Shown here in pieces: positions 1-64,000 of a stretch of 64,000 nucleotides of DNA (position 1 is its first letter; each line of letters starts with the position of its first letter). The stretch spans positions 1 through 64,000 of the forward strand of contig CADBRV010000092.1 in NCBI GenBank assembly GCA_902797185.1. The letters run 5' to 3'. Source of the DNA: an uncultured Lachnospiraceae bacterium. Lineage in GTDB: Bacteria > Bacillota > Clostridia > Lachnospirales > Lachnospiraceae. Position numbers and translations under genes: made by a program. The notes under the pieces are model-generated. The model ran no database searches. It saw only the letters and a list, made by a program, of their open reading frames with translations, and had not been told where the DNA came from.

Positions 1-233
1 ACCATTCTACAGCTTTAGCAATGAAGGGGGAGCAGATCCTGACTGGTTGCCAGGTCTTCTGTTACCCACAACCTTATTGTAGGAGGAATTGAGACCGATT
101 CCTGACACAAAGAGGGAAACCAATTCTGCATGCAAAGGTTTGGGCTTTAGTAAGGATACAAAGGACAGAGGTGGCTCCCGGACACAAGAGGACTGGGAAA
201 TATTTCTGCAGCTTGGGATGACAAAGGACAAAG
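1..233. other. Sequence upstream of the first capsule gene
   Basis: No complete gene is supported here. Short open plus-strand stretches run in from the window edge and stop within about the first 90 bases, so the start may hold the end of an upstream gene, but no recognisable protein tail is visible. An open frame on the minus strand (7-231) has no ribosome binding site and no recognisable protein. The last bases carry an AAAGGA ribosome binding site for the gene at 234. Confidence 0.4.
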
Positions 234-881
234 ATGATTGATTTTACGCTGGACTATCATGCGCATATCCTGCCAAATTGCGACCACGGGAGCAATAGCC
301 TCCAGGTCTCATTGAAGCAGCTGGAAATGGCAGGGGCGGCCGGAGTCCATACAATCATCGCGACCTCCCATTTCTATCCGGATAAGGAAAGCGCCGGCTC
401 CTTCCTGTCAAGGAGGGAGGACTCGTACCAGCAGCTCCTTCCCCATTTAGGAGAGGGGCTTCCGGAGGTCAAGCTCGGTGCGGAAGTGCTGATTTGCAGT
501 GGTTTGGACAGGCTCGATGGCCTGGAAAGGCTGTGCCGGCAGGGGACCAACGAGCTCCTTTTGGAAATGCCCTTTTACGATTGGCCGGAGGATCTTTGGG
601 AGACGCTTTACAGCCTCCAGGAGAGGGAAGATATCCAGGTCGTGCTCGCCCATGTAGACCGATACCCGCCAGATTACATAGACCAGCTGGCAGAAGACGG
701 GTTCTGCCTGCAGTTAAACGCGGAAGGCGTCTGCAGCAGGCGGAAAAGGAAGAAATGCATCCAATGGGCTAAGGCAGGTTATGTGCGTTACCTGGGCAGC
801 GACATCCATATGCTGGGAAACCAATATAAGCAGTGGGTAAAAGCAAAAAATGTTTTGACGAAAAAATGTGGGGAGGAATAA
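234..881 (+). CDS. CpsB/YwqE-type tyrosine-protein phosphatase (PHP family)
   Basis: A metal-dependent protein tyrosine phosphatase of the PHP fold, which in capsule loci dephosphorylates the tyrosine autokinase that controls chain export. The family metal ligands appear in order: DYHAH (His9, His11), Asp17, ATSHFYP (His46), GAEVLI (Glu84), LAHVDRY (His140, Arg143) and LGSDIH (Asp190, His192). At 215 residues it is shorter than the usual 240-260, and DDG of the family is replaced by CDHG at the N-terminus. An AAAGGA ribosome binding site precedes the ATG. It is the first gene of the capsule cluster in this window; the kinase and chain-length genes are not visible and probably lie upstream. 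The next gene starts 5 bases after its stop. Confidence 0.85.
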   Translation: MIDFTLDYHAHILPNCDHGSNSLQVSLKQLEMAGAAGVHTIIATSHFYPDKESAGSFLSRREDSYQQLLPHLGEGLPEVKLGAEVLICSGLDRLDGLERLCRQGTNELLLEMPFYDWPEDLWETLYSLQEREDIQVVLAHVDRYPPDYIDQLAEDGFCLQLNAEGVCSRRKRKKCIQWAKAGYVRYLGSDIHMLGNQYKQWVKAKNVLTKKCGEE

Positions 882-886
882 AGAAG

Positions 887-1477
887 ATGGAAACACCAAC
901 GGACAACAAGGGAAAGGCAGGAAAGAAAAAAGCGACCGTTGCAATATGCCTGGCGGCCCTTGCCGTCGTGGTGGCGATTGCGGTTTTTGTGGCTTGGAAC
1001 CGGAGCCATCATAGGGAGGGGGCACAGGAATCCGCAAACGCGGCGTCCTCCCAAGCGGTTTCTTCTGACCCTGGGGAAAGCGGGAACGCGGAAGCCAAAA
1101 CAATTAAAACCCCGGTGGGAGAGCTTTCTCTGCCGCAGGAATGGGGAGATTCCGTGGAGACCAAGGAAGACCTTTCAGGAAATACCGGATCCATCGAGTT
1201 TGACAGCAAAGTAGGAAATGACAAGGTTACGCTGTTCACCCTGGTTTTCGGCGGGCAGCAGGACGGGTATTACGTCGGATACCTCCCGGATCAGGATGGA
1301 AATGAAATCTCCGTTTATCTGGAAATCAGTGAAATAGAGGCGGATCCTTCCTGGTCGGAGGACGAAACGAAGCAGGTAAATGACCTGCAGGGCGGCGTCA
1401 ACGACCTGTTGGACCAGATCCGCAATATACAAGGATTCGTATCAAGTGATGAATCAGGAACAAGCACGGAAAATTAA
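887..1477 (+). CDS. Small membrane-anchored protein of the capsule cluster, function unknown
   Basis: A 196-residue protein with a lysine-rich cytoplasmic head, one N-terminal membrane segment (about residues 14-36) and a soluble outer domain after a Ser/Ala/Gly-rich linker. The outer domain is acidic and predicted to lie outside the cell. I do not recognise the family. The start at 887 follows a GGGAGG site that overlaps the end of the phosphatase gene; an in-frame ATG at 833 lacks such a site. The 3' end overlaps the acyltransferase gene by 29 bases, so the genes are translationally linked. It may be an accessory protein of capsule assembly, but that is inferred only from position. Confidence 0.7.
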   Translation: METPTDNKGKAGKKKATVAICLAALAVVVAIAVFVAWNRSHHREGAQESANAASSQAVSSDPGESGNAEAKTIKTPVGELSLPQEWGDSVETKEDLSGNTGSIEFDSKVGNDKVTLFTLVFGGQQDGYYVGYLPDQDGNEISVYLEISEIEADPSWSEDETKQVNDLQGGVNDLLDQIRNIQGFVSSDESGTSTEN

Positions 1478-2000
1478 AAGGAAAATCGGAGGCGTCCTTT
1501 ATTATTCCATCGCAAAGCATCTGCCGCCTTCCTATAGCTCGGTAAAGGTAGGGCAGAAAAGGCTGCGCGGGTTTTGCGGGAAGTTGATGCTGAAACACTG
1601 CGGACGCCATGTAAATATAGAAAAAAACGCGATTTTCTCGCCGCGTGTCTCGCTGGGAGATTTCTCCGGCATCGGCGTCAACGCAAAGATATATGGAACT
1701 TGTGAGATTGGCAGCCATGTGATGATGGGGGAAGATGTCACGATCATTACCAGGAACCATGCGTTTTCCAGGACCGATATCCCGATGATGGAACAGGGGT
1801 TTGGAGAAGAACTCCCAGTGGTGATAGGGGATGACTGCTGGATCGGGGACCGGGTGATGATCCTGCCCGGAGTCCATATCGGGAGCCATAGTATTATCGG
1901 CGCTGGCTCAGTTGTGACGAAAGACATATCACCATATTCCATTGCGGTTGGGAACCCGGCTAAGGTGGTAAAGAGCCGGAAAGAAAAAGAGGCTTTTTGA
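1449..2000 (+). CDS. Hexapeptide-repeat O-acyltransferase
   Basis: A left-handed beta-helix acyltransferase of the LbetaH family (maltose acetyltransferase/WcaF type), which moves an acetyl group from acetyl-CoA to a sugar hydroxyl. Hexapeptide turns are visible from about residue 60 (VSLGDF, IYGTCEIGSHVMMGED) to the C-terminal coil (VVIGDDCWIGDRVMILPGV, IGAGSVVTKDI). The likely catalytic histidine is in TRNHAF, and the family ending AVGNPAKVVK is present. It is 182 residues, normal for the family. The start overlaps the previous gene; the AAGGA site 13 bases upstream is only fair. The likely role is O-acetylation of the exopolysaccharide repeat unit. The stop codon falls at the edge of the 22-bp repeat array. 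Confidence 0.85.
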   Translation: MNQEQARKIKRKIGGVLYYSIAKHLPPSYSSVKVGQKRLRGFCGKLMLKHCGRHVNIEKNAIFSPRVSLGDFSGIGVNAKIYGTCEIGSHVMMGEDVTIITRNHAFSRTDIPMMEQGFGEELPVVIGDDCWIGDRVMILPGVHIGSHSIIGAGSVVTKDISPYSIAVGNPAKVVKSRKEKEAF

Positions 2001-2105
2001 GAGAAGGAATATTTTCGTTTGAGAGACAAGGTTTTTTCGTTTGAGAGAAAGGGTCTTTTTACTTGCGGGTGACTTTTTTACTTGAGAGAAGGGATTTTTC
2101 CCCTT
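1991..2105. repeat. Degenerate 22-bp tandem repeat array, about five units
   Basis: The motif TTTGAGAGA recurs with its G at 1999, 2021 and 2043, then as CTTGCGGGTG at 2065 and CTTGAGAGA at 2084. That is a 22-bp period with a shorter last step. Each unit ends in a T-rich run. The first unit overlaps the stop codon of the acyltransferase gene. The array fills most of the gap before the Lgt-like gene and has no spacer sequences, so it is not a CRISPR array. Confidence 0.8.
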
Positions 2106-2184
2106 GCTGTAGAGGACTTTATTAATAGAAGGAAAAATAGAAAGACAAAAATAGATGGGGTTAGAGTACGAGGGTTTATAAGTA

Positions 2185-3021
2185 ATGGAATGGGTTTTGG
2201 AACATTCGCTGCTGGTATTGCTGCTGGCAGGCACCATCTTCACCTATTGCTGGATGGTGGCACATAAAGAAAAATTCCATCTTTCCTGGGGAACTGCGAT
2301 ACCTGCGGCAGTCATTTTGACTGCATGGGGCGTCATCTGCGTCAAGGCTTTCGCGTTTGCGGAATCCGGGTTCCAGCCAAAAGACCTGGGGAACATGAGC
2401 CTGTTTGGAGGCGTGTTCTTTATGCCGGTTTATTTTTACCTTTTGGCAAAAATCGTCCGCGCAAAACCGAAAGCAATCTTTGATTATGGGACGATCTGCA
2501 TGGTCTTTGTCATCATGTGCGCAAGGGTCAACTGCCTCATTACTGGATGTTGTTATGGGCTATATATTCCCGGGACACATTTCAGATGGCCCACGAGGCA
2601 GGCGGAGATTGTTTACTACATCATCCTGATGGTCTGGATCGTCCGGAAGCTGCCGGAAATATATCCGATGCAGGATGGAAAAAATGGAACGCATCCGATG
2701 GCAGAAAAAAATAGCAGGGCGCATTTGATACAGGGTAGAAACAGCGGAACCTATCCCGTTCAAGGGAAAAGCAGAGGAATATCGGAAGAAGGGATCATTT
2801 ATCCGGCTTATATGATGTCTTACGGGATTTTCCGGTTTATCTGTGAATTTTTCCGATATGACGACAGTGGTCTGCTGTTCCATCTGGGGCATTTATGGGC
2901 AGCCCTTTCCTTCTGCATCGGCATCAGCTTTTATATACAGATTAAGGGAAACCAGGATAAAGAAAAAAATAATGGAAGAAATAGAAGAAAGAAAAAGAAC
3001 CTGACTAGGAAGAAAAGCTGA
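2185..3021 (+). CDS. Lgt-like membrane protein (prolipoprotein diacylglyceryl transferase family)
   Basis: A polytopic membrane protein of 278 residues resembling Lgt. The signature region reads ARVNCLITGCCYG, matching the R-x-x-C-x-x-x-G-C-C-x-G variant of clostridial Lgt-like proteins rather than the classical GNFIN motif. A YGIFRFICEFFR segment near the C-terminus matches the conserved RFxxEFFR region. Several hydrophobic segments lie in residues 5-160 and 205-255. Residues 160-199 are a hydrophilic insert made of four 10-residue repeats. The C-terminal tail is strongly basic. A weak AGGG site precedes the ATG. Its place in a capsule locus makes a role in lipid transfer to an envelope component possible, but a standard lipoprotein role cannot be excluded. 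Confidence 0.7.
   Translation: MEWVLEHSLLVLLLAGTIFTYCWMVAHKEKFHLSWGTAIPAAVILTAWGVICVKAFAFAESGFQPKDLGNMSLFGGVFFMPVYFYLLAKIVRAKPKAIFDYGTICMVFVIMCARVNCLITGCCYGLYIPGTHFRWPTRQAEIVYYIILMVWIVRKLPEIYPMQDGKNGTHPMAEKNSRAHLIQGRNSGTYPVQGKSRGISEEGIIYPAYMMSYGIFRFICEFFRYDDSGLLFHLGHLWAALSFCIGISFYIQIKGNQDKEKNNGRNRRKKKNLTRKKS
2662..2781 (+). repeat. In-frame 30-bp tandem repeat (four units) inside the Lgt-like gene
   Basis: Four consecutive 30-bp units start at 2662, 2692, 2722 and 2752 and encode YPMQDGKNGT, HPMAEKNSRA, HLIQGRNSGT and YPVQGKSRGI. The period is a multiple of three, so copy-number change would keep the frame. The repeat lies in a loop between predicted membrane segments, a region that varies in length in this family. 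Confidence 0.75.
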
Positions 3022-3040
3022 AAGAAGGGGAGTGGTGTAG

Positions 3041-6000
3041 ATGAAAGAAATGAAAGAAGTGTGGCGGCGGTTCGTCACAGTAGTATTAGCCGTCTTAATG
3101 GCGGTTACCCTGGTGCCGGTTTCCGGTCTTGCCGGGGTTACGGCATTTGCGGCAACTAGTGGGACGGTGGCTGGGCTGGGAGACAGCGAGATCGGGCTCA
3201 GCTATTCGGGGACTGCTACGGATGCATGGTCCGCGTCTGGTACCTTCATCATGGGTTCCGTAACCTCTGTAACAGGCACATGTGGTACAGACCACTATAA
3301 TTCTACATTGACGATTACCAATAAGAAATCTACAAAGGCCACTTTGCAGTTCTCTTATGCGGTTACGAAGAATGGTGGCACGGTCCAGATAGATAGCACC
3401 GATGCAGACAGCAGCGGGTCATATACAAAAGAATTGGATCCAAATGCCTCGACTACGATTTATATCAAATCTAATGAAAATAAGGCTTATACTACTACGA
3501 TCCAGATCAGTGGAATCCAGCTGATAACGGACCAACAGGTCAAGACCACTTTCAAGCCGGCAGAAAACGGAAGCTATACCATAAACGGTACAAAGGTAGA
3601 AACAGACCAGGAAATGACAAATAGCTCGTTGACAGCATACAGCCTGGTAGCGACTCCGGATGACGGGTATCAGTTTCTGGGATGGTATAACGAGACTTCT
3701 GGAAAATACCTTTCAACGAATGCGACAGCTTCTTTGTACATTACAGCAGACAGCGTGGTGACAGCCAAATTTGCTCCTTCGACGGCTGCCATTTTTGATG
3801 CGGGAGGACAGGCATTTGCAGACCTGGGGGAAGCAGTCCAGTATGCGCAGGCGAATAAGGTTACGAAAATTACGCTTACCAATAGCGGCAGCATCAGCGG
3901 ATCTTATACGATTCCGGCAGGGATCACCCTCCTGATCCCCTTTGACGCTGCAGGTACTTTGTATGCAGCGACACCAAAAGTGCTGGACAGCGGTAGTACA
4001 ACATCAGCAAAAAATGAATACCGGAGGCTGACCCTGGCGCAGGGCACTTCTTTGACGGTAGATGGCGCCATCAGCGTGGGTGGCCAGTACCGGTCAGCAA
4101 TAGGCTCTGATTCCGGCAGGATGTCCGGAGCGTATGGACAAGTGCAGCTGGAGCAGGGCAGTTCGATCAATATTGAAAATGGAGGCAACCTTTATGCCTG
4201 GGGCTTTGTATCCGGTCCTGGCACAGTTACGGCGCAGTCTGGCGCGGCTGTTTATGAATGGTTCCAGATCGCGGATTTCCGCGGTGGGTCAGCAACCATG
4301 GGTATGAGCAACCAGGTGTTCCCCTTCAGCCAGTATTTCATACAGAATATCGAGTCGGCATTGACATTGGAAGCCGGCGCAAAGGAAAACGTTTATACAG
4401 GAATCTATGCCTCGAGGCGGACTTTTGGTACTGCTATCGCGCTCATCGGTGATGACGGCATGTTCAAGATTGATTCCGGCAGCCTGACCAAGAGCTATGA
4501 CGGTTCTACGGACCGGACGATCTACGATATTAACGGGACGGCGGAATTGAACAGCTTGAAGCTGAGCCTTATGGGAATATCAGTGGATTCTTCCAGCTAT
4601 GTCCTCCCAATCACCAATAATATGTCCATCAACATTGCTTCCGGTGGGAAACTGACCGTGAACCAGTCCGCATCCCTCCTTCCCGGCGTGGAAGTCAATA
4701 TTGCGGAAAATGGCGATCTGGATGTAGCCAGCGGAAAGAGCCTATATGTCTATGACGGGGATGACTGGGGCAATTATTCTATTACAAAGAAATTTTATCC
4801 GGTGGCTTACGCTCCCAGCAAGACATATAACAGGACAGATGCCGACCTTGCCGATGCCAGGATTACGGTGGACGGCTCGCTGACAGCAGAAGGCAGCATC
4901 TATACTACCGATAAAGGTGCGGCAATCTGTTCATCCGGCGCCGGGCAGTATGTCCAGTCCGGGACTCCCGGTACGGAGACTGTAACCCACCAGTATACCC
5001 AGAGCTACAGCAGCGTGACGGACCATCAGATCGCGATTACGCCGGCGAAACTTTTGAACGCGGATGGGACCTATACCGAAACAGCATCCGCAAAAGCAGG
5101 AGATACCATTTCTTATGTAAGCGGGACGTGGGGAGGCACGCAGGTTTCTTATACCGTTACCTGGCTGGATGAGGATGGGACCGTCCTGGAAACAGACACA
5201 GATGTCAAAGCCGGCACTACCCCGGCTTATGACGGCGCGACCCCAACGAAGGCGGCAGATGCCCAGTACACTTACACGTTCAGCGGATGGACGCCGGATG
5301 TAAGCGCGGTTACCGGGGACATCTCTTACAAGGCTGTTTATACCAGGACCACCAACCAGTATACGGTTACCTGGAAAGATGAAGACGGCACCGTCTTAAA
5401 GACTGAAAAACTGGATTATGGCGCAACGCCAAGCTATTCCGGCGACACGCCTACGAAAGAAGGCGACGCGGAGCACAGCTATACGTTTGCCGGCTGGAAA
5501 GCCATCGCGGAAGACGGCACGCAGTCTGACATTACAACCGTGACAGCAGATGCAACCTATACCGCGACTTATACCGAAAGCGTCAATTCCTATACGGTTA
5601 CCTGGCAGAATGACGATGGGACGCAGCTCCAGAAGGAGGAAAATGTCCCCTATGGGGCCACGCCGGAATATACAGGTGAGACGCCTACGAAGGCGGCTGA
5701 CGCGCAGTATACCTACACCTTTATCGGTTGGACGCCGGCAGTGGACGCCATAACGGGTGATACGACTTATACCGCCACCTACCAGGCAGATGTCAATAAA
5801 TACAAGGTGACCTGGGAGAATGAAGACGGCACCGAAATAAAGACGGAAGAAGTGGAATATGGCACAATGCCTGCCTATAGCGGGGAAACTCCGACGAAGG
5901 AAGGGGACGCGCAGTATTCCTACACTTTCTCCGGCTGGAAAGCGGTAGCGGAAGATGGTACCAAGACGGACATCGCGGAAGTAACAGGAGATGTTACTTA

Positions 6001-7573
6001 TGTCGCACAGTTTGACCAGGACGTGAACAAGTACACCATTACCTGGGTGAACGCGGACGGGACAGAGCTGGAAAGTGACGAGCTGGAATATGGCGAAACG
6101 CCTTCTTATACAGGGGCAACCCCCACAAAGGCAAGTGATGCAAACTTCAGCTACACCTTCAGCGGATGGAGCCCGGATCTTGCAGAGGTAACAGGAAACG
6201 CTTCCTATACAGCGCAGTTTACAAGGGCATCTTTGTATACCTATAAGGTCACCTTTGACGCCAACGGTGGAACCGGCGAGATGGACGCCCAGTCCTTTGC
6301 TTCCGGAGTAGACGCGTCCCTTAACGCGAATGCATTTACCAGAGAAAATTATTCTTTCGCAGGCTGGAATACTTCTGCCGACGGCACAGGGACAGCATAT
6401 GCGGACCAGGCAGCCGTAGGTGCCACCCTTTCCGGAGACCTTACGTTGTATGCCCAGTGGAAGCTAGAGAACGGCTGGCTGACAGACAGCAGGGGGAAAA
6501 CGTATTACCAGGACGGCGAGATTGCTTATCATTCTTCCTGGGCAACGATTGACTCAAACAAATACTATTTTGACCAGGATGGCTATGTCGTGACTGGGAT
6601 CTATTCGATCGTGCCGGAAGGCGGCAGCGAAGAGGCCAGGTGCGTTTTTGACAGCGAAGGCGTTTTCCAGGAAGGCCAGTCCGGCGTTTATACCACAGGT
6701 GATGATACCTACTGGCTGGACAGCGGGATTATTGAGGAATATCCGGGGCTGAAGCAGGTAACCCGGGACGGGCAGACGCTCTATTACTACTTTGGCAGTG
6801 ACGGGAAAGCCGTCAAGGACGGAAATTACAAGGTAGAGAAGAACAACGGGCTGAGGCTCCCCTGCTACCAGTACAAATTTGATAAGGACGGCATCATCGA
6901 ACATGACGCGGATACCTCGAAGAACGGGATCTGCGACGGGGATGGCTCCAAGTTCTATTACATCGACGGGATCAAGGTCGGGGAAGGCCTCCTGAAGATA
7001 AATGGCAGCTATTATTATGCCAGGACTTCCACCGGCGAGATCATCCGCGGCAGGAAGTACTGGGTGACCAAGACCAATAACCTTGGGATTTCGGAAGGCG
7101 AATACGAGTTTGATTCCGACGGGAAATTGATCTTGGACGGCTTTGTACAGGTAGGAAAGTATACCTATTACTATGAAAAAGGGACTTTGAAAAAAGGCTT
7201 TACGAAAATAGGGGATGACTACTATTTGTTCAATTCCAGCAGCGGGATGATGTATCACGATGGCACTTTCTGGGTACCGGACAATTCCTATGGGCTCCCA
7301 GGTGGCATGTACCAGTTCGGGTCGGACGGGAAACTGCAGCTCCGGAATGGGTTTGCTACCGAAACCCATAAAGATGGGAAAACTTATACATACTACTACA
7401 AAGACAATGTCAAAGTAAAAGGCTTTACCAAGATCGGTGATGACTATTACATGTTCAACCGCAGCAGCGGGATGATGTACACCAACGCCACTATGTGGGT
7501 GGCCGGCGAGAATGAGTATGGGATTGCCGGCGGCATGTATTACTTTGGCGCGGACGGAAAAATGCAGAAATAG
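3041..7573 (+). CDS. Secreted repeat protein with wall-binding repeats
   Basis: A 1510-residue exported protein. The N-terminus is a signal peptide (basic start, hydrophobic core, cleavage near AFA-AT at about residue 38). Residues about 40-700 form a beta-rich region of unknown type with GWYNE and parallel-helix-like stretches. Five tandem TVTW...DGT...GW...Y repeats of about 70-77 residues follow (bases about 5143-6234), then one Listeria-Bacteroides-type repeat (VTFDANGG...GWNT...LYAQW). From about residue 1145 to the end are aromatic glucan/choline-binding-type wall repeats (KYYFDQDG, YYYFGSDGK). The start has an AGGGGAG site. It is probably held non-covalently on the wall by its C-terminus. 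Neighbouring capsule genes suggest the polymer as a ligand, which is inference. Confidence 0.85.
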   Translation: MKEMKEVWRRFVTVVLAVLMAVTLVPVSGLAGVTAFAATSGTVAGLGDSEIGLSYSGTATDAWSASGTFIMGSVTSVTGTCGTDHYNSTLTITNKKSTKATLQFSYAVTKNGGTVQIDSTDADSSGSYTKELDPNASTTIYIKSNENKAYTTTIQISGIQLITDQQVKTTFKPAENGSYTINGTKVETDQEMTNSSLTAYSLVATPDDGYQFLGWYNETSGKYLSTNATASLYITADSVVTAKFAPSTAAIFDAGGQAFADLGEAVQYAQANKVTKITLTNSGSISGSYTIPAGITLLIPFDAAGTLYAATPKVLDSGSTTSAKNEYRRLTLAQGTSLTVDGAISVGGQYRSAIGSDSGRMSGAYGQVQLEQGSSINIENGGNLYAWGFVSGPGTVTAQSGAAVYEWFQIADFRGGSATMGMSNQVFPFSQYFIQNIESALTLEAGAKENVYTGIYASRRTFGTAIALIGDDGMFKIDSGSLTKSYDGSTDRTIYDINGTAELNSLKLSLMGISVDSSSYVLPITNNMSINIASGGKLTVNQSASLLPGVEVNIAENGDLDVASGKSLYVYDGDDWGNYSITKKFYPVAYAPSKTYNRTDADLADARITVDGSLTAEGSIYTTDKGAAICSSGAGQYVQSGTPGTETVTHQYTQSYSSVTDHQIAITPAKLLNADGTYTETASAKAGDTISYVSGTWGGTQVSYTVTWLDEDGTVLETDTDVKAGTTPAYDGATPTKAADAQYTYTFSGWTPDVSAVTGDISYKAVYTRTTNQYTVTWKDEDGTVLKTEKLDYGATPSYSGDTPTKEGDAEHSYTFAGWKAIAEDGTQSDITTVTADATYTATYTESVNSYTVTWQNDDGTQLQKEENVPYGATPEYTGETPTKAADAQYTYTFIGWTPAVDAITGDTTYTATYQADVNKYKVTWENEDGTEIKTEEVEYGTMPAYSGETPTKEGDAQYSYTFSGWKAVAEDGTKTDIAEVTGDVTYVAQFDQDVNKYTITWVNADGTELESDELEYGETPSYTGATPTKASDANFSYTFSGWSPDLAEVTGNASYTAQFTRASLYTYKVTFDANGGTGEMDAQSFASGVDASLNANAFTRENYSFAGWNTSADGTGTAYADQAAVGATLSGDLTLYAQWKLENGWLTDSRGKTYYQDGEIAYHSSWATIDSNKYYFDQDGYVVTGIYSIVPEGGSEEARCVFDSEGVFQEGQSGVYTTGDDTYWLDSGIIEEYPGLKQVTRDGQTLYYYFGSDGKAVKDGNYKVEKNNGLRLPCYQYKFDKDGIIEHDADTSKNGICDGDGSKFYYIDGIKVGEGLLKINGSYYYARTSTGEIIRGRKYWVTKTNNLGISEGEYEFDSDGKLILDGFVQVGKYTYYYEKGTLKKGFTKIGDDYYLFNSSSGMMYHDGTFWVPDNSYGLPGGMYQFGSDGKLQLRNGFATETHKDGKTYTYYYKDNVKVKGFTKIGDDYYMFNRSSGMMYTNATMWVAGENEYGIAGGMYYFGADGKMQK
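5143..6234 (+). repeat. Five coding repeats in an alternating short/long pattern
   Basis: Five protein repeats begin with (Y/K)xVTW and end with a YTATY-like strand. Repeats 1, 3 and 5 have a short GWTPxVxxxTGD loop. Repeats 2 and 4 carry a longer GWKAxAEDGT insertion. This alternation indicates growth by duplication of a two-repeat block of about 440 bp. Confidence 0.75.
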
Positions 7574-7978
7574 GATAGGCTGCGCGGAAATAGGATAAGT
7601 TACTGATGGACGGATATTTCACCTCGGAAATCATTTCGGGTGGAATATCCGTTTCAGAAGTTTTATCGGTTTTCCAGAAGCAGTCCGGCTTTTCGGAATC
7701 CTATCGGTTTTCCAGAAGCAGTCCGGCTTTTCGGAATCCTATCGGTTTTCCAGAAGCAGTCCGGCTTTTCTGAACTTTATCGGTTTTCCAGAAGCAATCC
7801 GGCTTTTCGGAACCCTATCGGTTTTTCAGAAGTAGTTCGGTTTAATGAACTCTATCGTTTTTCCGAAGGCTGATGGGGGTTCTGAAGTTTTATTGGATTT
7901 TCAAAAGCATTATCAGGCTTTTAGAGTTTTACCTGGTTTTCAGAAACCATGCCAGGTTTTGAGAAGGAAGGGGACTAT
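7574..7978. other. Gap between the two large wall-protein genes, mostly tandem repeat
   Basis: The gap of about 400 bases begins with roughly 90 bases without clear structure and is then filled by the 38-bp repeat array. No terminator with a T-tract was seen before the array. The last bases carry AAGGAAGGGG, the ribosome binding site of the next gene. Confidence 0.6.
7664..7948. repeat. 38-bp tandem repeat array, about 7.5 units, decaying toward its 3' end
   Basis: The word TATCGG (or a variant) recurs at 7664, 7702, 7740, 7778, 7816, 7853, 7891 and 7930, with steps of 38, 38, 38, 38, 37, 38 and 39 bases. The first three units are nearly identical; later ones diverge step by step. Each unit carries TTTTCCAGAAGCAGTCCGG followed by CTTTTCGGAA. 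There are no spacers. The period is not a multiple of three, so it is not a conserved coding repeat. Confidence 0.9.
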
Positions 7979-10900
7979 ATGGGAAAAAGGAAGGCGGGCA
8001 GGATCGCGGCGTGGATACTGGCGTTATTGATGTGCCTTTCTGTTTTTGACGGCCCGGTGGCGGTCATGGCGGAAAGCGCTGGAAGCCAGGCAGGCACCGC
8101 TTCCGATACGGCTGCGGCGCAGGACAGCGGCAGCACACAGGGAGCCGGGGAAGCCGGCGATGCGGGAAGTGGCACGGGGACAGACACAGGTGCCACGAAT
8201 TCCACAGATGGGTCATCCAGTTCCCAGGAGGCAGGGAAATCCTCTACGGATACAGATGCAGCCGGCGGGTCACAGACAGATGCCCAGGATTCGCAGACGC
8301 AGGACAGTTCGGAGGGCTCCGAGGATACCGCTGCGGATACCTCTGAGGATTCCGAGGCGGAAGAAGGCAGCGTATCCTCTTATTCGGATTTCCTGACGGA
8401 CCTTACGCAGCTGGAAACCTATGCCGCTTCTTATGTCAGTGAGCACAGCGGGGAAGATGCAGATGCGTTGATCATCAATTATATCCGCACCGGCGTGGAA
8501 CGATATACGACCTCCGCCTGGATGACATTCTGCGGGGAAGAAAACACTTCCTTCGTTTCTTATGTAGCGCAGCAGGACCAGGAAAACAGCACCCAGGCTT
8601 CTTCCCTGCGTAATATCGAAGTCTTTACCCTTCCCAACGGGGATACCGTGGATTTCGGGCACATGTTCGGATGCATGGACATGTATTATCACACAAAGAA
8701 CCAGGATACAGGAGATCTGGGGAGCTGGGCGGGAGATTTATGCGACCTGTTATGGCTGGTCCAGACGACCGGGATTGATACTTCCAAAACCGTGGATGAA
8801 ATGGCGGATTTAATCCGTACGGACTCTTCAAAATATTTCCTTCATACGGCAGACGCTTCCCTGGCAGACGAGGTGCATTCCTTCACCCAGACGGACCTGT
8901 ACGGGGACCTGGACGCTTATTACATCCTGCAGAACATGGGCAGTTCCTCTTCTTTGAGCTCCCTTTTTCAAAACTATTTTACGGCGAACCTGACGGACAA
9001 GATCCGGGTGCGTTATTTCCTGGAACACCGCTTCTCCGGGAAAACCACGAAGGATGAAATCAGGCAGGCGGTATCGGATACCTATTCTGCAAACGAGGGG
9101 ATTAAAACCTTGGAAGGGTCCTATTTGTCCAGCGGCGTAAACGCGGACATCCGGACTGCCTGCTGCTACGCGTTTGCGGATTATTTGTACTATACCTTGC
9201 ATGAGGAAGGGGAAACCTCTTATTATTCCGTTTTCTCATCAGAGTCTTCCACACTTGCGCCGGGCATTGTCCAGACAAAGAAAAAAGCGACGACTACAGA
9301 CGGCAAGCAGATTGCCTATTATCTTGCGACAGCGGACATTACCCGCAGTGACGTGCATATTTATGCCAATTACAAGGACAATGACGCTTCCGGCTGGGGT
9401 ATGCAGAGGGTATCGGAACAGATGCAGGCTGCCCAGAAGAAGCATTCCGATGCCAGTGATGCGGCGTCCTATATTGAAAATTACAATGTGGTGGCAGGGA
9501 TCAACGCGGATTTTTACAACATGAGCAATGGCGTTCCTGCCGGCGCCTTGGTAATGGGAGGGACCCAGTATCATGGAGCGGGGGATGAAAATTTCTTCGC
9601 GATCTTAAAGGACGGGAGCGCCATGATTGGCAGTTCCTCCGACTGGGATTCCTGCAAAGATAACATCCAGGAAGCGGTGGGTGGTGCCACCTGGCTGGTG
9701 AAAGACGGAAAAATTGCTGTCACGCCTTCGGATACTTATACTTCCAACCGGGTTTCCCGGACCTGCATCGGCATTACCTATGACGGGAAAGTCGTCATGA
9801 TGGTATTGGACGGGAGGCAGGAACCGTATTCCGCGGGAGGAAGCCCGGAAGAGATCGCGCAGATCATGCTGGACGCGGGCTGCGTATCGGCGATAAACCT
9901 GGATGGAGGCGGGTCCAGCACCTTCGCGTCGAAAGCGGAAGGGGCGGACTCTATTTCCGTCGTAAACAGCCCGTCCGATGGTTATGAGCGGTCTGTCAGC
10001 TCATCTTTGATGGTGGTTTCCACCGCCAAGCCGTCCAATGTGTTTGACCATGCGGTATTATCCGCTGATTATGATTACCTGACCGTAGGGACCAGCCTTT
10101 CCGTCAAAGCGGCCGGCGCCACGGCGACAGGCGGGAGCATTGCCCTTCCGGAAGGGACAAGCTGGAAACTGTCTGATGAGACGTTGGGTAGTGTGTCTGA
10201 TGACGGGGTATTTACAGCTTCTGCCCTTGGGGATGAGAAAATCCAGCTGGTATCTTCTGATGGGACAGTGCTGGGTTCCAAGACGGTCCATGTCGTAGAA
10301 CCGACGGGGTTAAAGTTTACCAAAGACAGCCTGAGCACGGTATATGGAGCATCTTCCGAACTGCCCTTAGAAGCGACATACAATGGAAATTCCGTAAAAA
10401 TCAATAGCAAGGACGTCACTTTCGGCTATTTGAAACAGTCGTTAACTTCCATCGGCACGGTGGACGGGAAAGAAGTAAACACCACAAAGACCGAGCTGGT
10501 TTATGACTATCCGGAGGCGGGGTCCATCCAGGATTTTGCGTTTACCCCGGCAGCAGGCAGTTCCCTTAGGACGTTGACCATCGGGGCGGTTTTAACCTGC
10601 AAGCTGTCTGAATTTTCCGATACGGTAAACAGCGAATACCTGAAAGCCTACCAGGAATCCATTGCGGCAGGGCAGAGCGAAAGTGCGGCCGCCGTTACCG
10701 CACAGACATCAGCCATAAATAAAGCGCTGGATACGGCAGCAAAGATTACGGTTTATATGTACCAGCCCAATGAGGCAGAATTTGATTTCAACACGGCAGA
10801 CGGGAAGGATTCCAGCGGCCTTCTGGCATGGAAGCGTTCGGTAGACGATTCCACTTACGACCCGGACGAGGCAAGGTATATCCTGCAGAGCAGGGATGCC

Positions 10901-12961
10901 GCCGGGACGGCAAATTATACCTTTGCGGTGGATATGTCGAAAGTCCCGATCCCGGACAAGCTGTCAGGGCTTTTGTATATGCTTCCGGGAGGAGACCAGA
11001 AAGGGAAGACGGCCTGGGATTTCATGCTGCAGCTGGCAGAAAGGATCTCGCCCCTTACCACGGTCACGGTGGAAATCACGATTCCCGACGGGTTTACGGT
11101 GGACACCAGTAACTTGAAGCTGGTAAATGATTTCTTCCGCCTGGATTCCGCGATGGTAGACGGGAACAAGCTTACGATCAAGATGGGGTTTGTCACGCAG
11201 AGCGAGCCGGTGAACCCGGCTACGGCAAACCCGATCTGCGTGTTAAGCGGGCTGAAGCTTACGCCGGACAGTGACGCATCCTGGTCGGATGACGGGTTCT
11301 TATCCTGCAACCTTAGCGGGACCGCATCCTATGATATCTACGCGCATTTCCATGTTTTAAAATCCCTGGCTTCCCAGACCGAATACCAGGAAAAATATGG
11401 CCTTTATCCTTACGATAACAGCGGGAACCAGGCCGGGGATTATGGCGCCCATTTCCCCAATGAAGTGGCCGCGTTTAATGACTCTTTTGAACTGCAGAAG
11501 GATTTGAAGCAGGGCTGGGAATACGAGGACGGCGTCTGGAAATATTATGATGAAAATGGAAAAGCCCTTACCGGTGTCCAGGAACTTCCAAGCTTTACGA
11601 ATGGGGAGAGCGGTACGTTCTGGTATGGCCTGGGGACAGATGGCTCCTGCACGGAAAAATTAACCGGGATTTTTGAGAAGGATGGATCCTATTACTATTC
11701 CCGGGCAGGAGAGCTGGTAACCGGCTGGCAGTCCATCGAGGACAAGGACAGCGGGAAATCTTATTATTACTATTTTGACCCGGTATCCCATAAGGCAGCA
11801 ACTGGGGAAACCGAAATCAATGGATTGGACTATACCTTTGATGGAACAGGGAAACTGGTGCGAGGCGCGTTTTATTCCGATGGGACAGGCACCCGGTACA
11901 ATGTTGCCGGACGTGATTTGTGGAGGCAGTTCGTAACACTTTCAGAAGGGACTTACTGGATTGATGCGCAGCAGCATGTGGCATATGGCAACGCGCATAC
12001 GGTTACCACGAATGTAAAAGATGTTACCTGGTACCATTTCGATGAAACCACCGGCCTTATGACAGGGGTCTGCAGCGGGATCTTTACCTATCAAGGCTCC
12101 CTTTATTATGCGGACAGCAAGGGGAAGACCTTCTATGGCTTAATCCAGACGGACAAAGGGATTGTATTTTCCGGCACGTTAGGAAAATTAGCTGTAAACG
12201 AAGGGGTCTATGTGGATTCCACCACCGGGCAGGATGGATGCTCTTTAGGATCCGGCTGGTATTATGCCGGCCCGGATGGCTATCTAGCCAAGGATGGTTT
12301 CGCCACGGTGAATGGGAATACTTATCACTATAGCAATTACGCCATCGCCAAAGGCTTCCAGAAAATCGGGGAAGACTATTATATCTTCAACGCAGGAAAT
12401 GGAAGGATGTATAAGGACGCCTCCATGTGGGTTGGAGATAACAGTTATGGAATTGGCGCAGGCATCCACGAATTTGGGCCAGATGGAAAGATGTACCTCC
12501 TCAGCGGGTTTGTGAATGAAACCCATAAGGATGGGAAAACATATACCTATTACTATAAAAAAGGCGAAAAACTGAAGGGGCTGCAGAAGATCGGGGACGA
12601 CTACTACTTTTTCAACAAATCCAGTGGGATGCTGTACAAGGATGCCACGATGTGGATAGCCGGTGAAAACAGCTATGGGTTTGCGGGCGGCATGTACTAT
12701 TTTGACGAAGAAGGAAGAATGCAGCAGAAGAGCGGTTTTGTAACCGAAACCCATAAAGATGGGAAGGCCTATACTTATTACTATCAAAATGGGAAAAAGC
12801 TGAAAGGGCTGCAGAAGATCGGGGACGATTATTACTTCTTCAACAAGTCCAGCGGGATGATGTATGCGGATGCCACGATGTGGGTTGCCGGAGAAAACGA
12901 TTACGGTTTCGCGGGCGGCATGTATTACTTTGATAAAGAAGGAAAGATGAAGCAGCCTTGA
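7979..12961 (+). CDS. Secreted phosphodiester glycosidase (NAGPA domain) with C-terminal wall-binding repeats
   Basis: A 1660-residue exported protein. The start at 7979 is chosen because AAGGGG lies 5-6 bases upstream and a signal peptide follows at once; an in-frame ATG at 7949 lies in the repeat array. Residues about 35-130 are a Ser/Thr/Asp/Gly-rich linker. Residues about 130-420 are unrecognised. Residues about 427-684 match the phosphodiester glycosidase (NAGPA) domain, with NVVAGINADFYN, GVPAGALV, RTCIGI and INLDGGGSSTF. This family cleaves sugar-phosphodiester bonds. Ig-like and beta-sandwich regions follow, then aromatic wall repeats from about residue 1180. The last three repeats of about 75 residues are nearly identical to each other and to the end of the preceding gene's product. 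It may trim a phosphate-linked polymer made by this locus. Confidence 0.85.
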   Translation: MGKRKAGRIAAWILALLMCLSVFDGPVAVMAESAGSQAGTASDTAAAQDSGSTQGAGEAGDAGSGTGTDTGATNSTDGSSSSQEAGKSSTDTDAAGGSQTDAQDSQTQDSSEGSEDTAADTSEDSEAEEGSVSSYSDFLTDLTQLETYAASYVSEHSGEDADALIINYIRTGVERYTTSAWMTFCGEENTSFVSYVAQQDQENSTQASSLRNIEVFTLPNGDTVDFGHMFGCMDMYYHTKNQDTGDLGSWAGDLCDLLWLVQTTGIDTSKTVDEMADLIRTDSSKYFLHTADASLADEVHSFTQTDLYGDLDAYYILQNMGSSSSLSSLFQNYFTANLTDKIRVRYFLEHRFSGKTTKDEIRQAVSDTYSANEGIKTLEGSYLSSGVNADIRTACCYAFADYLYYTLHEEGETSYYSVFSSESSTLAPGIVQTKKKATTTDGKQIAYYLATADITRSDVHIYANYKDNDASGWGMQRVSEQMQAAQKKHSDASDAASYIENYNVVAGINADFYNMSNGVPAGALVMGGTQYHGAGDENFFAILKDGSAMIGSSSDWDSCKDNIQEAVGGATWLVKDGKIAVTPSDTYTSNRVSRTCIGITYDGKVVMMVLDGRQEPYSAGGSPEEIAQIMLDAGCVSAINLDGGGSSTFASKAEGADSISVVNSPSDGYERSVSSSLMVVSTAKPSNVFDHAVLSADYDYLTVGTSLSVKAAGATATGGSIALPEGTSWKLSDETLGSVSDDGVFTASALGDEKIQLVSSDGTVLGSKTVHVVEPTGLKFTKDSLSTVYGASSELPLEATYNGNSVKINSKDVTFGYLKQSLTSIGTVDGKEVNTTKTELVYDYPEAGSIQDFAFTPAAGSSLRTLTIGAVLTCKLSEFSDTVNSEYLKAYQESIAAGQSESAAAVTAQTSAINKALDTAAKITVYMYQPNEAEFDFNTADGKDSSGLLAWKRSVDDSTYDPDEARYILQSRDAAGTANYTFAVDMSKVPIPDKLSGLLYMLPGGDQKGKTAWDFMLQLAERISPLTTVTVEITIPDGFTVDTSNLKLVNDFFRLDSAMVDGNKLTIKMGFVTQSEPVNPATANPICVLSGLKLTPDSDASWSDDGFLSCNLSGTASYDIYAHFHVLKSLASQTEYQEKYGLYPYDNSGNQAGDYGAHFPNEVAAFNDSFELQKDLKQGWEYEDGVWKYYDENGKALTGVQELPSFTNGESGTFWYGLGTDGSCTEKLTGIFEKDGSYYYSRAGELVTGWQSIEDKDSGKSYYYYFDPVSHKAATGETEINGLDYTFDGTGKLVRGAFYSDGTGTRYNVAGRDLWRQFVTLSEGTYWIDAQQHVAYGNAHTVTTNVKDVTWYHFDETTGLMTGVCSGIFTYQGSLYYADSKGKTFYGLIQTDKGIVFSGTLGKLAVNEGVYVDSTTGQDGCSLGSGWYYAGPDGYLAKDGFATVNGNTYHYSNYAIAKGFQKIGEDYYIFNAGNGRMYKDASMWVGDNSYGIGAGIHEFGPDGKMYLLSGFVNETHKDGKTYTYYYKKGEKLKGLQKIGDDYYFFNKSSGMLYKDATMWIAGENSYGFAGGMYYFDEEGRMQQKSGFVTETHKDGKAYTYYYQNGKKLKGLQKIGDDYYFFNKSSGMMYADATMWVAGENDYGFAGGMYYFDKEGKMKQP

Positions 12962-13743
12962 AGATCGAGACGCTGGTGGTCACGATGGGCCGGAAAGACC
13001 GGTCCTTGGAAAAAGAGATGAACCTACAGGGTGATGCTGTCATCGGGAACCAATGCGGTGAAAATTCGGCCTGGAGGTTTCAGGAAGAAGGAAAGGATAT
13101 TACCTACCTCAATACAGACGAAGTGGGGGTAGGGAAAAACCGGAACAAAGTGCTGGAACATTCCACCGGCGATCTCTGCATCCTGGCGGATGACGACATG
13201 CGGTTTGTGGACGGATATCCTGCTATCGCGCTCCGGGCTTTTCAGGAATGCCCTAAGGCGGATATCCTGGTCTTTAACCTGATTGAAAAAGAACCTGCCA
13301 GGCAGGTAAACCATCACTATAAAAGACTGGATATTTTCAATTACGCAAGATACGGGGCGGCGAGGATTGCCTTCAAAAGGGAAAGCGTCATGCAGGCCCA
13401 GATACGCTTCAGCCTGCTGTTTGGAGGCGGGGCAAAGTATGGCGCGGGAGAGGATACCATTTTCCTCCGGGACTGCTTGCAGAAAAAACTGCAGGTTTAT
13501 GCCGCGCCATACGCGCTGGCCCACCTGGACCAGGGGGAGTCTTCTTCCTGGAAGGCAGGCCATAGGAAATTCTTTTTTGACAAGGGGGCGGCATATGCAT
13601 GCCTGCATCCCTCCCTATACTTCGTGTTTGATGCCCTTTTCCTGGCACGCCATTGGAAGGAATATCCCTGCGAGCTTTCCGCGAAGGATGCTTTTGCCCT
13701 GATGCGCAGGGGAAGCCGTGATTATAAACAACATTATGGATAA
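12958..13743 (+). CDS. Glycosyltransferase (GT-A type)
   Basis: A 261-residue cytoplasmic sugar transferase resembling GT2-like enzymes. It has an N-terminal nucleotide-sugar fold (ETLVVTMGRKD), a DxD-type metal site in LADDDMRF and an acidic GAGEDTIFL motif typical of the acceptor-side catalytic region. The start is a TTG that overlaps the stop of the wall-protein gene (TTGA). An AAGGAAAG site lies about 12 bases upstream inside that gene, indicating translational coupling. It is likely one of the enzymes that build the exopolysaccharide repeat unit. The sugar specificity cannot be read from the sequence. Confidence 0.8.
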   Translation: MKIETLVVTMGRKDRSLEKEMNLQGDAVIGNQCGENSAWRFQEEGKDITYLNTDEVGVGKNRNKVLEHSTGDLCILADDDMRFVDGYPAIALRAFQECPKADILVFNLIEKEPARQVNHHYKRLDIFNYARYGAARIAFKRESVMQAQIRFSLLFGGGAKYGAGEDTIFLRDCLQKKLQVYAAPYALAHLDQGESSSWKAGHRKFFFDKGAAYACLHPSLYFVFDALFLARHWKEYPCELSAKDAFALMRRGSRDYKQHYG

Positions 13744-14713
13744 AGAAATCAAATTCAGCATTATCATGCCGGTTTATAACGCAGGACCTTTTTTAGAGGA
13801 TTCCATCCGGTCGGTTTTTGCCCAGGAGGAAAAGGATTGGGAACTTCTGGCCGTGGATGATGGGTCCACAGACTCCAGTGGAAGGATTTTGGACCGCTTT
13901 GCCAAGGAGGATCCCAGGATCCGCGTCTGGCACCAGGAGAACAAAGGACAGTTTTTTGCCAGGCAGAAGGGGATTGAGAACGCGGTTGGAGAATATCTAC
14001 TCTTTCTCGATAGTGATGATGAATTTGAAAAAAACTGCCTGCAGGCATTAACCGCGGTGCTGGAAAAGCAGGATTATGACATGGTCCTGTTTACCGGGAC
14101 CAGCATGGTAGATGGGAAAAAGGCCGGCGTGCCGATCGGGAAAATATCGGATTCCCGGGAAGAGCCGGAGATGCGGTGGCTGCGCAGGCAGCTCATTTCT
14201 TCGGATGCTTATAATTCCTTATGCATGAAAGCCTTTAAAAGGACGCTTTTCCAAGGTGACCGGACGGATTATTCCTGTCTGGCAGGCCGGATGTATGGAG
14301 AAGACAAGGCAAGGCTCCTGTATCCGGTTACGAAAGCCCGCAGGATCTGCTATATTCCGGATTCCCTCTACGTTTACAAGCGGCATGAAGACAGCGTCAT
14401 ATCCCAGTCCGGCATCAGCCAGGCGGAAGACAGGCTGGCAGATGGTATGTTTGCCTTTCTGCGCCGGTATATGGAGGAATGGCGGATGGAGGATGAGGAA
14501 AGCAGGAAGCTGCTGGGCCTTTATTACATGCGCAATTACAGTAACGTCTATCTGGGCTTTCGGAAAAAATGCCATTCTACCGGGGACCTGCGAACGCTGC
14601 GCAGGGCTTTTTCGAAGGCAGGTTATAACGCGGCGATCGGAAGGCCAAGGTATTTCTGGGACCTGCCAGGTAGAGAGAAACTGAAATTTATCATTTCGAG
14701 GTTCCATCTTTGA
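13718..14713 (+). CDS. Family 2 glycosyltransferase
   Basis: A 331-residue GT2 enzyme with the standard start FSIIMPVYNAGPFLEDSIRS, the nucleotide-binding DDGSTDSSG, and DSDDE as the DxD-type metal site near residue 105. It adds a sugar to a lipid-linked intermediate on the inner membrane face. The frame opens with a GTG at 13718, five bases after an AGGGG site. An ATG at 13736 is possible but has no suitable site. It overlaps the preceding transferase by 26 bases. The acceptor is unknown. Confidence 0.85.
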   Translation: MIINNIMDKEIKFSIIMPVYNAGPFLEDSIRSVFAQEEKDWELLAVDDGSTDSSGRILDRFAKEDPRIRVWHQENKGQFFARQKGIENAVGEYLLFLDSDDEFEKNCLQALTAVLEKQDYDMVLFTGTSMVDGKKAGVPIGKISDSREEPEMRWLRRQLISSDAYNSLCMKAFKRTLFQGDRTDYSCLAGRMYGEDKARLLYPVTKARRICYIPDSLYVYKRHEDSVISQSGISQAEDRLADGMFAFLRRYMEEWRMEDEESRKLLGLYYMRNYSNVYLGFRKKCHSTGDLRTLRRAFSKAGYNAAIGRPRYFWDLPGREKLKFIISRFHL

Positions 14714-14915
14714 GTGTTTTTAAAAGATAAGGGGGGGGAAAAAAAGGAAAGAGCAGGCAACAGGAAAAGACAAGCCGAAGGGGAGAAAAAAAGATTGGTT
14801 TCAGAGGAAATTACCACCGGATACGGCAGGAATTTTTGTGTTGAATGAAAAGCAGGATGGCAGCGACGGCACCGGGCCAAGTTGAAAGACCGGCGTTTGA
14901 GAAAAAAAGGAAGAC

Positions 14916-16406
14916 ATGGGCAGCAGTGGAAAAAATCTGGAAAAATTAAATATTTCGACATCCCTGCTGAACCAGGCTGTGGCAGTGACCTGCGGCATCC
15001 TGATACCTAGGATGCTTCTTGGCGCGTTCGGGTCAGAAGCATATGGGATCTCCGTTTCGATTACGCAGTTCCTTTCCTATATCTCCTTATTGGAGGGAGG
15101 CATCGGCGGAGTTGCACGGGCAGAACTTTATACGCCGCTGGCGGAAAAAGACAAAGACAGGGTCAGCGGAGTCTATCATGCGGAGAAAAGGTTCTTTTAC
15201 CATATCTCCATTATCTTTGTTTTGTACAGCCTGGCCCTGGGTCTTTTTTATCCGGATATCGCGCATGTGACGCTGTTTTCCAGGGCCTATGTATTCGGCC
15301 TGGTCATGGTGATCGGGCTTTCCACTTTGGCGCAGTATATGGGAGGGCTGACGAACCTGACCTTGATTGTCGCGGACCAGCATGTCTACATCAACAATAT
15401 CATCCTGGTTATTACGACGATCTTAAATACGGCCCTTCTGGCGCTGCTGATCTACCTGCACTGCACGTTCCTCTTGGTAAAACTGGGAAGCAGCCTGGTG
15501 TTTTTGGTACGTCCGGTGCTTTACGGGATCTATGTGAAAAGGCATTACTCGATCCGGAAGAGGACGAAAGAAAAGGTAGAGCTGAAACAGAAGTGGACCG
15601 GCCTGGGGCAGCATATCGCTTATTTCCTCCATACCAATACGGATGTCATGGTCCTGACGTTCTTCGCGGACCCGCAGACGGTGGCGGTTTATGCGGTCTA
15701 TAACATGGTCGTAAGCAGCATCCGTGCTTTTACGGAGTCCTTTGCCGGCGGTATGGAGGCGCTGTTTGGAAAGCTACTGGCGGAAGGGAATAAGCAGCAG
15801 TTAGTATACGAATTTAAAAAGTATTCCCTGCTTTTAGCCTGCGCTTCTTTTGTATTGTTTGGATGTACCGGGATTTTGATCCTTTCCTTTGTAAGGCTCT
15901 ATACGAGCGGGATTACCGACGCGGATTATTTCCGGCCACAGTTTGCCATCATCCTGGTCCTGGCGGAAGCAGCCAACTGCATCGCGTTTCCCAGCGCCAG
16001 CCTGCCGGTTGCCGCCAATGAGCTGAAGGAAACGAGGTGGGGTGCTTACGGGGAAGCGGCGATTAATATCGGCCTCTCCTGCCTGCTGGTGCAGGTAAAC
16101 CCTCTGGCGGGGGTAGCCCTGGGCACCCTGGCAGCTACTGTGTTTCGCGGGATCTACTATATCCGGTATTCCACGGAAAAGATTTTATCCCTTTCCACCC
16201 TGAAGACACTCCTTTCCGCGGGATCTGTCCTGGGGCTGCTTTACCTGGTGGTGCGGGGCGGGCAGAGGCTCCTTCAAAACGCCTCCATCCATAATTTCTT
16301 CCAGTGGGCGGTATACGGGCTGGCGGCCTTCTTTGTCATAGGGCTGATGGGGTATCTCTTTTACCGGGCCGTCATGGGTGCGATGAAGAAAGGGAGGCAG
16401 GCCTGA
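14916..16406 (+). CDS. Wzx-type polysaccharide flippase
   Basis: A 496-residue integral membrane protein with about 12-14 hydrophobic segments, of the MATE/MOP polysaccharide exporter superfamily. It is expected to flip the lipid-linked repeat unit across the membrane. The N-terminus (LLNQAVAVTCGILIPRMLLGAFGSEAYGI) is typical of these exporters. The start has an AAGGAAG site 5 bases upstream. About 200 G/A-rich bases separate it from the preceding transferase. The end of the gene is the first copy of a 58-59 bp tandem duplication that continues into the next gene. Confidence 0.85.
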   Translation: MGSSGKNLEKLNISTSLLNQAVAVTCGILIPRMLLGAFGSEAYGISVSITQFLSYISLLEGGIGGVARAELYTPLAEKDKDRVSGVYHAEKRFFYHISIIFVLYSLALGLFYPDIAHVTLFSRAYVFGLVMVIGLSTLAQYMGGLTNLTLIVADQHVYINNIILVITTILNTALLALLIYLHCTFLLVKLGSSLVFLVRPVLYGIYVKRHYSIRKRTKEKVELKQKWTGLGQHIAYFLHTNTDVMVLTFFADPQTVAVYAVYNMVVSSIRAFTESFAGGMEALFGKLLAEGNKQQLVYEFKKYSLLLACASFVLFGCTGILILSFVRLYTSGITDADYFRPQFAIILVLAEAANCIAFPSASLPVAANELKETRWGAYGEAAINIGLSCLLVQVNPLAGVALGTLAATVFRGIYYIRYSTEKILSLSTLKTLLSAGSVLGLLYLVVRGGQRLLQNASIHNFFQWAVYGLAAFFVIGLMGYLFYRAVMGAMKKGRQA

Positions 16407-16535
16407 TGAAATTTCTATTTTACCGGGCATTATGGTTGCGATTCAGGACAGGAGGCAAGCCTGATGGAATTTCTATTTTATCTGGGCGTCATGGCTGCAG
16501 TTAAGAAAAGGAGCCAAGCATGAAGCTCCTCTTTA
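16355..16535 (+). repeat. 58-59 bp tandem repeat across the flippase/glycosyltransferase junction
   Basis: Three units align: one in the flippase 3' end (TTTTACCGGGC near 16359), one near 16418 and one near 16476, with a partial match at the start of the next gene (16532). Each unit holds a TTTTA(C/T)C(G/T)GGGC segment, a CATGG/TATGG segment and a GGAGGCA(A/G)GCCTGATG-type ribosome binding site with start. The unit has duplicated the gene end plus the translation start signal. A 32-residue open frame (16406-16504) with an AGGGAGG site starts in the middle copy and is probably a by-product. Confidence 0.8.
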
Positions 16536-17698
16536 TCAACAACAATATGAAAATCGGCGGCGTCCAAAGGGCGCTTTTGAACCTTTTGCGGGAAATACAT
16601 GAGGATTATGACATCACGCTGCTTTTGTTTTCAAAGGAAGGGGAACTGCTGCCGCTGATTCCGGACGATGTCAAGGTCATCATTCCCAGTTCAGCCGTCC
16701 GCTTCTGGGGGATGGAAAGGGCAGATACCCGGGGAAAATGGGAATGGCTGCAGAGGTCTGTCCTGGCGGGAGCTGCCAGGTTATTCGGAAGAGGCAGCGC
16801 CTTTGCCTTTTCGTCCCTGTTCCAGGAAAAGCTGGAAGGGTACGACGTGGCCATATCTTTCCTGCATAGCGGGAATCCAAAGGCGTTTTATGGAGGGTGC
16901 GCGGAGTTCGCCCTGCGATGCGTAAAGGCAAAGAAAAAGATTGTGTTCCTGCACAATGACTTCCGGACAATCCAAGGGGACTGCACGTACAACCGGAAGC
17001 TGTACCGCAGGTTTGACTATATAGCAGCTTGCTCGGAAGGATGCAGGAAGGCATTTTTGGAAGTCATGCCGGAGCTTGCGGCAAAGACCGTAGTGGTCCC
17101 CAACTGCCAGGATTACCGGCGTATCCGGGAGATGGCAGGAGAGTCCCCGGTTTCCTTGCAGGAAGGGAAGCTCAATCTTTTCACCGCTGCCCGGTTTGGA
17201 AAAGAAAAAGGGATCCTGAGGGCGATTCGTGCCGTTTCCCATCTGGGACCGGAGGCGGAAAAGCTCTGTTATTACATAGCAGGGGATGGGAAGGAATGGA
17301 AAACTGCCCGGGAAATGGTACGGCAGCACCACCTGGAAGACGTGGTCGTGCTGCTGGGGCGGATGGAAAACCCCTATGGCTATATGAAGGCGGCAGACCT
17401 GCTGCTGGTCCCGTCTTATGCGGAGGCTGCCCCTCTTGTCATAGGGGAAGCAGCCTGCCTGGGGACGCCGGTGCTTACCACTGAGACCTTGTCCGCAAAG
17501 GAAATGGTCGAAGATACCGGCTATGGCTGGGCCTGTGAAAATTCGCAGGAAGGCCTGGAGAAGGGGATTTCCTATGCCCTCCGCCAAAAGGGAGAAATTT
17601 TAGAGAAGAAGAAGTGGCTTCTCAGGCAGCAGTTTGATAATGAGCAAGCAAAAAGCAGGTTTATGGAGCTGGTCAGAAGATGTACTCGCAAGGAATAA
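16520..17698 (+). CDS. Family 4-like (GT-B) glycosyltransferase
   Basis: A 392-residue GT-B enzyme. The N-terminal acceptor domain has the NMKIGGVQRALLNLLREI motif typical of this family. The C-terminal donor domain carries LFTAARFGKEKGI, VLLGRMENPYGYMKAADLLLVPSYAEAAPLVIGEA and the GTPVLTTET ending, the usual E-x7-E region. It uses a nucleotide sugar to extend the repeat unit. AAAAGGAG precedes the ATG; this site is the last copy of the local tandem duplication. The gene overlaps the polymerase gene by 19 bases. Confidence 0.88.
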   Translation: MKLLFINNNMKIGGVQRALLNLLREIHEDYDITLLLFSKEGELLPLIPDDVKVIIPSSAVRFWGMERADTRGKWEWLQRSVLAGAARLFGRGSAFAFSSLFQEKLEGYDVAISFLHSGNPKAFYGGCAEFALRCVKAKKKIVFLHNDFRTIQGDCTYNRKLYRRFDYIAACSEGCRKAFLEVMPELAAKTVVVPNCQDYRRIREMAGESPVSLQEGKLNLFTAARFGKEKGILRAIRAVSHLGPEAEKLCYYIAGDGKEWKTAREMVRQHHLEDVVVLLGRMENPYGYMKAADLLLVPSYAEAAPLVIGEAACLGTPVLTTETLSAKEMVEDTGYGWACENSQEGLEKGISYALRQKGEILEKKKWLLRQQFDNEQAKSRFMELVRRCTRKE

Positions 17699-19026
17699 CA
17701 AAGGGAAAAAACAGGGAGGGACAAGCCCATGCCAGGCTCCTTTTCGAATGCCTATTTGTGTCGTTTTTCCTGTGCTATGCGCAGATACGGGAGAGCAGGG
17801 TCCTCATCCTGCCAACGCTGCTCCTGTTTTTAATCGTTGTTATCGCCTCCTGCAGGAAGGAAGCGGTCCTCTGCACGCTGCTTTATTTCCTCCCCTGGAG
17901 CCCGCTTTTGAAAATGCAGTCCGGAGGGACCTCCTTTTTTACCATCGCGCTTGGCATCGTGTGCCTTTATTACCTTGTTAAGGACAAGTTCCTGCTGGAG
18001 CTTTACCAGCTCATCCTCCCGGCCGTTTTGCTGGCACTTACCATGGTTGCGAAAGGCCTGCAGGGAAATTCCTTCAGCAAATCGTATCTTTTGTTTTTCC
18101 TGATGCTGTTCTTGTTCCCATGCGTGGCAAAGGACGCGGTGAAAAACGATTTCTACCTGCTGACGGTCTTTTTTGCCCTGGGCATAATTACGGCGGCGCT
18201 GACGGCGCAGAAAGCTGCCGGGTACGGGAATATCTCGCAGTATATCAACGTGGCATCCTACCTGGATATCACCAGGCTCTCCGGCTATTATGGGGATGCC
18301 AATTTCTACTGTGCGCAGATCACGGCCTGCCTTTCGGGGACCATGCTGGGGTTAGTAAAAGAAGAAAAGGCGGCAAAGCGCGCCTTGCTGGCAGCCCTGT
18401 CTTTCCTCCTTTTATACTGCGGGCTCCTTTCTGCCTCTAAATCCTTTATCGTGGTGGGCGCGGCAGAGTTTTTTGTCTGGATCCTGCTTTCCATGGAAAG
18501 GAGGAATAGGGGCAGCGTCAAGGTCCGGATCCTGGCGGGCATCCTTCTGACCGCCGCCGTGGTCCTGTCTTCCTCCGCGTTCCAGACCCTTCTGGCGATG
18601 GTAAATGAGCGGTTCTCCTTTGCGTCCGACCTTTCGGGACTGACTACAGGGAGGACGGATGTCTGGGCAAATTATTGCAAGGTGCTGTCCTATCACCCAA
18701 AGCTCCTGCTGCTGGGGGAAGGGTTTTCCAATGTGACCTTGGACGTTCTATACAACAAGGCTTCCCATAACAGCATCATCCAGGGCATTTACCAGTTCGG
18801 CCTTCTGGGCTTTTTTGTCCTGCTTTGGTGGATGCGTGATTTGTTCCGGGAGATGCGTGCCTTCGTGAAGGGAAAAGAAGATTGGAAGGCGGTCCTGCTG
18901 CTCTGCGCGGGGACGGTCCTGCCTTGGATGGGCCTGGATATTTTATTCTTTGATGAACTATTCCTGTTCCCGGCCTTCATTATGTCCGGCATTTTGTATT
19001 TCTCTGATAGAAAGGAGGAAGCTTGA
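17680..19026 (+). CDS. Wzy/WaaL-type O-antigen or capsule polymerase
   Basis: A 448-residue membrane protein with about 11-12 hydrophobic segments and a large outer loop around residues 310-365 that carries TTGRTDVWANY and ASHNSIIQGIYQFGLLG. This layout matches O-antigen polymerase/ligase proteins (Wzy_C region), where the loop arginine and histidine act on the undecaprenyl-linked chain. With a Wzx flippase in the cluster it most likely polymerises repeat units on the outer membrane face. It overlaps both neighbours, which supports a single operon. Confidence 0.8.
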   Translation: MYSQGITKGKNREGQAHARLLFECLFVSFFLCYAQIRESRVLILPTLLLFLIVVIASCRKEAVLCTLLYFLPWSPLLKMQSGGTSFFTIALGIVCLYYLVKDKFLLELYQLILPAVLLALTMVAKGLQGNSFSKSYLLFFLMLFLFPCVAKDAVKNDFYLLTVFFALGIITAALTAQKAAGYGNISQYINVASYLDITRLSGYYGDANFYCAQITACLSGTMLGLVKEEKAAKRALLAALSFLLLYCGLLSASKSFIVVGAAEFFVWILLSMERRNRGSVKVRILAGILLTAAVVLSSSAFQTLLAMVNERFSFASDLSGLTTGRTDVWANYCKVLSYHPKLLLLGEGFSNVTLDVLYNKASHNSIIQGIYQFGLLGFFVLLWWMRDLFREMRAFVKGKEDWKAVLLLCAGTVLPWMGLDILFFDELFLFPAFIMSGILYFSDRKEEA

Positions 19027-20252
19027 TGGGACCACATGCCTTCCTCCAAAAACTCCGGTATGTGAAAGCTTCGGATTTTGCGTCGATTTTGAAATTGATC
19101 GCGTCCATCCCTTATGCCATGGCGCTGAAAAAGAAAAGGCCCCATCTATGGCTGGTCTGCGAACTTCGGATGGAAGCGAGGGACAACGGATACTGGCTGT
19201 ATAAATATATCCGGGAAGAGCATCCGGAAACAGACGCCGCGTATGTGCTGGATCCCCGTTCCCCGGACTATGGGAAAGTGGCGCGCCTCGGTGGAGAAGT
19301 AGTTTCCTGGGGAAGCGTGAAGCACTGGGCGTATTACCTGGCAGCGGAATATAATATCAGCTCCCAGAAGTCCGGAAAACCGAATGCGGCAGTCTGCTAT
19401 TTTCTGGAGGTATATGGGATCCGGAAGAATACGCGGGTATTCCTGCAGCATGGCGTAAGCCAGAATGACACGGAATTCCTGCATTATAAAAATACGAAAA
19501 TGCGGATGTTTGTATGCGGCGCCCGTCCGGAATATGAATATGTAAAGTCCCATTTTGGATATCCGGAAAATTATGTCCGGTATTTAGGGCTGGCAAGGTT
19601 TGACGGTTTGTATGGATGGCAGGCAGAGCAGATGGTCCTTGTGATGCCGACCTGGCGCAAATCGATTGCTTATCCGGCGGCATTCTCCAGGAAAATGGAC
19701 AGTGACCAGGCTTTTCAAAAAACAGCTTATTTTAAGGCATGGCAGCAGTTCTTTGAGGATCCTTGGCTGGCTGGTTTTTTAAAGGAACACCACCTGAAGC
19801 TGCTTTTTTATCCGCATTATGACATGCAACGGTTCCTGCACCTGTTCCATACCGATTCTGAGTGGATCGGCTTTGCGGATTGGCGGGAATGCGATGTCCA
19901 GGACCTGCTGCGCAGGGCGAAGTTCCTGGTTACGGATTATTCCAGCGTGGCGATGGATTTTGCTTACATGGGGAAGCCCCTTTTGTATTACCAGTTTGAC
20001 GCGGAAGAATTTTTTACCAGGCAGTACAAACGAGGTTATTTTGATTATGGGAAAGACGGGTTCGGCCCGGTCTGCGAGACCTATGAAGAAGTAAAGAAAG
20101 CATTGGAATCTTATGCCGCCCGGGACTTTCAAAATCCGAAGAAATATCTGGAAAAAGAGAAAGCATTTTTCCAGCTGCATGACCAGGAGAACTGCAGGCG
20201 GAACTTTGAAGCGATACGGGAAATCAATCATCCGCCTGAGAAATCATCTTAA
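19026..20252 (+). CDS. TagB/TagF-like polyol-phosphate (glycerophospho-) transferase
   Basis: A 408-residue member of the CDP-glycerol glycerophosphotransferase family. Family motifs include VFLQHGVSQND, MPTWRKS, FYPHYDMQRF, LVTDYSSVAMDFAYMGKP and YFDYGKDGFGP; the HG histidine and the DYSS region form the active site in this family. The start is the ATG at 19026, 7 bases after AAAGGAGG and overlapping the polymerase stop; a TTG one codon earlier is less likely. It suggests that glycerol-phosphate or another polyol-phosphate is added to the polymer through a phosphodiester. That fits the phosphodiester glycosidase encoded upstream. It is the last gene before a strong terminator. Confidence 0.85.
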   Translation: MGPHAFLQKLRYVKASDFASILKLIASIPYAMALKKKRPHLWLVCELRMEARDNGYWLYKYIREEHPETDAAYVLDPRSPDYGKVARLGGEVVSWGSVKHWAYYLAAEYNISSQKSGKPNAAVCYFLEVYGIRKNTRVFLQHGVSQNDTEFLHYKNTKMRMFVCGARPEYEYVKSHFGYPENYVRYLGLARFDGLYGWQAEQMVLVMPTWRKSIAYPAAFSRKMDSDQAFQKTAYFKAWQQFFEDPWLAGFLKEHHLKLLFYPHYDMQRFLHLFHTDSEWIGFADWRECDVQDLLRRAKFLVTDYSSVAMDFAYMGKPLLYYQFDAEEFFTRQYKRGYFDYGKDGFGPVCETYEEVKKALESYAARDFQNPKKYLEKEKAFFQLHDQENCRRNFEAIREINHPPEKSS

Positions 20253-20274
20253 TTTTTATACATATATATTCAGA

Positions 20275-20300
20275 AACCATCCTTTCGGGGATGGTTTTTT
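20275..20300 (+). terminator. Rho-independent terminator of the capsule operon
   Basis: The arms AACCATCC and GGATGGTT enclose a TTTCGG loop and are followed by a T-run. It lies 23 bases after the polyol-phosphate transferase stop codon. Confidence 0.85.
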
Positions 20301-20351
20301 CATGGATGTAAGCAAAATGAAAATTTTGGTAATGAGTATCGGAATTTGGGC

Positions 20352-20600
20352 TATACCTGAAAAGGTCTTGGAAATAAGGGAGTTTATCGGGTTATACCCG
20401 GAAGGACTTCTGAAAACCAGGGAGTTTATCCGGTTATACCCGAAAAGGTCTTTGAAAATGAGAAAGTTTATCCGGTTATACCTGGAAGGACTTCTGAAAA
20501 TGGGAAAGTTTATCTGGTTATACCCGGAAGGACTTCTGAAAATGGGAAAGTTTATCTGGCTATACCCGTAGAAACTCTTGTAAATGAAGCAATAGATGGT
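20352..20600. repeat. 42-bp tandem repeat array, about six units
   Basis: TATACC recurs at 20352, 20393, 20435, 20477, 20519 and 20561, giving a 42-bp period (the first step is 41). Units contain CCGGAAGGACTTCTGAAAA and GGGAAAGTTTATCTGG; units 4-6 are nearly identical. Read on the plus strand, a frame opening at 20302 gives a 14-residue repeat with a YPEGLLKMGKFIWL core. No ribosome binding site is present and the frame begins inside the terminator's T-run, so it is probably not a gene. There are no spacers. Confidence 0.88.
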
Positions 20601-20651
20601 GTACTGTACGCATGGATGATTTCGCGGAGGGCAATTATGAGGAGGTAAACA

Positions 20652-21134
20652 ATGGAAATCAGGACAGCGACAATGGAAGACCTGGATGCGATGGCATCGG
20701 TCGAAAAGGAGTGCTTCCCGGCGGCGGAGGCCGCTACCAGGGAAGAGTTTGAGGACCGGATCCGCTGCTATGGGAACCACTTTTACCTTTTGTTCCTGGA
20801 CGGGAAGCTGGTGTCTTTTGTGGATGGCTTTGTGACGGATCAGCCGGATCTGACGGACGAAATGTATGAAAAAGCGGACATGCACCAGGAAGACGGCGCG
20901 TGGCAGATGATTTTCGGGGTAAATACTTTGCCATCTTACCGGAAACATGGTTATGCCGGGATGCTGCTTGAGAAAGCCATCCAGGATGCCAGGGCACAGG
21001 GGCGGAAAGGCGTGGTCCTGACCTGCAAAGACAAACTGGTGCCTTATTATTCCAAATTCGGATTTCAGAATGAAGGCGTAAGCGAATCGGTCCATGGGAA
21101 TGTGGTATGGAACCAGATGCGGCTGGAATTTTAG
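20652..21134 (+). CDS. GNAT N-acetyltransferase, arylalkylamine acetyltransferase-like
   Basis: A 160-residue GNAT protein. The acetyl-CoA loop is visible as VNTLPSYRKHGYAGMLLEKAI, and the C-terminal LTCKDKLVPYYSKFGFQNEGVSES resembles the AANAT-like bacterial subgroup. It transfers an acetyl group to an amine; the substrate is unknown. It has a strong GAGGAGGT site before the ATG. It stands alone after the 42-bp repeat array and is followed by a 45-bp duplicated sequence and a terminator. Size and domain fit the family. Confidence 0.85.
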   Translation: MEIRTATMEDLDAMASVEKECFPAAEAATREEFEDRIRCYGNHFYLLFLDGKLVSFVDGFVTDQPDLTDEMYEKADMHQEDGAWQMIFGVNTLPSYRKHGYAGMLLEKAIQDARAQGRKGVVLTCKDKLVPYYSKFGFQNEGVSESVHGNVVWNQMRLEF

Positions 21135-21135
21135 G

Positions 21136-21255
21136 TGACCCGATCAAGAAACTGGCAATTTAAGCATTTCGTATTTTGGGCGATCCTATCAAGAAAATGT
21201 TGCTTTATGCATTTCGAATAATTGCCGCGTTCAAGCGTTCCGAATTTTCAGGACA
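21136..21255. repeat. 45-bp direct repeat, two copies plus a remnant
   Basis: ATCAAGAAA occurs at 21143 and 21188, and GCATTTCG at 21164 and 21209; both pairs are exactly 45 bases apart. A third, poorer match (GTTCAAGCGTTCCGAAT) follows near 21231. The repeat sits directly after the acetyltransferase gene. Confidence 0.65.
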
Positions 21256-21351
21256 AAGAAGAGCGGGACAAAAGGAGTACTAGGCGATTTCAAAACGCGG
21301 CACATGACATATGGACGTCCTTGTCCCCTAATTTTATCTTAATTCTATCTG

Positions 21352-21381
21352 CCAGGACCCTTTCGAAGGTCCTGGTTTTTG
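21352..21381 (+). terminator. Rho-independent terminator downstream of the acetyltransferase
   Basis: CCAGGACC and GGTCCTGG form an 8-bp stem with a CTTTCGAA loop, followed by TTTTTGT. It lies about 220 bases after the gene, beyond the 45-bp repeat. Confidence 0.8.
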
Positions 21382-21544
21382 TATGGGCTGTTTTAAAGAG
21401 AGGTTCCTTCCTGAAATTAAGCAGGGCAGGATAAGTTTCCTTGAATAACCGAATCATTTAGAATTTCTTTATCATCATTTTATCCCTATCTTTTTTGGAC
21501 TCAGGGTCGATAACTATATTGAAGATGCCTGGAGGAGCAATGAC

Positions 21545-22105
21545 GTGGACGCAGATTTTATCCTGGTGCAGCGTATGCGGCGCGGAGATGATGCCGCATT
21601 TGAGCTGTTCATAAATAAATACTATACGGATATCCTGCGGTACTGCCTGTACCACTGCTTCGACCGGGAAGAAGCAAAGGATCTGGCGCAGGAGACTTTT
21701 TTGGAATTCTTTAAGCATTTTAGGGAGTATATCCATCAGGGGAAGGCGAAAAATTACCTTTATGTCATCGCTTCCGGCAAATGCAAGGACCTGTTCCGGA
21801 AAGGAAAAGAACTGCCTCTGGATCCGGAAGAATTGGCGCTGCGTATGGAACGGGCAGAAGGCGGTGGCAGAGAGGCGGCAGGTTTTGATCCGGAAAAACT
21901 GGCAACCCGTATCACAGTCCGGGAGGGGCTGCTTTCCCTGCCGGAGGAATTTCGGGAAGTCATCGTGCTGCGCTATTACCAGGAACTGAAGCTTTCCGAG
22001 ATAGCGGAAATCCTGGGCATCGGGCTCCCGCTGGTAAAATACCGCCTGAAACGGGGAAAGGCGTTATTGGATCAGGAGCTGCGGGATGGAGGAATGATGG
22101 GATGA
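21545..22105 (+). CDS. ECF-type RNA polymerase sigma factor
   Basis: A 186-residue sigma-70 family protein with region 2 (FELFINKYYTDILRYC, DREEAKDLAQETFLEFFKHF) and a region 4 helix-turn-helix (LPEEFREVIVLRYYQELKLSEIAEIL followed by VKYRLKRGKALL). It would direct RNA polymerase to a small regulon. The start is a GTG with GGAGGAG 7 bases upstream; no in-frame ATG is near. The 3' end overlaps the next gene by 4 bases (ATGA). No classical anti-sigma gene is visible, so the cotranscribed membrane protein may serve that role or the sigma may respond otherwise. Confidence 0.88.
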   Translation: MDADFILVQRMRRGDDAAFELFINKYYTDILRYCLYHCFDREEAKDLAQETFLEFFKHFREYIHQGKAKNYLYVIASGKCKDLFRKGKELPLDPEELALRMERAEGGGREAAGFDPEKLATRITVREGLLSLPEEFREVIVLRYYQELKLSEIAEILGIGLPLVKYRLKRGKALLDQELRDGGMMG

Positions 22106-22929
22106 AACAAGATGGTTGGAAGTTAATGAAAAGAGAAAAGCATGATGCAGATAAGCTGGTGGCTGCGAACAGGGACCTTGAAGGCCTCCTGATGTATGGA
22201 AAATCCCGAATCCAGCCGAAAGAAGAGGAAATAGGGCAGGCTATCCGCATGGCGAAAGAAAATTTCGTCCAAGAAGAAAGCAGCCAAAGGCTGTCTTATC
22301 CGGAATTTCTTCTGGTGCAGGCGCGCATGGTCCGTAAAAGATGGTGGCTGCTTCAGGCGATGCTGCTGGTTTTGATGGGGCGTTTCCTGATGACGGAAAC
22401 AGATTCGTTTTACCTACGGCGGGGCCTTGGGGTGTATGCGACACTGTTTGCCATCCTGCTTCTGCCGGAGCTCTGGAAGAATTTATCCTACAACTGCCTG
22501 GAGATAGAAGCGGCATCTTTTTATTCCCTGCGCCAGGTATATGCGGCCAGGATCCTTTTGTTCGGCATGGCGGACGTATTGATCCTTTCCGTATTCAGCG
22601 GTATTGCCTGCGGCTCTATGGGTGTCAGCTTTTCGGAGCTGGCCATCCAGTTCCTGGTACCGCTGGTGCTGACGGCAGGTATCTGTTTTGCAGTATTTGG
22701 CCTGCAGCATCGAAATATCCTGACAGCGGTTTTTCCCTGTATCCTTTGGGGTGCCGTCTGGAGTGCCATTATCTCAAACGAACATTTTTATAACAGCATC
22801 CTGCATCCCTTGTGGGCAGGCATCCTGGCAATTTCGTTAGTATTTCTGTTTGCCACCTTGTGGCATCTTTGGAAAAAATGCGGCAGCGGTGTGGAAAGGA
22901 GGGTGCGCCATGGCTTTGTCAGTGCATAA
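22102..22929 (+). CDS. Membrane protein cotranscribed with the ECF sigma factor
   Basis: A 275-residue protein with a charged cytoplasmic N-terminal stretch of about 90 residues and then about six hydrophobic segments. No catalytic motif is visible. It starts on the ATGA overlap with the sigma gene and overlaps the ABC ATPase gene by 20 bases. It could be an ABC-2-type accessory permease or a sigma-regulating membrane protein. The neighbours support a signalling/export operon of sigma factor, membrane protein, ATPase and permease. Confidence 0.65.
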   Translation: MKQDGWKLMKREKHDADKLVAANRDLEGLLMYGKSRIQPKEEEIGQAIRMAKENFVQEESSQRLSYPEFLLVQARMVRKRWWLLQAMLLVLMGRFLMTETDSFYLRRGLGVYATLFAILLLPELWKNLSYNCLEIEAASFYSLRQVYAARILLFGMADVLILSVFSGIACGSMGVSFSELAIQFLVPLVLTAGICFAVFGLQHRNILTAVFPCILWGAVWSAIISNEHFYNSILHPLWAGILAISLVFLFATLWHLWKKCGSGVERRVRHGFVSA

Positions 22930-23800
22930 CCTGACGAAAAAATACGGACATATTACCGCGGTCCACAATCTGGACCTGGAAATGGAAAAAGGGGTTTACG
23001 GGCTTTTAGGTGTAAATGGCGCCGGAAAAACGACTTTGATCCGGATGCTCTGCACACTGTCCCGTCCTACTTCTGGCAGCATTACCTATGATGGAGAAGA
23101 TATTTTCCGCATGGGTGGCAGGTATCGGGAAATGCTGGGTTATCTGCCTCAGGATTTCGGCTATTATCCGGACCTTTCCGTGTGGGATTATTTGATGTAT
23201 ATCGCTTCGCTCAAGGGGATCCGCCCGGCACCGGCAAAGAGCCGCGCGAATGAACTGCTTTACCAGGTGGGGCTGGAACGGAAGAGAAAAGCCAAAATGC
23301 GGACTTTGTCCGGAGGCATGCTGCGGCGGGTGGGTATGGCACAGGCACTTCTGAATGACCCGGGGATCCTGGTGCTGGACGAGCCCACGGCAGGGTTGGA
23401 CCCTAAAGAGCGGATCCGTTTCCGGAACCTGGTCAGCGGGCTTGCCAGTGACAGGATAGTGCTTCTTTCTACCCACATTGTGTCGGATATTGAATATATT
23501 GCGAACCAGATCATCATGATGGACAAAGGGGAAGCGTTCCGAACCGGCACTCCGGATGAAATTGTAGACTCTATTTCTGGAAGAGCATGGAACTGCCTGG
23601 TTCCCCGTGAAAAGGTGGGCAAATGGGAAAGGGAATTCCTGGTTGCCAATATGAAGACTACTCCGCAAGGGGCACAGCTTCGGGTATTGGCAGACGAACC
23701 GCCCATGGAAGGGGCGGTCCCGGAGCCGGTAACACTGGAAGACGCGTTTTTATATTATTTTGGCGAAAAGGATGGAGGCCATGAGGATGCTGAAATATGA
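22910..23800 (+). CDS. ABC transporter ATP-binding protein
   Basis: A 296-residue ATPase of the ABC-2 exporter type. It has Walker A GVNGAGKTT, the Q-loop in LGYLPQDFGYYPDLSV, signature LSGGM, Walker B ILVLDEPTAGLD and a switch histidine in LLSTHIVSDI. The start at 22910 is set by AAAGGAGG; the open frame extends further upstream without a start signal. A C-terminal extension of about 80 residues is typical for exporters of this kind. The partner is the permease that follows with a 14-base overlap. Confidence 0.9.
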   Translation: MALSVHNLTKKYGHITAVHNLDLEMEKGVYGLLGVNGAGKTTLIRMLCTLSRPTSGSITYDGEDIFRMGGRYREMLGYLPQDFGYYPDLSVWDYLMYIASLKGIRPAPAKSRANELLYQVGLERKRKAKMRTLSGGMLRRVGMAQALLNDPGILVLDEPTAGLDPKERIRFRNLVSGLASDRIVLLSTHIVSDIEYIANQIIMMDKGEAFRTGTPDEIVDSISGRAWNCLVPREKVGKWEREFLVANMKTTPQGAQLRVLADEPPMEGAVPEPVTLEDAFLYYFGEKDGGHEDAEI

Positions 23801-25058
23801 GCTGAAAAAGATCTTCTGCAACCGGCTGAACCGGGGGCTTTTACTGGCAACATTGGTGCTGGCTTTTGTATTCAGCGCTTTTGCGATCGGGAGCTTCCAG
23901 TATACGGATGAGGAGGGCACGGTCCACAGCGGACTTACTGCCCCTCGGAAGCTTATCGCGGATAAGGACCGCTGGGAAGGAGAAATCACCCCAGAACGGC
24001 TGGAAGAAATCATCCAGCTGGACCAGTCCGTTTCCGGCATTACCGGCCAGGCTTCAAATGAAACTTACGGGAAATATGTCCAGTCGTATTCGGATATATT
24101 AAATGCTGCCAGCAGCATCCTTTATGATACTGCTGATGTGCAGGATGGCACCGGCCAGGATGGGGAAAGTGCCGAAACCAGCATGCAGGATGTGTATGGT
24201 GTCCTTTATGCAGACGGTTCCACAGTGGACAGCCTTTATGATATTTATTCCCAGAATATGCAAGGCTATGTCCAGGTCTACGGGAAGACGCCCAGGCAGC
24301 AGGAGTTCCTGCAGAAAATATACAGCAGGATCCAGACACCTTTGGAGTATGAAGTGCCGGACTCCTGGTCCACCGAAATGTCCTACTCCACGACCTATGG
24401 GCTTATCGTAATCATGGTAGAGGGCTTCCTGGCAGCAGGGATCTTTTCGGAGGACTACAGGTACAAAGCAGCCCCGGTCTTTTTCGCCTCCCGGCTTGGC
24501 AGGGATAAGGCCGTCTGGAATAAAATCCTGGCGGGCTATCTGGTAGCAACAGTAGTATATTGGGGATTTGTCCTGCTCCAGGCCGCTATCAGTTTCAGCG
24601 TCATGGGGACCAGCGGGGCACATACGCTTTACCAGTTCAGCTGCCCCTACAGCATCTATGTGATGACATATGCACAGATGTACCGGATGCTGCTTTTTGG
24701 CGGGTACATTGCCAGCCTGCTGGCGGCATCTGTCTCCATGCTGGCAGCAGCGCTGACCCGGTCTATGAATATCGCGGTGTGCCTGCCGTTCCTTTTGTTC
24801 TGCGTCTCACCCTTCATCGGACGTGCCCTGCCGTTCCATACCTTTTTTACCCTGACGCCGGACCAGCTTACCAATATCCTGCAATGCGTCAAATCTCCAA
24901 ATATCTACCAGGTATTTGGCATCGTATTCCGGCAGGTGCCGTTCCTCATAGGCTTTTACCTGCTGGTGTCCTTGTGCCTGCTGCCTGCTGTCTACCAGGC
25001 TTTCCGCAGGCCGGCAGGCAGCCAACGCAGGCCCTCTGGCGGGAATAAATTTTTTTAG
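23787..25058 (+). CDS. ABC-2-type membrane permease
   Basis: A 423-residue membrane protein with one N-terminal hydrophobic segment, a long extracytoplasmic domain (about residues 40-200) and about five C-terminal membrane segments. This is the usual form of ABC-2 permeases that pair with the preceding ATPase type. GGAGG lies 8 bases before the ATG at 23787; ATGs at 23781 and 23772 are in frame but too close to it. The substrate is unknown. Regulation by the ECF sigma encoded upstream is likely because the four genes overlap. Confidence 0.8.
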   Translation: MLKYELKKIFCNRLNRGLLLATLVLAFVFSAFAIGSFQYTDEEGTVHSGLTAPRKLIADKDRWEGEITPERLEEIIQLDQSVSGITGQASNETYGKYVQSYSDILNAASSILYDTADVQDGTGQDGESAETSMQDVYGVLYADGSTVDSLYDIYSQNMQGYVQVYGKTPRQQEFLQKIYSRIQTPLEYEVPDSWSTEMSYSTTYGLIVIMVEGFLAAGIFSEDYRYKAAPVFFASRLGRDKAVWNKILAGYLVATVVYWGFVLLQAAISFSVMGTSGAHTLYQFSCPYSIYVMTYAQMYRMLLFGGYIASLLAASVSMLAAALTRSMNIAVCLPFLLFCVSPFIGRALPFHTFFTLTPDQLTNILQCVKSPNIYQVFGIVFRQVPFLIGFYLLVSLCLLPAVYQAFRRPAGSQRRPSGGNKFF

Positions 25059-25366
25059 GACAATTGTCAGAAAGACATCAGGTCGGCGGGAGGCTGATGC
25101 AGAGTACCTGCCGTGGCAGATTGAAATGTCCTCGTCCCCTATGATAAACTAGGCTTTGACCGTACGACCGACTATGGGTGTAACGGCAGAAAAGGGCCAG
25201 GCGGAAACAGGACGTGCTGGGAAGGAACGGTAGTACCAGATAGATCGGTACGTACCGGGCGGACCAGCAAAATGTTAAGCGAGGCCGTTGCGGATCCCTT
25301 TATGGGAAGGCAGAAAAAGAACCAAGAGGTAATTTCAGAGGCAGTTTGCCAAAGGGGTAGTGACGC
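25059..25366. other. Gap upstream of the DNA methyltransferase
   Basis: About 308 bases with no gene. A short perfect palindrome CGGTACGTACCG lies at 25247-25258. No convincing promoter or terminator was found. Confidence 0.4.
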
Positions 25367-26305
25367 ATGAGAGAATTTACGGCAATCAGCCTGTTTTCCG
25401 GTGCGGGCGGCTTGGACATGGGGTTCGAGCGGGCCGGCTTTCGGACATTATGGGCCAATGATTTCGAAAAAGATTCCTGTAAAACTCATGAGAGCTGGAG
25501 CAGCGCGGAAATGGTCTGCGGCGATATTGCAAAGATTGAAGCCGACCAGATTCCGGCAGCAGATATCATGCTGGGCGGGTTTCCCTGCCAGGGCTTTTCT
25601 TTAAGCGGTCCCAGGAAGATCGATGATTCCAGGAACGTGCTGTACAAGCATTATGTACGGATCGTAAAAGCAAAAAAGCCCCTCATGTTTGTGGGAGAAA
25701 ATGTAAAAGGGCTTTTGACCATGGACCATGGCAAGATTATCGATGCGATTATCGCGGATTTTGCCAGCTGCGGATATGATGTTTATTACAAGCTGTTAAA
25801 CGCCAAAGATTATGGGGTGCCGGAAGACCGGGAGAGGGTCATTATCGTAGGTTTCCGCAGGGACCTGGATATCCGGGATTTTGAATTCCCCTATCCCAGG
25901 CCATACCGCGTTACCATGCGGGACGTATTAAAGAACCTGCCGGAAGCAGATCCGGGGGATGTGTGCGACGCGCCTTACAGCAGCCGCTATATGAGCCGGA
26001 ACCGCAAGCGCGGATGGGACGATGTTTCTTATACGATCCCGGCTATGGCAAAGCAGGTAACCCTTTGGCCAGGTTCCCCGGACATGATAAAGCTGGACAA
26101 GGACCTTTGGGCATTTGGAAGGGGCGGCATCACCAGGAGATTGAGCTGGCGGGAAGCCGCGGCGATCCAGACCTTCCCGGCTGACCTGGAATTTTCCGGC
26201 AACCTGGTTTCCAAATACAAGCAGATCGGCAATGCCGTCCCGGTAAAACTGGCGGAAATCATTGCCACCCATCTGTACGGGCTGCTTGCAAACCACGGAG
26301 TTTAA
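25367..26305 (+). CDS. Orphan DNA cytosine-5 methyltransferase (Dcm family)
   Basis: A 312-residue C5-methyltransferase with all main motifs: I SLFSGAGGLDMGF, IV GGFPCQGFS (catalytic Cys74), VI VGENVKG (Glu111), VIII ERVIIVGFR and X QIGNAVPVKLAE. The target-recognition region before motif IX (MSRNRKRGWDDVSYTIPA) resembles the MSRNRVRQW segment of M.HaeIII-type enzymes, so a related site is possible but unproven. No restriction endonuclease gene adjoins it; the Mrr-like gene at 42203 is 16 kb away. It may be an orphan methylase or part of a split system. No clear AGGAGG site is seen before the ATG. Confidence 0.88.
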   Translation: MREFTAISLFSGAGGLDMGFERAGFRTLWANDFEKDSCKTHESWSSAEMVCGDIAKIEADQIPAADIMLGGFPCQGFSLSGPRKIDDSRNVLYKHYVRIVKAKKPLMFVGENVKGLLTMDHGKIIDAIIADFASCGYDVYYKLLNAKDYGVPEDRERVIIVGFRRDLDIRDFEFPYPRPYRVTMRDVLKNLPEADPGDVCDAPYSSRYMSRNRKRGWDDVSYTIPAMAKQVTLWPGSPDMIKLDKDLWAFGRGGITRRLSWREAAAIQTFPADLEFSGNLVSKYKQIGNAVPVKLAEIIATHLYGLLANHGV

Positions 26306-26686
26306 GAAATGTCACCTGCGTAAGGCAGAGAGGTTGGTTTCGGTATGATATTCGAAGAAGACGTCTCTGCATAGCGTCATTGCGGCTGCTTTGGGAAACT
26401 CCTGGAATTTTCCAAAGGCATAAAAATGCATATCGAAAATGAAATAGGTATAAAAAACAGGCCCGCATTTCTGCGGGCCTGTAATCGCAATTCCCGAAAA
26501 CAAAACCGTAATCCGATCCTGGACCAGGGAATCTATTTCTCTTTTATTCCATCACCCGATGAGTGATGAAGCATGTCGTTCCATCACACGTCGTGTGATG
26601 GAATGGAGATCCGATTAACCTCGATAAAAATTATCGCGTTTTCAGGAAACTGCCTCGTTTCAAGTTAAGGGACCAACCCTTGAGGA
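26306..26686. other. Convergent intergenic region with hairpins between methyltransferase and hsp20
   Basis: This 380-base region contains the minus-strand terminator at 26452-26482 and two strong inverted repeats. One is CATCAC-7-GTGATG (26550-26568). The other is the perfect CCATCACAC-GTC-GTGTGATGG (26581-26601). The CATCAC hairpins resemble one module of the dispersed hairpin family described at 27508. Confidence 0.6.
26452..26482 (-). terminator. Rho-independent terminator reading leftward
   Basis: An 11-bp perfect stem (ACAGGCCCGCA / TGCGGGCCTGT) with a TTTC loop. The A-run at 26452-26456 becomes the T-tract on the minus strand. It probably ends hsp20 transcripts about 200 bases after that gene; no T-tract exists for plus-strand transcripts. 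Confidence 0.8.
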
Positions 26687-27154
26687 TCAACCCTCGATGG
26701 AAATCGTCTTGGTTTCCGGAACCTTCTTTTCCTTATCCATAGCAGGGATCGTAATGTTGAGGACGCCATCTTCGAATTTCGCGTGGACATCCTTTTCGGT
26801 TAGGCTTTCGCCAACATAGAAGCTCCTTGCCATGTTGCCGGCATACCTTTCCTGACGGATCAGGTTGCCTTTCTTATCTTTCTCGTCCTTGTCAAGGCTC
26901 TTGTCGGTCTGGATCGTCAGATAACCATTATCCAATGAAAGCTTTACTTCGTCTTTCTTGAATCCCGGAAGGTCAACTGCGATTTCATACTTGCCATCTT
27001 TTTCACGGACATCCGTCTTCATGATGTTTTTAGCGCGTTTCCCGTACAGCGGGCTGTGGCTCATCATCTTATTGAACTGCCTGTCCATTCTATCAAAATC
27101 GTCCATCCAATCATCCATTAAGCTTTCTCCAAATAAATCAGGTAAATACATCAT
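26687..27154 (-). CDS. Small heat-shock protein, Hsp20/alpha-crystallin family
   Basis: A 155-residue chaperone. The alpha-crystallin domain covers about residues 45-145, with the VDLPGFKKDEVKLSLDNGYLTIQ and FEDGVLNITIPA signatures. An N-terminal arm with DDWMDDFDRMDRQFNKMM precedes it and a charged C-terminal tail follows. It binds unfolding proteins without ATP. AAAGGAGG lies 8 bases before the first of two adjacent ATG codons. Its promoter overlaps a CIRCE operator, so it is predicted to be under HrcA heat-shock control. The mRNA leader of about 215 bases is unusually long. Confidence 0.93.
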   Translation of the reverse strand: MMYLPDLFGESLMDDWMDDFDRMDRQFNKMMSHSPLYGKRAKNIMKTDVREKDGKYEIAVDLPGFKKDEVKLSLDNGYLTIQTDKSLDKDEKDKKGNLIRQERYAGNMARSFYVGESLTEKDVHAKFEDGVLNITIPAMDKEKKVPETKTISIEG

Positions 27155-27372
27155 AATAAAAGCCTCCTTTAATGTCGTGCTCTTAACGGGTACGATGTAA
27201 TTTTGAATTTATCCGGTTCAGGATGCTGTTCTGAACTTTAACACCTGCAATGGCAGGTGTTGTTACGAGATATCTGATATATATTGAAGTAAAGGCACTT
27301 GGGAATGAATCCTTGTGAGAGATCTTTTTCTTATCTGGGAACCATCTCTTTTTCATTCCCTTTTCTCTTTAC
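27155..27372 (-). promoter_or_regulatory. Long structured leader of hsp20
   Basis: Between the predicted transcription start and the hsp20 ribosome binding site are about 215 bases with several inverted repeats: AACACCTGC-4-GCAGGTGTT (27240-27261), GTTCAG/CTGAAC (27217-27235), and a long-range GGGAATGA/TCATTCCC pair (about 27301-27360) enclosing GAGAGAT/ATCTC. A role in temperature- or growth-dependent translation is only a possibility. Confidence 0.4.
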
Positions 27373-27379
27373 ATCTATT

Positions 27380-27407
27380 ATTATAGCCATATTGTTAGCA
27401 CTGTCAA
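27380..27407 (-). promoter_or_regulatory. Sigma-A promoter of hsp20
   Basis: On the minus strand, TTGACA (27407-27402) and TATAAT (27385-27380) are separated by 16 bases, a full consensus pair. The -35 box lies within the CIRCE element, so repressor binding would block polymerase. Confidence 0.85.
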
Positions 27408-27421
27408 GAGGCGAGTGCTAA
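27395..27421. promoter_or_regulatory. CIRCE operator (HrcA binding site)
   Basis: TTAGCACTG, a 9-base spacer, then GAGTGCTAA. Seventeen of the 18 CIRCE consensus positions are present with the exact N9 spacing. It overlaps the hsp20 -35 box. Confidence 0.92.
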
Positions 27422-27507
27422 TTTTTTAAAATTTTTTTGGAACTTCGAATTCTGTGAGACAATAAGGGAGTTCTGGCAGGTAACGGATGTAGTGCAGTAC
27501 ATAATAG

Positions 27508-27680
27508 ATCGTAAGGAGAGGGCCGCTTCGGCGGGAGGATTCCTTGCGATGCACTAGCTGCATCGTCCTATGTCATCCCCCCTTCGGGTGATGACGCAGG
27601 CCGCTCTTCCGCACGAAGTGCGCTCTATAATGGCGTGTCTCTCCTCTTTCCGCCATCTCGCCTGGCAAGGCGCGGCCTGC
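27508..27680 (+). repeat. Composite hairpin element, full-length copy 1
   Basis: Several hairpins lie in order: outer arms TCGTAAGGA/TCCTTGCGA enclosing CCGC-TTCG-GCGG; GATGCA-5-TGCATC; GTCATCCCC/GGGTGATGAC; then GCAGGCCGC, which pairs with GCGGCCTGC at the end and encloses CGCAC-GAA-GTGCG. It aligns over about 130 bases with the element at 51871, with matching changes in both arms of the stems. It lies upstream of the thyA promoter. No coding capacity was seen. Confidence 0.75.
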
Positions 27681-27787
27681 TTTAAAAAGGCGCCGGGAAC
27701 AGGCAGTGTCAGGACTTTCCGCCTTTTCTTGCCCATTTTTACGGCAGATGGACAAGTTTCTGACAAGTATTATTTTGCCCTGGGGTT

Positions 27788-27797
27788 ATGCTATAAT
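27788..27797 (+). promoter_or_regulatory. Extended -10 promoter for thyA-folA
   Basis: TATGCTATAAT contains a TGn-TATAAT extended -10 (TATAAT at 27792-27797). The -35 region is weak. It lies about 185 bases before thyA and downstream of the first hairpin element. Confidence 0.6.
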
Positions 27798-27825
27798 AAC
27801 AGGAAAAGAATTTTCGTAAAGGAAT

Positions 27826-27846
27826 GCTTCTAACAGAAGCGTTTTT
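27826..27846 (+). terminator. Terminator-like stem-loop in the thyA leader
   Basis: GCTTCT-AAC-AGAAGC followed by GTTTTT. The 6-bp stem lies about 25-30 bases after the predicted start of thyA transcription, so it could act as an attenuator; it is short and may be weak. Confidence 0.45.
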
Positions 27847-27870
27847 CTATCTATAGATTATAAAAGGACA

Positions 27871-27930
27871 GACGATGTGCCTGGTACATCGTAAGGAATC
27901 CTCCCACTGGAGGGGGATCCTCCTTATGAC
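27871..27930 (-). repeat. Composite hairpin element, partial copy in reverse orientation
   Basis: The reverse complement reads GTCATAAGGAGGATCC...GGATTCCTTACGATGTACCAG, matching the first module of the copy at 51871. The inner stem is CCTCC-CACT-GGAGG, a different sequence from other copies but still paired. It sits in the thyA leader, 43 bases before the AGGAGGT site. Confidence 0.7.
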
Positions 27931-27984
27931 AAATATATACATAGAAGGTTTTCGAAATACACAGCTTTTACAGGAGGTCCCGCA

Positions 27985-28833
27985 ATGAGTTATGCAGATC
28001 AGGTCTTTGTATCCATGTGCAAGGACATTTTGGAAAACGGAACCAGTACAGAGGGTGAAAAAGTGCGCCCAAAATGGGAAGACGGCACTTATGCCTATAC
28101 GATTAAGAAATTCGGGGTGGTAAACCGTTATGACTTGTCCAAGGAGTTCCCTGCGCTGACACTGCGCCGTACGGCGATTAAAAGCTGCACGGACGAGATG
28201 CTTTGGATCTGGCAGAAAAAGTCCAACAATATCCACGACCTGGGCAGCCATATCTGGGACAGCTGGGCGGATGAGGACGGCTCTATCGGGAAGGCTTATG
28301 GCTACCAGATGGGTGTAAAGCATATTTATCCCGAAGGAGAGATGGACCAGGTAGACCGGGTCATCTATGATTTGAAACAGAACCCTTACAGCCGCAGGAT
28401 CCTGACCAATATCTATGTGCACAAGGACCTGCATGAAATGAACTTATATCCCTGCGCTTATTCCATGACCTTCAACGTGACGAAAAAGCCGGGAGACGAT
28501 AAATTAGTCCTGAACGCCATCCTGAACCAGAGGTCCAACGACGTGCTGGCGGCCAACAGCTGGAACGTCTGCCAATATGCGGTCCTGGTGCATATGCTGG
28601 CACAGGTCTGCGACATGCAGGTGGGGGAACTGGTGCATGTGATCGCGGATGCGCATATTTATGACCGTCATGTCCCCATGATCAAGGAACTGATCAGCCG
28701 CCCCCAGTATCCGGCACCGAAGTTCTGGCTGAACCCGGACAAGCATGATTTTTATGATTTCACACCGGATGATGTAAAGCTTCTGGATTACCAGTATGGT
28801 CCGGCCCTGGGGAAGATTCCCGTTGCTGTCTGA
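27985..28833 (+). CDS. thyA: Thymidylate synthase
   Basis: A 282-residue ThyA that makes dTMP from dUMP using methylene-tetrahydrofolate. The catalytic loop is LYPCAYS (Cys157), of the B. subtilis ThyA type (PCxY) rather than the PPCH type of E. coli. QRSNDVLAANSWNVCQYAVL (the dUMP-binding RSND and following region) and the C-terminal KIPVAV are present, and IWQKKSNNIHDLG also matches the B. subtilis enzyme. An AGGAGGT site precedes the ATG. folA follows 63 bases later and recycles the dihydrofolate produced, so the pair forms a natural operon. The leader contains a terminator-like stem and a hairpin element. Confidence 0.95.
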   Translation: MSYADQVFVSMCKDILENGTSTEGEKVRPKWEDGTYAYTIKKFGVVNRYDLSKEFPALTLRRTAIKSCTDEMLWIWQKKSNNIHDLGSHIWDSWADEDGSIGKAYGYQMGVKHIYPEGEMDQVDRVIYDLKQNPYSRRILTNIYVHKDLHEMNLYPCAYSMTFNVTKKPGDDKLVLNAILNQRSNDVLAANSWNVCQYAVLVHMLAQVCDMQVGELVHVIADAHIYDRHVPMIKELISRPQYPAPKFWLNPDKHDFYDFTPDDVKLLDYQYGPALGKIPVAV

Positions 28834-28896
28834 TCTTTTACGATAAACGGGGCAATGATTTTGAAATAAATGAGATGAAGAAGAAAGGGAGAAAGC

Positions 28897-29400
28897 ATGA
28901 ATTTAATTGCTGCGGTAGATAAAAACTGGGCCATCGGGCTGCACAACAGGCTGCTGGCCAGCATCCCCAATGACATGAAATTCTTCCGGGAGACCACTAC
29001 TGGAGGCGTAGTGGTGATGGGGCGCAGGACCCTGGAAAGCTTTCCGGGCCAGCGTCCCCTGCCAAACAGGACCAATATCGTCCTGACCAGGCGGGAGAAT
29101 TATAAGGTAAAAGGCGCGCAGGTCGTCCATTCGGTAGAGGAGCTCCATGAGGCTTTGGCAGGATATCCCTCTGAGACAGTGTACGTCATCGGGGGCGAAA
29201 GCGTTTACCGGCTGCTGCTGGATGAATGCGATACCGCATATATCACGAAAATCGATTTTGCGTTTGATGCGGATGCCTTTTTCCCGAACCTGGATCAAAA
29301 TCCGGACTGGGAAATGGTAGAGGAAAGCGATGAGGATACCTACCAGGACCTGATCTATCATTTTACTACCTATAAAAAATGTCATCACCCGCAAGGTTGA
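28897..29400 (+). CDS. folA: Dihydrofolate reductase
   Basis: A 167-residue DHFR that reduces dihydrofolate to tetrahydrofolate with NADPH. Typical motifs are MNLIAAVDKNWAIG at the start, PNDMKFFRETTTGGVVVMGRRT (the acidic substrate residue is the Asp of NDMKFF), LPNRTNIVLT, VYVIGGESVY and the C-terminal YHFTTYKK strand. It is cotranscribed with thyA. The last codons (CHHPQG and stop) are written by the hairpin element that begins at 29381, so the repeat has supplied the end of the protein. Confidence 0.95.
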   Translation: MNLIAAVDKNWAIGLHNRLLASIPNDMKFFRETTTGGVVVMGRRTLESFPGQRPLPNRTNIVLTRRENYKVKGAQVVHSVEELHEALAGYPSETVYVIGGESVYRLLLDECDTAYITKIDFAFDADAFFPNLDQNPDWEMVEESDEDTYQDLIYHFTTYKKCHHPQG

Positions 29401-29452
29401 TGACGCAGGCCACGTCCCCGCATGGAGCGTGAATCTGCAAGACGTGGCTTGC
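29381..29452 (+). repeat. Composite hairpin element, second module, overlapping the folA 3' end
   Basis: GTCATCACC-5-GGTTGATGAC, then GCAGGCCACGTC pairing with GACGTGGCTTGC (about 11 of 12 positions), enclosing CGCATGGAGCG. GATGACGCAGGCC is shared with the copy at 27508. The right arm is 60 bases before ilvB. Confidence 0.7.
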
Positions 29453-29512
29453 CCGCTATTTATTAGGAAGTAAGAATAAGGACACCCTATAAGCAACAAG
29501 AGGATATAGAGA

Positions 29513-31219
29513 ATGAAGATAGCTGGAAAAAAATTATTTGTGAAAGCCCTCAAGGCGGAGGGCGTGGATACCATATTTGCCTATCCGGGCGGCGTGATTA
29601 CGGACCTTTTGGATGAGCTGGGAAAAGACGGCAGCATCCGGATCGTCCTTCCCCGCCATGAGCAGGCCCTGGTCCATGCGGCAGAGGGCTATGCCCGTGC
29701 CACAGGGAAGCCGGCAGTATGCCTGGTAACCAGCGGTCCCGGCGCGACCAATACGATTACCGGCCTGGCCGACGCGTTTTTGGACAGCGTGCCGCTGGTG
29801 CTTTTCTCCGGACAGGTAGCCACCGGCCTGGTGGGCAATGACGCGTTTCAGGAAGTGGACATGGTAGGTCTCTGCCGGAACATCACAAAATATGCAACCA
29901 TGGTTACGAACCGGGATGACCTGGGAAGGCTGATCAAGGAAGCCTTCTATATCGCTTCCACCGGGAAGCCGGGCCCTGTCGTGCTGGACCTTCCAAAGAA
30001 CATCCAGACAGCAGAAGGCGATCCGGATTATCCGGAAACCGTAAACATCCGTGGCTACAAGCCGCCGGAAGGGGTGCATATCGGCCAGCTGAAAAAGGCA
30101 TGGAAGGTTTTGAAAAACGCAAAGCGCCCGCTGATCCTGGCAGGCGGCGGCGTCAATATTTCCGGCGCCCAGGAAGAGCTTACGACCTTTGCCGAAAAGA
30201 CCGGCGTTCCCGTTGTCACGACTGTTATGGGAAGGGGCGCCATCCCTACGGTCCATCCTCTTTTTATTGGTGACGCGGGGCTCCATGGTTCCTATGCCTG
30301 CAACCAGGCGATCGCGGCCTGCGACGTGCTGTTTTCCATCGGCACCCGTTTTAACGACCGTATCACCGGGGACCTCAATGAGTTCGCTCCCAATGCCCAG
30401 ATCGTGCATATCGATATTGACAGCGCGTCTATCTCCAGGAACGTAGTGGTGGATGTGCCCATCGTGGCAGACGCCAAAGTGGCTCTGGAAAAATTAAATG
30501 AATGGGCCACCCATCTGGACCTGATGGACTGGGCCAGGATGATCGAAAAGTGGAACAGCAAGTATCCCATGAGCATGCCGAAGGACGTAGGGCTTACTCC
30601 CCAGGCCATCGTGGAAGGCATTAACGACATCTTTAATGATGACGAGATCATTTATACGACAGATGTAGGCCAGCACCAGATGTGGGCGACCCAGTTCCTG
30701 TCCCTGGACGAGAAAAAGCAGCTGATTACTTCCGGCGGCTTTGGCACTATGGGCTTCGGTTTCCCGGCTGCCATCGGCGCCAAACTGGCCCATCCGGAAA
30801 AAGGCGTCATCTGCGTTTCCGGTGACGGCTCCTTCCAGATGAATATGCAGGAGATGGCGACTTCCGTAGTGGAGCACGCGCCTGTCATTGTCTGCCTGAT
30901 GAACAATTACAACCTGGGCATGGTGCGCCAGATGCAGGATGTTTATTACGGGAAGCGTTATGTAGCGACTTGCCTGAAATCCCATGAGGAAGACATTGAA
31001 AAGGGCGCGCCTGTTTATGTCCCGGATTTCATGAAGTGGGCGGAAAGCTATGGCATCCACCATATCCAGGTTACCAAGCGGGAAGAGGTGATCCCGGCTT
31101 TGGAACAGGCAAGGAAATGGAAAGACAAATCTACCTTGATTGAATTCCTGATCAGGGAAGATGAACTGGTACTGCCTATGGTAAGGGCCGGCAAGGCTAC
31201 CACAGACATGATTCTGTAA
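29513..31219 (+). CDS. ilvB: Acetolactate synthase, large catalytic subunit
   Basis: A 568-residue thiamine-diphosphate and FAD enzyme, the first common step of valine, leucine and isoleucine synthesis. Evidence includes the N-terminal FAYPGGVITDLLDEL and RHEQALVHAAEGYARATGKPA (catalytic glutamate of HEQ), the central domain GGGVNISGAQ, and the C-terminal diphosphate motif GDGSFQMNMQEMATSVV...NN. Length is standard. A GAGG site lies about 9 bases before the ATG. The regulatory subunit gene follows after 12 bases. No T-box or leader peptide is visible in the 112 bases upstream; a hairpin element is there instead. Confidence 0.95.
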   Translation: MKIAGKKLFVKALKAEGVDTIFAYPGGVITDLLDELGKDGSIRIVLPRHEQALVHAAEGYARATGKPAVCLVTSGPGATNTITGLADAFLDSVPLVLFSGQVATGLVGNDAFQEVDMVGLCRNITKYATMVTNRDDLGRLIKEAFYIASTGKPGPVVLDLPKNIQTAEGDPDYPETVNIRGYKPPEGVHIGQLKKAWKVLKNAKRPLILAGGGVNISGAQEELTTFAEKTGVPVVTTVMGRGAIPTVHPLFIGDAGLHGSYACNQAIAACDVLFSIGTRFNDRITGDLNEFAPNAQIVHIDIDSASISRNVVVDVPIVADAKVALEKLNEWATHLDLMDWARMIEKWNSKYPMSMPKDVGLTPQAIVEGINDIFNDDEIIYTTDVGQHQMWATQFLSLDEKKQLITSGGFGTMGFGFPAAIGAKLAHPEKGVICVSGDGSFQMNMQEMATSVVEHAPVIVCLMNNYNLGMVRQMQDVYYGKRYVATCLKSHEEDIEKGAPVYVPDFMKWAESYGIHHIQVTKREEVIPALEQARKWKDKSTLIEFLIREDELVLPMVRAGKATTDMIL

Positions 31220-31231
31220 GGAGGACAGGTG

Positions 31232-31729
31232 ATGGAAAAACGTTGGATCGCATTATATGTGGAAAACCAGGTGGGCGTGCTTGCCAAGATTTCCGGGCTT
31301 TTTTCCGGTAAAGCTTATAACCTGACCAGCCTTACAGTAGGCACGACAGAAGACGAGACAGTTTCCCGCATGACCATCAGCGTGGACAGCGATGATGTGA
31401 CATTTGAGCAGATTAAGAAGCAGCTGAACCGGATGGTGGAAGTCATCAAGGTGATTGACCTGACGGATACCCCGATTTTCATGAAAGAGATCCTTTATAT
31501 CAAGATCAAGAAAATGACGGCAGCGGACAAGCAGGAAGCGTTCCATATCGCCCAGGTATTTGACGCGGAAGTCATCGACATCGGGAAGGACAGCCTGATC
31601 ATGTCCAGCATGCTGACCGAGCACAGGAACAATGAGCTGATCGCCCTCTGCCGCAGCGAGTTCCACAATATCGAGGTAGTCCGCGGCGGTTCTGTAGCAA
31701 TCGAAAGCATCAGCACTTCCTGCAGGTAA
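31232..31729 (+). CDS. ilvN: Acetolactate synthase, small regulatory subunit
   Basis: A 165-residue regulatory partner of IlvB. The N-terminal ACT domain (WIALYVENQVGVLAKISGLFSGKAYNLTSLTVG) binds branched-chain amino acids for feedback control, and a C-terminal small-subunit domain follows from about residue 80. The ATG at 31232 is 7 bases after GGAGG; a GTG one codon earlier is less likely. It is cotranscribed with ilvB. Confidence 0.93.
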   Translation: MEKRWIALYVENQVGVLAKISGLFSGKAYNLTSLTVGTTEDETVSRMTISVDSDDVTFEQIKKQLNRMVEVIKVIDLTDTPIFMKEILYIKIKKMTAADKQEAFHIAQVFDAEVIDIGKDSLIMSSMLTEHRNNELIALCRSEFHNIEVVRGGSVAIESISTSCR

Positions 31730-32179
31730 TTGCCGGACAGGAAGCGGTGGGAAAAGTGCTTCCGGAACGGGAAGTTTTTAGGGCAGAAAGTACCGGCACA
31801 GTCCCGGCGCCTTCTCCCACGGCGGTGAAAAGCTTTTTCCGGCAGATGGAAAAATAAAAAAATTTTACGCGGACTGTTGGTTTTTGTTAAAATTTTTTCT
31901 TTTTCCCGGCCGCCCCAGGCGGGAAAAATGGTACTTTTTGGAAATACGGAAAAAATTGGAATAAAAACGGACAAGATTGTTACAGGAAGTTCATAATATA
32001 AGGAAAAATTATAGAAGACAGAAGCGATATAACTATAGCGAATATTAAGCATGATTTTTTCATATAGGCTGGAAATAGCAGCCTTATTGACACTCAGATA
32101 AGTTGGGCTTAGAATTTTGCTATGTAGTGAATTTAATCATTCAGTTGATTTTATTTAACCCGGAAAGAAGGTATTCAAG
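31730..32179. other. Gap between ilvN and ilvE
   Basis: About 450 bases. Near the start are a GGAAGC/GCTTCC pair and CTTCC-6-GGAAG followed by TTTTT (31759-31779), a possible weak ilvN terminator. An AGGCTG-7-CAGCCT hairpin lies at about 32066-32085. No convincing promoter and no T-box motif were found. No open frame here looks like a gene. Confidence 0.4.
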
Positions 32180-33211
32180 ATGGAGAAAAAGAATATTGAC
32201 TGGTCCAGCCTGGACTTTGGCTATCGTCCTACAGAAGCCCGCTATGTTGCCAACTACAAAAACGGCGCATGGGACGAAGGCGAAATGACAGACAACAGCA
32301 TGATCACCATGAGTGAATGTGCAGGCGTGCTGCAGTATGCGCAGACCGTATTTGAAGGCATGAAGGCTTATACGACGGTGGACGGCCGTACGGTTGTATT
32401 CCGTCCGGACCTGAACGCAAAGCGTTTTGAGGATTCCGCCAAGACCCTGGAAATGCCGCCGTTCCCCCAGGACCGTTTCATCAAGTCCATTGAGGACGTA
32501 GTCCGCGCCAACTGGGCATATGTACCGCCTTATGGATCCGGCGCTACCCTTTATATCCGTCCGTACATGTTCGGCATTTCTCCGGTTATCGGGGTTAAGC
32601 CGGCAGAAGAATACCAGTACCGTGTATTTGTCACCCCGGTAGGCCCGTACTTCAAGGGTGGCGCAAAGCCGATCACCATCCGTGTCTGCGATTATGACCG
32701 TGCGGCACCCCATGGCACCGGCATGATCAAGGCAGGCCTTAACTATGCCATGAGCCTTAGGGCTATCGTTTCCGCCCACAAGGAAGGCTATGACGAGAAC
32801 ATGTTCCTGGATGCCGCTACCAGGACCTATGTAGAAGAGACCGGCGGCGCAAACTTCATCTTTATTACCAAAGACGGCAGCACTTTGGTTACCCCGAAGT
32901 CTGACAGCATCCTTCCTTCCGTAACCAGGAGGTCCCTGATGGTTGTAGCAGAGAAGTACCTTGGCATGAAGGTAGAACACCGCAAGGTACGTTTCGACGA
33001 GGTAAAGGATTTTGCAGAGTGCGGCCTTTGCGGCACTGCAGCCGTTATCTCCCCGGTAGGCCGGATCGTGGACCATGGCAAGGAGATCAACTTCCCGAGC
33101 GGCATGGAAAAGATGGGCCCGGTAATCCAGAAACTGTACGACACCCTCACCGGCATCCAGATGGGTACCGTAGAACCGCCAGAAGGATGGCTCCACGAGA
33201 TCAAAATGTGA
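32180..33211 (+). CDS. ilvE: Branched-chain amino acid aminotransferase
   Basis: A 343-residue PLP class IV transaminase that carries out the last step of valine, leucine and isoleucine synthesis. It resembles the long (eukaryote-like, BCAT type II) form: the N-terminal SSLDFGYRPTEARYVANYKNG, TVFEGMKAYTTVDG, FRPDLNAKRFEDSAKTLEMP, and the PLP region with LNYAMSLRAI and YVEETGGANFIFI. The length fits. An AGAAGG site precedes the ATG. It is separated from ilvBN by 450 bases, so it may have its own promoter. A strong terminator follows at 33365. Confidence 0.94.
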   Translation: MEKKNIDWSSLDFGYRPTEARYVANYKNGAWDEGEMTDNSMITMSECAGVLQYAQTVFEGMKAYTTVDGRTVVFRPDLNAKRFEDSAKTLEMPPFPQDRFIKSIEDVVRANWAYVPPYGSGATLYIRPYMFGISPVIGVKPAEEYQYRVFVTPVGPYFKGGAKPITIRVCDYDRAAPHGTGMIKAGLNYAMSLRAIVSAHKEGYDENMFLDAATRTYVEETGGANFIFITKDGSTLVTPKSDSILPSVTRRSLMVVAEKYLGMKVEHRKVRFDEVKDFAECGLCGTAAVISPVGRIVDHGKEINFPSGMEKMGPVIQKLYDTLTGIQMGTVEPPEGWLHEIKM

Positions 33212-33364
33212 TCCTGACAGCATTCCGGACGTTTCGAAGGGGCAAGGGGGAAGATCCTTTCGCTTCGAATGGCGCAGCCCGCTATCCAGGCGCCTGAAAA
33301 GGCAGCCTAAGGAGGTCGGGAACCCCGTCTAGAGCCTATGGGATTAATAATAGGAAGAGTTAGA

Positions 33365-33399
33365 AAGACAGCTTGCAGCAGTGCAGGCTGTCTTTTTTT
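33365..33399 (+). terminator. Rho-independent terminator of ilvE
   Basis: AAGACAGC and GGCTGTCTT arms with an inner TGCA/TGCA pair, then seven T residues. Confidence 0.88.
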
Positions 33400-33595
33400 G
33401 GTGGGATGTGCCGGAGAGTGGGTGCCATGCTTACATGAGTACCCATTCGAAGGATGATGGCCAGCAGGAAGTTATGCTTGGAGCTGATGTAAATCACACA
33501 AATCTGGCAGGACTGGCTGAAAAAGGCCTAGTTAAAGTGTCAGAACTAGACGCAACTAACCTCGGAACCGCTTCAAATGGAAAGAATTGATAGAA

Positions 33596-33609
33596 TTTTA
33601 ACGTTAAAA
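33596..33609. promoter_or_regulatory. 14-bp palindrome upstream of the hydrogenase promoter
   Basis: TTTTAACGTTAAAA is a perfect palindrome centred about 25 bases before the -35 box. It has TTAA half-sites like Rex operators but lacks the 4-base spacer, so the regulator is unknown. Confidence 0.45.
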
Positions 33610-33627
33610 ATCGGTCATTTGTTGCTA

Positions 33628-33656
33628 TTGACAGATAAATCTAAATAGTTTAAAAA
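33628..33656 (+). promoter_or_regulatory. Promoter of the hydrogenase operon
   Basis: TTGACA (33628-33633), 17-base spacer, TAAAAA (33651-33656). The predicted leader of about 200 bases carries the hairpin element at 33703. Confidence 0.65.
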
Positions 33657-33702
33657 AGAATTGTGTCATGAATCATCTGCTTTTCCATCTTGGAAGGCAG
33701 CA

Positions 33703-33830
33703 GCCATGTCCATATGCATCGTTATTTTGCAGTGTTATGCCAATGAGGTGCACACAGCGTGCGCAGGCATAGCCTGCATCATCATCCTCCGGGTGATGGA
33801 AATAATGGGGGCGATGCATAGAGACATGGC
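33703..33830 (-). repeat. Composite hairpin element, reverse orientation, in the hydrogenase leader
   Basis: A 19-base outer stem (33703-33721 with 33812-33830, two mismatches) encloses GCAC-5-GTGC, the perfect GCAGGC-ATA-GCCTGC and a CATCACCCGGAGGATGATG-like hairpin read on the minus strand. The order CATCACCC, GATGATG, CAGGC, CGCAC matches the second module of the copies at 27508 and 29381. It ends 15 bases before the ribosome binding site of the first hydrogenase gene. Confidence 0.65.
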
Positions 33831-33859
33831 TTTCTTAGAGATTGCAGGAGGAAAGGAAT

Positions 33860-34372
33860 ATGGAGGAAGAAATGGACAGGAACCTGACTTATCGAGTGCC
33901 TGCGTCCACTTTGGTGGAGGTGGCAAAGATCGCTGCCCCCTACCGGGACCGTCCGGAGCATTTGATGAAGGTCGTCCTGAAAGTGGAGCAGATCGTCCCG
34001 ATTTTTTCCCAGGATGTGACGGCAGTCATTTCCAGGGAGATGAACATACCGCAGACCCAGGTCTACAGCTTCGTTACGTTTTACCAGATGCTGTATACCG
34101 GAAGGAGAGGGAAATATGTCATCCACATGTGCCAGAGCGCACCGTGCCATATCCGCGGCGCAGAGGAAGTGGCAAAGGCAGTGGAAGACATGCTGCATAT
34201 CAAGATGGGGGAGACCACGGAAGACAACCGGTTTACCCTGGCATATGCACCTTGCATGGGAGTCTGTGACGTGTCTCCTGCCATCATGATCAACGGGAAG
34301 GTGTATGGCAACCTGACACCGGACAGCGTCAGGGAAGTCATCAAGCGTTATATCCGGGAGGAGGTACAGTGA
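33860..34372 (+). CDS. hydC: [FeFe] hydrogenase complex, NuoE-like [2Fe-2S] subunit
   Basis: A 170-residue thioredoxin-like ferredoxin subunit. It carries four cluster cysteines in the NuoE pattern: CQSAPCHIRG (C-x4-C) and, about 40 residues later, APCMGVCDVSP (C-x3-C). It passes electrons between the NuoF-like subunit and the hydrogenase. ATG 33860 is 8 bases after AGGAGG; an upstream TTG and a later ATG at 33872 are possible. The stop overlaps the start of the next gene. Expected location: cytoplasm, in a soluble HydABC complex. Confidence 0.9.
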   Translation: MEEEMDRNLTYRVPASTLVEVAKIAAPYRDRPEHLMKVVLKVEQIVPIFSQDVTAVISREMNIPQTQVYSFVTFYQMLYTGRRGKYVIHMCQSAPCHIRGAEEVAKAVEDMLHIKMGETTEDNRFTLAYAPCMGVCDVSPAIMINGKVYGNLTPDSVREVIKRYIREEVQ

Positions 34373-35661
34373 TGGAACAGATGAAAGTACTCCTGAAAAA
34401 TGTCGGGAAGATCCGTCCGGAAAGCGCGAAGGATTATATCAATGCAGGCGGTTTTGAGGCACTGCGTAAAGCCCTTTCCATGAGCTCCGATGAAATCATC
34501 CAGACCTTGAAGGATTCCGGACTCAGGGGCCGTGGCGGCGCAGGTTTCCCAACTTACCGCAAACTCCAGTTTGCCTGTTCCACCGAGAACGATACGAAAT
34601 ACGTAGTCTGTAATGCAGACGAAGGCGAGCCCGGTACCAACAAGGACCGTATCCTTTTGAGCGGCGACCCCTGCGCGATCTTCGAAGGGATGGCCATCGT
34701 AGGAAAAGCCATCGGCGCCCACATGGGATATATTTACATGCGCGGCGAGTACGTATACCTTCGGGAGATGCTCTACAAGGCATTGGAAAACTGCGAAAAG
34801 GAAGGCTGCCTTGGCAAGAACATCATGGGCAGCGGTTTTGATTTCGTGATCAAGCTCCGTATGGGCGCCGGCGCTTATGTGTGCGGCGAGGAGACGGCCA
34901 TGTTCGAGTCCATCGAAGGCAAGCGTGGCGAGCCCCGGTACCGTCCTCCATATCCGGGAGTCCATGGCCTGTTTGGCAAACCAACCGTGCTCAATAACGT
35001 GGAAACTTTAGCCAACATCGCTCCGATTTTCCGTAACGGCACCGAGTGGTACCGGACCATCGGTACAGAGGGAAGCCCGGGGACAAAGCTTTTCACGGTC
35101 ATCGGGAACGTGGAAAAACGTGGCGTTTACGAATTCCCCATGGGCATCAATTTAAAAGAACTGATTTATGACGTATGCGGCGGCATCCCGGATGGGAAAC
35201 ACCTGATGGCAGTCCAGGCCGGCGGCGCCTCCGGGCCCTTTATCAATAAAGACCAGATCGACATCCCATTGGAAATTGACTATGTGGCAGCCAGCGGCGG
35301 ACGTTTAGGCTGCGGGACCATCCTGGTCATTGATGACAGCAACTGTATCGTAGACATGGTCTGCAACAACCTGTATTTCTTCAAGGAAGAATCCTGCGGC
35401 AAGTGTACGCCGTGCCGGGAAGGCACTACCCGCCTGTACCAGCTTGCCAGGAAGATCAGCGATGGCAAGGGTACCATGAAGGATATCGACGCCATCAAGA
35501 GCCTGGGCGAAACTATGAACAACGCTTCCTTCTGCGGTCTTGGCCGTTCGGCTACCGTGCCGGTGGAAAGCGCCATCCGGAACTTCTATCCGGATTTCGA
35601 GAGGCATATCGACAAGGACTTTTGTCCGGTATGTGACCGTGAAGGGAGGATGCAGGGATGA
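34372..35661 (+). CDS. hydB: [FeFe] hydrogenase complex, NuoF-like NAD(H)/FMN subunit
   Basis: A 429-residue NuoF-type diaphorase subunit. It has the NADH-site glycines GLRGRGGAGFPTYRK, NADEGEPGTNKDR and the FMN region, GAGAYVCGEETAM, and one [4Fe-4S] ligand set SCGKCTPCREGT plus a distal cysteine in NNASFCGLG. Compared with long HydB proteins of about 600 residues it lacks the N-terminal thioredoxin-like [2Fe-2S] domain and the C-terminal two-[4Fe-4S] ferredoxin domain. The electron route is therefore simpler. GGAGGAGG lies 7 bases before the ATG; ATGA overlaps join it to both neighbours. Confidence 0.9.
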   Translation: MEQMKVLLKNVGKIRPESAKDYINAGGFEALRKALSMSSDEIIQTLKDSGLRGRGGAGFPTYRKLQFACSTENDTKYVVCNADEGEPGTNKDRILLSGDPCAIFEGMAIVGKAIGAHMGYIYMRGEYVYLREMLYKALENCEKEGCLGKNIMGSGFDFVIKLRMGAGAYVCGEETAMFESIEGKRGEPRYRPPYPGVHGLFGKPTVLNNVETLANIAPIFRNGTEWYRTIGTEGSPGTKLFTVIGNVEKRGVYEFPMGINLKELIYDVCGGIPDGKHLMAVQAGGASGPFINKDQIDIPLEIDYVAASGGRLGCGTILVIDDSNCIVDMVCNNLYFFKEESCGKCTPCREGTTRLYQLARKISDGKGTMKDIDAIKSLGETMNNASFCGLGRSATVPVESAIRNFYPDFERHIDKDFCPVCDREGRMQG

Positions 35662-37382
35662 TAAATCTGACAATTGACGGGACAGAAGTTTCCGTAGAAG
35701 AAGGGGCATCGATTCTGGATGCGGCACGCAAAGCAAATGTAAAAATCCCTACTTTGTGCTACCATCCGGACCAGACCGTAAAAGCCGTCTGCAGGATCTG
35801 TGTCGTAGAGGTGGAAGGCATGCCGGGGCTCCAGGCTTCCTGCAGCACGCCGGCTTCCGAGGGGATGGTTGTAAAAACCGCTTCTCCGAAAGTGATCCGT
35901 GCCCGCAAGGACATCATGGAACTGATCATGGCGCGCCATCCCATGGAATGCCTGGGATGCCAGCAGAATGGCAGGTGCGAGCTGCAGAATGTGGCCGCCA
36001 GCCTGAATATGAGCAAGCCTTCCCGCTATCCGCTGGATATCCGGAAAGCAACGATTGACAATACTTCCCCATCGATCGTGAGGGATATGCAGAAATGCAT
36101 CCTCTGCGGCAGGTGTGAGGAGACCTGCAGCGACGTGCAGGAAATCATGGTCATGGCCAAGGAAAACAGGGGCTATTACTCCATGATGGTGCCGCCTTAT
36201 GGCAAAAAGCTGGTGGATACGCCATGCGTCAACTGCGGGCAGTGCGTACAGGTATGTCCTACCGGTGCCATTACCGTAAAGGATGATACGGAGAAAGTTT
36301 ACAGCTTCATGGACCAGGACAAGGTCATGGTGGCTTCCATCGCTCCTTCTGTCCGGGTCAACCTGGCAGAAGCTCTGGGCGAGGAGCCTGGCACGGTCAG
36401 CACAGGCCGCATGATCACCGCGCTTCGGAAAATCGGGTTTGACAGGGTCTTTGATACCGACTTTGCGGCAGATCTTACCATCATGGAAGAAGGTTCGGAG
36501 CTTTTGGACCGCATCCAGAACGGCGGCACCCTCCCCATGTTTACCAGCTGCTGCCCGGCATGGATCAAATATGCCGAGACCTTCTATCCGGAACACCTGG
36601 ACAACCTTTCTTCCTGCAAATCCCCGATGGAGATGTTCGGCCCGCTGATCAAGACCTATTTTGCGGAGAAAGTGAAAATCGAGCCGTCCAAAATCTGCAG
36701 CGTAGCCATCATGCCCTGTACGGCAAAGAAATTCGAGTGCCAGAGGGATGAAATGAATGCCAGCGGCTACCAGGATATCGACGTGGTTTTAACGGTGCAG
36801 GAGCTGGCCAGGATGATCCAGACCGCCGGCATCGACTTTAAGAACCTGGAAGAAGGGGAGTTCGACAACCCCTTCGGCCTGGGATCCGGCGCAGGTCTTA
36901 TCTTTGGTGCCACCGGCGGCGTTATGGAAGCTGCCCTCCGTACCGTATATGAAAAAGTGACCGGGAAGGAAATGGACCCCCTGGACTTTACGCCGGTACG
37001 TGGTTTTGAAGGGATCAAGGAGGCTTCCGTTGACCTGGATGGAACGGTAGTCAAAGTGGCAGTAGCCCATGGGCTGGGCAATGCCAGGAAGATCCTGCAG
37101 GAAATAGGCAGCGGCAGGGCACAGTACCATTTCGTGGAAATCATGGCATGCCCCGGCGGCTGTATTGGCGGCGGCGGCAACGCACCCAGGACCTGGGCCA
37201 AGGTGGAAGAGAGAAAGCGCGCGATCTATGAAGAGGAAAAACGCCTTCCGGTGCGTAAATCCCATGAGAACCCTTGGATCCAGCAGATTTACAAAGAGTA
37301 CCTGGGAGCGCCGCTTGGCGAGAAATCCCACCAGCTGCTGCATACCCATTATGTGAACCGTCATGACCTGTTAGGGTCCTGA
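35658..37382 (+). CDS. hydA: [FeFe] hydrogenase catalytic subunit
   Basis: A 574-residue group A [FeFe] hydrogenase that interconverts H2 with protons and electrons. Domains in order: an N-terminal plant-type [2Fe-2S] ferredoxin (residues about 1-75); a His-Cys [4Fe-4S] motif HPMECLGCQQNGRCELQ; two [4Fe-4S] sites CILCGRCEETC and CVNCGQCVQVC; then the H-cluster domain with L1 TSCCPAW, L2 MPCTAKKFE and L3 EIMACPGGCIGGGG; and the small-subunit tail. All ligands are intact. With HydB and HydC it should form an NAD(H)-linked soluble complex. The maturation genes hydEFG are not in the window. Confidence 0.95.
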   Translation: MINLTIDGTEVSVEEGASILDAARKANVKIPTLCYHPDQTVKAVCRICVVEVEGMPGLQASCSTPASEGMVVKTASPKVIRARKDIMELIMARHPMECLGCQQNGRCELQNVAASLNMSKPSRYPLDIRKATIDNTSPSIVRDMQKCILCGRCEETCSDVQEIMVMAKENRGYYSMMVPPYGKKLVDTPCVNCGQCVQVCPTGAITVKDDTEKVYSFMDQDKVMVASIAPSVRVNLAEALGEEPGTVSTGRMITALRKIGFDRVFDTDFAADLTIMEEGSELLDRIQNGGTLPMFTSCCPAWIKYAETFYPEHLDNLSSCKSPMEMFGPLIKTYFAEKVKIEPSKICSVAIMPCTAKKFECQRDEMNASGYQDIDVVLTVQELARMIQTAGIDFKNLEEGEFDNPFGLGSGAGLIFGATGGVMEAALRTVYEKVTGKEMDPLDFTPVRGFEGIKEASVDLDGTVVKVAVAHGLGNARKILQEIGSGRAQYHFVEIMACPGGCIGGGGNAPRTWAKVEERKRAIYEEEKRLPVRKSHENPWIQQIYKEYLGAPLGEKSHQLLHTHYVNRHDLLGS

Positions 37383-37420
37383 TGAGGCTGGACAGGCTGG
37401 TGGGTACAGATTAAGCTGGA

Positions 37421-37453
37421 AAGGCTGGCAAGCCTTGAAAAGGGCACACCCTT
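37421..37453. repeat. Short hairpins after hydA
   Basis: AAGGCT-GGC-AAGCCTT and AAGGG-CACA-CCCTT stand side by side about 40 bases after hydA. They resemble the small tri- and tetraloop hairpins of the dispersed family but share no longer sequence with it. Confidence 0.35.
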
Positions 37454-37547
37454 CCAGGACCGGCAGGCGGATCGCTGGTTCCGGGGATGCCCTGAAATAA
37501 ATATGTATAGAATACGGAATTCATCCTATTCCTAACCATCTTTCAGG

Positions 37548-37584
37548 GAACCGGCCAGGCATTCTGCCTGGCCGGTTCTCTTTC
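37548..37584 (+). terminator. Rho-independent terminator of the hydrogenase operon
   Basis: A 13-bp perfect stem (GAACCGGCCAGGC / GCCTGGCCGGTTC) with an ATTCT loop followed by TCTTTC. Confidence 0.8.
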
Positions 37585-37608
37585 AAAGCATCGTCATGAT
37601 ATGCTTTT

Positions 37609-37637
37609 TTGACAACCGGTTTTTTCCGTGTTAGCAT
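37609..37637 (+). promoter_or_regulatory. Promoter of the MATE exporter
   Basis: TTGACA (37609-37614), 17-base spacer, TAGCAT (37632-37637). It lies about 130 bases before the gene. Confidence 0.55.
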
Positions 37638-37766
37638 ATTATTCGCTGAAAAAATGTGATGAAACGGAAAAGCGCAAAAGGCGGCCATGTTTTGGAGCCT
37701 ATACGCCAGCAGGACAGGCATGGCGCAGTGCCGGTATAGCGGGGTGCCGGCTGGAAAGGAATGGGA

Positions 37767-39134
37767 ATGGGAAAATCCGGAGAAATGGACCTGGTCCATG
37801 GGAAAATGGGAAAAAAGATGCTGCTGTTTGCCCTGCCGCTGGCAGTGACGGGGATTTTACAGCAGCTTTTTAATGCCGCAGACGTGATGGTCATCGGCCG
37901 TTTTGTAGGCAAGGAAGCCATGGCAGCCGTAGGGAGCAACAGCCCCATCATCGGCATCCTGGTCAACCTGTTTATCGGTCTTTCTCTGGGTACCAACGTG
38001 GTAATTGCCCAGTATACCGGCAGCGGTGATAAGGAAAAAGTCTCTAAGGCAGTCCATACATCGGTATTGGTAGCACTGATAAGCGGTATTTTTGTGACGG
38101 TATTCGGGGAACTGATCGCCAATCCCCTTCTCCACTTAATGGACGTGCCGGAGAATGTGTTCCCGATGGCGATCCTTTACCTTCGGATATACCTGCTGGG
38201 CATGCCGGTGATCCTGCTGTATAACTTTGAATCCTCCATTTACAGGAGCCGGGGAGATACGAAGACGCCATTGATCTGCCTGGTGGTTTCCGGCGTCATC
38301 AATGTCTGCCTGAATTTATTCTTTGTGCTGGTATGCCACATGACGGTGGACGGCGTTGCACTGGCGACCGTCATTGCCAACGCGGTGAGCTCAGGGCTGA
38401 TGTTCTTTTTCCTGCTGCGGTCGAAAAGCGATATCAAGGTCCGGTTCCACTGCCTGCGGATCAGCAAGGATGTCTTGAAGAGGATCATGCAGATTGGCAT
38501 CCCTTCCGGCATCCAGGGCATGGTCTTTTCCCTGTCCAATATCCTGATCCAGTCCGCGATTAACAGCCTGGGATCGGATGTCATGGCCGGCAGTTCCGCC
38601 GCTTTTAATGTGGAGATCATGGCTTACTATGTGGTCAATTCCTTCGGGCAGGCCGCGGCTACATTCGTCAGCCAGAACTATGGCTATGGGGACATGGACC
38701 GCTGCAAGAGGGCTTCCGTCCTGGCCCTGCTGCAGGACGAAGTGGCAGGCAATATTGTCGTTTTCACCATTATCGCATTTGCGCCCCGGATCATTGCGCT
38801 GTTTAATGCGGACCAGGTAGTTATCATGTATGGCGCAATCCGCCTGCGTTATCTTCTGTCCGCATACTGCGTGGATGTCCTGATTGAGGTATTTTCCGGG
38901 GTCATGCGGGCTTATGGGTATTCCCTGTTCCCGGCGCTGGCTACGCTTTTTGGTGTCTGCGGCGTCCGGATCGTATGGGTCTGGACCGTATTCCGGGCAG
39001 CACCTTCTTTCCAGCGGCTGATGGTCATTTATCCCATCAGCTGGATTGTGACGGCAATCCTCCTGGTAGTGGTTTATTATTGGAAAGTCAGGTCCAAGGT
39101 ATTTAAGGCAAATCGTGAGGAATTTTCCCGATGA
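37767..39134 (+). CDS. MATE family efflux transporter
   Basis: A 455-residue membrane protein with 12 predicted hydrophobic segments in two halves. The first half begins LLFALPLAVTGILQQLFNAADVMVIGRFVG and the second RIMQIGIPSGIQGMVFSLSNILIQ, a typical MatE duplication. It would export cationic drugs or metabolites using Na+ or H+. The ATG at 37767 is chosen because AAAGGA is 6 bases upstream; the ATG at 37761 abuts that site. It is a single gene between two terminators. The substrate cannot be predicted. Confidence 0.9.
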   Translation: MGKSGEMDLVHGKMGKKMLLFALPLAVTGILQQLFNAADVMVIGRFVGKEAMAAVGSNSPIIGILVNLFIGLSLGTNVVIAQYTGSGDKEKVSKAVHTSVLVALISGIFVTVFGELIANPLLHLMDVPENVFPMAILYLRIYLLGMPVILLYNFESSIYRSRGDTKTPLICLVVSGVINVCLNLFFVLVCHMTVDGVALATVIANAVSSGLMFFFLLRSKSDIKVRFHCLRISKDVLKRIMQIGIPSGIQGMVFSLSNILIQSAINSLGSDVMAGSSAAFNVEIMAYYVVNSFGQAAATFVSQNYGYGDMDRCKRASVLALLQDEVAGNIVVFTIIAFAPRIIALFNADQVVIMYGAIRLRYLLSAYCVDVLIEVFSGVMRAYGYSLFPALATLFGVCGVRIVWVWTVFRAAPSFQRLMVIYPISWIVTAILLVVVYYWKVRSKVFKANREEFSR

Positions 39135-39180
39135 AGAGGGTGCCTTCTTACAATATATAAAAAACGATATAAATCCCAAT

Positions 39181-39220
39181 AAAAAAGGAGGAGATGGAAT
39201 TTTTCCATATCCTCCTTTTT
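39181..39220. terminator. Bidirectional terminator between the MATE and aspartokinase genes
   Basis: AAAAAGGAGGA and TCCTCCTTTTT arms with an inner ATGGAA/TTCCAT stem. There is a T-run on the plus strand and, from the A-run, on the minus strand, as expected between convergent genes. Confidence 0.85.
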
Positions 39221-39332
39221 CCGTATTTACCAAGAGAAAAGGTACGATTGCAGGCAAAAGCCTTACAATGAGTGGTACCGGTCCTCTTTGATTCCGTTTC
39301 GAATTTCCAGCTTATGCCGGAAAGACATTTTT

Positions 39333-40664
39333 TCAGTCCACCGGGCCGGTGCCTGGATGGATGAAGGTGTTGTAGATGTTGCGGATGGCTTTTTCAAAAT
39401 CCTTCTCATCTACAGCGGTAATGATGTTCAGTTCGGAAGAGCCCTGGTCGATCATGCGGATGTTGATGTTGGCCTTTTCCAAAGCGGTGAAGACTTTGGC
39501 GGCAGTGCCATGGGCAGATTTCATGCCCCTTCCAACAACGGCGATCAGTGCCAGGCCGGACTCGATCTCGACTACGTCCGGTTCTGCCAGACGGTGGATG
39601 GCAGAGATGACCTGCTGCTCCTTGTCCAGGAACTCATCCTTGTGGACGACGACGGTCATGGTGTCAATGCCGGAGGGCATATGCTCGATGGAAATGCCGT
39701 TTTCTTCGAAGGCCTGCAGCACTTTCCGGCAGAAGCCGATTTCTGAGTTCATCATGGCCTTCTGTACCAGGACGGCGCAGAAGCCTTTCTTTCCGGCAAC
39801 ACCGGTGATGGTGTAGTTGGACTTGCGGGCCGTGCTCTCCACGATCCAGGTGCCTTCGTCATCCGGATGGTTGGTATTCTTGATATTGATGGGGATCCCG
39901 GCGGAGCGGATGGGGAAGATGGCGTCCTCATGAAGGACGGAAGCGCCCATGTAGCTCAGCTCACGGAGTTCCTTGTAGGTAATGGTGTGGATGCTTACCG
40001 GGTTGTTTACGACCCTGGGGTCTGCCACCAGGAAACCGGATACGTCGGTCCAGTTTTCATAAACATCAGCCTGGGAGTTAGCGGCCACGATGGAGCCGGT
40101 TACGTCAGAACCGCCCCGGGAGAAGGTTTCCACCTTCCCGTCCTTTGCCTGCCCGTAAAAGCCCGGGATGACAGCCTTGGGCACCTGTGCCAGGCGCTCC
40201 CGCATCACACGGTTGGTCTTATAAGTATTTAAAGCCCCTTCTTCGTTGAAGAAAATAATCTCGTAGGCATCGATGAATTCGTATCCTAAATAAGCAGCCA
40301 TGACTTTGGCGTTGAGGAATTCGCCCCGGGATGCGCAGTAATCCTTATACGGGTTTTCCAGCATCATCTTTTTGATGGTGGCAAAATCCTCGTCCAGGGA
40401 AAGACCAAGACCCAGCCCTTGGATGATTTCGTCATAGCGGGCTTTGATGGCAGAGAGCTGTTTGTCCAGGTCGCCGCCATGGATGGCGATCTCGTAGGCC
40501 TTGAGCAGCATGTCTGTGACTTTGGTATCTGTATCAAAACGCTTTCCGGGCGCGCTGGGCACCACATAGACCCTGGATGGGTCAGAGCGGATGATTTTGC
40601 CGACTTTTTTAAACTGGTCGGCGTCTGCCAGGGAGCTTCCTCCGAACTTGACTACTTTCTTCAT
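39333..40664 (-). CDS. Aspartate kinase
   Basis: A 443-residue monofunctional aspartokinase that phosphorylates aspartate, the first step to lysine, threonine and methionine. It starts with the family motif VVKFGGSSLADADQF. The kinase domain carries SRGEFLNAKVMAAYL and FSRGGSDVTGS, and two C-terminal ACT domains follow from about residue 300, one with GFCRKVLQAFEENGISIEHM and one with VFTALEKANINIRMIDQG. Feedback control by end products is expected through the ACT pair. A GGAGAG site precedes the ATG. No lysine riboswitch is visible in the short upstream region. It is a single-gene unit. Confidence 0.93.
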   Translation of the reverse strand: MKKVVKFGGSSLADADQFKKVGKIIRSDPSRVYVVPSAPGKRFDTDTKVTDMLLKAYEIAIHGGDLDKQLSAIKARYDEIIQGLGLGLSLDEDFATIKKMMLENPYKDYCASRGEFLNAKVMAAYLGYEFIDAYEIIFFNEEGALNTYKTNRVMRERLAQVPKAVIPGFYGQAKDGKVETFSRGGSDVTGSIVAANSQADVYENWTDVSGFLVADPRVVNNPVSIHTITYKELRELSYMGASVLHEDAIFPIRSAGIPINIKNTNHPDDEGTWIVESTARKSNYTITGVAGKKGFCAVLVQKAMMNSEIGFCRKVLQAFEENGISIEHMPSGIDTMTVVVHKDEFLDKEQQVISAIHRLAEPDVVEIESGLALIAVVGRGMKSAHGTAAKVFTALEKANINIRMIDQGSSELNIITAVDEKDFEKAIRNIYNTFIHPGTGPVD

Positions 40665-40715
40665 ATTTCTCTCCGATTCTTAAAAGCAGCGATCCGTTTA
40701 AAGTTTAACATTTTT

Positions 40716-40724
40716 ATTTTAGCA
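40716..40724 (-). promoter_or_regulatory. Possible extended -10 of the aspartokinase gene
   Basis: On the minus strand TGC-TAAAAT forms an extended -10 about 50 bases before the gene. The -35 position is poor. Confidence 0.35.
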
Positions 40725-40842
40725 TAAATCCAGGCTATGTGTATATTCACTTTGCCCGAAAATCGGGGGAAAAGCCAGGTTTTTACGAAAAACGGACAGG
40801 AAAGCTTGACAGCCTGGCTGGATGTGTATAAGATTGGAAACT

Positions 40843-40873
40843 GAAAATGAAATTAAATTTCAAATTCATTTTC
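40843..40873. promoter_or_regulatory. Candidate Fur/Zur-type operator
   Basis: GAAAATGAA and TTCATTTTC arms surround an inner palindrome. Overlapping AT-rich dyads of this kind are typical of Fur-family boxes, and the site lies upstream of a Fur-family gene and its ZIP transporter. It is about 150 bases from the start codon, so its role is uncertain. Confidence 0.4.
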
Positions 40874-41021
40874 GGATCAGGCATCGTTTCCGGATTATAC
40901 CGAGTCAAGATGCATGACCGAATATCGTTTTCATTTCATTGCCCGTTACCTGCCTGTATCACCCGTGCTGAAAAGCGGGATAAGTGGAAGGCAGTAACAG
41001 AGACGGCTTAGGAGATGCACC

Positions 41022-41474
41022 ATGGCACAGCGTGGAAATTACCATACAAAACAATACCAGACGATCCTGGAATATATGGAGACGATCCCGGGAGAACATG
41101 TCACAGTGGGCGACCTGCACGAGCGGCTTCTGGCAAAGGGCAGCGCGATCGGGACCACCACCATTTACCGTCAACTGGAACGGATGGTGGACAATGGGCT
41201 GGTCAAGAAATATACCATCATGACCGGGCTTCCGGCCTGCTATGAATTTATCGGCAGCATGCCGGAGGATGAGGAAAACCCATGGTTCCACTGCTGCTGC
41301 GAAAGCTGCGGGAAACTGATCCACCTGCACTGCGGCGAGCTGGCGGAGCTGGGCATCCATCTGAAAAACGTCCACCGGTTTTCCGTAGACCCCAAGCGGA
41401 CGGTCTTTTACGGTCTCTGCGAGGACTGTATGAAGAAAAAGGAAAAAGAGGAGAATAAAGAATGGCTTTACTAA
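41022..41474 (+). CDS. Fur-family metal-responsive regulator (Zur-like)
   Basis: A 150-residue Fur-family repressor. The N-terminal winged helix contains TTIYRQLERMVDNGLVKKY. The C-terminal dimerisation domain carries two CxxC structural zinc motifs (CESCG and CEDC) and the histidine-rich LIHLHCGEL regulatory site. The coupled ZIP transporter, overlapping by 13 bases, favours a zinc-sensing (Zur) role over iron or peroxide, which is inference. A TAGGAGA site precedes the ATG. Confidence 0.85.
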   Translation: MAQRGNYHTKQYQTILEYMETIPGEHVTVGDLHERLLAKGSAIGTTTIYRQLERMVDNGLVKKYTIMTGLPACYEFIGSMPEDEENPWFHCCCESCGKLIHLHCGELAELGIHLKNVHRFSVDPKRTVFYGLCEDCMKKKEKEENKEWLY

Positions 41475-42187
41475 TCACATTCCTGGCGGGGCTGACCATT
41501 GCGGCGGGGAGCTTTGTCATGCTCTTTTCGAAAAAACCGCACCGGGTGGAGCATATTTCCATCGCTTTAGCGCTGGGCGCCCTTTTGTCCCTGATGATTT
41601 TTGACTTAGGACCGGATGTCGCAGGGGCTTCGGAAGCATTCCCGGCCTGGATGCTTCTTATTTTTGTGGCAGCAGGGGTGGGCGTCCTGAAGTTATTGGA
41701 CCTTTTCCTGCCGGACCATGCGGATACGGAAGCAAACCATGACAAGGAAAACGCGGTGCACATCGGCATGATTTCCGCGCTGGCGTTAATCCTCCATAAT
41801 ATTATAGAAGGGATGACGACCTACAGCCTTTCGACCGCGTCTCTGCGGCAGGGCGCCATTTTTGCTTTCGGCATCGCGCTGCATAACGTGCCCATGGGCA
41901 TGCTCCTGGCCACGACCTTGGAAGAAGACCGCCGCCTGCGCCGCCATGTGGTCATGACGGCAGTGACCCTTTCCACCTTTGTGGGCGGCCTTATCATGAA
42001 CGCGATCGATGGATTCCTGAACCGAAACGTGGTGGATGCCCTGGTCTGCATCGCCATGGGCATGATCCTTTATATCGTATTTGCGGAACTGGTGCCCCAT
42101 GTAATAAGGACAGGGAACAAACTTCTGTCTATCCTGTCCGCGGCAGGAGGGTTTATACTGGTTTTCTGCAGCACGCTTTTAGGATGA
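41462..42187 (+). CDS. ZIP family metal transporter
   Basis: A 241-residue membrane protein with eight hydrophobic segments. It carries the metal-path motifs HNIIEGM and HNVPMG in the central helices and ELVPHVIR near the C-terminus, the hallmarks of ZIP (ZupT/GufA-like) zinc or iron uptake proteins. A short charged loop DHADTEANHDKENAVH may bind metal. It overlaps the regulator gene, so autoregulated metal uptake is likely. Confidence 0.88.
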   Translation: MALLITFLAGLTIAAGSFVMLFSKKPHRVEHISIALALGALLSLMIFDLGPDVAGASEAFPAWMLLIFVAAGVGVLKLLDLFLPDHADTEANHDKENAVHIGMISALALILHNIIEGMTTYSLSTASLRQGAIFAFGIALHNVPMGMLLATTLEEDRRLRRHVVMTAVTLSTFVGGLIMNAIDGFLNRNVVDALVCIAMGMILYIVFAELVPHVIRTGNKLLSILSAAGGFILVFCSTLLG

Positions 42188-42202
42188 CAGGAAAGAAGAA
42201 AA

Positions 42203-42652
42203 ATGCCAGTACATATTATGATTGCAGCGGCCGGGATAGCCGCTGTGTTTGTTATTATCCTCCTTACAGCCCATTCTATTACCCATAGGAGAAACCGGAT
42301 GGACGAGATGGAAGGAGGGGAGTTTGAAGCATTCTGCGCCGGCCTTCTGGAAGACGCCGGTTTTTCCGAGGTGGAAGTGACAGCCGCTTCCGGGGACTTC
42401 GGGGCGGACATCCTCTGCCAGAAGGATGGCGTGACTTATGCCGTGCAGTGCAAACGGTATGAGAGCATGGTGGGGCTCCATGCGGTGCAGGAAGTCTACG
42501 CGGCAAAAGATTATTATGGCTGCATGGTGGCAGTGGTCATGTGTAACCAGTATTTTACAAAACCTGCGGTAAAAATGGCAGACAGGCTCCACGTCCTTTT
42601 ATGGGACCGGGATTATATCGAAGAGATGGAATCGGAAGCGGGGGAGCGTTGA
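42203..42652 (+). CDS. Membrane-anchored Mrr-like nuclease-fold protein
   Basis: A 149-residue protein with an N-terminal membrane helix (about residues 4-25) followed by an Mrr_cat-type endonuclease domain. The PD-(D/E)xK elements are visible as GDFGADILCQ and YAVQCKRY (Asp then Gln-x-Lys). Related membrane-anchored proteins occur next to many genes in Firmicutes and their role is unclear; DNA cleavage of foreign or damaged DNA is possible. It starts 15 bases after the ZIP gene with a GGAAAGAAG site. No methylase adjoins it. Confidence 0.75.
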   Translation: MPVHIMIAAAGIAAVFVIILLTAHSITHRRNRMDEMEGGEFEAFCAGLLEDAGFSEVEVTAASGDFGADILCQKDGVTYAVQCKRYESMVGLHAVQEVYAAKDYYGCMVAVVMCNQYFTKPAVKMADRLHVLLWDRDYIEEMESEAGER

Positions 42653-42917
42653 ATCCCGCCAGATATCGTGGGATAATGGCTTTAATCTGGACTTTGCCCT
42701 GCCGGGAATGAAAGGCATGGACTTCCAGAAAACGGCAGGGGCTGGAGGATGTATTCCTGTGTGTTTCCGGGACAGCCCATCGCCAAATGGCAAGGCAGCG
42801 GGCTTAGACAGGCTGGAAGATGCCTGATGTGCACTTCCGGATAATGTTTTTTCCGGCAATGGCAGGCTGGAAATAGCATAATCGGAGTAATTGCAGATAG
42901 AGAAGCTGGAGGAAATT

Positions 42918-43688
42918 ATGTATCGGATTGCAATATACGGGAAAGGCGGCATCGGCAAATCCACTGTTACTACGGCCATTTCCTGCGCTTTGTCGCAGAA
43001 AGGATACCGGGTGCTGCAGGTAGGGTGCGACCCCAAGGCAGATTCGACTTTGTACCTGCATGGCGGGGAGCGGATGACGTCAATCCTGGATATTTTAAAA
43101 AAGAAGAAAGACCTGGCGACACTGGATGACCTGGTGGAAGAAGGCTACAATGGGATCCTGTGTGCGGAATCCGGCGGGCCGGTGCCGGGGCTTGGCTGTG
43201 CCGGCCGGGGCATCGCGGCCGCATTTGAGGCGCTGGACGAGCGGGAGGCCTTTTCGATTTTAAAACCGGACATCGTCCTTTATGACGTGCTGGGAGACGT
43301 GGTCTGCGGCGGGTTTGCCATGCCCATCCGGGAAGGCTATGCGGACCAGGTTTATATTGTGACCTCGGGTGAGAACATGGCCATCTACGCGGCAGCCAAT
43401 ATTGCCACAGCGGTAGCCAATTTCCGAGAAAGAGGGTACGCCACGCTGGGCGGCGTGATCTTAAACCGCCGCAACGTGCCGGATGAAAAGGAAAAAGTGG
43501 AAACCCTCTGCCAGGACATCCAGTCAAAAATCGTGGCGGACCTGCCAAGGGATAACCATATCGCGGACGCAGAAGAGCAGAAAAAGCCGGTTATGGGCCT
43601 TTTTCCCGACTGCCCCTATGCCCAGGCAGTCAGAGGGCTGGCAGATTATATCATCCAGAACGGGGTAGACCGGGAGGACGAGGAATGA
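42918..43688 (+). CDS. NifH-like iron protein of a nitrogenase-like system
   Basis: A 256-residue homodimeric P-loop reductase related to nitrogenase Fe protein (NifH), BchL and CfbC. It has Walker A GKGGIGKST and both cysteines that bridge the dimer [4Fe-4S] cluster: GLGCAGRGI and DVLGDVVCGGFAMPIR. The arginine of CAGRG is also present. The start is the ATG at 42918, 5 bases after GGAGG. It couples ATP hydrolysis to electron delivery to the following NifD/K-like pair, with which it overlaps by 4 bases. It is shorter than NifH of N2 fixers (about 275-295). Confidence 0.9.
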   Translation: MYRIAIYGKGGIGKSTVTTAISCALSQKGYRVLQVGCDPKADSTLYLHGGERMTSILDILKKKKDLATLDDLVEEGYNGILCAESGGPVPGLGCAGRGIAAAFEALDEREAFSILKPDIVLYDVLGDVVCGGFAMPIREGYADQVYIVTSGENMAIYAAANIATAVANFRERGYATLGGVILNRRNVPDEKEKVETLCQDIQSKIVADLPRDNHIADAEEQKKPVMGLFPDCPYAQAVRGLADYIIQNGVDREDEE

Positions 43689-44986
43689 AGGAATTTCAGC
43701 TGATCAAAGATGTTCCTTATGAATATAACGCGGACAAGGGCCTGCATTATTCCAGCCCCTGCCGCGGGATGTGGAATATCGTCCATTATGGCACCCTGGT
43801 GCCGGGCGGGCACCAGATTTATGTCTGTTCTACCAGCTGCCTGAGGGGCGTGGTCCTTACGACGGCAGAGATGGGGGCGGTAGACAAGCTTTCCACCATC
43901 ACCGTGGCGGAGGACAACATCCTGGACGGGGATATGGAAGAGCAGGTGCTCCATGGCACGGAAAAGATTATCGAAAGCCTGCCCCAGCGCCCCAGGATGG
44001 TCATGATTTTCATCAGCTGCATGCACCATTTCATGGCGGTCAATTACCAGAGGGTGTACAAGCTGCTGCGCAAAGAATATCCGGATATTGATTTTGTGGA
44101 CTGCTATATGGACCCCATCATGCGCAGGAAGAGCCCGGTCATGCCCAATATCCGCAGGCAGGTCCTGCGTCCATTGCAGCCCGGGGCACAGGACATGCGC
44201 CAGGTTTCCTTTGTGGGGGACTGCTTCCCCATGGACCCGGAAACCTGCGATTTGAAAAAGCACCTGGAAGAAAACGGCATCCGCATTTTAGACCTTACGG
44301 AAATGAAGGATTATGATGAAATGAAGCAGATGGAGCATTCCTGCGTCAATTTCACCTTCCACAGCGAGGCGGAAAAAGCGGGAAAGGACCTGGAGCTGCG
44401 TCTGGGACAGAAATGGCTCCCCATGCGGGAAAGCTATGTTTATGATGAGATCGAAGAAGACATGGCAAAAGCCTGCCAGGCCCTGGGCATCCCGGCGCCG
44501 TCCAAAGAAGAAAACGAGCTGCAGCGGGACCTGACCGAACAGGCGGCAGCCCATTGCCGGGAGGTGCTGGATGGCACCCCGCTGGCAGTGGATTCCACGG
44601 CGGTGGACCGTCCCCTGGAATTTGCCCTGTACCTTTTAAACCATGGCTTTGAGGTGGAAGCGGTTCTGGTGGAAGCCATCACCGAGGATGAGGGAGTCTT
44701 CCGCGCCCTCCAGAAGAAAAAGCCGGACCTTAAGGTTTATTCTTCCTTAGGATGGAACATGCGGATCGTGGACCGCAGCTTTGACGGGAAGATCGTGGGC
44801 ATCGGGCAGAAGAGCGCTTATTTCCATGACACGCCTTATTTTGTCAATGAAGTGGAAAATGCCGGCATGTACGGTTTCAGCGGGATCCGGAAGATGTTTT
44901 CCCTGATTGAAGAAGCGGCAGGGGAGAAAAAAGATATGGAAACGCTGATCCAGCACAAAGGATGGGGGTGCAGCGCCTGTGAGTGA
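43685..44986 (+). CDS. NifD-like catalytic subunit of a nitrogenase-like system
   Basis: A 433-residue member of the nitrogenase component 1 family. Cys26 (SPCRGMW), Cys48 (VCSTSC) and Cys112 (FISCMHH) have nearly the NifD P-cluster spacing (NifD Cys62, 88, 154); Cys52 is extra. By hand alignment the FeMo-cofactor ligands are not kept: the His442 position is Tyr396 in NAGMYGFSG, and the Cys275 position falls near Phe225, with Cys220 five residues away. The C-terminus ends WGCSACE with a CxxC. It should therefore house a P-like cluster but a different active site. The substrate is unknown. Confidence 0.85.
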   Translation: MKEFQLIKDVPYEYNADKGLHYSSPCRGMWNIVHYGTLVPGGHQIYVCSTSCLRGVVLTTAEMGAVDKLSTITVAEDNILDGDMEEQVLHGTEKIIESLPQRPRMVMIFISCMHHFMAVNYQRVYKLLRKEYPDIDFVDCYMDPIMRRKSPVMPNIRRQVLRPLQPGAQDMRQVSFVGDCFPMDPETCDLKKHLEENGIRILDLTEMKDYDEMKQMEHSCVNFTFHSEAEKAGKDLELRLGQKWLPMRESYVYDEIEEDMAKACQALGIPAPSKEENELQRDLTEQAAAHCREVLDGTPLAVDSTAVDRPLEFALYLLNHGFEVEAVLVEAITEDEGVFRALQKKKPDLKVYSSLGWNMRIVDRSFDGKIVGIGQKSAYFHDTPYFVNEVENAGMYGFSGIRKMFSLIEEAAGEKKDMETLIQHKGWGCSACE

Positions 44987-46139
44987 ATTGCATGTAAACG
45001 TCTTTGCCATGACTTATACGGCAGATGTTTCCGGCGTCTGTTCTACCATGTACGAGCTGGGCGGCATGACCGTGCTGCATGACCCCAGCGGGTGCAACAG
45101 CACTTATACGACCCATGATGAGCCACGCTGGTATAACACGAAGTCTTTGATGTATATCTCGGGGCTGGATGAGATGACGGCCATCATGGGGGATGATTCG
45201 GTCCTGGTCCGGGATGTAAAAAAAGCGGCGGAAGACCTTTCTCCCCGTTTTATCACCCTCTGCGGGTCAGCTATCCCGCACCTGATCGCTTTTGATTATA
45301 AGGGGACAGCCCATCTGATTGAAAAAGCAACCGGCATCCCGGTGATTCCGGTTGCCACAGACGGACTGAAGCTTTACACTAGTGGCATTGGGCTGGCACT
45401 GCGGGAATGGATGAAACGGTTCGCGGATTTCTCCCTTCCCCATGAGAAGGACACGGTGAACCTCCTTGGCGTAACGCCCATCGATTTTTCCAGGATGGAA
45501 ATTGTGGAGGAAATGAAAAAGGCGCTGGAGGAACGCGGCTTTACGGTCAACTGCTGCGCTGCCATGGGGGATTCCTTCGAGAAGCTCCAGGAGATCTGCA
45601 AAGCATCCGTCAACCTGGTGGTTTCTTCTGCCGGGATGCAGCCGGCGAAAATGCTTTCCGCAAAGGCAGGCATCCCCTTTGTCGTAGGGACGCCCATAGG
45701 CGCCGCCTTTACCGACCAGGTGGCGCAGTGCCTTCGGGAGGCGCAGGCAGACGGGAAGAGCCGTTATGCTTATGACGCTTCCCGTTTCCAGGAAAAGGAA
45801 GAAGGAGAGGTCCTGGTGGTCGGGGAAAAGTGTGCTTCCTGCTCCCTGGCACAGGCTGTTGACGGGGCATTAGGCAGGGAGGCTGCTTTCGTGCTTTCGC
45901 CGGATGTGCGGGACGGGCTGGACGAGGATGCCCTGGTGGAAAAAATGAAAAAGGCGGATATCGTCATTGGCGACCCGCTGCTGCGTTATGGCATCCGGGA
46001 TCCCCATACAAAATTTATCGCCTTGCCTCATGAAGGGTATTCCGGCAGGATTTACCGGAAGCAGATCCCGGTATTTACGGGAGATGCCTTTGACGTTGTC
46101 ACGTTTTTGGAAGGCGGCAGGCCGGGCGGATCCGCGTAA
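44979..46139 (+). CDS. NifK-like subunit of a nitrogenase-like system
   Basis: A 386-residue component 1 family protein. Cys21 (SGVCSTMYE), Cys39 (DPSGCNSTY) and Cys95 (TLCGSAIP) match the three NifK P-cluster positions in order and spacing. With the D-like subunit this gives six bridging cysteines, more than expected for the single [4Fe-4S] of DPOR-type enzymes. The start is a GTG inside the end of the D-like gene (8-base overlap). No nifB, nifEN or nifV homologue lies nearby. It is likely a heterotetramer partner of the preceding product. Confidence 0.83.
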   Translation: MSELHVNVFAMTYTADVSGVCSTMYELGGMTVLHDPSGCNSTYTTHDEPRWYNTKSLMYISGLDEMTAIMGDDSVLVRDVKKAAEDLSPRFITLCGSAIPHLIAFDYKGTAHLIEKATGIPVIPVATDGLKLYTSGIGLALREWMKRFADFSLPHEKDTVNLLGVTPIDFSRMEIVEEMKKALEERGFTVNCCAAMGDSFEKLQEICKASVNLVVSSAGMQPAKMLSAKAGIPFVVGTPIGAAFTDQVAQCLREAQADGKSRYAYDASRFQEKEEGEVLVVGEKCASCSLAQAVDGALGREAAFVLSPDVRDGLDEDALVEKMKKADIVIGDPLLRYGIRDPHTKFIALPHEGYSGRIYRKQIPVFTGDAFDVVTFLEGGRPGGSA

Positions 46140-46190
46140 AGCAGCAGCTCCCGTGCTGTCCTGATTGGATTAAAAAGAAAAACCTATTGA

Positions 46191-46273
46191 AATAGTAGGA
46201 ATTCATTTGACTTTTTCCCCGATGACAAGTACAATGTCATTAAACTATTATTCCTATCTGTATTAAGGAATTT
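46191..46273. promoter_or_regulatory. GGAATT-type half-sites around the Rrf2 promoter
   Basis: AATAGTAGGAATTC (46191-46204) lies just upstream of the -35 box. ATTATTCCTAT (46247-46257) lies just after the predicted start and faces AAGGAATTT (46265-46273), giving ATTCCT-N10-AGGAAT. These dyads resemble binding sites of Rrf2-type regulators such as CymR and probably allow autoregulation. Confidence 0.55.
46207..46235 (+). promoter_or_regulatory. Promoter of the Rrf2 regulator gene
   Basis: TTGACT (46207-46212), 17-base spacer, TACAAT (46230-46235). Confidence 0.8.
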
Positions 46274-46329
46274 GCAGACAGGGGTTTTGGACAGATCCAA
46301 TCGGAAATAGAAAAGACGGGAGAAAGACG

Positions 46330-46767
46330 ATGAAAGTTTCAACGAAAGGCAGATATGCAGTGCGTGTCATGCTGGACTTGGCACTGCACAACACCGGAGA
46401 ATATATTCCATTAAAAGAGATTGCCGCAAGGCAGGGCATTACGGTAAAATATCTGGAGCAGATTATCGGGATGTTAAACAGGGCAGGGTTCCTGCAGAGC
46501 CTGCGTGGCAATAACGGCGGATACCGCCTGACCAAGGCGCCGGAAGAATACACGATCGGCAGCATCCTGCGGATCACGGAGGGCGACCTGAGGCTGACCC
46601 CCTGCATCGAGGAGAACGGCCAGGAGTGCGAGCGCAGCGAGACTTGTGCGGCTATGAGTTTCTGGACAGGGCTGGATAAAGTCATTGCAGATTACGTAGA
46701 AAGTTACACGCTGGCAGATTTAATGAAGCAGGCGGAAGATACAAACTGGGATTATTACGTAATCTGA
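46330..46767 (+). CDS. Rrf2-family transcriptional regulator
   Basis: A 145-residue winged-helix regulator. The start MKVSTKGRYAVRVMLDLAL and LRGNNGGYRLTKAPEEYTIG are typical of Rrf2 proteins (CymR/IscR). Three cysteines, PCIEENGQECERSETC (C-x7-C-x5-C), occupy the IscR cluster loop, so an Fe-S cluster is likely. The C-terminal DYYVI resembles CymR. The ATG follows a GGGAGAAAGA site. It has its own promoter with GGAATT dyads. Its position directly after the nitrogenase-like operon makes that operon a possible target, which is inference. Confidence 0.9.
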   Translation: MKVSTKGRYAVRVMLDLALHNTGEYIPLKEIAARQGITVKYLEQIIGMLNRAGFLQSLRGNNGGYRLTKAPEEYTIGSILRITEGDLRLTPCIEENGQECERSETCAAMSFWTGLDKVIADYVESYTLADLMKQAEDTNWDYYVI

Positions 46768-46784
46768 TATCCTTTTACGCAGAA

Positions 46785-46833
46785 GGCGCGGTATTCGGAA
46801 ACGGGCAGGACCTTTCCGGATACCGCCTTTTTT
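46785..46833 (+). terminator. Rho-independent terminator of the Rrf2 gene
   Basis: GGCGCGGTATTCGGAAA pairs with TTTCCGGATACCGCC (one bulge and one mismatch), followed by TTTTTTG. Confidence 0.8.
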
Positions 46834-46841
46834 GTTGGAGA

Positions 46842-46910
46842 GCCGTGCCATGAAAAAGCGCACTGCGTGCGCGGGCAGGACTGCCTCATCACCTTGCAGG
46901 CAGTAAAATG
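46842..46910. repeat. Hairpin cluster upstream of the pyridoxal kinase-like gene
   Basis: GCGCAC-TGC-GTGCGC (46858-46872) and ACTGCC-13-GGCAGT, the latter enclosing CATCACCTTGCAGG. The words CGCAC/GTGCG, GCAGG and CATCACC are those of the dispersed hairpin family, in a rearranged order. Confidence 0.5.
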
Positions 46911-46937
46911 GAAGGAATCGGACAGGAAGGAAACGAT

Positions 46938-47777
46938 ATGAAACGGATTTTGACAGTGCAGGATATTTCCTGTGTGGGAAAGTGTTCCCTGACGGTGGCG
47001 CTGCCCATCATCTCTGCCATGGGGGTGGAGACGGCGGTGCTGCCCACGGCGGTATTATCCACCCATACGGCTTTTTCGGATTTCACCTTCCGGGACCTGA
47101 CGGAGGATATTCCGGGAATCGAGGAAACCTGGGAAAAGCTGGGCATCGATTTTGACGCGGTTTACACCGGGTATTTGGGCTCCAGGAAGCAGATGAAGCT
47201 GGTGGGAAGCCTCATCGACCGTTTCAAGAAAAAGGAAAGCCTGGTACTGGTAGACCCTGCCATGGCGGATAACGGCTCCATGTATGCCGGTTTCAGCAAA
47301 GAATTTGCGGAAGATATGGCAAAGCTCTGCGCCAAAGCGGACGTGATCGTGCCCAACCTTACGGAAGCCGCCTTCCTTCTGGACATCCCCTGCCCGCCGT
47401 CGGACTGTTCCAAGGAAACCATGAAGGAGATCCTCAAAAGGCTGGCAGACCGGGGCACCCGCCGGGTCGTCATCACCGGTTATACATCGAGCGACGATAC
47501 ACTGGGAGCCATCTCTTACGACGCGAAGGAAAACGAATTCTTTGTTTATGAAAGAAAGCGTTATCCCCAGATGTTCCATGGGACGGGGGATATTTTTGCC
47601 AGCGTCCTGATGGGCGCCTTGAGCCGGGGAGAATCCTTTGAAGACGCAGTCTGCCTGTCTGTGGATTTTGTAGCAGAGTGCATCCGCAAGACGTTGGCGG
47701 AAAAGGATTATAACTGGTATGGCGTGAACTTTGAGCAGGCCATCCCCTGGCTGGTAAAGCGCCTGCGGATAGAATAA
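46938..47777 (+). CDS. Pyridoxal/pyridoxamine kinase-like protein
   Basis: A 279-residue ribokinase-fold enzyme of the PdxY/PdxK type that phosphorylates B6 vitamers. It has VQDISCVGKCSLTVALPIISAMGVE at the start, DFDAVYTGYLGS, LVLVDPAMADNGSMY and the anion-hole/catalytic motif FHGTGDIFASVLMGAL with its aspartate. The start at 46938 is set by AGGAAGG 7 bases upstream; the frame is open further upstream through the hairpin repeat. The length is normal. It is a single-gene unit ending at a bidirectional terminator. Confidence 0.88.
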   Translation: MKRILTVQDISCVGKCSLTVALPIISAMGVETAVLPTAVLSTHTAFSDFTFRDLTEDIPGIEETWEKLGIDFDAVYTGYLGSRKQMKLVGSLIDRFKKKESLVLVDPAMADNGSMYAGFSKEFAEDMAKLCAKADVIVPNLTEAAFLLDIPCPPSDCSKETMKEILKRLADRGTRRVVITGYTSSDDTLGAISYDAKENEFFVYERKRYPQMFHGTGDIFASVLMGALSRGESFEDAVCLSVDFVAECIRKTLAEKDYNWYGVNFEQAIPWLVKRLRIE

Positions 47778-47896
47778 ATGAGCCAATTCCCCTGTCACAA
47801 ACAGCAGGAAGACATTGCGGTGAAACGCCTTCGGACAGGATAAAAGAAGCCAGTGAAATAAAAAAGAAGGCGCAGATAAAGATGGATATAAAAAGA

Positions 47897-47933
47897 AACA
47901 AGGCCGGTGCTAAAACATCGGCCTTGTTTTTTT
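47897..47933. terminator. Bidirectional terminator between the kinase and flavoprotein genes
   Basis: A 13-bp stem AACAAGGCCGGTG / CATCGGCCTTGTT (one G-U pair) with T-runs on both strands. Confidence 0.88.
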
Positions 47934-47965
47934 GGAGGCAATGGCAATGCCTGTATGAGGGCTGT

Positions 47966-49909
47966 TTATTTGATGTTGACTGCTGCGGCGAAAGCGTCTG
48001 CCATGGCGGTTTCGATATTGCCTACATGCCCGCAGTCCCCGATGGATACAAAACGGGGTGCGCAGTCACGGAATCTTTCCGCTTCGTCCATGCAGGGGCG
48101 CATGCCGGCTGCCAGGACCAGGGTATCTGCCTTCAAGGTCTCTTCCGAGCCGTCTTTTGTCTTCATGGTGACGCTGCCCGGGGCGATCTTTTCGCAGGTG
48201 CACTCGGTGCGGACAGTGATCTTTCCGGTAAGGCCCATCTGGCGGATCAGCTCGTCACGCAGGGTGACGGAAGCATCCGGAGCCAGGGCGTCCTTCATCT
48301 CCACGATGGTGACGTTCCTGCCGGCCTCTGCCAGGTACAGGGAAGTCTCGCAGCCTACCTGCCCGCCGCCGATCATGATGACGTCTTTTCCGACTTTCTC
48401 CTCTTCGTGGCCGTATACAGCGGTAGCTTCTACGACGCCGCTTTCCTTAAGGCCGGGGATTGGTGGATATGCAGCATGTGCTCCGACAGCGGCGATTACC
48501 CAGTCATAGCCTTCCTTTTTCAGCTCTTCCGGATCTGCTGCCGTATTGAGCCTCAGGTCTTTGATATGCTTCTGGGTCTGGTAAGCCATAAATTTCTGGA
48601 ATTTCTTGATGCTGTATTTAAAGGAAGCATGGTCTGCAAAATCCAGCTGTCCTCCTAAATGGTCGCCCTTTTCAAACAAGGTTACCTGGTGTCCTTTCAG
48701 GTTGGCAACCAGGGCGGCTTCCATGCCGGCGGTGCCGCCTCCGATGATGGCTACCTTCTTCGGGTCTTTTGCTTTTTCATCCCAGCCTACGACCCTGGTC
48801 TCTTTCCCGATAATCGGGTTTACGGAGCAGACATAGTGGGTTTCAAAGCAGGCACTGTCATGGCAGCGCAGGCATTTGATACACGGCACGATGTCTTCCG
48901 GCCTGTGCTCGTATGCTTTCTGGGGGACATTGGGATCGGCGATCATGCCACGGCCGATGGAGATCACGTCTGCTTTTCCCTCTGCCAGGACTTTCTCTGC
49001 CTGGTCCAGGTTCTGGAAACCGCCTACGGTTACCACCGGGATATGGATTTTACCGCTCTTCTTAAAGGCTTCGGCCACGTCCACGTTGGGGATTTCCGGC
49101 AGGAAGCTGGTAGGATGCACCCTGCACATTCCGCCAGGAGTCAGAAGGTTTCCGGCGGAACAGTGGATCAGGTCGATCTTGTCCTGGATCATTTCCACAA
49201 AACGGATGGCCTCATCCGTGGTAATGCCGCCCTCGATCTTTTCGCTGCCGCTGATACGCAGCTCGATGAGGATCTTACGGCCGACCCTTTCACGGATCCG
49301 GTCCAATACCATGATGGGGAAGCGCGCGCGGTTCTCCAGCAGCGGCCCGCCGTATTCATCGGTACGGGTATTGGTTTTCGGGGACAGGAACTGGCCGAAT
49401 ACCAGGCCGTGCCCATAATGGAGCATGATGCTGTCCGCGCCTACGGATGCCAGCTTTTCTACGACTTCTGCGTAGCAGTTGGCAGCATAGTCCATATATT
49501 CTACCGGGCATTCTTCCGTTTTGATAAACGGGATGATGCAGGGCAGGCCTTTGACTGCAGCATATGGCTTGTCAAAATAAGGCGTCCCAACTTCAAAGCA
49601 GATCTTGGACCCGAAGAAATGGATCCGGTCGATCATCTGGTGGATATAATACAGGTTGTGCTTTTTACGGATGTCCCAGTTGGTATGCTCATCATCTTCC
49701 TGGTTCGGGAAAACGGAAACGCCGCCTACCGTTACGGAAGCCGCGCCTCCCCTTGCCCTTGCGGCATAGGATTCAATGACTTCATTGGTGGGATAATGCT
49801 GCACCCCCTGCAGGGAATGAAGCGTCATCGGCGGTGTAAAAATACGGTTCCGGTAAACGACATTGCCCACGCGCAGCGGGGACAAAAGATGTGGATAGTA
49901 CTGGTTCAT
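47966..49909 (-). CDS. Old-yellow-enzyme/2,4-dienoyl-CoA reductase-type flavoprotein
   Basis: A 647-residue multi-domain oxidoreductase. The N-terminal FMN barrel (about 1-350) has the OYE features RNRIFTPPM, HYGHGLVFGQFLSP (catalytic HxxH-like region) and ISIGRGMIADP. A cysteine cluster CIKCLRCHDSACFETHYVC follows, then an FAD/NAD(P) half with VAIIGGGTAGMEAALVA, MIGGGQVGCETSLYLAEAG and SIGDCGHVGN. Relatives reduce enoates, enoyl-CoAs or bile-acid intermediates (FadH, BaiCD/BaiH). The cysteine spacing (x2, x2, x4, x6) differs from the common C-x2-C-x3-C-x11-12-C. The substrate is unknown. It is transcribed leftward as a single gene. Confidence 0.88.
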   Translation of the reverse strand: MNQYYPHLLSPLRVGNVVYRNRIFTPPMTLHSLQGVQHYPTNEVIESYAARARGGAASVTVGGVSVFPNQEDDEHTNWDIRKKHNLYYIHQMIDRIHFFGSKICFEVGTPYFDKPYAAVKGLPCIIPFIKTEECPVEYMDYAANCYAEVVEKLASVGADSIMLHYGHGLVFGQFLSPKTNTRTDEYGGPLLENRARFPIMVLDRIRERVGRKILIELRISGSEKIEGGITTDEAIRFVEMIQDKIDLIHCSAGNLLTPGGMCRVHPTSFLPEIPNVDVAEAFKKSGKIHIPVVTVGGFQNLDQAEKVLAEGKADVISIGRGMIADPNVPQKAYEHRPEDIVPCIKCLRCHDSACFETHYVCSVNPIIGKETRVVGWDEKAKDPKKVAIIGGGTAGMEAALVANLKGHQVTLFEKGDHLGGQLDFADHASFKYSIKKFQKFMAYQTQKHIKDLRLNTAADPEELKKEGYDWVIAAVGAHAAYPPIPGLKESGVVEATAVYGHEEEKVGKDVIMIGGGQVGCETSLYLAEAGRNVTIVEMKDALAPDASVTLRDELIRQMGLTGKITVRTECTCEKIAPGSVTMKTKDGSEETLKADTLVLAAGMRPCMDEAERFRDCAPRFVSIGDCGHVGNIETAMADAFAAAVNIK

Positions 49910-49958
49910 GTTAACCCCCTCCTTGAACTGCCCTTATGGCGCCTCCCACAGTAGTTCC

Positions 49959-50028
49959 GGGATGTCCCGGATGGAATTTCCCGGACGGGATGTCCCGGAT
50001 GGGATGTCCCTGGTGGGATTTTCCTGCT
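49959..50028. repeat. 14-bp tandem repeat, five units
   Basis: GGGATGTCCCGGAT, GGAATTTCCCGGAC, GGGATGTCCCGGAT, GGGATGTCCCTGGT and GGGATTTTCCTGCT follow one another without gaps. Each unit contains a GGGAtgTCCC dyad. It lies about 50 bases upstream of the leftward flavoprotein gene. Confidence 0.85.
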
Positions 50029-50340
50029 GCTGTGTGCCCTTTGCCGCCGTCCTCCCCGGCAGCGGCAAAGGAAACGCCTTTGTGGGCATCACTTTACATT
50101 CTGCCTTCATATTAGCACTACTTTATAAGGCTGGCAATTTCGTTTTGTGCATTATACCTAAAAAATATAGAATTGGATGGAAAAAGTTTGTGCAAATAAT
50201 CAAACCTATGGGAATGGTAGGTTAAGCAGGGCAAAAGTTTTGAAACTGGCAGGAAAAGGAACCGGGAAGGAAGACAGAGCCCGGCCGGGCGGATGGAAAC
50301 AGGCTGGAGCAGGCCCTTCCATATGATATATATTGGAAAG

Positions 50341-50369
50341 TTGCATCCCGCCGGGAATGTGGGTAGAAT
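50341..50369 (+). promoter_or_regulatory. Promoter of the class II aldolase operon
   Basis: TTGCAT (50341-50346), 17-base spacer, TAGAAT (50364-50369). An imperfect hairpin with GGAAAAAGC/GCTTTTTTCC follows directly (50372-50392) and could be an attenuator or chance. Confidence 0.5.
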
Positions 50370-50508
50370 GAGGGAAAAAGCGGCTTTTTTCCTGTAAAAT
50401 GGCATGTCAGGAAGCGGCTTCCCTAAATGCAGGGATCAGGTATTTTCCATTATCCGGAACCGGTCAATCGAAATTTTATTTTAATATTTTAATAGGAAGG
50501 AATCAGTC

Positions 50509-51195
50509 ATGGACCAGCAGAAAGCTTGGAAAGTCCGGGAAGAAGTCTGTGAAACGGCTAAGAAAATGTCCAACACCGGCCTTACGGCGGGGACCTGGGG
50601 GAATATCTCCGGACGCATAGATGAAGAATATATGGTGGTTACGCCTTCCGGCATGAATTATGAAAAAATGACGCCGGACCAGATGGCGATTGTCAATATG
50701 GAGACGCTGGAATGGGTGGGACCGCATAAGCCTTCCATCGAAGTCCCCCTTCATCGTAAAATTTACCTCTCCCGCCCGGAAATCGGCGGGATCGTGCATA
50801 CCCACTCCCAGGCAGCCCTCACGGTTGCCTGCGCCCGGAAGGAAATCCCGGCCATTTCGGAAGACCAGGTGCAGATCCTCGGAGGCAGCATCCGCTGCAG
50901 CGCGTATGTAAAAGCAGGCAGCCAGGAGCTGGCGGATTCGGTGGAAAAAGCCTTGGAAGGGCGCATGGGTGCCCTGATGGCGAACCATGGCGCCGTGGCA
51001 CTTGGAAGGAACGTGGACGAAGCTTTGACGGCAGCTGTCCTGGTAGAAAAGACAGCCAGGATTTATCTGGACGTGCAGGCCATCGGCGGCGCGGTCCGGA
51101 TTCCGGAAGAGGATTGTGCGTATTACCATAAATTCTTCCTGGAACGTTACCGTAGGCTGGATGATGACCGTGCCGGAAAAGGAGGCAGGAAATGA
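50509..51195 (+). CDS. Class II aldolase (fuculose-phosphate aldolase-like)
   Basis: A 228-residue zinc-dependent aldolase/adducin family protein. It has LTAGTWGNIS near the N-terminus, VTPSGMNYEKM (phosphate site), PSIEVPLHRKIY with the catalytic glutamate, GGIVHTHSQAALT (zinc histidines) and LMANHGAVALG (third histidine). Relatives split L-fuculose- or L-ribulose-phosphate-type sugars, or act in methylthioribose salvage. No sugar kinase or isomerase adjoins it, so the substrate is open. It has a AGGAAGGA site and overlaps the following gene by 4 bases. Confidence 0.85.
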   Translation: MDQQKAWKVREEVCETAKKMSNTGLTAGTWGNISGRIDEEYMVVTPSGMNYEKMTPDQMAIVNMETLEWVGPHKPSIEVPLHRKIYLSRPEIGGIVHTHSQAALTVACARKEIPAISEDQVQILGGSIRCSAYVKAGSQELADSVEKALEGRMGALMANHGAVALGRNVDEALTAAVLVEKTARIYLDVQAIGGAVRIPEEDCAYYHKFFLERYRRLDDDRAGKGGRK

Positions 51196-51629
51196 CCGAG
51201 GGGCAGGATGAATTAATCCGGCTCTATGAAGCTTATATGGACGGGTCGGATGAGCAGAAAAACGATGTGCAGCAGGGTATGAAAAACCTGTGGCAGGCAC
51301 GCTATGAAAACCCCAGGCATGAGCGCTTTTACAAAAACGTGAAAACCGTGGTGGAGGGGATCCTGCGGCAGGAGCCGGACGAGGCGGAAAGCTGCAGCGT
51401 CCTTTCCTATATGCTGCAGGCCCAGGAAGGCGTGTCCAAAAAAGAGCGTACCTATTATATGCTGACGGCTGCCCATGGGCTGGGAATCGGCCTGGTCTCC
51501 TTCCTTGCACAGGAAGATGCCCTGCGTCTGGCACAGCAGTACGAGCAGATGTTCCCGAAGAGGGAGCGCACCCCGGTGCAGAGGGATATGCTCAAGGCCC
51601 TGCAGAAAAGAGGCAAAGGAAAGACATAA
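51192..51629 (+). CDS. Conserved-looking small protein coupled to the aldolase, function unknown
   Basis: A 145-residue soluble, mostly helical protein, rich in Glu, Gln and Arg, with no signal peptide or membrane segment. I do not recognise a family. It begins on an ATGA overlap with the aldolase gene and has an AGGAGGCAGG site, so it is certainly translated with it. Apart from that link nothing points to a role. Confidence 0.7.
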   Translation: MTEGQDELIRLYEAYMDGSDEQKNDVQQGMKNLWQARYENPRHERFYKNVKTVVEGILRQEPDEAESCSVLSYMLQAQEGVSKKERTYYMLTAAHGLGIGLVSFLAQEDALRLAQQYEQMFPKRERTPVQRDMLKALQKRGKGKT

Positions 51630-51797
51630 TTTAATAGTCTTAAACAAGCAGGGAATTTAGCAAAAAGTAAGGGACAGGCCCGGGAATGCGGCCTGCCAGA
51701 TACGGTGGAATTCCGGGCGAGGCGGCGAAGCACGGTGCCCGGGCAGAGGAAAGGGCGGTTTTCCCCGTTTCTTACTGTTTTGTTCAGAAAAAGTTTA

Positions 51798-51826
51798 TTG
51801 ATTTTGCACAATCGAAACCGTATACT
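51798..51826 (+). promoter_or_regulatory. Promoter of ftsH
   Basis: TTGATT (51798-51803), 17-base spacer, TATACT (51821-51826). Confidence 0.75.
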
Positions 51827-51870
51827 TACTTAATAGCATAAAAAAAGAAAGCCGGAAGCAATCTATATAT

Positions 51871-52005
51871 GTCGTAGGAAGGAGCCCGCTTCAGCGGCAG
51901 GATTCCTTACGATGTACCAGCCGCATCGTCCGCCGTCCCGCCTGGCAAGGCGGTGACGCAGGCCGCGCCCTCACGCGAAGCGTGATCTTTCATGGCGCGC
52001 CTCTC
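51871..52005 (+). repeat. Composite hairpin element, full-length copy 2, in the ftsH leader
   Basis: It aligns along its whole length with the element at 27508. Stems: TCGTAGGAA/TTCCTTACGA enclosing CCGC-TTCA-GCGG; CGATG-9-CATCG; CGTC(C)CGCC/GGCGG(T)GACG; TCACGC-GAA-GCGTGA; and GGCCGCGCC with GGCGCGCC. Where the sequence differs from copy 1, both arms of a stem change together. Confidence 0.75.
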
Positions 52006-52058
52006 CTTAAGGACGACTTGGAATGCGGCGTCTGTCCATTTCCGACGAGGAGGAATTT

Positions 52059-54317
52059 GTGGCGAATCAGAATAACAACCGGCCCGGCGGTCAAGGCGGG
52101 CCGAATCGGAACCAAAACGGCGGGGGAAAAAAGAACAACAATGGCCAGATGGTCATGATGATGGTCCTGGCAGCCCTGGTCGTCATGTTTTTCATGAGCA
52201 TGTTTTCCAGCCGCGCGATGCTCAGCGCTTCCCAGAAAATCAGCTATTCCCAGTTCCTGGACATGGTTGAGGAAGGGAAGGTCGAAAGCGTAGAGATTCA
52301 GACTTACCAGATCAATATCACGCCGACCAGTGACAGCAGCGATAAGAACGCGATCCAGCAGGAATACTACACCGGACGGGTGGATGACCCGGACCTGGTG
52401 AGCTACCTTCGTAAATACGATGTGGATATCTCCGGAAAGATCCCGGACAGCTCATCCGCTATCCTTTACAATGTACTCAGCATCATACTTCCCATCGTGC
52501 TTTTGTGGGGGCTCCTGTATTACTTCATGAAGCGTTCTGCGGGAGCCGGCGGCAGCGGGATCATGGGCGTAGGCAAGAGCAACGCCAAGGTCTATGTACA
52601 GAAGGAAACCGGCGTTACGTTTAAAGACGTGGCCGGGCAGGATGAGGCAAAGGAATCCCTGCAGGAGGTGGTGGATTTCCTGCACAACCCGCAGAAATAT
52701 ACGGCGATCGGGGCAAAGCTCCCCAAAGGCGCCCTTTTAGTAGGCCCTCCGGGTACCGGCAAGACCCTTCTTGCCAGGGCGGTGGCAGGCGAAGCCCATG
52801 TGCCGTTCTTCTCCCTGGCAGGTTCTGATTTTGTAGAAATGTTCGTAGGCGTGGGAGCATCCCGTGTCCGTGACTTGTTCCGTGAAGCGGAAAAGAACGC
52901 TCCCTGCATCATCTTTATCGACGAGATCGATGCCATCGGCAAGAGCCGTGACAGCCGTTATGGCGGAAACGACGAGCGGGAACAGACATTGAACCAGCTG
53001 CTTTCCGAGATGGATGGTTTTGACCCGTCCAAGGGTATCCTGATCCTGGCAGCTACCAACCGTCCGGAAGTACTGGACAAGGCGCTGCTCCGTCCGGGAC
53101 GTTTTGACCGGAGGATCATTGTAGACAAGCCGGACCTGAAAGGCCGTATTGACACCCTCCGGGTACATGCCAAGGATGTCAAGATGGATGATACCGTCAA
53201 CCTGGAAGAAATCGCTTTGGCTACTTCCGGCGCGGTAGGATCCGATCTTGCCAACATCATCAATGAGGCAGCCATCAACGCTGTCAAGTGCGGGCGCCGG
53301 GTCGTAACCCAGGCAGACCTTCTGGAATCGGTGGAAGTAGTCATCGCCGGCAAGGAAAAGAAAGACCGTATCCTGGGCGAAAAGGAAAAACGCATCGTGG
53401 CTACCCACGAGGTCGGCCATGCCCTGGTTACCGCCCTGCAGAAGAATGCGGAACCGGTACAGAAGATTACCATCGTGCCCCGTACCATGGGAGCTTTGGG
53501 ATATGTCATGCAGGTGCCGGAAGAAGAAAAGTACCTGATGAGCGAAGACGAGCTGAAAGCCCGCCTCGTGACTTATATGGGCGGCCGCGCAGCCGAGGAG
53601 CTGAAATTTGATTCGGTTACCACCGGCGCGTCCAATGATATTGAACAGGCGACCAAGATTGCCAGGGCTATGATTACCCAGTACGGCATGTCCAAGAAGT
53701 TCGGGCTTATGAGCCTGGCATCCGTAGAGAACCAGTACCTGGACGGCAGGGCAATGCTCAACTGCGGCGAAGCCACAGCGGCAGAAATCGATGACGAAGT
53801 ACAGGCCCTTCTGGCAGAAAGCTATGAAAAGGCAAAGGAACTGCTTTCCGAAAACCTGGATATCCTGGAAGAAATCGCAGAGTTCCTGTACCAGAAGGAA
53901 ACCATTACCGGCAAGCAGTTCATGGAAATCTTCAACCGCCTGAGGGTGCAGAAGGGATATGAACCCGGAAAATTTGCCGAACCGGAAGGCACACATGGGG
54001 CAGAAGAGAACCATGGTGCAGGCTCGGGAAGTGCCAGCCAGGGTGCCGGGCAGGCAGCCGGTGCAGGCAGCGTCAGCCAGAACGCCGGGCAGGCAGCAGG
54101 CGCAGGATATGCCAGCCAGGAAGCCGGCCCGCAGGACGCAGCGCCTGCCCAGGACCAGGCAGATGGCGGCAGCGCCCGGCCGGAAAGCGATGACGATATC
54201 GTAGAGTCCGATGGCGCCATTGCTTACCGCCAGCAGCAGGAGAAGGCAAGGCAGCAGGAAGCTGCAGGCCGGGAGGATGCTCCTGCCCAGGATGGCAGCC
54301 AGGACCCGCAGGCTTAA
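52059..54317 (+). CDS. ftsH: ATP-dependent zinc metalloprotease FtsH
   Basis: A membrane-bound AAA+ protease of about 752 residues that degrades damaged or regulatory membrane and cytosolic proteins. Two N-terminal membrane helices flank an outer domain; the AAA domain has Walker A GPPGTGKT (about residue 229), Walker [10 protein letters not shown] and the arginine-finger SRH; the protease has HEVGH (about residue 449). The C-terminal 110 residues are Ala/Gly/Gln-rich, with three imperfect repeats of GAGxxSQxAGQAA. The start is taken as GTG 52059 with GGAGG 5 bases upstream; an ATG at 52023 is the alternative. The leader carries a hairpin element. Confidence 0.95.
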
Positions 54318-54502
54318 GGCCGGCAGAAGATCCGAAAGAGGCCAGGGGAAAACGGAAAAAGACCACAGAAGGTTCCAAAAAGACCAGCAAGGTCCAAAAA
54401 AGATCCGCCTATCTATTGCGAAAAAGCGCGGCAGGCAGGATAATTCATAAACAGAAACAGCACCCTTGTCCAAGGGCAGGGCGGCATAATGTGATATAAT
54501 AA

Positions 54503-54537
54503 GGGGCGGAAAGCGCGAAAGCTTCCCGTCCCTTTTA
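54503..54537 (+). terminator. Terminator downstream of ftsH
   Basis: GGGGCGGAAAGC pairs with GCTTCCCGTCCC (one mismatch, one G-U) and is followed by TTTTAT. A TATAAT with an upstream TG (54492-54500) lies just before it, so this could also be an attenuator of a short uvrC transcript. Confidence 0.6.
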
Positions 54538-54538
54538 T

Positions 54539-54638
54539 ATCGTAAGGAGGGACCTGCTTCAGCGGGAGGATCCCTTACGACATGCTATGCGGCCTGCCTC
54601 AGCAGGCAGGGAAAACAGGCGCATGAGGGGCATGCCCC
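54539..54638 (+). repeat. Composite hairpin element, partial copy upstream of uvrC
   Basis: TCGTAAGG/CCTTACGA arms enclose CCTGC-TTCA-GCGGG (with a U-G pair where other copies have C-G). GCCTGC-CTCA-GCAGGC and GGGGCATGCCCC follow. The first module matches 27508 and 51871; the rest differs. Confidence 0.65.
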
Positions 54639-54664
54639 GGAGCGTGTAAACCAGGAGGAGCGGA

Positions 54665-56524
54665 TTGAACGAGGAGATCCAGAAAGCGTTAAAACAGCTG
54701 CCGGGACGCCCCGGCGTCTACATCATGTATGACGCGGGTGACACAATCATTTATATCGGCAAGGCAGTGAATTTGAAAAACCGGGTCCGCCAGTATTTCC
54801 ATGGGGGAGACGGCAGGCCCATGCTGGCACAGCTGGTGCCCCAGATCGCCCATTTTGAATACATCCTGACAGATTCCGAGCTGGAAGCCCTGGTCCTGGA
54901 GAACAACCTGATCAAGGAAAACCGCCCGAAATTCAATACGCTTTTGAAGGATGACAAGACGTATCCTTATATCAAAGTGACTTTGGAGGAAACTTACCCC
55001 CGCATCCTTTTGGTAAGGCAGATGAAGAAAGACGGTTCCAGGTATTTCGGGCCTTTTACCGATGCGGGCGCCGTCCGCACTGTGATCGACCTGCTGCAGA
55101 AGCGTTACCAGGTCCGCAGCTGCCGCAAGAGCCTGGGATATCCGGCGGACCCTAAGGAGCGGGCCTGCCTGAATTACCAGATGGGGCGCTGCCCGGCACC
55201 TTGCCAGGGCCTTATCACCCCGGAGGAATACCGGAAAAAGGTGGACCAGGCAGTAGCAGTACTTGCCGGCAGCGGCAGCACTTTGGTAAAGGAACTGGCC
55301 GATAAGATGCAGGAGGCATCCGCCCGCCTGGAATTTGAACAGGCGGGACAGTACAAGGAGCTTCTGGAAGATGTGGCGAAAGTCACCTCCACCCAGAAAA
55401 TCACCGCCCACAATGACAACGACGAGGACATTATTGCCCTTGCCCAGGACCAGAAGGACGCCGTGGTACAGGTCTTTTTTGTACGGGAAGGCAAACTGGT
55501 GGGCCGGGAGCATTTCTATATGAATGTCGCGCTGGATGACGAAAAAGGCGAGATCCTGGCCAATTTTATCAAGCAGTATTATTCCGGCACCCCCTTCCTT
55601 CCCGGGGAGGTCTACGTGCCTTGTGATTTACCGGATATGGACCTTCTGGAGCAGTGGCTGGGAGAAAAAAGAGGAAGGAAAGTCACGATTAAAGTGCCCC
55701 AGAGAGGGCAGAAGGAAAAGCTGCAGGAGCTGGCACAGAAAAACGCCGCCATGATCCTGGAGCAGAATAAAGAAAAGCTCAGGCGCGAAGAGCAGAGGAC
55801 CAAAGGCGCCATGCGCGAGCTGGGCCGCCTGATGCAGGTGGGTGAGCTCCACAGGGTGGAAGCCTATGATATTTCCAACATCAGCGGCTTTGCCATGGTA
55901 GGCTCCATGGTGGTCTTTGAAGATGGAAAGCCCAAGCGCAGCGATTACCGCAAGTTCCGGATCCAGAGCCTCAGCGGGCAGAATGATTATGCCGCCATGG
56001 AAGAAGTGCTTACCAGGCGTTTTTCCCACGGGATCCGGGAAAAGGAAGAGGGAAATGGGGAGTTTGACAGCTTCACTCGATTCCCGGACGTGGTGCTGAT
56101 GGACGGCGGCAAAGGGCAGGTCCATATCGCGGAGAGGGTCTTAGGCAGCCTGGGACTCAATATCCCGGTGTGCGGCATGGTCAAGGATGACCACCACAGG
56201 ACCAGGGCGCTGCTGGTAAACGGGGCAGAAGTCCCCATGGAAAAAAGCACCTCCGCGTTCCACCTCCTGACCAGGATCCAGGACGAAGCCCATCGTTTTG
56301 CCATTACCTACCACAGGAACATGAGGGGCAAAAGCCAGGTCACTTCTGTGCTGGACCAGATCCCGGGCATCGGGCCGGTGCGGCGCAAAGCATTGATGCG
56401 GCATTTTGCTTCCTTGGAAGAGGTACGCAAAGCATCCGAAAAAGAGCTGGCAGAGATTGATGGCATGAATGCCAAAAGCGCCGGCCAGGTATATGAATAT
56501 TTTCACGCTCCGGAGAAATCCTGA
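54665..56524 (+). CDS. uvrC: Excinuclease ABC subunit C
   Basis: A 619-residue nucleotide-excision repair endonuclease that cuts on both sides of a lesion marked by UvrAB. The N-terminal GIY-YIG nuclease shows GRPGVYIMYDAGDTIIYIGKA and NLKNRVRQYF. A UVR domain lies near residues 205-240, the RNase H-like C-terminal nuclease has RVEAYDISNISG and VVLMDGGKGQV, and a helix-hairpin-helix pair (DQIPGIGPVRRKALMRHF) ends the protein. The start is TTG, 4-5 bases after AGGAGGAG. Single gene; uvrA and uvrB are not in the window. Confidence 0.95.
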   Translation: MNEEIQKALKQLPGRPGVYIMYDAGDTIIYIGKAVNLKNRVRQYFHGGDGRPMLAQLVPQIAHFEYILTDSELEALVLENNLIKENRPKFNTLLKDDKTYPYIKVTLEETYPRILLVRQMKKDGSRYFGPFTDAGAVRTVIDLLQKRYQVRSCRKSLGYPADPKERACLNYQMGRCPAPCQGLITPEEYRKKVDQAVAVLAGSGSTLVKELADKMQEASARLEFEQAGQYKELLEDVAKVTSTQKITAHNDNDEDIIALAQDQKDAVVQVFFVREGKLVGREHFYMNVALDDEKGEILANFIKQYYSGTPFLPGEVYVPCDLPDMDLLEQWLGEKRGRKVTIKVPQRGQKEKLQELAQKNAAMILEQNKEKLRREEQRTKGAMRELGRLMQVGELHRVEAYDISNISGFAMVGSMVVFEDGKPKRSDYRKFRIQSLSGQNDYAAMEEVLTRRFSHGIREKEEGNGEFDSFTRFPDVVLMDGGKGQVHIAERVLGSLGLNIPVCGMVKDDHHRTRALLVNGAEVPMEKSTSAFHLLTRIQDEAHRFAITYHRNMRGKSQVTSVLDQIPGIGPVRRKALMRHFASLEEVRKASEKELAEIDGMNAKSAGQVYEYFHAPEKS

Positions 56525-56564
56525 GAAGGACATTGCCTGCAGGACTATTGCCAAGGCTGTGCAT

Positions 56565-56692
56565 CCGCACGAAGTGCGGACAAATAGCGCGATTCCCTCA
56601 TAGGGAAGGTAAGGGCTTCCTTTGGAAAGGCATTGGGTTTCCGCTGCGCGGTATAAGGGAGGACCTTGCTGCAGGAATGCACATAGTGTGCA
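56565..56692. repeat. Hairpin cluster upstream of hprK
   Basis: Three perfect short hairpins, each with a three-base loop: CCGCAC-GAA-GTGCGG (56565-56579), TTCCCT-CAT-AGGGAA (56593-56607) and TGCACA-TAG-TGTGCA (56678-56692). The first shares the 14-base word CCGCACGAAGTGCG with the element at 27508. Confidence 0.6.
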
Positions 56693-56789
56693 TGGGCACG
56701 GAGGTCCGGCAGCTTTTAAGTGATGAATATTATAAAAAATGATACACCGAAGCCATACGTTTGTTTTTCAGGAAAGAGGGGATTACCAT

Positions 56790-57743
56790 ATGGAAGAAAC
56801 AAACCACAAGAGCGTGCCGCTGGACAAGCTCCTGGAATCTTTGGACGTGACAAAGCTGACCCCGGACGTGGATACGTCCCATATCGTGGTCAAGACCAGG
56901 GAGATCAACCGTCCCGGCCTGCAGCTCACCGGTTATTTTGATGATTTCGTTTACGACCGTGTCATGGTCTTAGGGAAGGTGGAATATAATTACATCCGCC
57001 ATCTTTCCGTCGAAAGGCGGATCGAAGTATTCGACCGGATCTTTTCCTACCACGGCCCGTGCATGATTTTCTGCCGGGGGCAGCTGCCTTCCGATGAAAT
57101 CATCGCGCTGGCTACAAAGCATGGGGTGCCCCTTTATATGACCAAAACCATGACCTCCCCGTTTATGGGGCAGATCATTACCGAGCTGGGCGAATTCCTG
57201 GCGCCGGAGATGACGTTGCATGGGGTGCTGGTAGATGTATATGGCGAAGGCGTCTTGATCCAGGGCGAAAGCGGTATCGGCAAAAGCGAGGCTGCCCTGG
57301 AACTGATCCGCCGCGGCCACCGTTTGGTGGCAGACGACGTGGTGGTGATCAAGAGGATTAATGAAAAATCCCTGATCGGATCTGCCCCTTCCATCACGAA
57401 GAATTTCCTGGAAGTGCGGGGTATCGGCATCATCGACGCCAAGACGCTGTTCGGCGTGGAATCCATCAAGGATTCCCAGAAGATCGACATGGTGGTGCGC
57501 CTGGAAGAATGGAACAAGGACATGGAGTTCGACCGCCTGGGCATGAAGGATGAATACATCAACCTGCTGGGCCTGGATATCGTATGCCAGGTACTCCCCA
57601 TCCGTCCGGGCCGGAACCTGGCCGTGATCGTGGAAGCGGCAGCGGCCAACCACAGGCAGAAAAAAATGGGTTACAACGCTGCACAGGAGCTTTACCGCCG
57701 CGTGCAGAAAAATATGGAAGAAAAAAAGGCAAAACTCAAATAA
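56790..57743 (+). CDS. hprK: HPr kinase/phosphorylase
   Basis: A 317-residue bifunctional enzyme that phosphorylates HPr (and Crh) on Ser46 when glycolytic intermediates are high and removes the phosphate when phosphate is high. It has Walker A GESGIGKSE at about residue 158, RGHRLVADDVVVI, and the HprK signature RGIGIIDAKTLFG. The N-terminal receptor-like domain is present. The ATG at 56790 is set by GAGGGG 8 bases upstream. A Crh-like target is encoded 4.2 kb downstream. It controls carbon catabolite repression through CcpA. Confidence 0.95.
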   Translation: MEETNHKSVPLDKLLESLDVTKLTPDVDTSHIVVKTREINRPGLQLTGYFDDFVYDRVMVLGKVEYNYIRHLSVERRIEVFDRIFSYHGPCMIFCRGQLPSDEIIALATKHGVPLYMTKTMTSPFMGQIITELGEFLAPEMTLHGVLVDVYGEGVLIQGESGIGKSEAALELIRRGHRLVADDVVVIKRINEKSLIGSAPSITKNFLEVRGIGIIDAKTLFGVESIKDSQKIDMVVRLEEWNKDMEFDRLGMKDEYINLLGLDIVCQVLPIRPGRNLAVIVEAAAANHRQKKMGYNAAQELYRRVQKNMEEKKAKLK

Positions 57744-57789
57744 CAGTACAGGCACGGGATAATGCGGCAGGGCGCATTTAAAAGCGTGC

Positions 57790-57815
57790 AGGACGTACAA
57801 AGGCACGTCCTTTTC
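57790..57815 (+). terminator. Possible terminator of hprK
   Basis: AGGACGT-8-ACGTCCT followed by TTT. The stem is good and the T-run short. Confidence 0.55.
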
Positions 57816-57858
57816 CGCCGCCTCCAGGCTGTGGAAAGGATCGAGAGGAGGAAAGAGA

Positions 57859-59256
57859 TTGGAAAGGAAAAATGCGTGGAAGGATTATTCTGCGGAAGAG
57901 AAGGAGAAAGCCTTTTCTTTTGCGGAGCAGTATAAAGAATTCATCAGCAATTGCAAGACCGAGCGGGAATGCGTAAAGGAATTTGAAAAACGCGCCAAGG
58001 CAGCAGGCTACATCCCGGTGGAAGAAGTCGTGAAGGAACGAAAGAAGCTCCAGCCCGGTGACAAAGTATTCTGCAACAACATGGGCAAGGAAATCGCCAT
58101 GTTCCAGATCGGGAAAAGGCCCCTGGAGGATGGCATGAACATCCTGGGCGCCCACATTGACTCCCCCAGGCTGGACATCAAGCAGAACCCGCTTTATGAA
58201 GATACGGAAATGGCACTTCTGGATACCCATTATTATGGCGGTATCAAGAAATACCAGTGGGTGGCACTGCCCTTGGCGATTCATGGCGTCGTGGTAAAGA
58301 AGGATGGCACCAAGGTAGAAGTATCCGTAGGCGAAAAAGAGGACGACCCGGTATTCGGTGTCAGCGACATCCTGATCCACCTTGCCCAGACCCAGATGGC
58401 AAAGAAGGCCTCTGAGGCAGTAAACGGCGAAGACCTGAACATCCTGGTGGGCAGCATCCCGCTGGAAGGGGAGGAAAAGGACGCCGTCAGCGCCAATATC
58501 AAGAAGATCCTGGAGGAAACCTACGGGATCCAGGAAGAAGACTTCCTTTCCGCCGAGCTGGAAGTCGTCCCGGCAGGAAAAGCCAGGGATTATGGCTTTG
58601 ACCGGGGGCTTATCATGGGCTATGGCCAGGATGACCGTTCCTGTGCCTTCCCGTCCTTTGACGCCATGCTGGCAGCCAGGGATCCGGAGAGGACCAGCGT
58701 GTGCCTCCTGGTGGACAAGGAAGAAATCGGCAGCGTAGGCGCCACCGGCATGACTTCCCGGTTCTTTGAGAACATGGTGGCAGAGGTCATGAATGCCTGC
58801 GGGCAGTATTCCGAACTGGCGCTTCGCCGCGCGCTGGCCCATTCCTGCGTGCTTTCTTCTGATGTAAGCGCTGCTTTTGACAGCAATTACCCGGATGTAT
58901 TTGAAAAGAAAAATACCGCTTTCCTGGGAAGGGGCATCGTGTTCAACAAATTTACCGGAAGCCGAGGCAAGAGCGGTTCCAACGATGCCAACGCGGAATA
59001 TTTAGGGCATCTGCGCAGTATCCTGGATGCCAAGGGAGTGCATTTCCAGACCGCGGAACTGGGCAAGGTAGACCAGGGCGGCGGAGGCACCATCGCCTAC
59101 ATCCTTGCGAAATATGACATGCAGGTAGTGGACAGCGGCGTGGCCGTCCTGAACATGCATGCGCCTTGGGAAATCACCAGCAAGGCAGACCTGTATGAAG
59201 CACGGAAATGCTACCTGACATTCCTGGAGGATGCCGATTATGGAATTTGCAGATAA
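57859..59256 (+). CDS. M18 family aminopeptidase (aspartyl aminopeptidase-like)
   Basis: A 465-residue zinc exopeptidase that removes N-terminal residues from peptides in the cytoplasm. Metal and catalytic motifs: LGAHIDSPRLDI (His, Asp), GYGQDDRSCAFP, LLVDKEEIGSVGATG (the EE pair) and MHAPWEITSK (last metal histidine). It matches M18 proteins in length and order. It starts with TTG, 7 bases after GGAGG; no suitable ATG is near. The end overlaps the murB start by 17 bases, so the two are coupled. Confidence 0.9.
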   Translation: MERKNAWKDYSAEEKEKAFSFAEQYKEFISNCKTERECVKEFEKRAKAAGYIPVEEVVKERKKLQPGDKVFCNNMGKEIAMFQIGKRPLEDGMNILGAHIDSPRLDIKQNPLYEDTEMALLDTHYYGGIKKYQWVALPLAIHGVVVKKDGTKVEVSVGEKEDDPVFGVSDILIHLAQTQMAKKASEAVNGEDLNILVGSIPLEGEEKDAVSANIKKILEETYGIQEEDFLSAELEVVPAGKARDYGFDRGLIMGYGQDDRSCAFPSFDAMLAARDPERTSVCLLVDKEEIGSVGATGMTSRFFENMVAEVMNACGQYSELALRRALAHSCVLSSDVSAAFDSNYPDVFEKKNTAFLGRGIVFNKFTGSRGKSGSNDANAEYLGHLRSILDAKGVHFQTAELGKVDQGGGGTIAYILAKYDMQVVDSGVAVLNMHAPWEITSKADLYEARKCYLTFLEDADYGICR

Positions 59257-60157
59257 GCTGGAAAAACTGCTTCCGGAGGGGCAGGTCCTGTTCCATGAGC
59301 CCATGGGCAGGCATACCACCTTCCAGGTGGGCGGTGAAGCGGATTATTTCGTGCAGCCCATGGAAAGACAGGTGGCGCCTGTCATCCGGCTCTGCCGGGA
59401 AGAGGGCGTCCCCTTCCAGGTAGTGGGAAATGGCAGCAACCTTCTGGTATCAGACAAAGGCTACCGAGGGCTTATCCTGGCCATCGGCGCCAATATGGGG
59501 CAGATGGAGTTGGAAGGCAGCGTCCTTACCGCCCAGGCGGGAGCCATGCTTTCGTCTGCCGCAGCCCTTGCCAGGAGGGAAGGAAAGAGCGGCCTGGAAT
59601 TTGCCTCCGGCATCCCGGGGACCATAGGCGGGGCATTATATATGAATGCGGGAGCCTATGGCGGCGAGATGAAGGACCTGGTAAAGGAAGTGCACGCTGT
59701 TACGCGGGACGGCCGGACAGTGGTTTATACAGCAGAAACCTATGCAGGCGGTTACCGTACCAGCGCAGTGCGGCGGGACGGCGCCATCGTTTTGTCCGCC
59801 AGCTTTGCGTTGAAAGAGGGCACAGTGGAAGAAATCACGGCCCGCATGCAGGAGCTGCGCCGCAGGCGGCAGGAGAAGCAGCCTCTGGAATATCCCAGCG
59901 CCGGGAGCACTTTTAAGCGTCCCAAGGGAGATTATGCCGGAAGGCTCATCGAAGTGAGTGGGTTGCGGGGGTTTCAGATCGGCGGAGCCCAGGTTTCCGA
60001 AAAACACTGCGGCTTTGTCATCAACAAAGGCGGCGCCACGGCACAGGATATCTGGATGCTGATGCAGCATGTGATACGTACGGTCAAGGAAAAGCAGGGC
60101 GTGGTGCTGGAGCCGGAAGTCTGCTGCATCGGTTCCTTTGAAGACGGGGAGAAGTAG
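59240..60157 (+). CDS. murB: UDP-N-acetylenolpyruvoylglucosamine reductase
   Basis: A 305-residue FAD enzyme that makes UDP-N-acetylmuramic acid for peptidoglycan. It has MGRHTTFQVGGEADYFV, the FAD-binding VVGNGSNLLVSDKGYRGLIL, SGIPGTIGGALYMNAGAYGGE, PSAGSTFKRP (catalytic serine region) and NKGGATAQD. It is of the short (type II, Gram-positive) form. ATG 59240 is 9 bases after GGAGG; the ATG at 59231 abuts the site. It lies in a run with rapZ, whiA and crh. Confidence 0.95.
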   Translation: MEFADKLEKLLPEGQVLFHEPMGRHTTFQVGGEADYFVQPMERQVAPVIRLCREEGVPFQVVGNGSNLLVSDKGYRGLILAIGANMGQMELEGSVLTAQAGAMLSSAAALARREGKSGLEFASGIPGTIGGALYMNAGAYGGEMKDLVKEVHAVTRDGRTVVYTAETYAGGYRTSAVRRDGAIVLSASFALKEGTVEEITARMQELRRRRQEKQPLEYPSAGSTFKRPKGDYAGRLIEVSGLRGFQIGGAQVSEKHCGFVINKGGATAQDIWMLMQHVIRTVKEKQGVVLEPEVCCIGSFEDGEK

Positions 60158-60158
60158 T

Positions 60159-61022
60159 TTGGAGTTTATCATTCTGACCGGCATGAGCGGGGCGGGAAAA
60201 AGCACCGCCTTAAAGATGCTGGAAGACATAGGGTTTTTGTGTGTGGACAACATGCCCATCGGCCTGGTGGAAAAATTTGCGGACCTGGCCTATTCCGGCA
60301 GCGGCGAGCGGAAAAAGACCGCCTTGGGCATTGATGTGCGCAGCGGGGAGCATTTGGACGAGCTGCAGGACGTGCTGGACCGTATGGAAGCAAAGGGCGA
60401 GCACTATAAGATCCTGTTCCTGGACGCGGATGACCACACATTAGTAAAACGTTATAAGGAAAGCCGCAGGAAGCACCCCCTGGCGGGGCAGGACCCGCTT
60501 TTAGTGGGGATCGGTCGGGAACGGGACCGGATGCAGTTCTTAAAGAACGAGGCGGATTACATCATCGATACCAGCCGGCTGCTTACCAGGGATTTGAGGG
60601 CACAGCTTAAGAAGATCTTCCTGGAAGGAGAGGACTTTAAAAGCCTGAACGTGTCCATCGTATCCTTCGGCTTTAAGTATGGCCTCCCGGAAGACGCGGA
60701 CCTGGTTTTTGACGTGCGTTTCCTGCCGAATCCCTTCTACGTGGAGGAGCTCAAGCCCTTAAGCGGGAAGGACGCCCCGGTGCGGCACTATGTGATGGAT
60801 TCCCCGGATACCGCCATTTTTATCGGGAAAATCGTGGACCTGCTGCAGTTTTTGATGCCCCGTTATGTGGCGGAAGGGAAGAACGACCTGGTGGTCTGCG
60901 TCGGATGCACCGGCGGCAGGCACCGCAGTGTCGCGGTGGCGGAGGAGCTTTATAAGCAGCTTCGGGAAACGGGAATGTATGCCTTCCGCCTGGACCACAG
61001 GGACCTGGAAAAGGAAAAATAG
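60159..61022 (+). CDS. rapZ: RapZ/YvcJ-type nucleotide-binding protein
   Basis: A 287-residue P-loop protein of the RapZ (YvcJ) family, which in other bacteria links amino-sugar levels to cell-wall precursor synthesis and in B. subtilis affects competence. Walker A GMSGAGKST is at the N-terminus, VDNMPIGL follows, DVRFLPNPFYVEELKPL lies in the middle and the C-terminal CVGCTGGRHRSVAVAEEL is the small-ligand site. The start is a TTG one base after the murB stop, about 7 bases after GGGGAG. The usual next gene yvcK is missing here; whiA follows directly. Confidence 0.93.
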   Translation: MEFIILTGMSGAGKSTALKMLEDIGFLCVDNMPIGLVEKFADLAYSGSGERKKTALGIDVRSGEHLDELQDVLDRMEAKGEHYKILFLDADDHTLVKRYKESRRKHPLAGQDPLLVGIGRERDRMQFLKNEADYIIDTSRLLTRDLRAQLKKIFLEGEDFKSLNVSIVSFGFKYGLPEDADLVFDVRFLPNPFYVEELKPLSGKDAPVRHYVMDSPDTAIFIGKIVDLLQFLMPRYVAEGKNDLVVCVGCTGGRHRSVAVAEELYKQLRETGMYAFRLDHRDLEKEK

Positions 61023-61023
61023 G

Positions 61024-61986
61024 ATGTCTTTTTCGTCTGATGTGAAAGAAGAATTGTCCCGGCAGGAGAGTGGGAAGCGCCACTGCCAGCTGGCGGAACT
61101 GGCCGCGGTTTTTGAATTCTGCGGCGAGGCAGTGCCTTCCGGAGAGGGTGGAAAACGCATCCTGGTCCGCAGCGATAACGTGCTGGTAATTAGAAAAAGC
61201 TTTACATTGATAAAGAAAACCAGTAATATTATATCGCATATAGACATTAGGCAGAATGGCCGCTTTGCGCATTCCAGGAGCTACCTGCTCCGGGTAGATG
61301 ACGCGCAGGACGCAGCCCGGATCCTGGACGCCCTGAAAGTGGACGGAAGGGAAAAAGATGAGGTTTGCAGAGGCCAGCCCACGTCTCCCTTGCTTCTCCA
61401 GAATGACTGCTGCAGGCGGGCTTTTATCCGAGGCGCTTTCCTGTCGGCAGGGTCTATGAACACGCCGGAGAAGTCCTATCATTTCGAAATCGTATGTGAC
61501 ACCATCCCGCAGGCAGAGCAGATATGCAGCCTGCTGGAGGGTTTTGGCATTGACGCGAAATTGGTGGAGCGGAAAAAGAAGACGGTTGTCTATGTCAAGG
61601 AAGGGACACAGATTGTGGACCTGCTCAATTTGATGGGTGCATATGTTTCCCTCATGCAGATGGAAAATGTCCGGATTTTAAAGGATATGCGGAACCAGGT
61701 GAACCGGCAGGTCAACTGCGAGACGGCAAATCTGGGAAAGACCGTAAATGCGGCATACCGGCAGATCGAACAGATCCGGCTGCTACAGGAAAAGGGGATG
61801 TTTTCTAAGCTGTCCCAGCCGCTGAGGGAGGTTGCAGGGCTCCGTCTTGAGCATCCGGAGGCTTCGTTAAAGGAGCTGGGCGAAATGCTCGACCCGCCGG
61901 TAGGAAAGTCAGGCGTAAACCACCGCCTGAAAAAGATTGCAGAGATTGCGGGTCAACTTGAGGAAAGAGAGGATAATGAGGAATGA
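61024..61986 (+). CDS. whiA: WhiA-family DNA-binding protein
   Basis: A 320-residue protein with an N-terminal LAGLIDADG-like domain (FIRGAFLSAGSMNTPEKSYHFEI) and a C-terminal helix-turn-helix (LRLEHPEASLKELGEML, SGVNHRLKKIAEIA). In Gram-positive bacteria it influences cell division and chromosome segregation. ATG 61024 follows the rapZ stop by one base, with AAAGGA upstream; the frame is open further into rapZ without a start signal. It overlaps the crh gene by 4 bases. Confidence 0.95.
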   Translation: MSFSSDVKEELSRQESGKRHCQLAELAAVFEFCGEAVPSGEGGKRILVRSDNVLVIRKSFTLIKKTSNIISHIDIRQNGRFAHSRSYLLRVDDAQDAARILDALKVDGREKDEVCRGQPTSPLLLQNDCCRRAFIRGAFLSAGSMNTPEKSYHFEIVCDTIPQAEQICSLLEGFGIDAKLVERKKKTVVYVKEGTQIVDLLNLMGAYVSLMQMENVRILKDMRNQVNRQVNCETANLGKTVNAAYRQIEQIRLLQEKGMFSKLSQPLREVAGLRLEHPEASLKELGEMLDPPVGKSGVNHRLKKIAEIAGQLEEREDNEE

Positions 61987-62249
61987 TTAAGAAGCAGGTT
62001 ATGGTAAATATTCTCGAAGGCAGGGAAGACCGTCCGATTGCAAAATTGGTACAGGTTACAAATAACTATAAAAGCCGCATTTATTTTCTTGAGCCGGAAA
62101 ACAACCGCCGCATCAATGGCAAGAGCATGATGGGTATGATGACCCTGGCACTTTACCCGGGAGAACCGGTTACGGTCGAAGTAGACGGGGAAGATGAAAA
62201 AGAAGCCATGGAAGGGATCGAGAACTATCTGACAGGGCAGGGAAAATAA
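61983..62249 (+). CDS. crh: Crh-like HPr paralogue lacking the phosphotransfer histidine
   Basis: An 88-residue HPr-fold protein. The HPr active-site segment G-L-H-A-R-P reads GREDRP, so His15 is replaced by Glu and PTS phosphotransfer is impossible. The regulatory Ser46 segment is kept (NGKSMMGMMTLAL). This is the pattern of B. subtilis Crh, a co-repressor that works with CcpA after HprK phosphorylates its serine. The position directly after whiA is also that of crh in B. subtilis. ATGA overlaps whiA. It belongs to the same operon as murB-rapZ-whiA. Confidence 0.85.
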   Translation: MIKKQVMVNILEGREDRPIAKLVQVTNNYKSRIYFLEPENNRRINGKSMMGMMTLALYPGEPVTVEVDGEDEKEAMEGIENYLTGQGK

Positions 62250-62258
62250 AAGATTTAT

Positions 62259-62287
62259 TGCACTTTACAAGGGAAAGAGTTATAATT
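62259..62287 (+). promoter_or_regulatory. Promoter of the cupin gene
   Basis: TTGCAC (62259-62264), 17-base spacer, TATAAT (62282-62287). Confidence 0.85.
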
Positions 62288-62398
62288 TGTTTGTCAGTTA
62301 ACGAAGGCTGGCATCCTTAAATTGTACCGAATCCCGCAGGAGCGGGTTAGGAATATTGTGGTATCAAGAATGCCCAATCAAGAAAGGAAGTTGTTAAA

Positions 62399-62743
62399 AT
62401 GTACAAAGTAACACATGCTGATGAAGCTGTAACCTATGAGCCACCTGGCCACTATGACGTGCGTTGCACAAACCTTCATAAACCGGCCGACATCGAAAAT
62501 GGCGAGATCTCCCTTGGTCTTTCTCATTTCCTTCCGGGCGGCGGCGCTCACATGGCTCCGTGCCCATGCGAAATGCTCTACTACATCAAAGAGGGCGAAA
62601 TGACCGTTACGACTGATGACGGAAAGGCTCATGTCCTTCACGCTGGTGATTCGATCCACTTCGGTAAAGGACAGAACAGGGAATCCAAGAACACTGGTAT
62701 CGTTACCGCTCAGATGCTGGTATTCCTTGTAATCAAGAAATAA
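62399..62743 (+). CDS. Small cupin-domain protein
   Basis: A 114-residue single-domain cupin. The conserved barrel motifs are visible: LPGGGAHMAPCPCEMLYYIKEGEMTVTTDDG (first cupin motif, with the second metal histidine replaced) and VLHAGDSIHFGKG (second motif). Such proteins bind a small ligand or metal; the function is unknown. It has AGAAAGGAAG before the ATG, its own strong promoter and a strong terminator, and codon use suggests good expression. Confidence 0.82.
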   Translation: MYKVTHADEAVTYEPPGHYDVRCTNLHKPADIENGEISLGLSHFLPGGGAHMAPCPCEMLYYIKEGEMTVTTDDGKAHVLHAGDSIHFGKGQNRESKNTGIVTAQMLVFLVIKK

Positions 62744-62762
62744 TTTTATATTGATTGATTAT

Positions 62763-62798
62763 GAAAGGGCTTTCGGCTTATGCCGAAAGCCCTTTTTT
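62763..62798 (+). terminator. Rho-independent terminator of the cupin gene
   Basis: A 14-bp stem AAAGGGCTTTCGGC / GCCGAAAGCCCTTT with a TTAT loop and six T residues. Confidence 0.92.
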
Positions 62799-62822
62799 CA
62801 GTCCATCCGCCTCATGCAGGCT

Positions 62823-62882
62823 ATGCAAAAGAAGGACTTTGGAAAAGCGATTGCTCGCTTTTCCAAAGTCCTTCTTTTGCAT
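62823..62882. repeat. Perfect 28-bp inverted repeat with a 4-base loop
   Basis: Bases 62823-62850 (ATGCAAAAGAAG...AAAAGCGA) are the exact reverse complement of 62855-62882; the loop is TTGC. There is no T-run on either side, and it lies 25 bases after the cupin terminator, between convergent genes. Confidence 0.92.
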
Positions 62883-63018
62883 TAATTAGGCAGTATCCTG
62901 TCTTTATAAAAAGGCTATTCCATTCCCAAAAGCAAAGTTAAATATGGGCAAATCACAATCCGGGTCGGCGGTTTGGATATAGGAAGGCATATCCTGCCTT
63001 TTCTCCAAAGTATTTCTC

Positions 63019-64000
63019 TTACTGCTGCGTGACTGCCTGGCCGTCCTGCTGCTCTTCTTCCAGCACTGTGCCATTTTCATCGGTAGTGGAAGTACTGTCA
63101 GAATCCTCCAGCGGCTTTAATTCGTTCCCTGGCAGCAGGACCACTTTCCCGCTGCTGTCCAGGTAGTAGGTGCCGGCAGCTGCGATCCCGTCTGCCTGCC
63201 CGTCCCCATCTGCATCCACTTCTACATCCTCGGTTCCGGTCGTGACCGTGTCAATTGTATGGACATTGCAGCTTTCGGCCGGCGCGAGGTAAGACGCGTC
63301 TTCCGTGCCGGCGGAAGCCCCGGTGATGAAGACCTGGGGGCTCACCAGGTCCGCCGGACAGAATTCGGTGGCCAGGAGCCCGGAAGCGCTGCAGATGTTT
63401 TCAATGACATGGTGGTTGCACTGGGCTTTGGGCACGGTGCCTTTCGCAAAGTATTCGGTATAGGTCATGTCTCCTCTGGGGTCATTGGTGCAGGCACCTT
63501 CCAAAGGCAAAAGGCCGGACTTTTTGCAGACCGTTTCCGTCACGATGCCGGAAGGCTGGGTGAAATCCCGGTAGGGCAGGGATTCATGCACCCGGGACAT
63601 GACGGAGCGCCAGAGCTTACGCGTGAAAGTAGTAGTGCTTAAAGGCGCGTTGGTGTCATAGCCGCCCCAGACGCCGCAGGTATAGTAATCGGTATAACCC
63701 ACGAACCAGGAGTCCACTTTGGAATCGGTGGTACCGGTCTTGCCGGCAATGGGAGTGGTGCCGAAATTGGCCTCGGTTCCGGTGCCGTCCGTCACCACGC
63801 TTTCCATGGCGCTGGTAAGCAGGTAAGCCGTCTGGGGGCTGATAACATCCCGGGTAGCGGGCTCCTTTTCCAGAAGCACGTTCCCGTCGTGGTCCAGGAT
63901 TTTGGTATAAAGGTGGGGCTGGATGTAAGTGCCTTCATCGGCAATAGCCGCAAAAGAAGCGGTCAGCTCCAGGTTGGTAACACCTTTGGTAATGCCGCCC
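63019..64000 (-). CDS. Class A penicillin-binding protein (PBP1A-like), C-terminal part
   Basis: The frame is open to the window edge, so the gene continues past 64000; 326 C-terminal residues are visible. They hold the end of the transpeptidase domain, with the KTG motif in IAGKTGTTDSKVDSWFVGYT and GGITKGVTNLELTASFAAIADEGTY upstream. After the catalytic domain comes a long acidic, cysteine-containing outer tail ending in Glu/Gln/Thr-rich sequence. Class A PBPs polymerise and cross-link peptidoglycan outside the membrane. The SxxK and SxN motifs lie outside the window. The tail contains a DADGDGQADG stretch like a calcium loop. Confidence 0.9.
   Translation of the reverse strand, partial: GGITKGVTNLELTASFAAIADEGTYIQPHLYTKILDHDGNVLLEKEPATRDVISPQTAYLLTSAMESVVTDGTGTEANFGTTPIAGKTGTTDSKVDSWFVGYTDYYTCGVWGGYDTNAPLSTTTFTRKLWRSVMSRVHESLPYRDFTQPSGIVTETVCKKSGLLPLEGACTNDPRGDMTYTEYFAKGTVPKAQCNHHVIENICSASGLLATEFCPADLVSPQVFITGASAGTEDASYLAPAESCNVHTIDTVTTGTEDVEVDADGDGQADGIAAAGTYYLDSSGKVVLLPGNELKPLEDSDSTSTTDENGTVLEEEQQDGQAVTQQ

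Follow-up and report, generated by a model that had tools for sequence, protein, structure and literature searches.

The nflHDK operon

The window, by which we mean the whole 64,000-nucleotide stretch analysed here, comes from the genome of an uncultured Lachnospiraceae bacterium and carries three genes for a nitrogenase-like complex:

nflH (set B), 42918..43688, plus strand: NifH-like Fe protein, an ATP-dependent reductase of 256 aa (Fer4_NifH, 288.8 bits, 5.5e-86)
nflD (set B), 43685..44986, plus strand: NifD-type subunit of 433 aa (Oxidored_nitro, 46.1 bits, 4.1e-12)
nflK (set B), 44979..46139, plus strand: NifK-type subunit of 386 aa (Oxidored_nitro, 116.2 bits, 2.2e-33)

The preliminary description had read the locus as three overlapping NifH-, NifD- and NifK-like genes whose Fe protein keeps its motifs. 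Both points are borne out by the plus-strand open reading frames with their Pfam matches and by the presence of GKGGIGKS, GLGCAGRG and VVCGGFA in nflH. We refer to the nflHDK genes of the window as set B, to a second nitrogenase-like operon as set A, and to transporter-linked relatives as group C. An Rfam search around the locus gave no match. The neighbouring genes in the window (Mrr-like, Rrf2, pyridoxamine kinase, Fur-like and ZIP) are unrelated; because they are not conserved beside relatives of set B, a reading of nflHDK as an isolated metabolite reductase, judged from these neighbours, was rejected.

Family placement

None of the three proteins reaches the curated cut-offs for NifH/D/K/E, BchL/N/B/X or CfbC. 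nflH scores 312 bits with the nifH profile (cut-off 394.35) and 302.3 bits with that of CfbC (cut-off 402), nflK scores 24 bits with the nifD profile (cut-off 653.55) and lies below the BchB and NifE cut-offs, and nflD has no NCBIfam match. Set B scores for bchL, BchX and BchB are 183, 163 and 62 against cut-offs of 345, 331 and 490, respectively. These missed cut-offs rule out membership in Nif, DPOR, COR or CfbC. AlphaFold models of nflD and nflK (pLDDT 90.1 and 89.0) match NifDK, NifEN, BchNB and MarDK in Foldseek with a probability of 1.00 at 10-20% identity; the nflK model matches NifEN and BchB, and the nflD model the nitrogenase superfamily.

A tree of D and K sequences, of the kind proposed in the preliminary description, took in Nif, DPOR and other Nfl proteins and left out Mar, Isr, COR and CfbD. 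It places set B, set A and group C in one clade, supported at 100/100 by the D half and by the K half alike, apart from NifDKEN, BchNB and the other Nfl sequences. MarD, which like Isr is outside this tree, gives only a distant profile match to set B (E 8e-4). The missed cut-offs and the separate clade bear out the earlier reading of an uncharacterised nitrogenase-like complex without a FeMo-cofactor set-up. No nifB-like partner was found beside set B, and no NifEN scaffold was found in the genome, where a search with PF00148 lists only the set A and set B proteins.

Conserved residues

Nitrogenase P-cluster proteins have six conserved cysteines, three per subunit, and the preliminary description had assigned all six to this complex. 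All six exist in this protein, but they do not form a conserved set in its relatives. In alignments with 60 relatives for D and 59 for K, D-Cys48, D-Cys52, D-Cys112 and K-Cys39 are invariant, whereas D-Cys26 is found in 6/60, K-Cys21 in 47/59 and K-Cys95 in 18/59. Besides the protein studied here, a few of its close relatives have the six named positions. Because D-Cys26, K-Cys21 and K-Cys95 are not invariant, we rejected a conserved P-cluster as a family trait, and the eight-iron P-like cluster proposed earlier, three of whose six ligands vary, is unsupported as a property of the family. D-Tyr396 is likewise no conserved active-site feature since it is Tyr in only 40 of the 60 D relatives. 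Other positions are better kept: the C-terminal Cys429 and Cys432 of nflD are mostly conserved, and His34, Asp35, His46 and Asp47 of nflK are invariant along with Cys39.

Genomic neighbourhoods of relatives

A scan of GTDB genomes for nflD gave 477 encoded relatives, and the best 80 of these 477 loci were examined. At 64 of the 80, hydE, hydF or TM1266 lies within 10 kb of nflD, nearly always on the same strand, with a median gap to hydE of 786 bp. The identities of these neighbours were confirmed over curated cut-offs, the radical SAM neighbour being HydE (538.6 bits, cut-off 254.6), and their linkage to set B in single operons spans many families; hydG was not found among the hydE, hydF and TM1266 genes at set B loci. 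The preliminary description had offered no functional context, and the neighbourhoods of relatives point to one, namely assembly of the [FeFe]-hydrogenase H-cluster.

The same best 80 of 477 loci show two arrangements. Set A and/or Hyp genes occur at 11 of them and an ABC transporter of the FecCD type, represented by its permease, its substrate-binding protein or both, at 56; no locus combines the two arrangements (0/80). The permease resembles BtuC/Fec/Fhu, and the substrate-binding protein weakly resembles heme-binding IsdE. A typical layout of the transporter form is seen in L101, in the order TM1266, FecCD permease, ATPase, hydE, nflH, nflD, nflK, substrate-binding protein and hydF. In genome G287 (L143) a single run holds TM1266, hydF, hydE, set B DK, set A HDK and hypFCDE, and both sets cluster with hypFCDE, TM1266 and hydF or hydE in the close relatives L018, L019, L020 and L021, some of which are partial at contig ends. 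HydG-bearing sister genomes (L038, L039) have an operon of TM1266-hydE-hydG-hydF. Like the source genome, Lachnospiraceae KH1T2, RUI249, Schwartzia and RUG028 have set B standing alone and set A-hypFCDE elsewhere, followed by hydE in two of the four.

The source genome

Contig C133 carries set A of the source genome. The K gene of set A is cut by the contig end and resumes in frame at the start of contig C13 with a 10-base overlap, where it is followed by hypF, hypC, hypD and hypE in this order; the encoded HypCDEF proteins are over all curated cut-offs. At the edge of contig C9 are TM1266 and a hydE gene that the contig end cuts off after its first half. Set B lies away from these other maturation genes. 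In this assembly, 99% complete in 136 contigs, hydF was not located, no TIGR03955 match over the cut-off was found for HydG, and no PF00374 match was found for a [NiFe] large subunit. The genome encodes two FeFe hydrogenases, one of them inside the window:

hydA, 35658..37382, plus strand: NADH-dependent [FeFe] hydrogenase of group A6 (NF040763, 855.8 bits against a cut-off of 765)

The PF02906 match of hydA covers G000:C92:36321-37175, and its H-cluster motifs TSCCP, PCTAKK and ACPGGC are intact. It is a presumed client of the HydG-free pathway proposed below.

Set B and HydG

The CO and CN ligands of the [FeFe]-hydrogenase are held to come from HydG. Among seven genomes of the source genus, five have set A or set B and no HydG, and the two with neither set have HydG. 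We extended the comparison to a class-wide sample of 293 genomes with completeness of at least 90%, calling set B above 450 bits; by curated cut-offs, 202 of these genomes have HydE and 190 HydG. Set B is present in 13 of the 18 HydE genomes without HydG and in none of the 184 with both HydE and HydG (Fisher p 8e-17, with the tables compared by hand and uncorrected for phylogeny). The swap recurs within three genera (g1, g107 and g178). In 50 further named set-B genomes, HydG is absent from 47, including the complete genome of C. carboxidivorans; only C. drakei, C. thailandense and RUG235 have set B and HydG together. Five genomes of the class-wide sample (G052, G166, G292, G349 and G393) have HydE with neither HydG nor set B, which means that there are other solutions or gaps in the assemblies; since G166, G292 and G393 each have a HydG-bearing congener in the sample, an incomplete assembly or a recent loss may explain these three. 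Set B occurs in many gut, rumen and acetogenic anaerobes without HydG.

This distribution, with the operon linkage described above, indicates that set B and the genes accompanying it probably replace HydG in H-cluster assembly. Alternatively, set B might have an unrelated role in reducing an uncharacterised metabolite, with only shared iron or redox regulation linking it to hydE and hydF. Such a role would fit the group C relatives found beside FecCD transporters with no hyd genes (L022, L023, L027), the presence of HydG in most genomes of the class sample that have a group-C-level match, and the neighbours of set B in the window, which relatives do not share. It is nevertheless very unlikely given the strict partition between set B and HydG, repeated in three genera, and the single operons with hydE, hydF and TM1266 across many families.

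Hyp genes without a [NiFe] enzyme

All ten genomes of the class-wide sample with both set A and set B have HypD, and a [NiFe] large subunit is missing from all ten. Set B without set A occurs in three genomes of the sample, all of which lack HypD and have the transporter. Wherever a genome has two whole HypD genes (C. carboxidivorans, C. thailandense, Schwartzia, Megamonas and two others), a [NiFe] enzyme is present as well; HypD of genome G106 is split over contigs. The nfl-linked Hyp proteins appear intact: all complete HypE proteins end in PRIC, MC is present in 13/13 HypC, and EVCGTH and GPGCPVC are present in 13/13 HypD. On these motifs, the proteins should be capable of making cyanide and Fe(CN)2CO. 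Compared with HypD of the source genome, nfl-linked HypD proteins show 59-78% identity and NiFe-linked ones 38-44%. We considered the nfl-linked Hyp genes as [NiFe] leftovers and rejected this, as the catalytic residues are kept and [NiFe] genomes often have a second, separate HypD.

As an alternative, set B might replace another step of H-cluster assembly (e.g. the azadithiolate bridge, or the supply of iron or electrons to HydE/HydF), with CO and CN coming from an unrecognised HydG-like radical SAM enzyme. HydG-related ThiH-like proteins are indeed present in some set-B genomes, and divergent HydG-like proteins have been proposed for clostridial acetogens (PMC9431212). In most set-B genomes, however, no TIGR03955 match scores above what HydE itself gives, hence there is no ThiH-like candidate, the complete and catalytically intact HypFCDE without a [NiFe] enzyme offers a source of CN, and it is HydG itself that set B excludes in the class-wide sample. 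We regard this alternative as unlikely and favour replacement of HydG.

A further reading is that the complexes build a different CO/CN iron cofactor for another enzyme, HydE and HydF having been recruited. HypFCDE and HydE/HydF are both Fe-CO/CN machinery, and no client protein is fixed in the set A/B operons. Yet the FeFe hydrogenase domain PF02906 is found in 55/56 set-B genomes, the A6 hydrogenase of the window keeps all its H-cluster motifs, and no other Fe-CO/CN enzyme was found, [NiFe] enzymes being mostly absent; this makes the reading extremely improbable next to a role in H-cluster assembly.

A proposed HydG-independent pathway

Taken together, the operons and their distribution indicate that a HydG-independent H-cluster pathway most likely exists, with set B as one of its two nitrogenase-like complexes. 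A difficulty is that HypCD makes Fe(CN)2CO while HydE uses an Fe(CO)2(CN) synthon; therefore a conversion between the two must be postulated. In the pathway that we propose, HypF and HypE would make cyanide from carbamoyl phosphate, and HypC and HypD would assemble a unit of the Fe(CN)2(CO) type, as in [NiFe] maturation. Set A, always beside hypF-hypC-hypD-hypE, would supply or remodel this unit, and set B, powered by its ATP-dependent Fe protein, would reduce or remodel it to a HydG-type precursor, which HydE and HydF would turn into the [2Fe] subcluster. Candidate reactions for set B are CO2 to CO, CN/CO exchange, or reduction of Fe. Both CO2 (to CO) and cyanide are substrates that known nitrogenases reduce, which makes a supply of CO or an exchange of CN and CO plausible. 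In the transporter variant an imported compound would feed the set B step instead; the proposal gives no CN source there.

The fullest form of this proposal is more tentative. It holds that the two nitrogenase-like complexes and HypFCDE form a second HydG-free route, in which ATP-driven reductases convert Hyp-made Fe(CN)2CO, and that bacteria carrying the FecCD importer in place of set A and Hyp take up a ready-made Fe-CO/CN compound from outside, cross-feeding an organometallic cofactor precursor. We consider this combination possible but doubtful.

Physiological data are consistent with a working HydG-free route. PMC9871530, citing Petrognani 2020, reports growth of C. luticellarii on H2/CO2. 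In the genome of this species (L067/G078), profile searches found set A and set B together with HypFCDE, FeFe hydrogenases and a radical SAM match at the HydE level; HydG and [NiFe] enzymes were both absent. HydG-less clostridial acetogens that keep HydE and HydF have been described, with no explanation offered; the same acetogens have HypCDEF without HypAB and, in the tables of that paper, also carry a [NiFe] large subunit (PMC9431212). The set A/B system would explain why HydG is missing there, certainly for C. carboxidivorans, in whose genome the system is directly seen. No account of HydG-free or nitrogenase-like H-cluster maturation was found in the literature searched, which mostly excluded subscription papers and preprints, nor was a statement on these genes found for the C. 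autoethanogenum transposon data. In what is most likely a second route to the H-cluster, the HydG step would be taken over by machinery that the papers searched had not connected with it.

If the proposal is correct, HydG-less anaerobes that produce or use H2, including the unexplained clostridial acetogens (PMC9431212), have a different route to the H-cluster, one that joins three machineries: the Hyp proteins of [NiFe] maturation, nitrogenase-like reductases, and HydE/HydF. The nitrogenase-like clade of set A and set B would gain a testable function, and Hyp genes would have a possible use where genomes lack [NiFe] enzymes. The route would bear on H2 turnover in the rumen, the gut and syngas fermentation and on hydrogenase production in other hosts, and may bear on the unknown anaerobic CO source of Hyp-type assembly.

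Comparison with known systems

That a nitrogenase-like complex can serve in building a metallocofactor has a precedent in NifEN. Set B shares with NifEN/NifDK, BchNB and MarDK the fold, an Fe-protein partner, GKGGIGKST and the cysteines of the Fe-protein cluster. It differs from them in its ligand set and in missing all curated cut-offs, and from Nif and BchNB also in its separate 100/100 clade. H subunits give roughly equal scores with the CfbC and NifH profiles (302-305 bits), but stay below the CfbC cut-off of 402, and CfbD is a homodimer whereas the complex here is D/K heteromeric. In comparison to HypABCDEF of [NiFe] maturation, HypC, HypD, HypE and HypF are complete here with their catalytic Cys motifs and presumably assemble Fe(CN)2CO; in contrast, there is usually no [NiFe] large subunit, and the Hyp genes are joined in synteny to set A. 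The closest parallel is HydEFG. HydE and HydF are common to the known pathway and the proposed route; hydE, hydF and TM1266 are kept in the same operons, and the likely clients are FeFe hydrogenases with intact motifs. The difference is that hydG is missing, and in its place are a nitrogenase-like HDK and either HypFCDE or a FecCD importer.

Subclade of the window's operon

The set B subclade, to which the window's nitrogenase-like operon nflH-nflD-nflK belongs, unites Selenomonadaceae with Lachnospiraceae-type genomes, as seen in Schwartzia (L046), Eubacterium cellulosolvens (L060) and the window. Because families are mixed in this way, with 66% identity between the window's set B and that of Schwartzia, horizontal transfer is suggested. 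All six P-cluster-like cysteines are present only in this subclade.

The D subunits (nflD products) of the window and its relatives close with a conserved C-terminal Cys pair, of which Cys429 is kept in 51 and Cys432 in 54 of 60 sequences; the pair lies in a low-confidence tail and is perhaps a metal or partner site. The regulator that follows set B in the window has no homologue next to this operon at any of the other loci.
44969-44986, C-terminal Cys pair of the D subunit
46330-46767, Rrf2/IscR-type regulator directly downstream of nflK

Maturation genes and transporters in related loci

Further HDK operons (L022, L023, L027 and L128) adjoin FecCD-type iron-complex transporters, with the [FeFe]-hydrogenase maturation (hyd) genes absent; group C (L022, L023, L027) shares one clade with set B and the Hyp-linked set A.
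L027, Treponema saccharophilum pTS1, HDK operon and FecCD-type transporter without hyd genes
L128, Sporomusa termitida plasmid, same arrangement

HydE occurs with neither HydG nor set B in G052, G166, G292, G349 and G393, which points to gaps in the assemblies or else to a further route; in G052 it is accompanied by HydF and TM1266 (L041, G052:C7). On the short contig of L045 (G042:C129), HypD/HypF are accompanied by a gene resembling hydrogenase maturation proteases; a [NiFe] large subunit had no match in that genome (G042), probably an assembly gap.

At set B loci of the transporter variant, the ATPase (L101:1768-2865, likewise L095 and L118) carries an extra domain resembling TM1266, the putative iron-only hydrogenase system regulator, which makes the protein a fused transporter-regulator.
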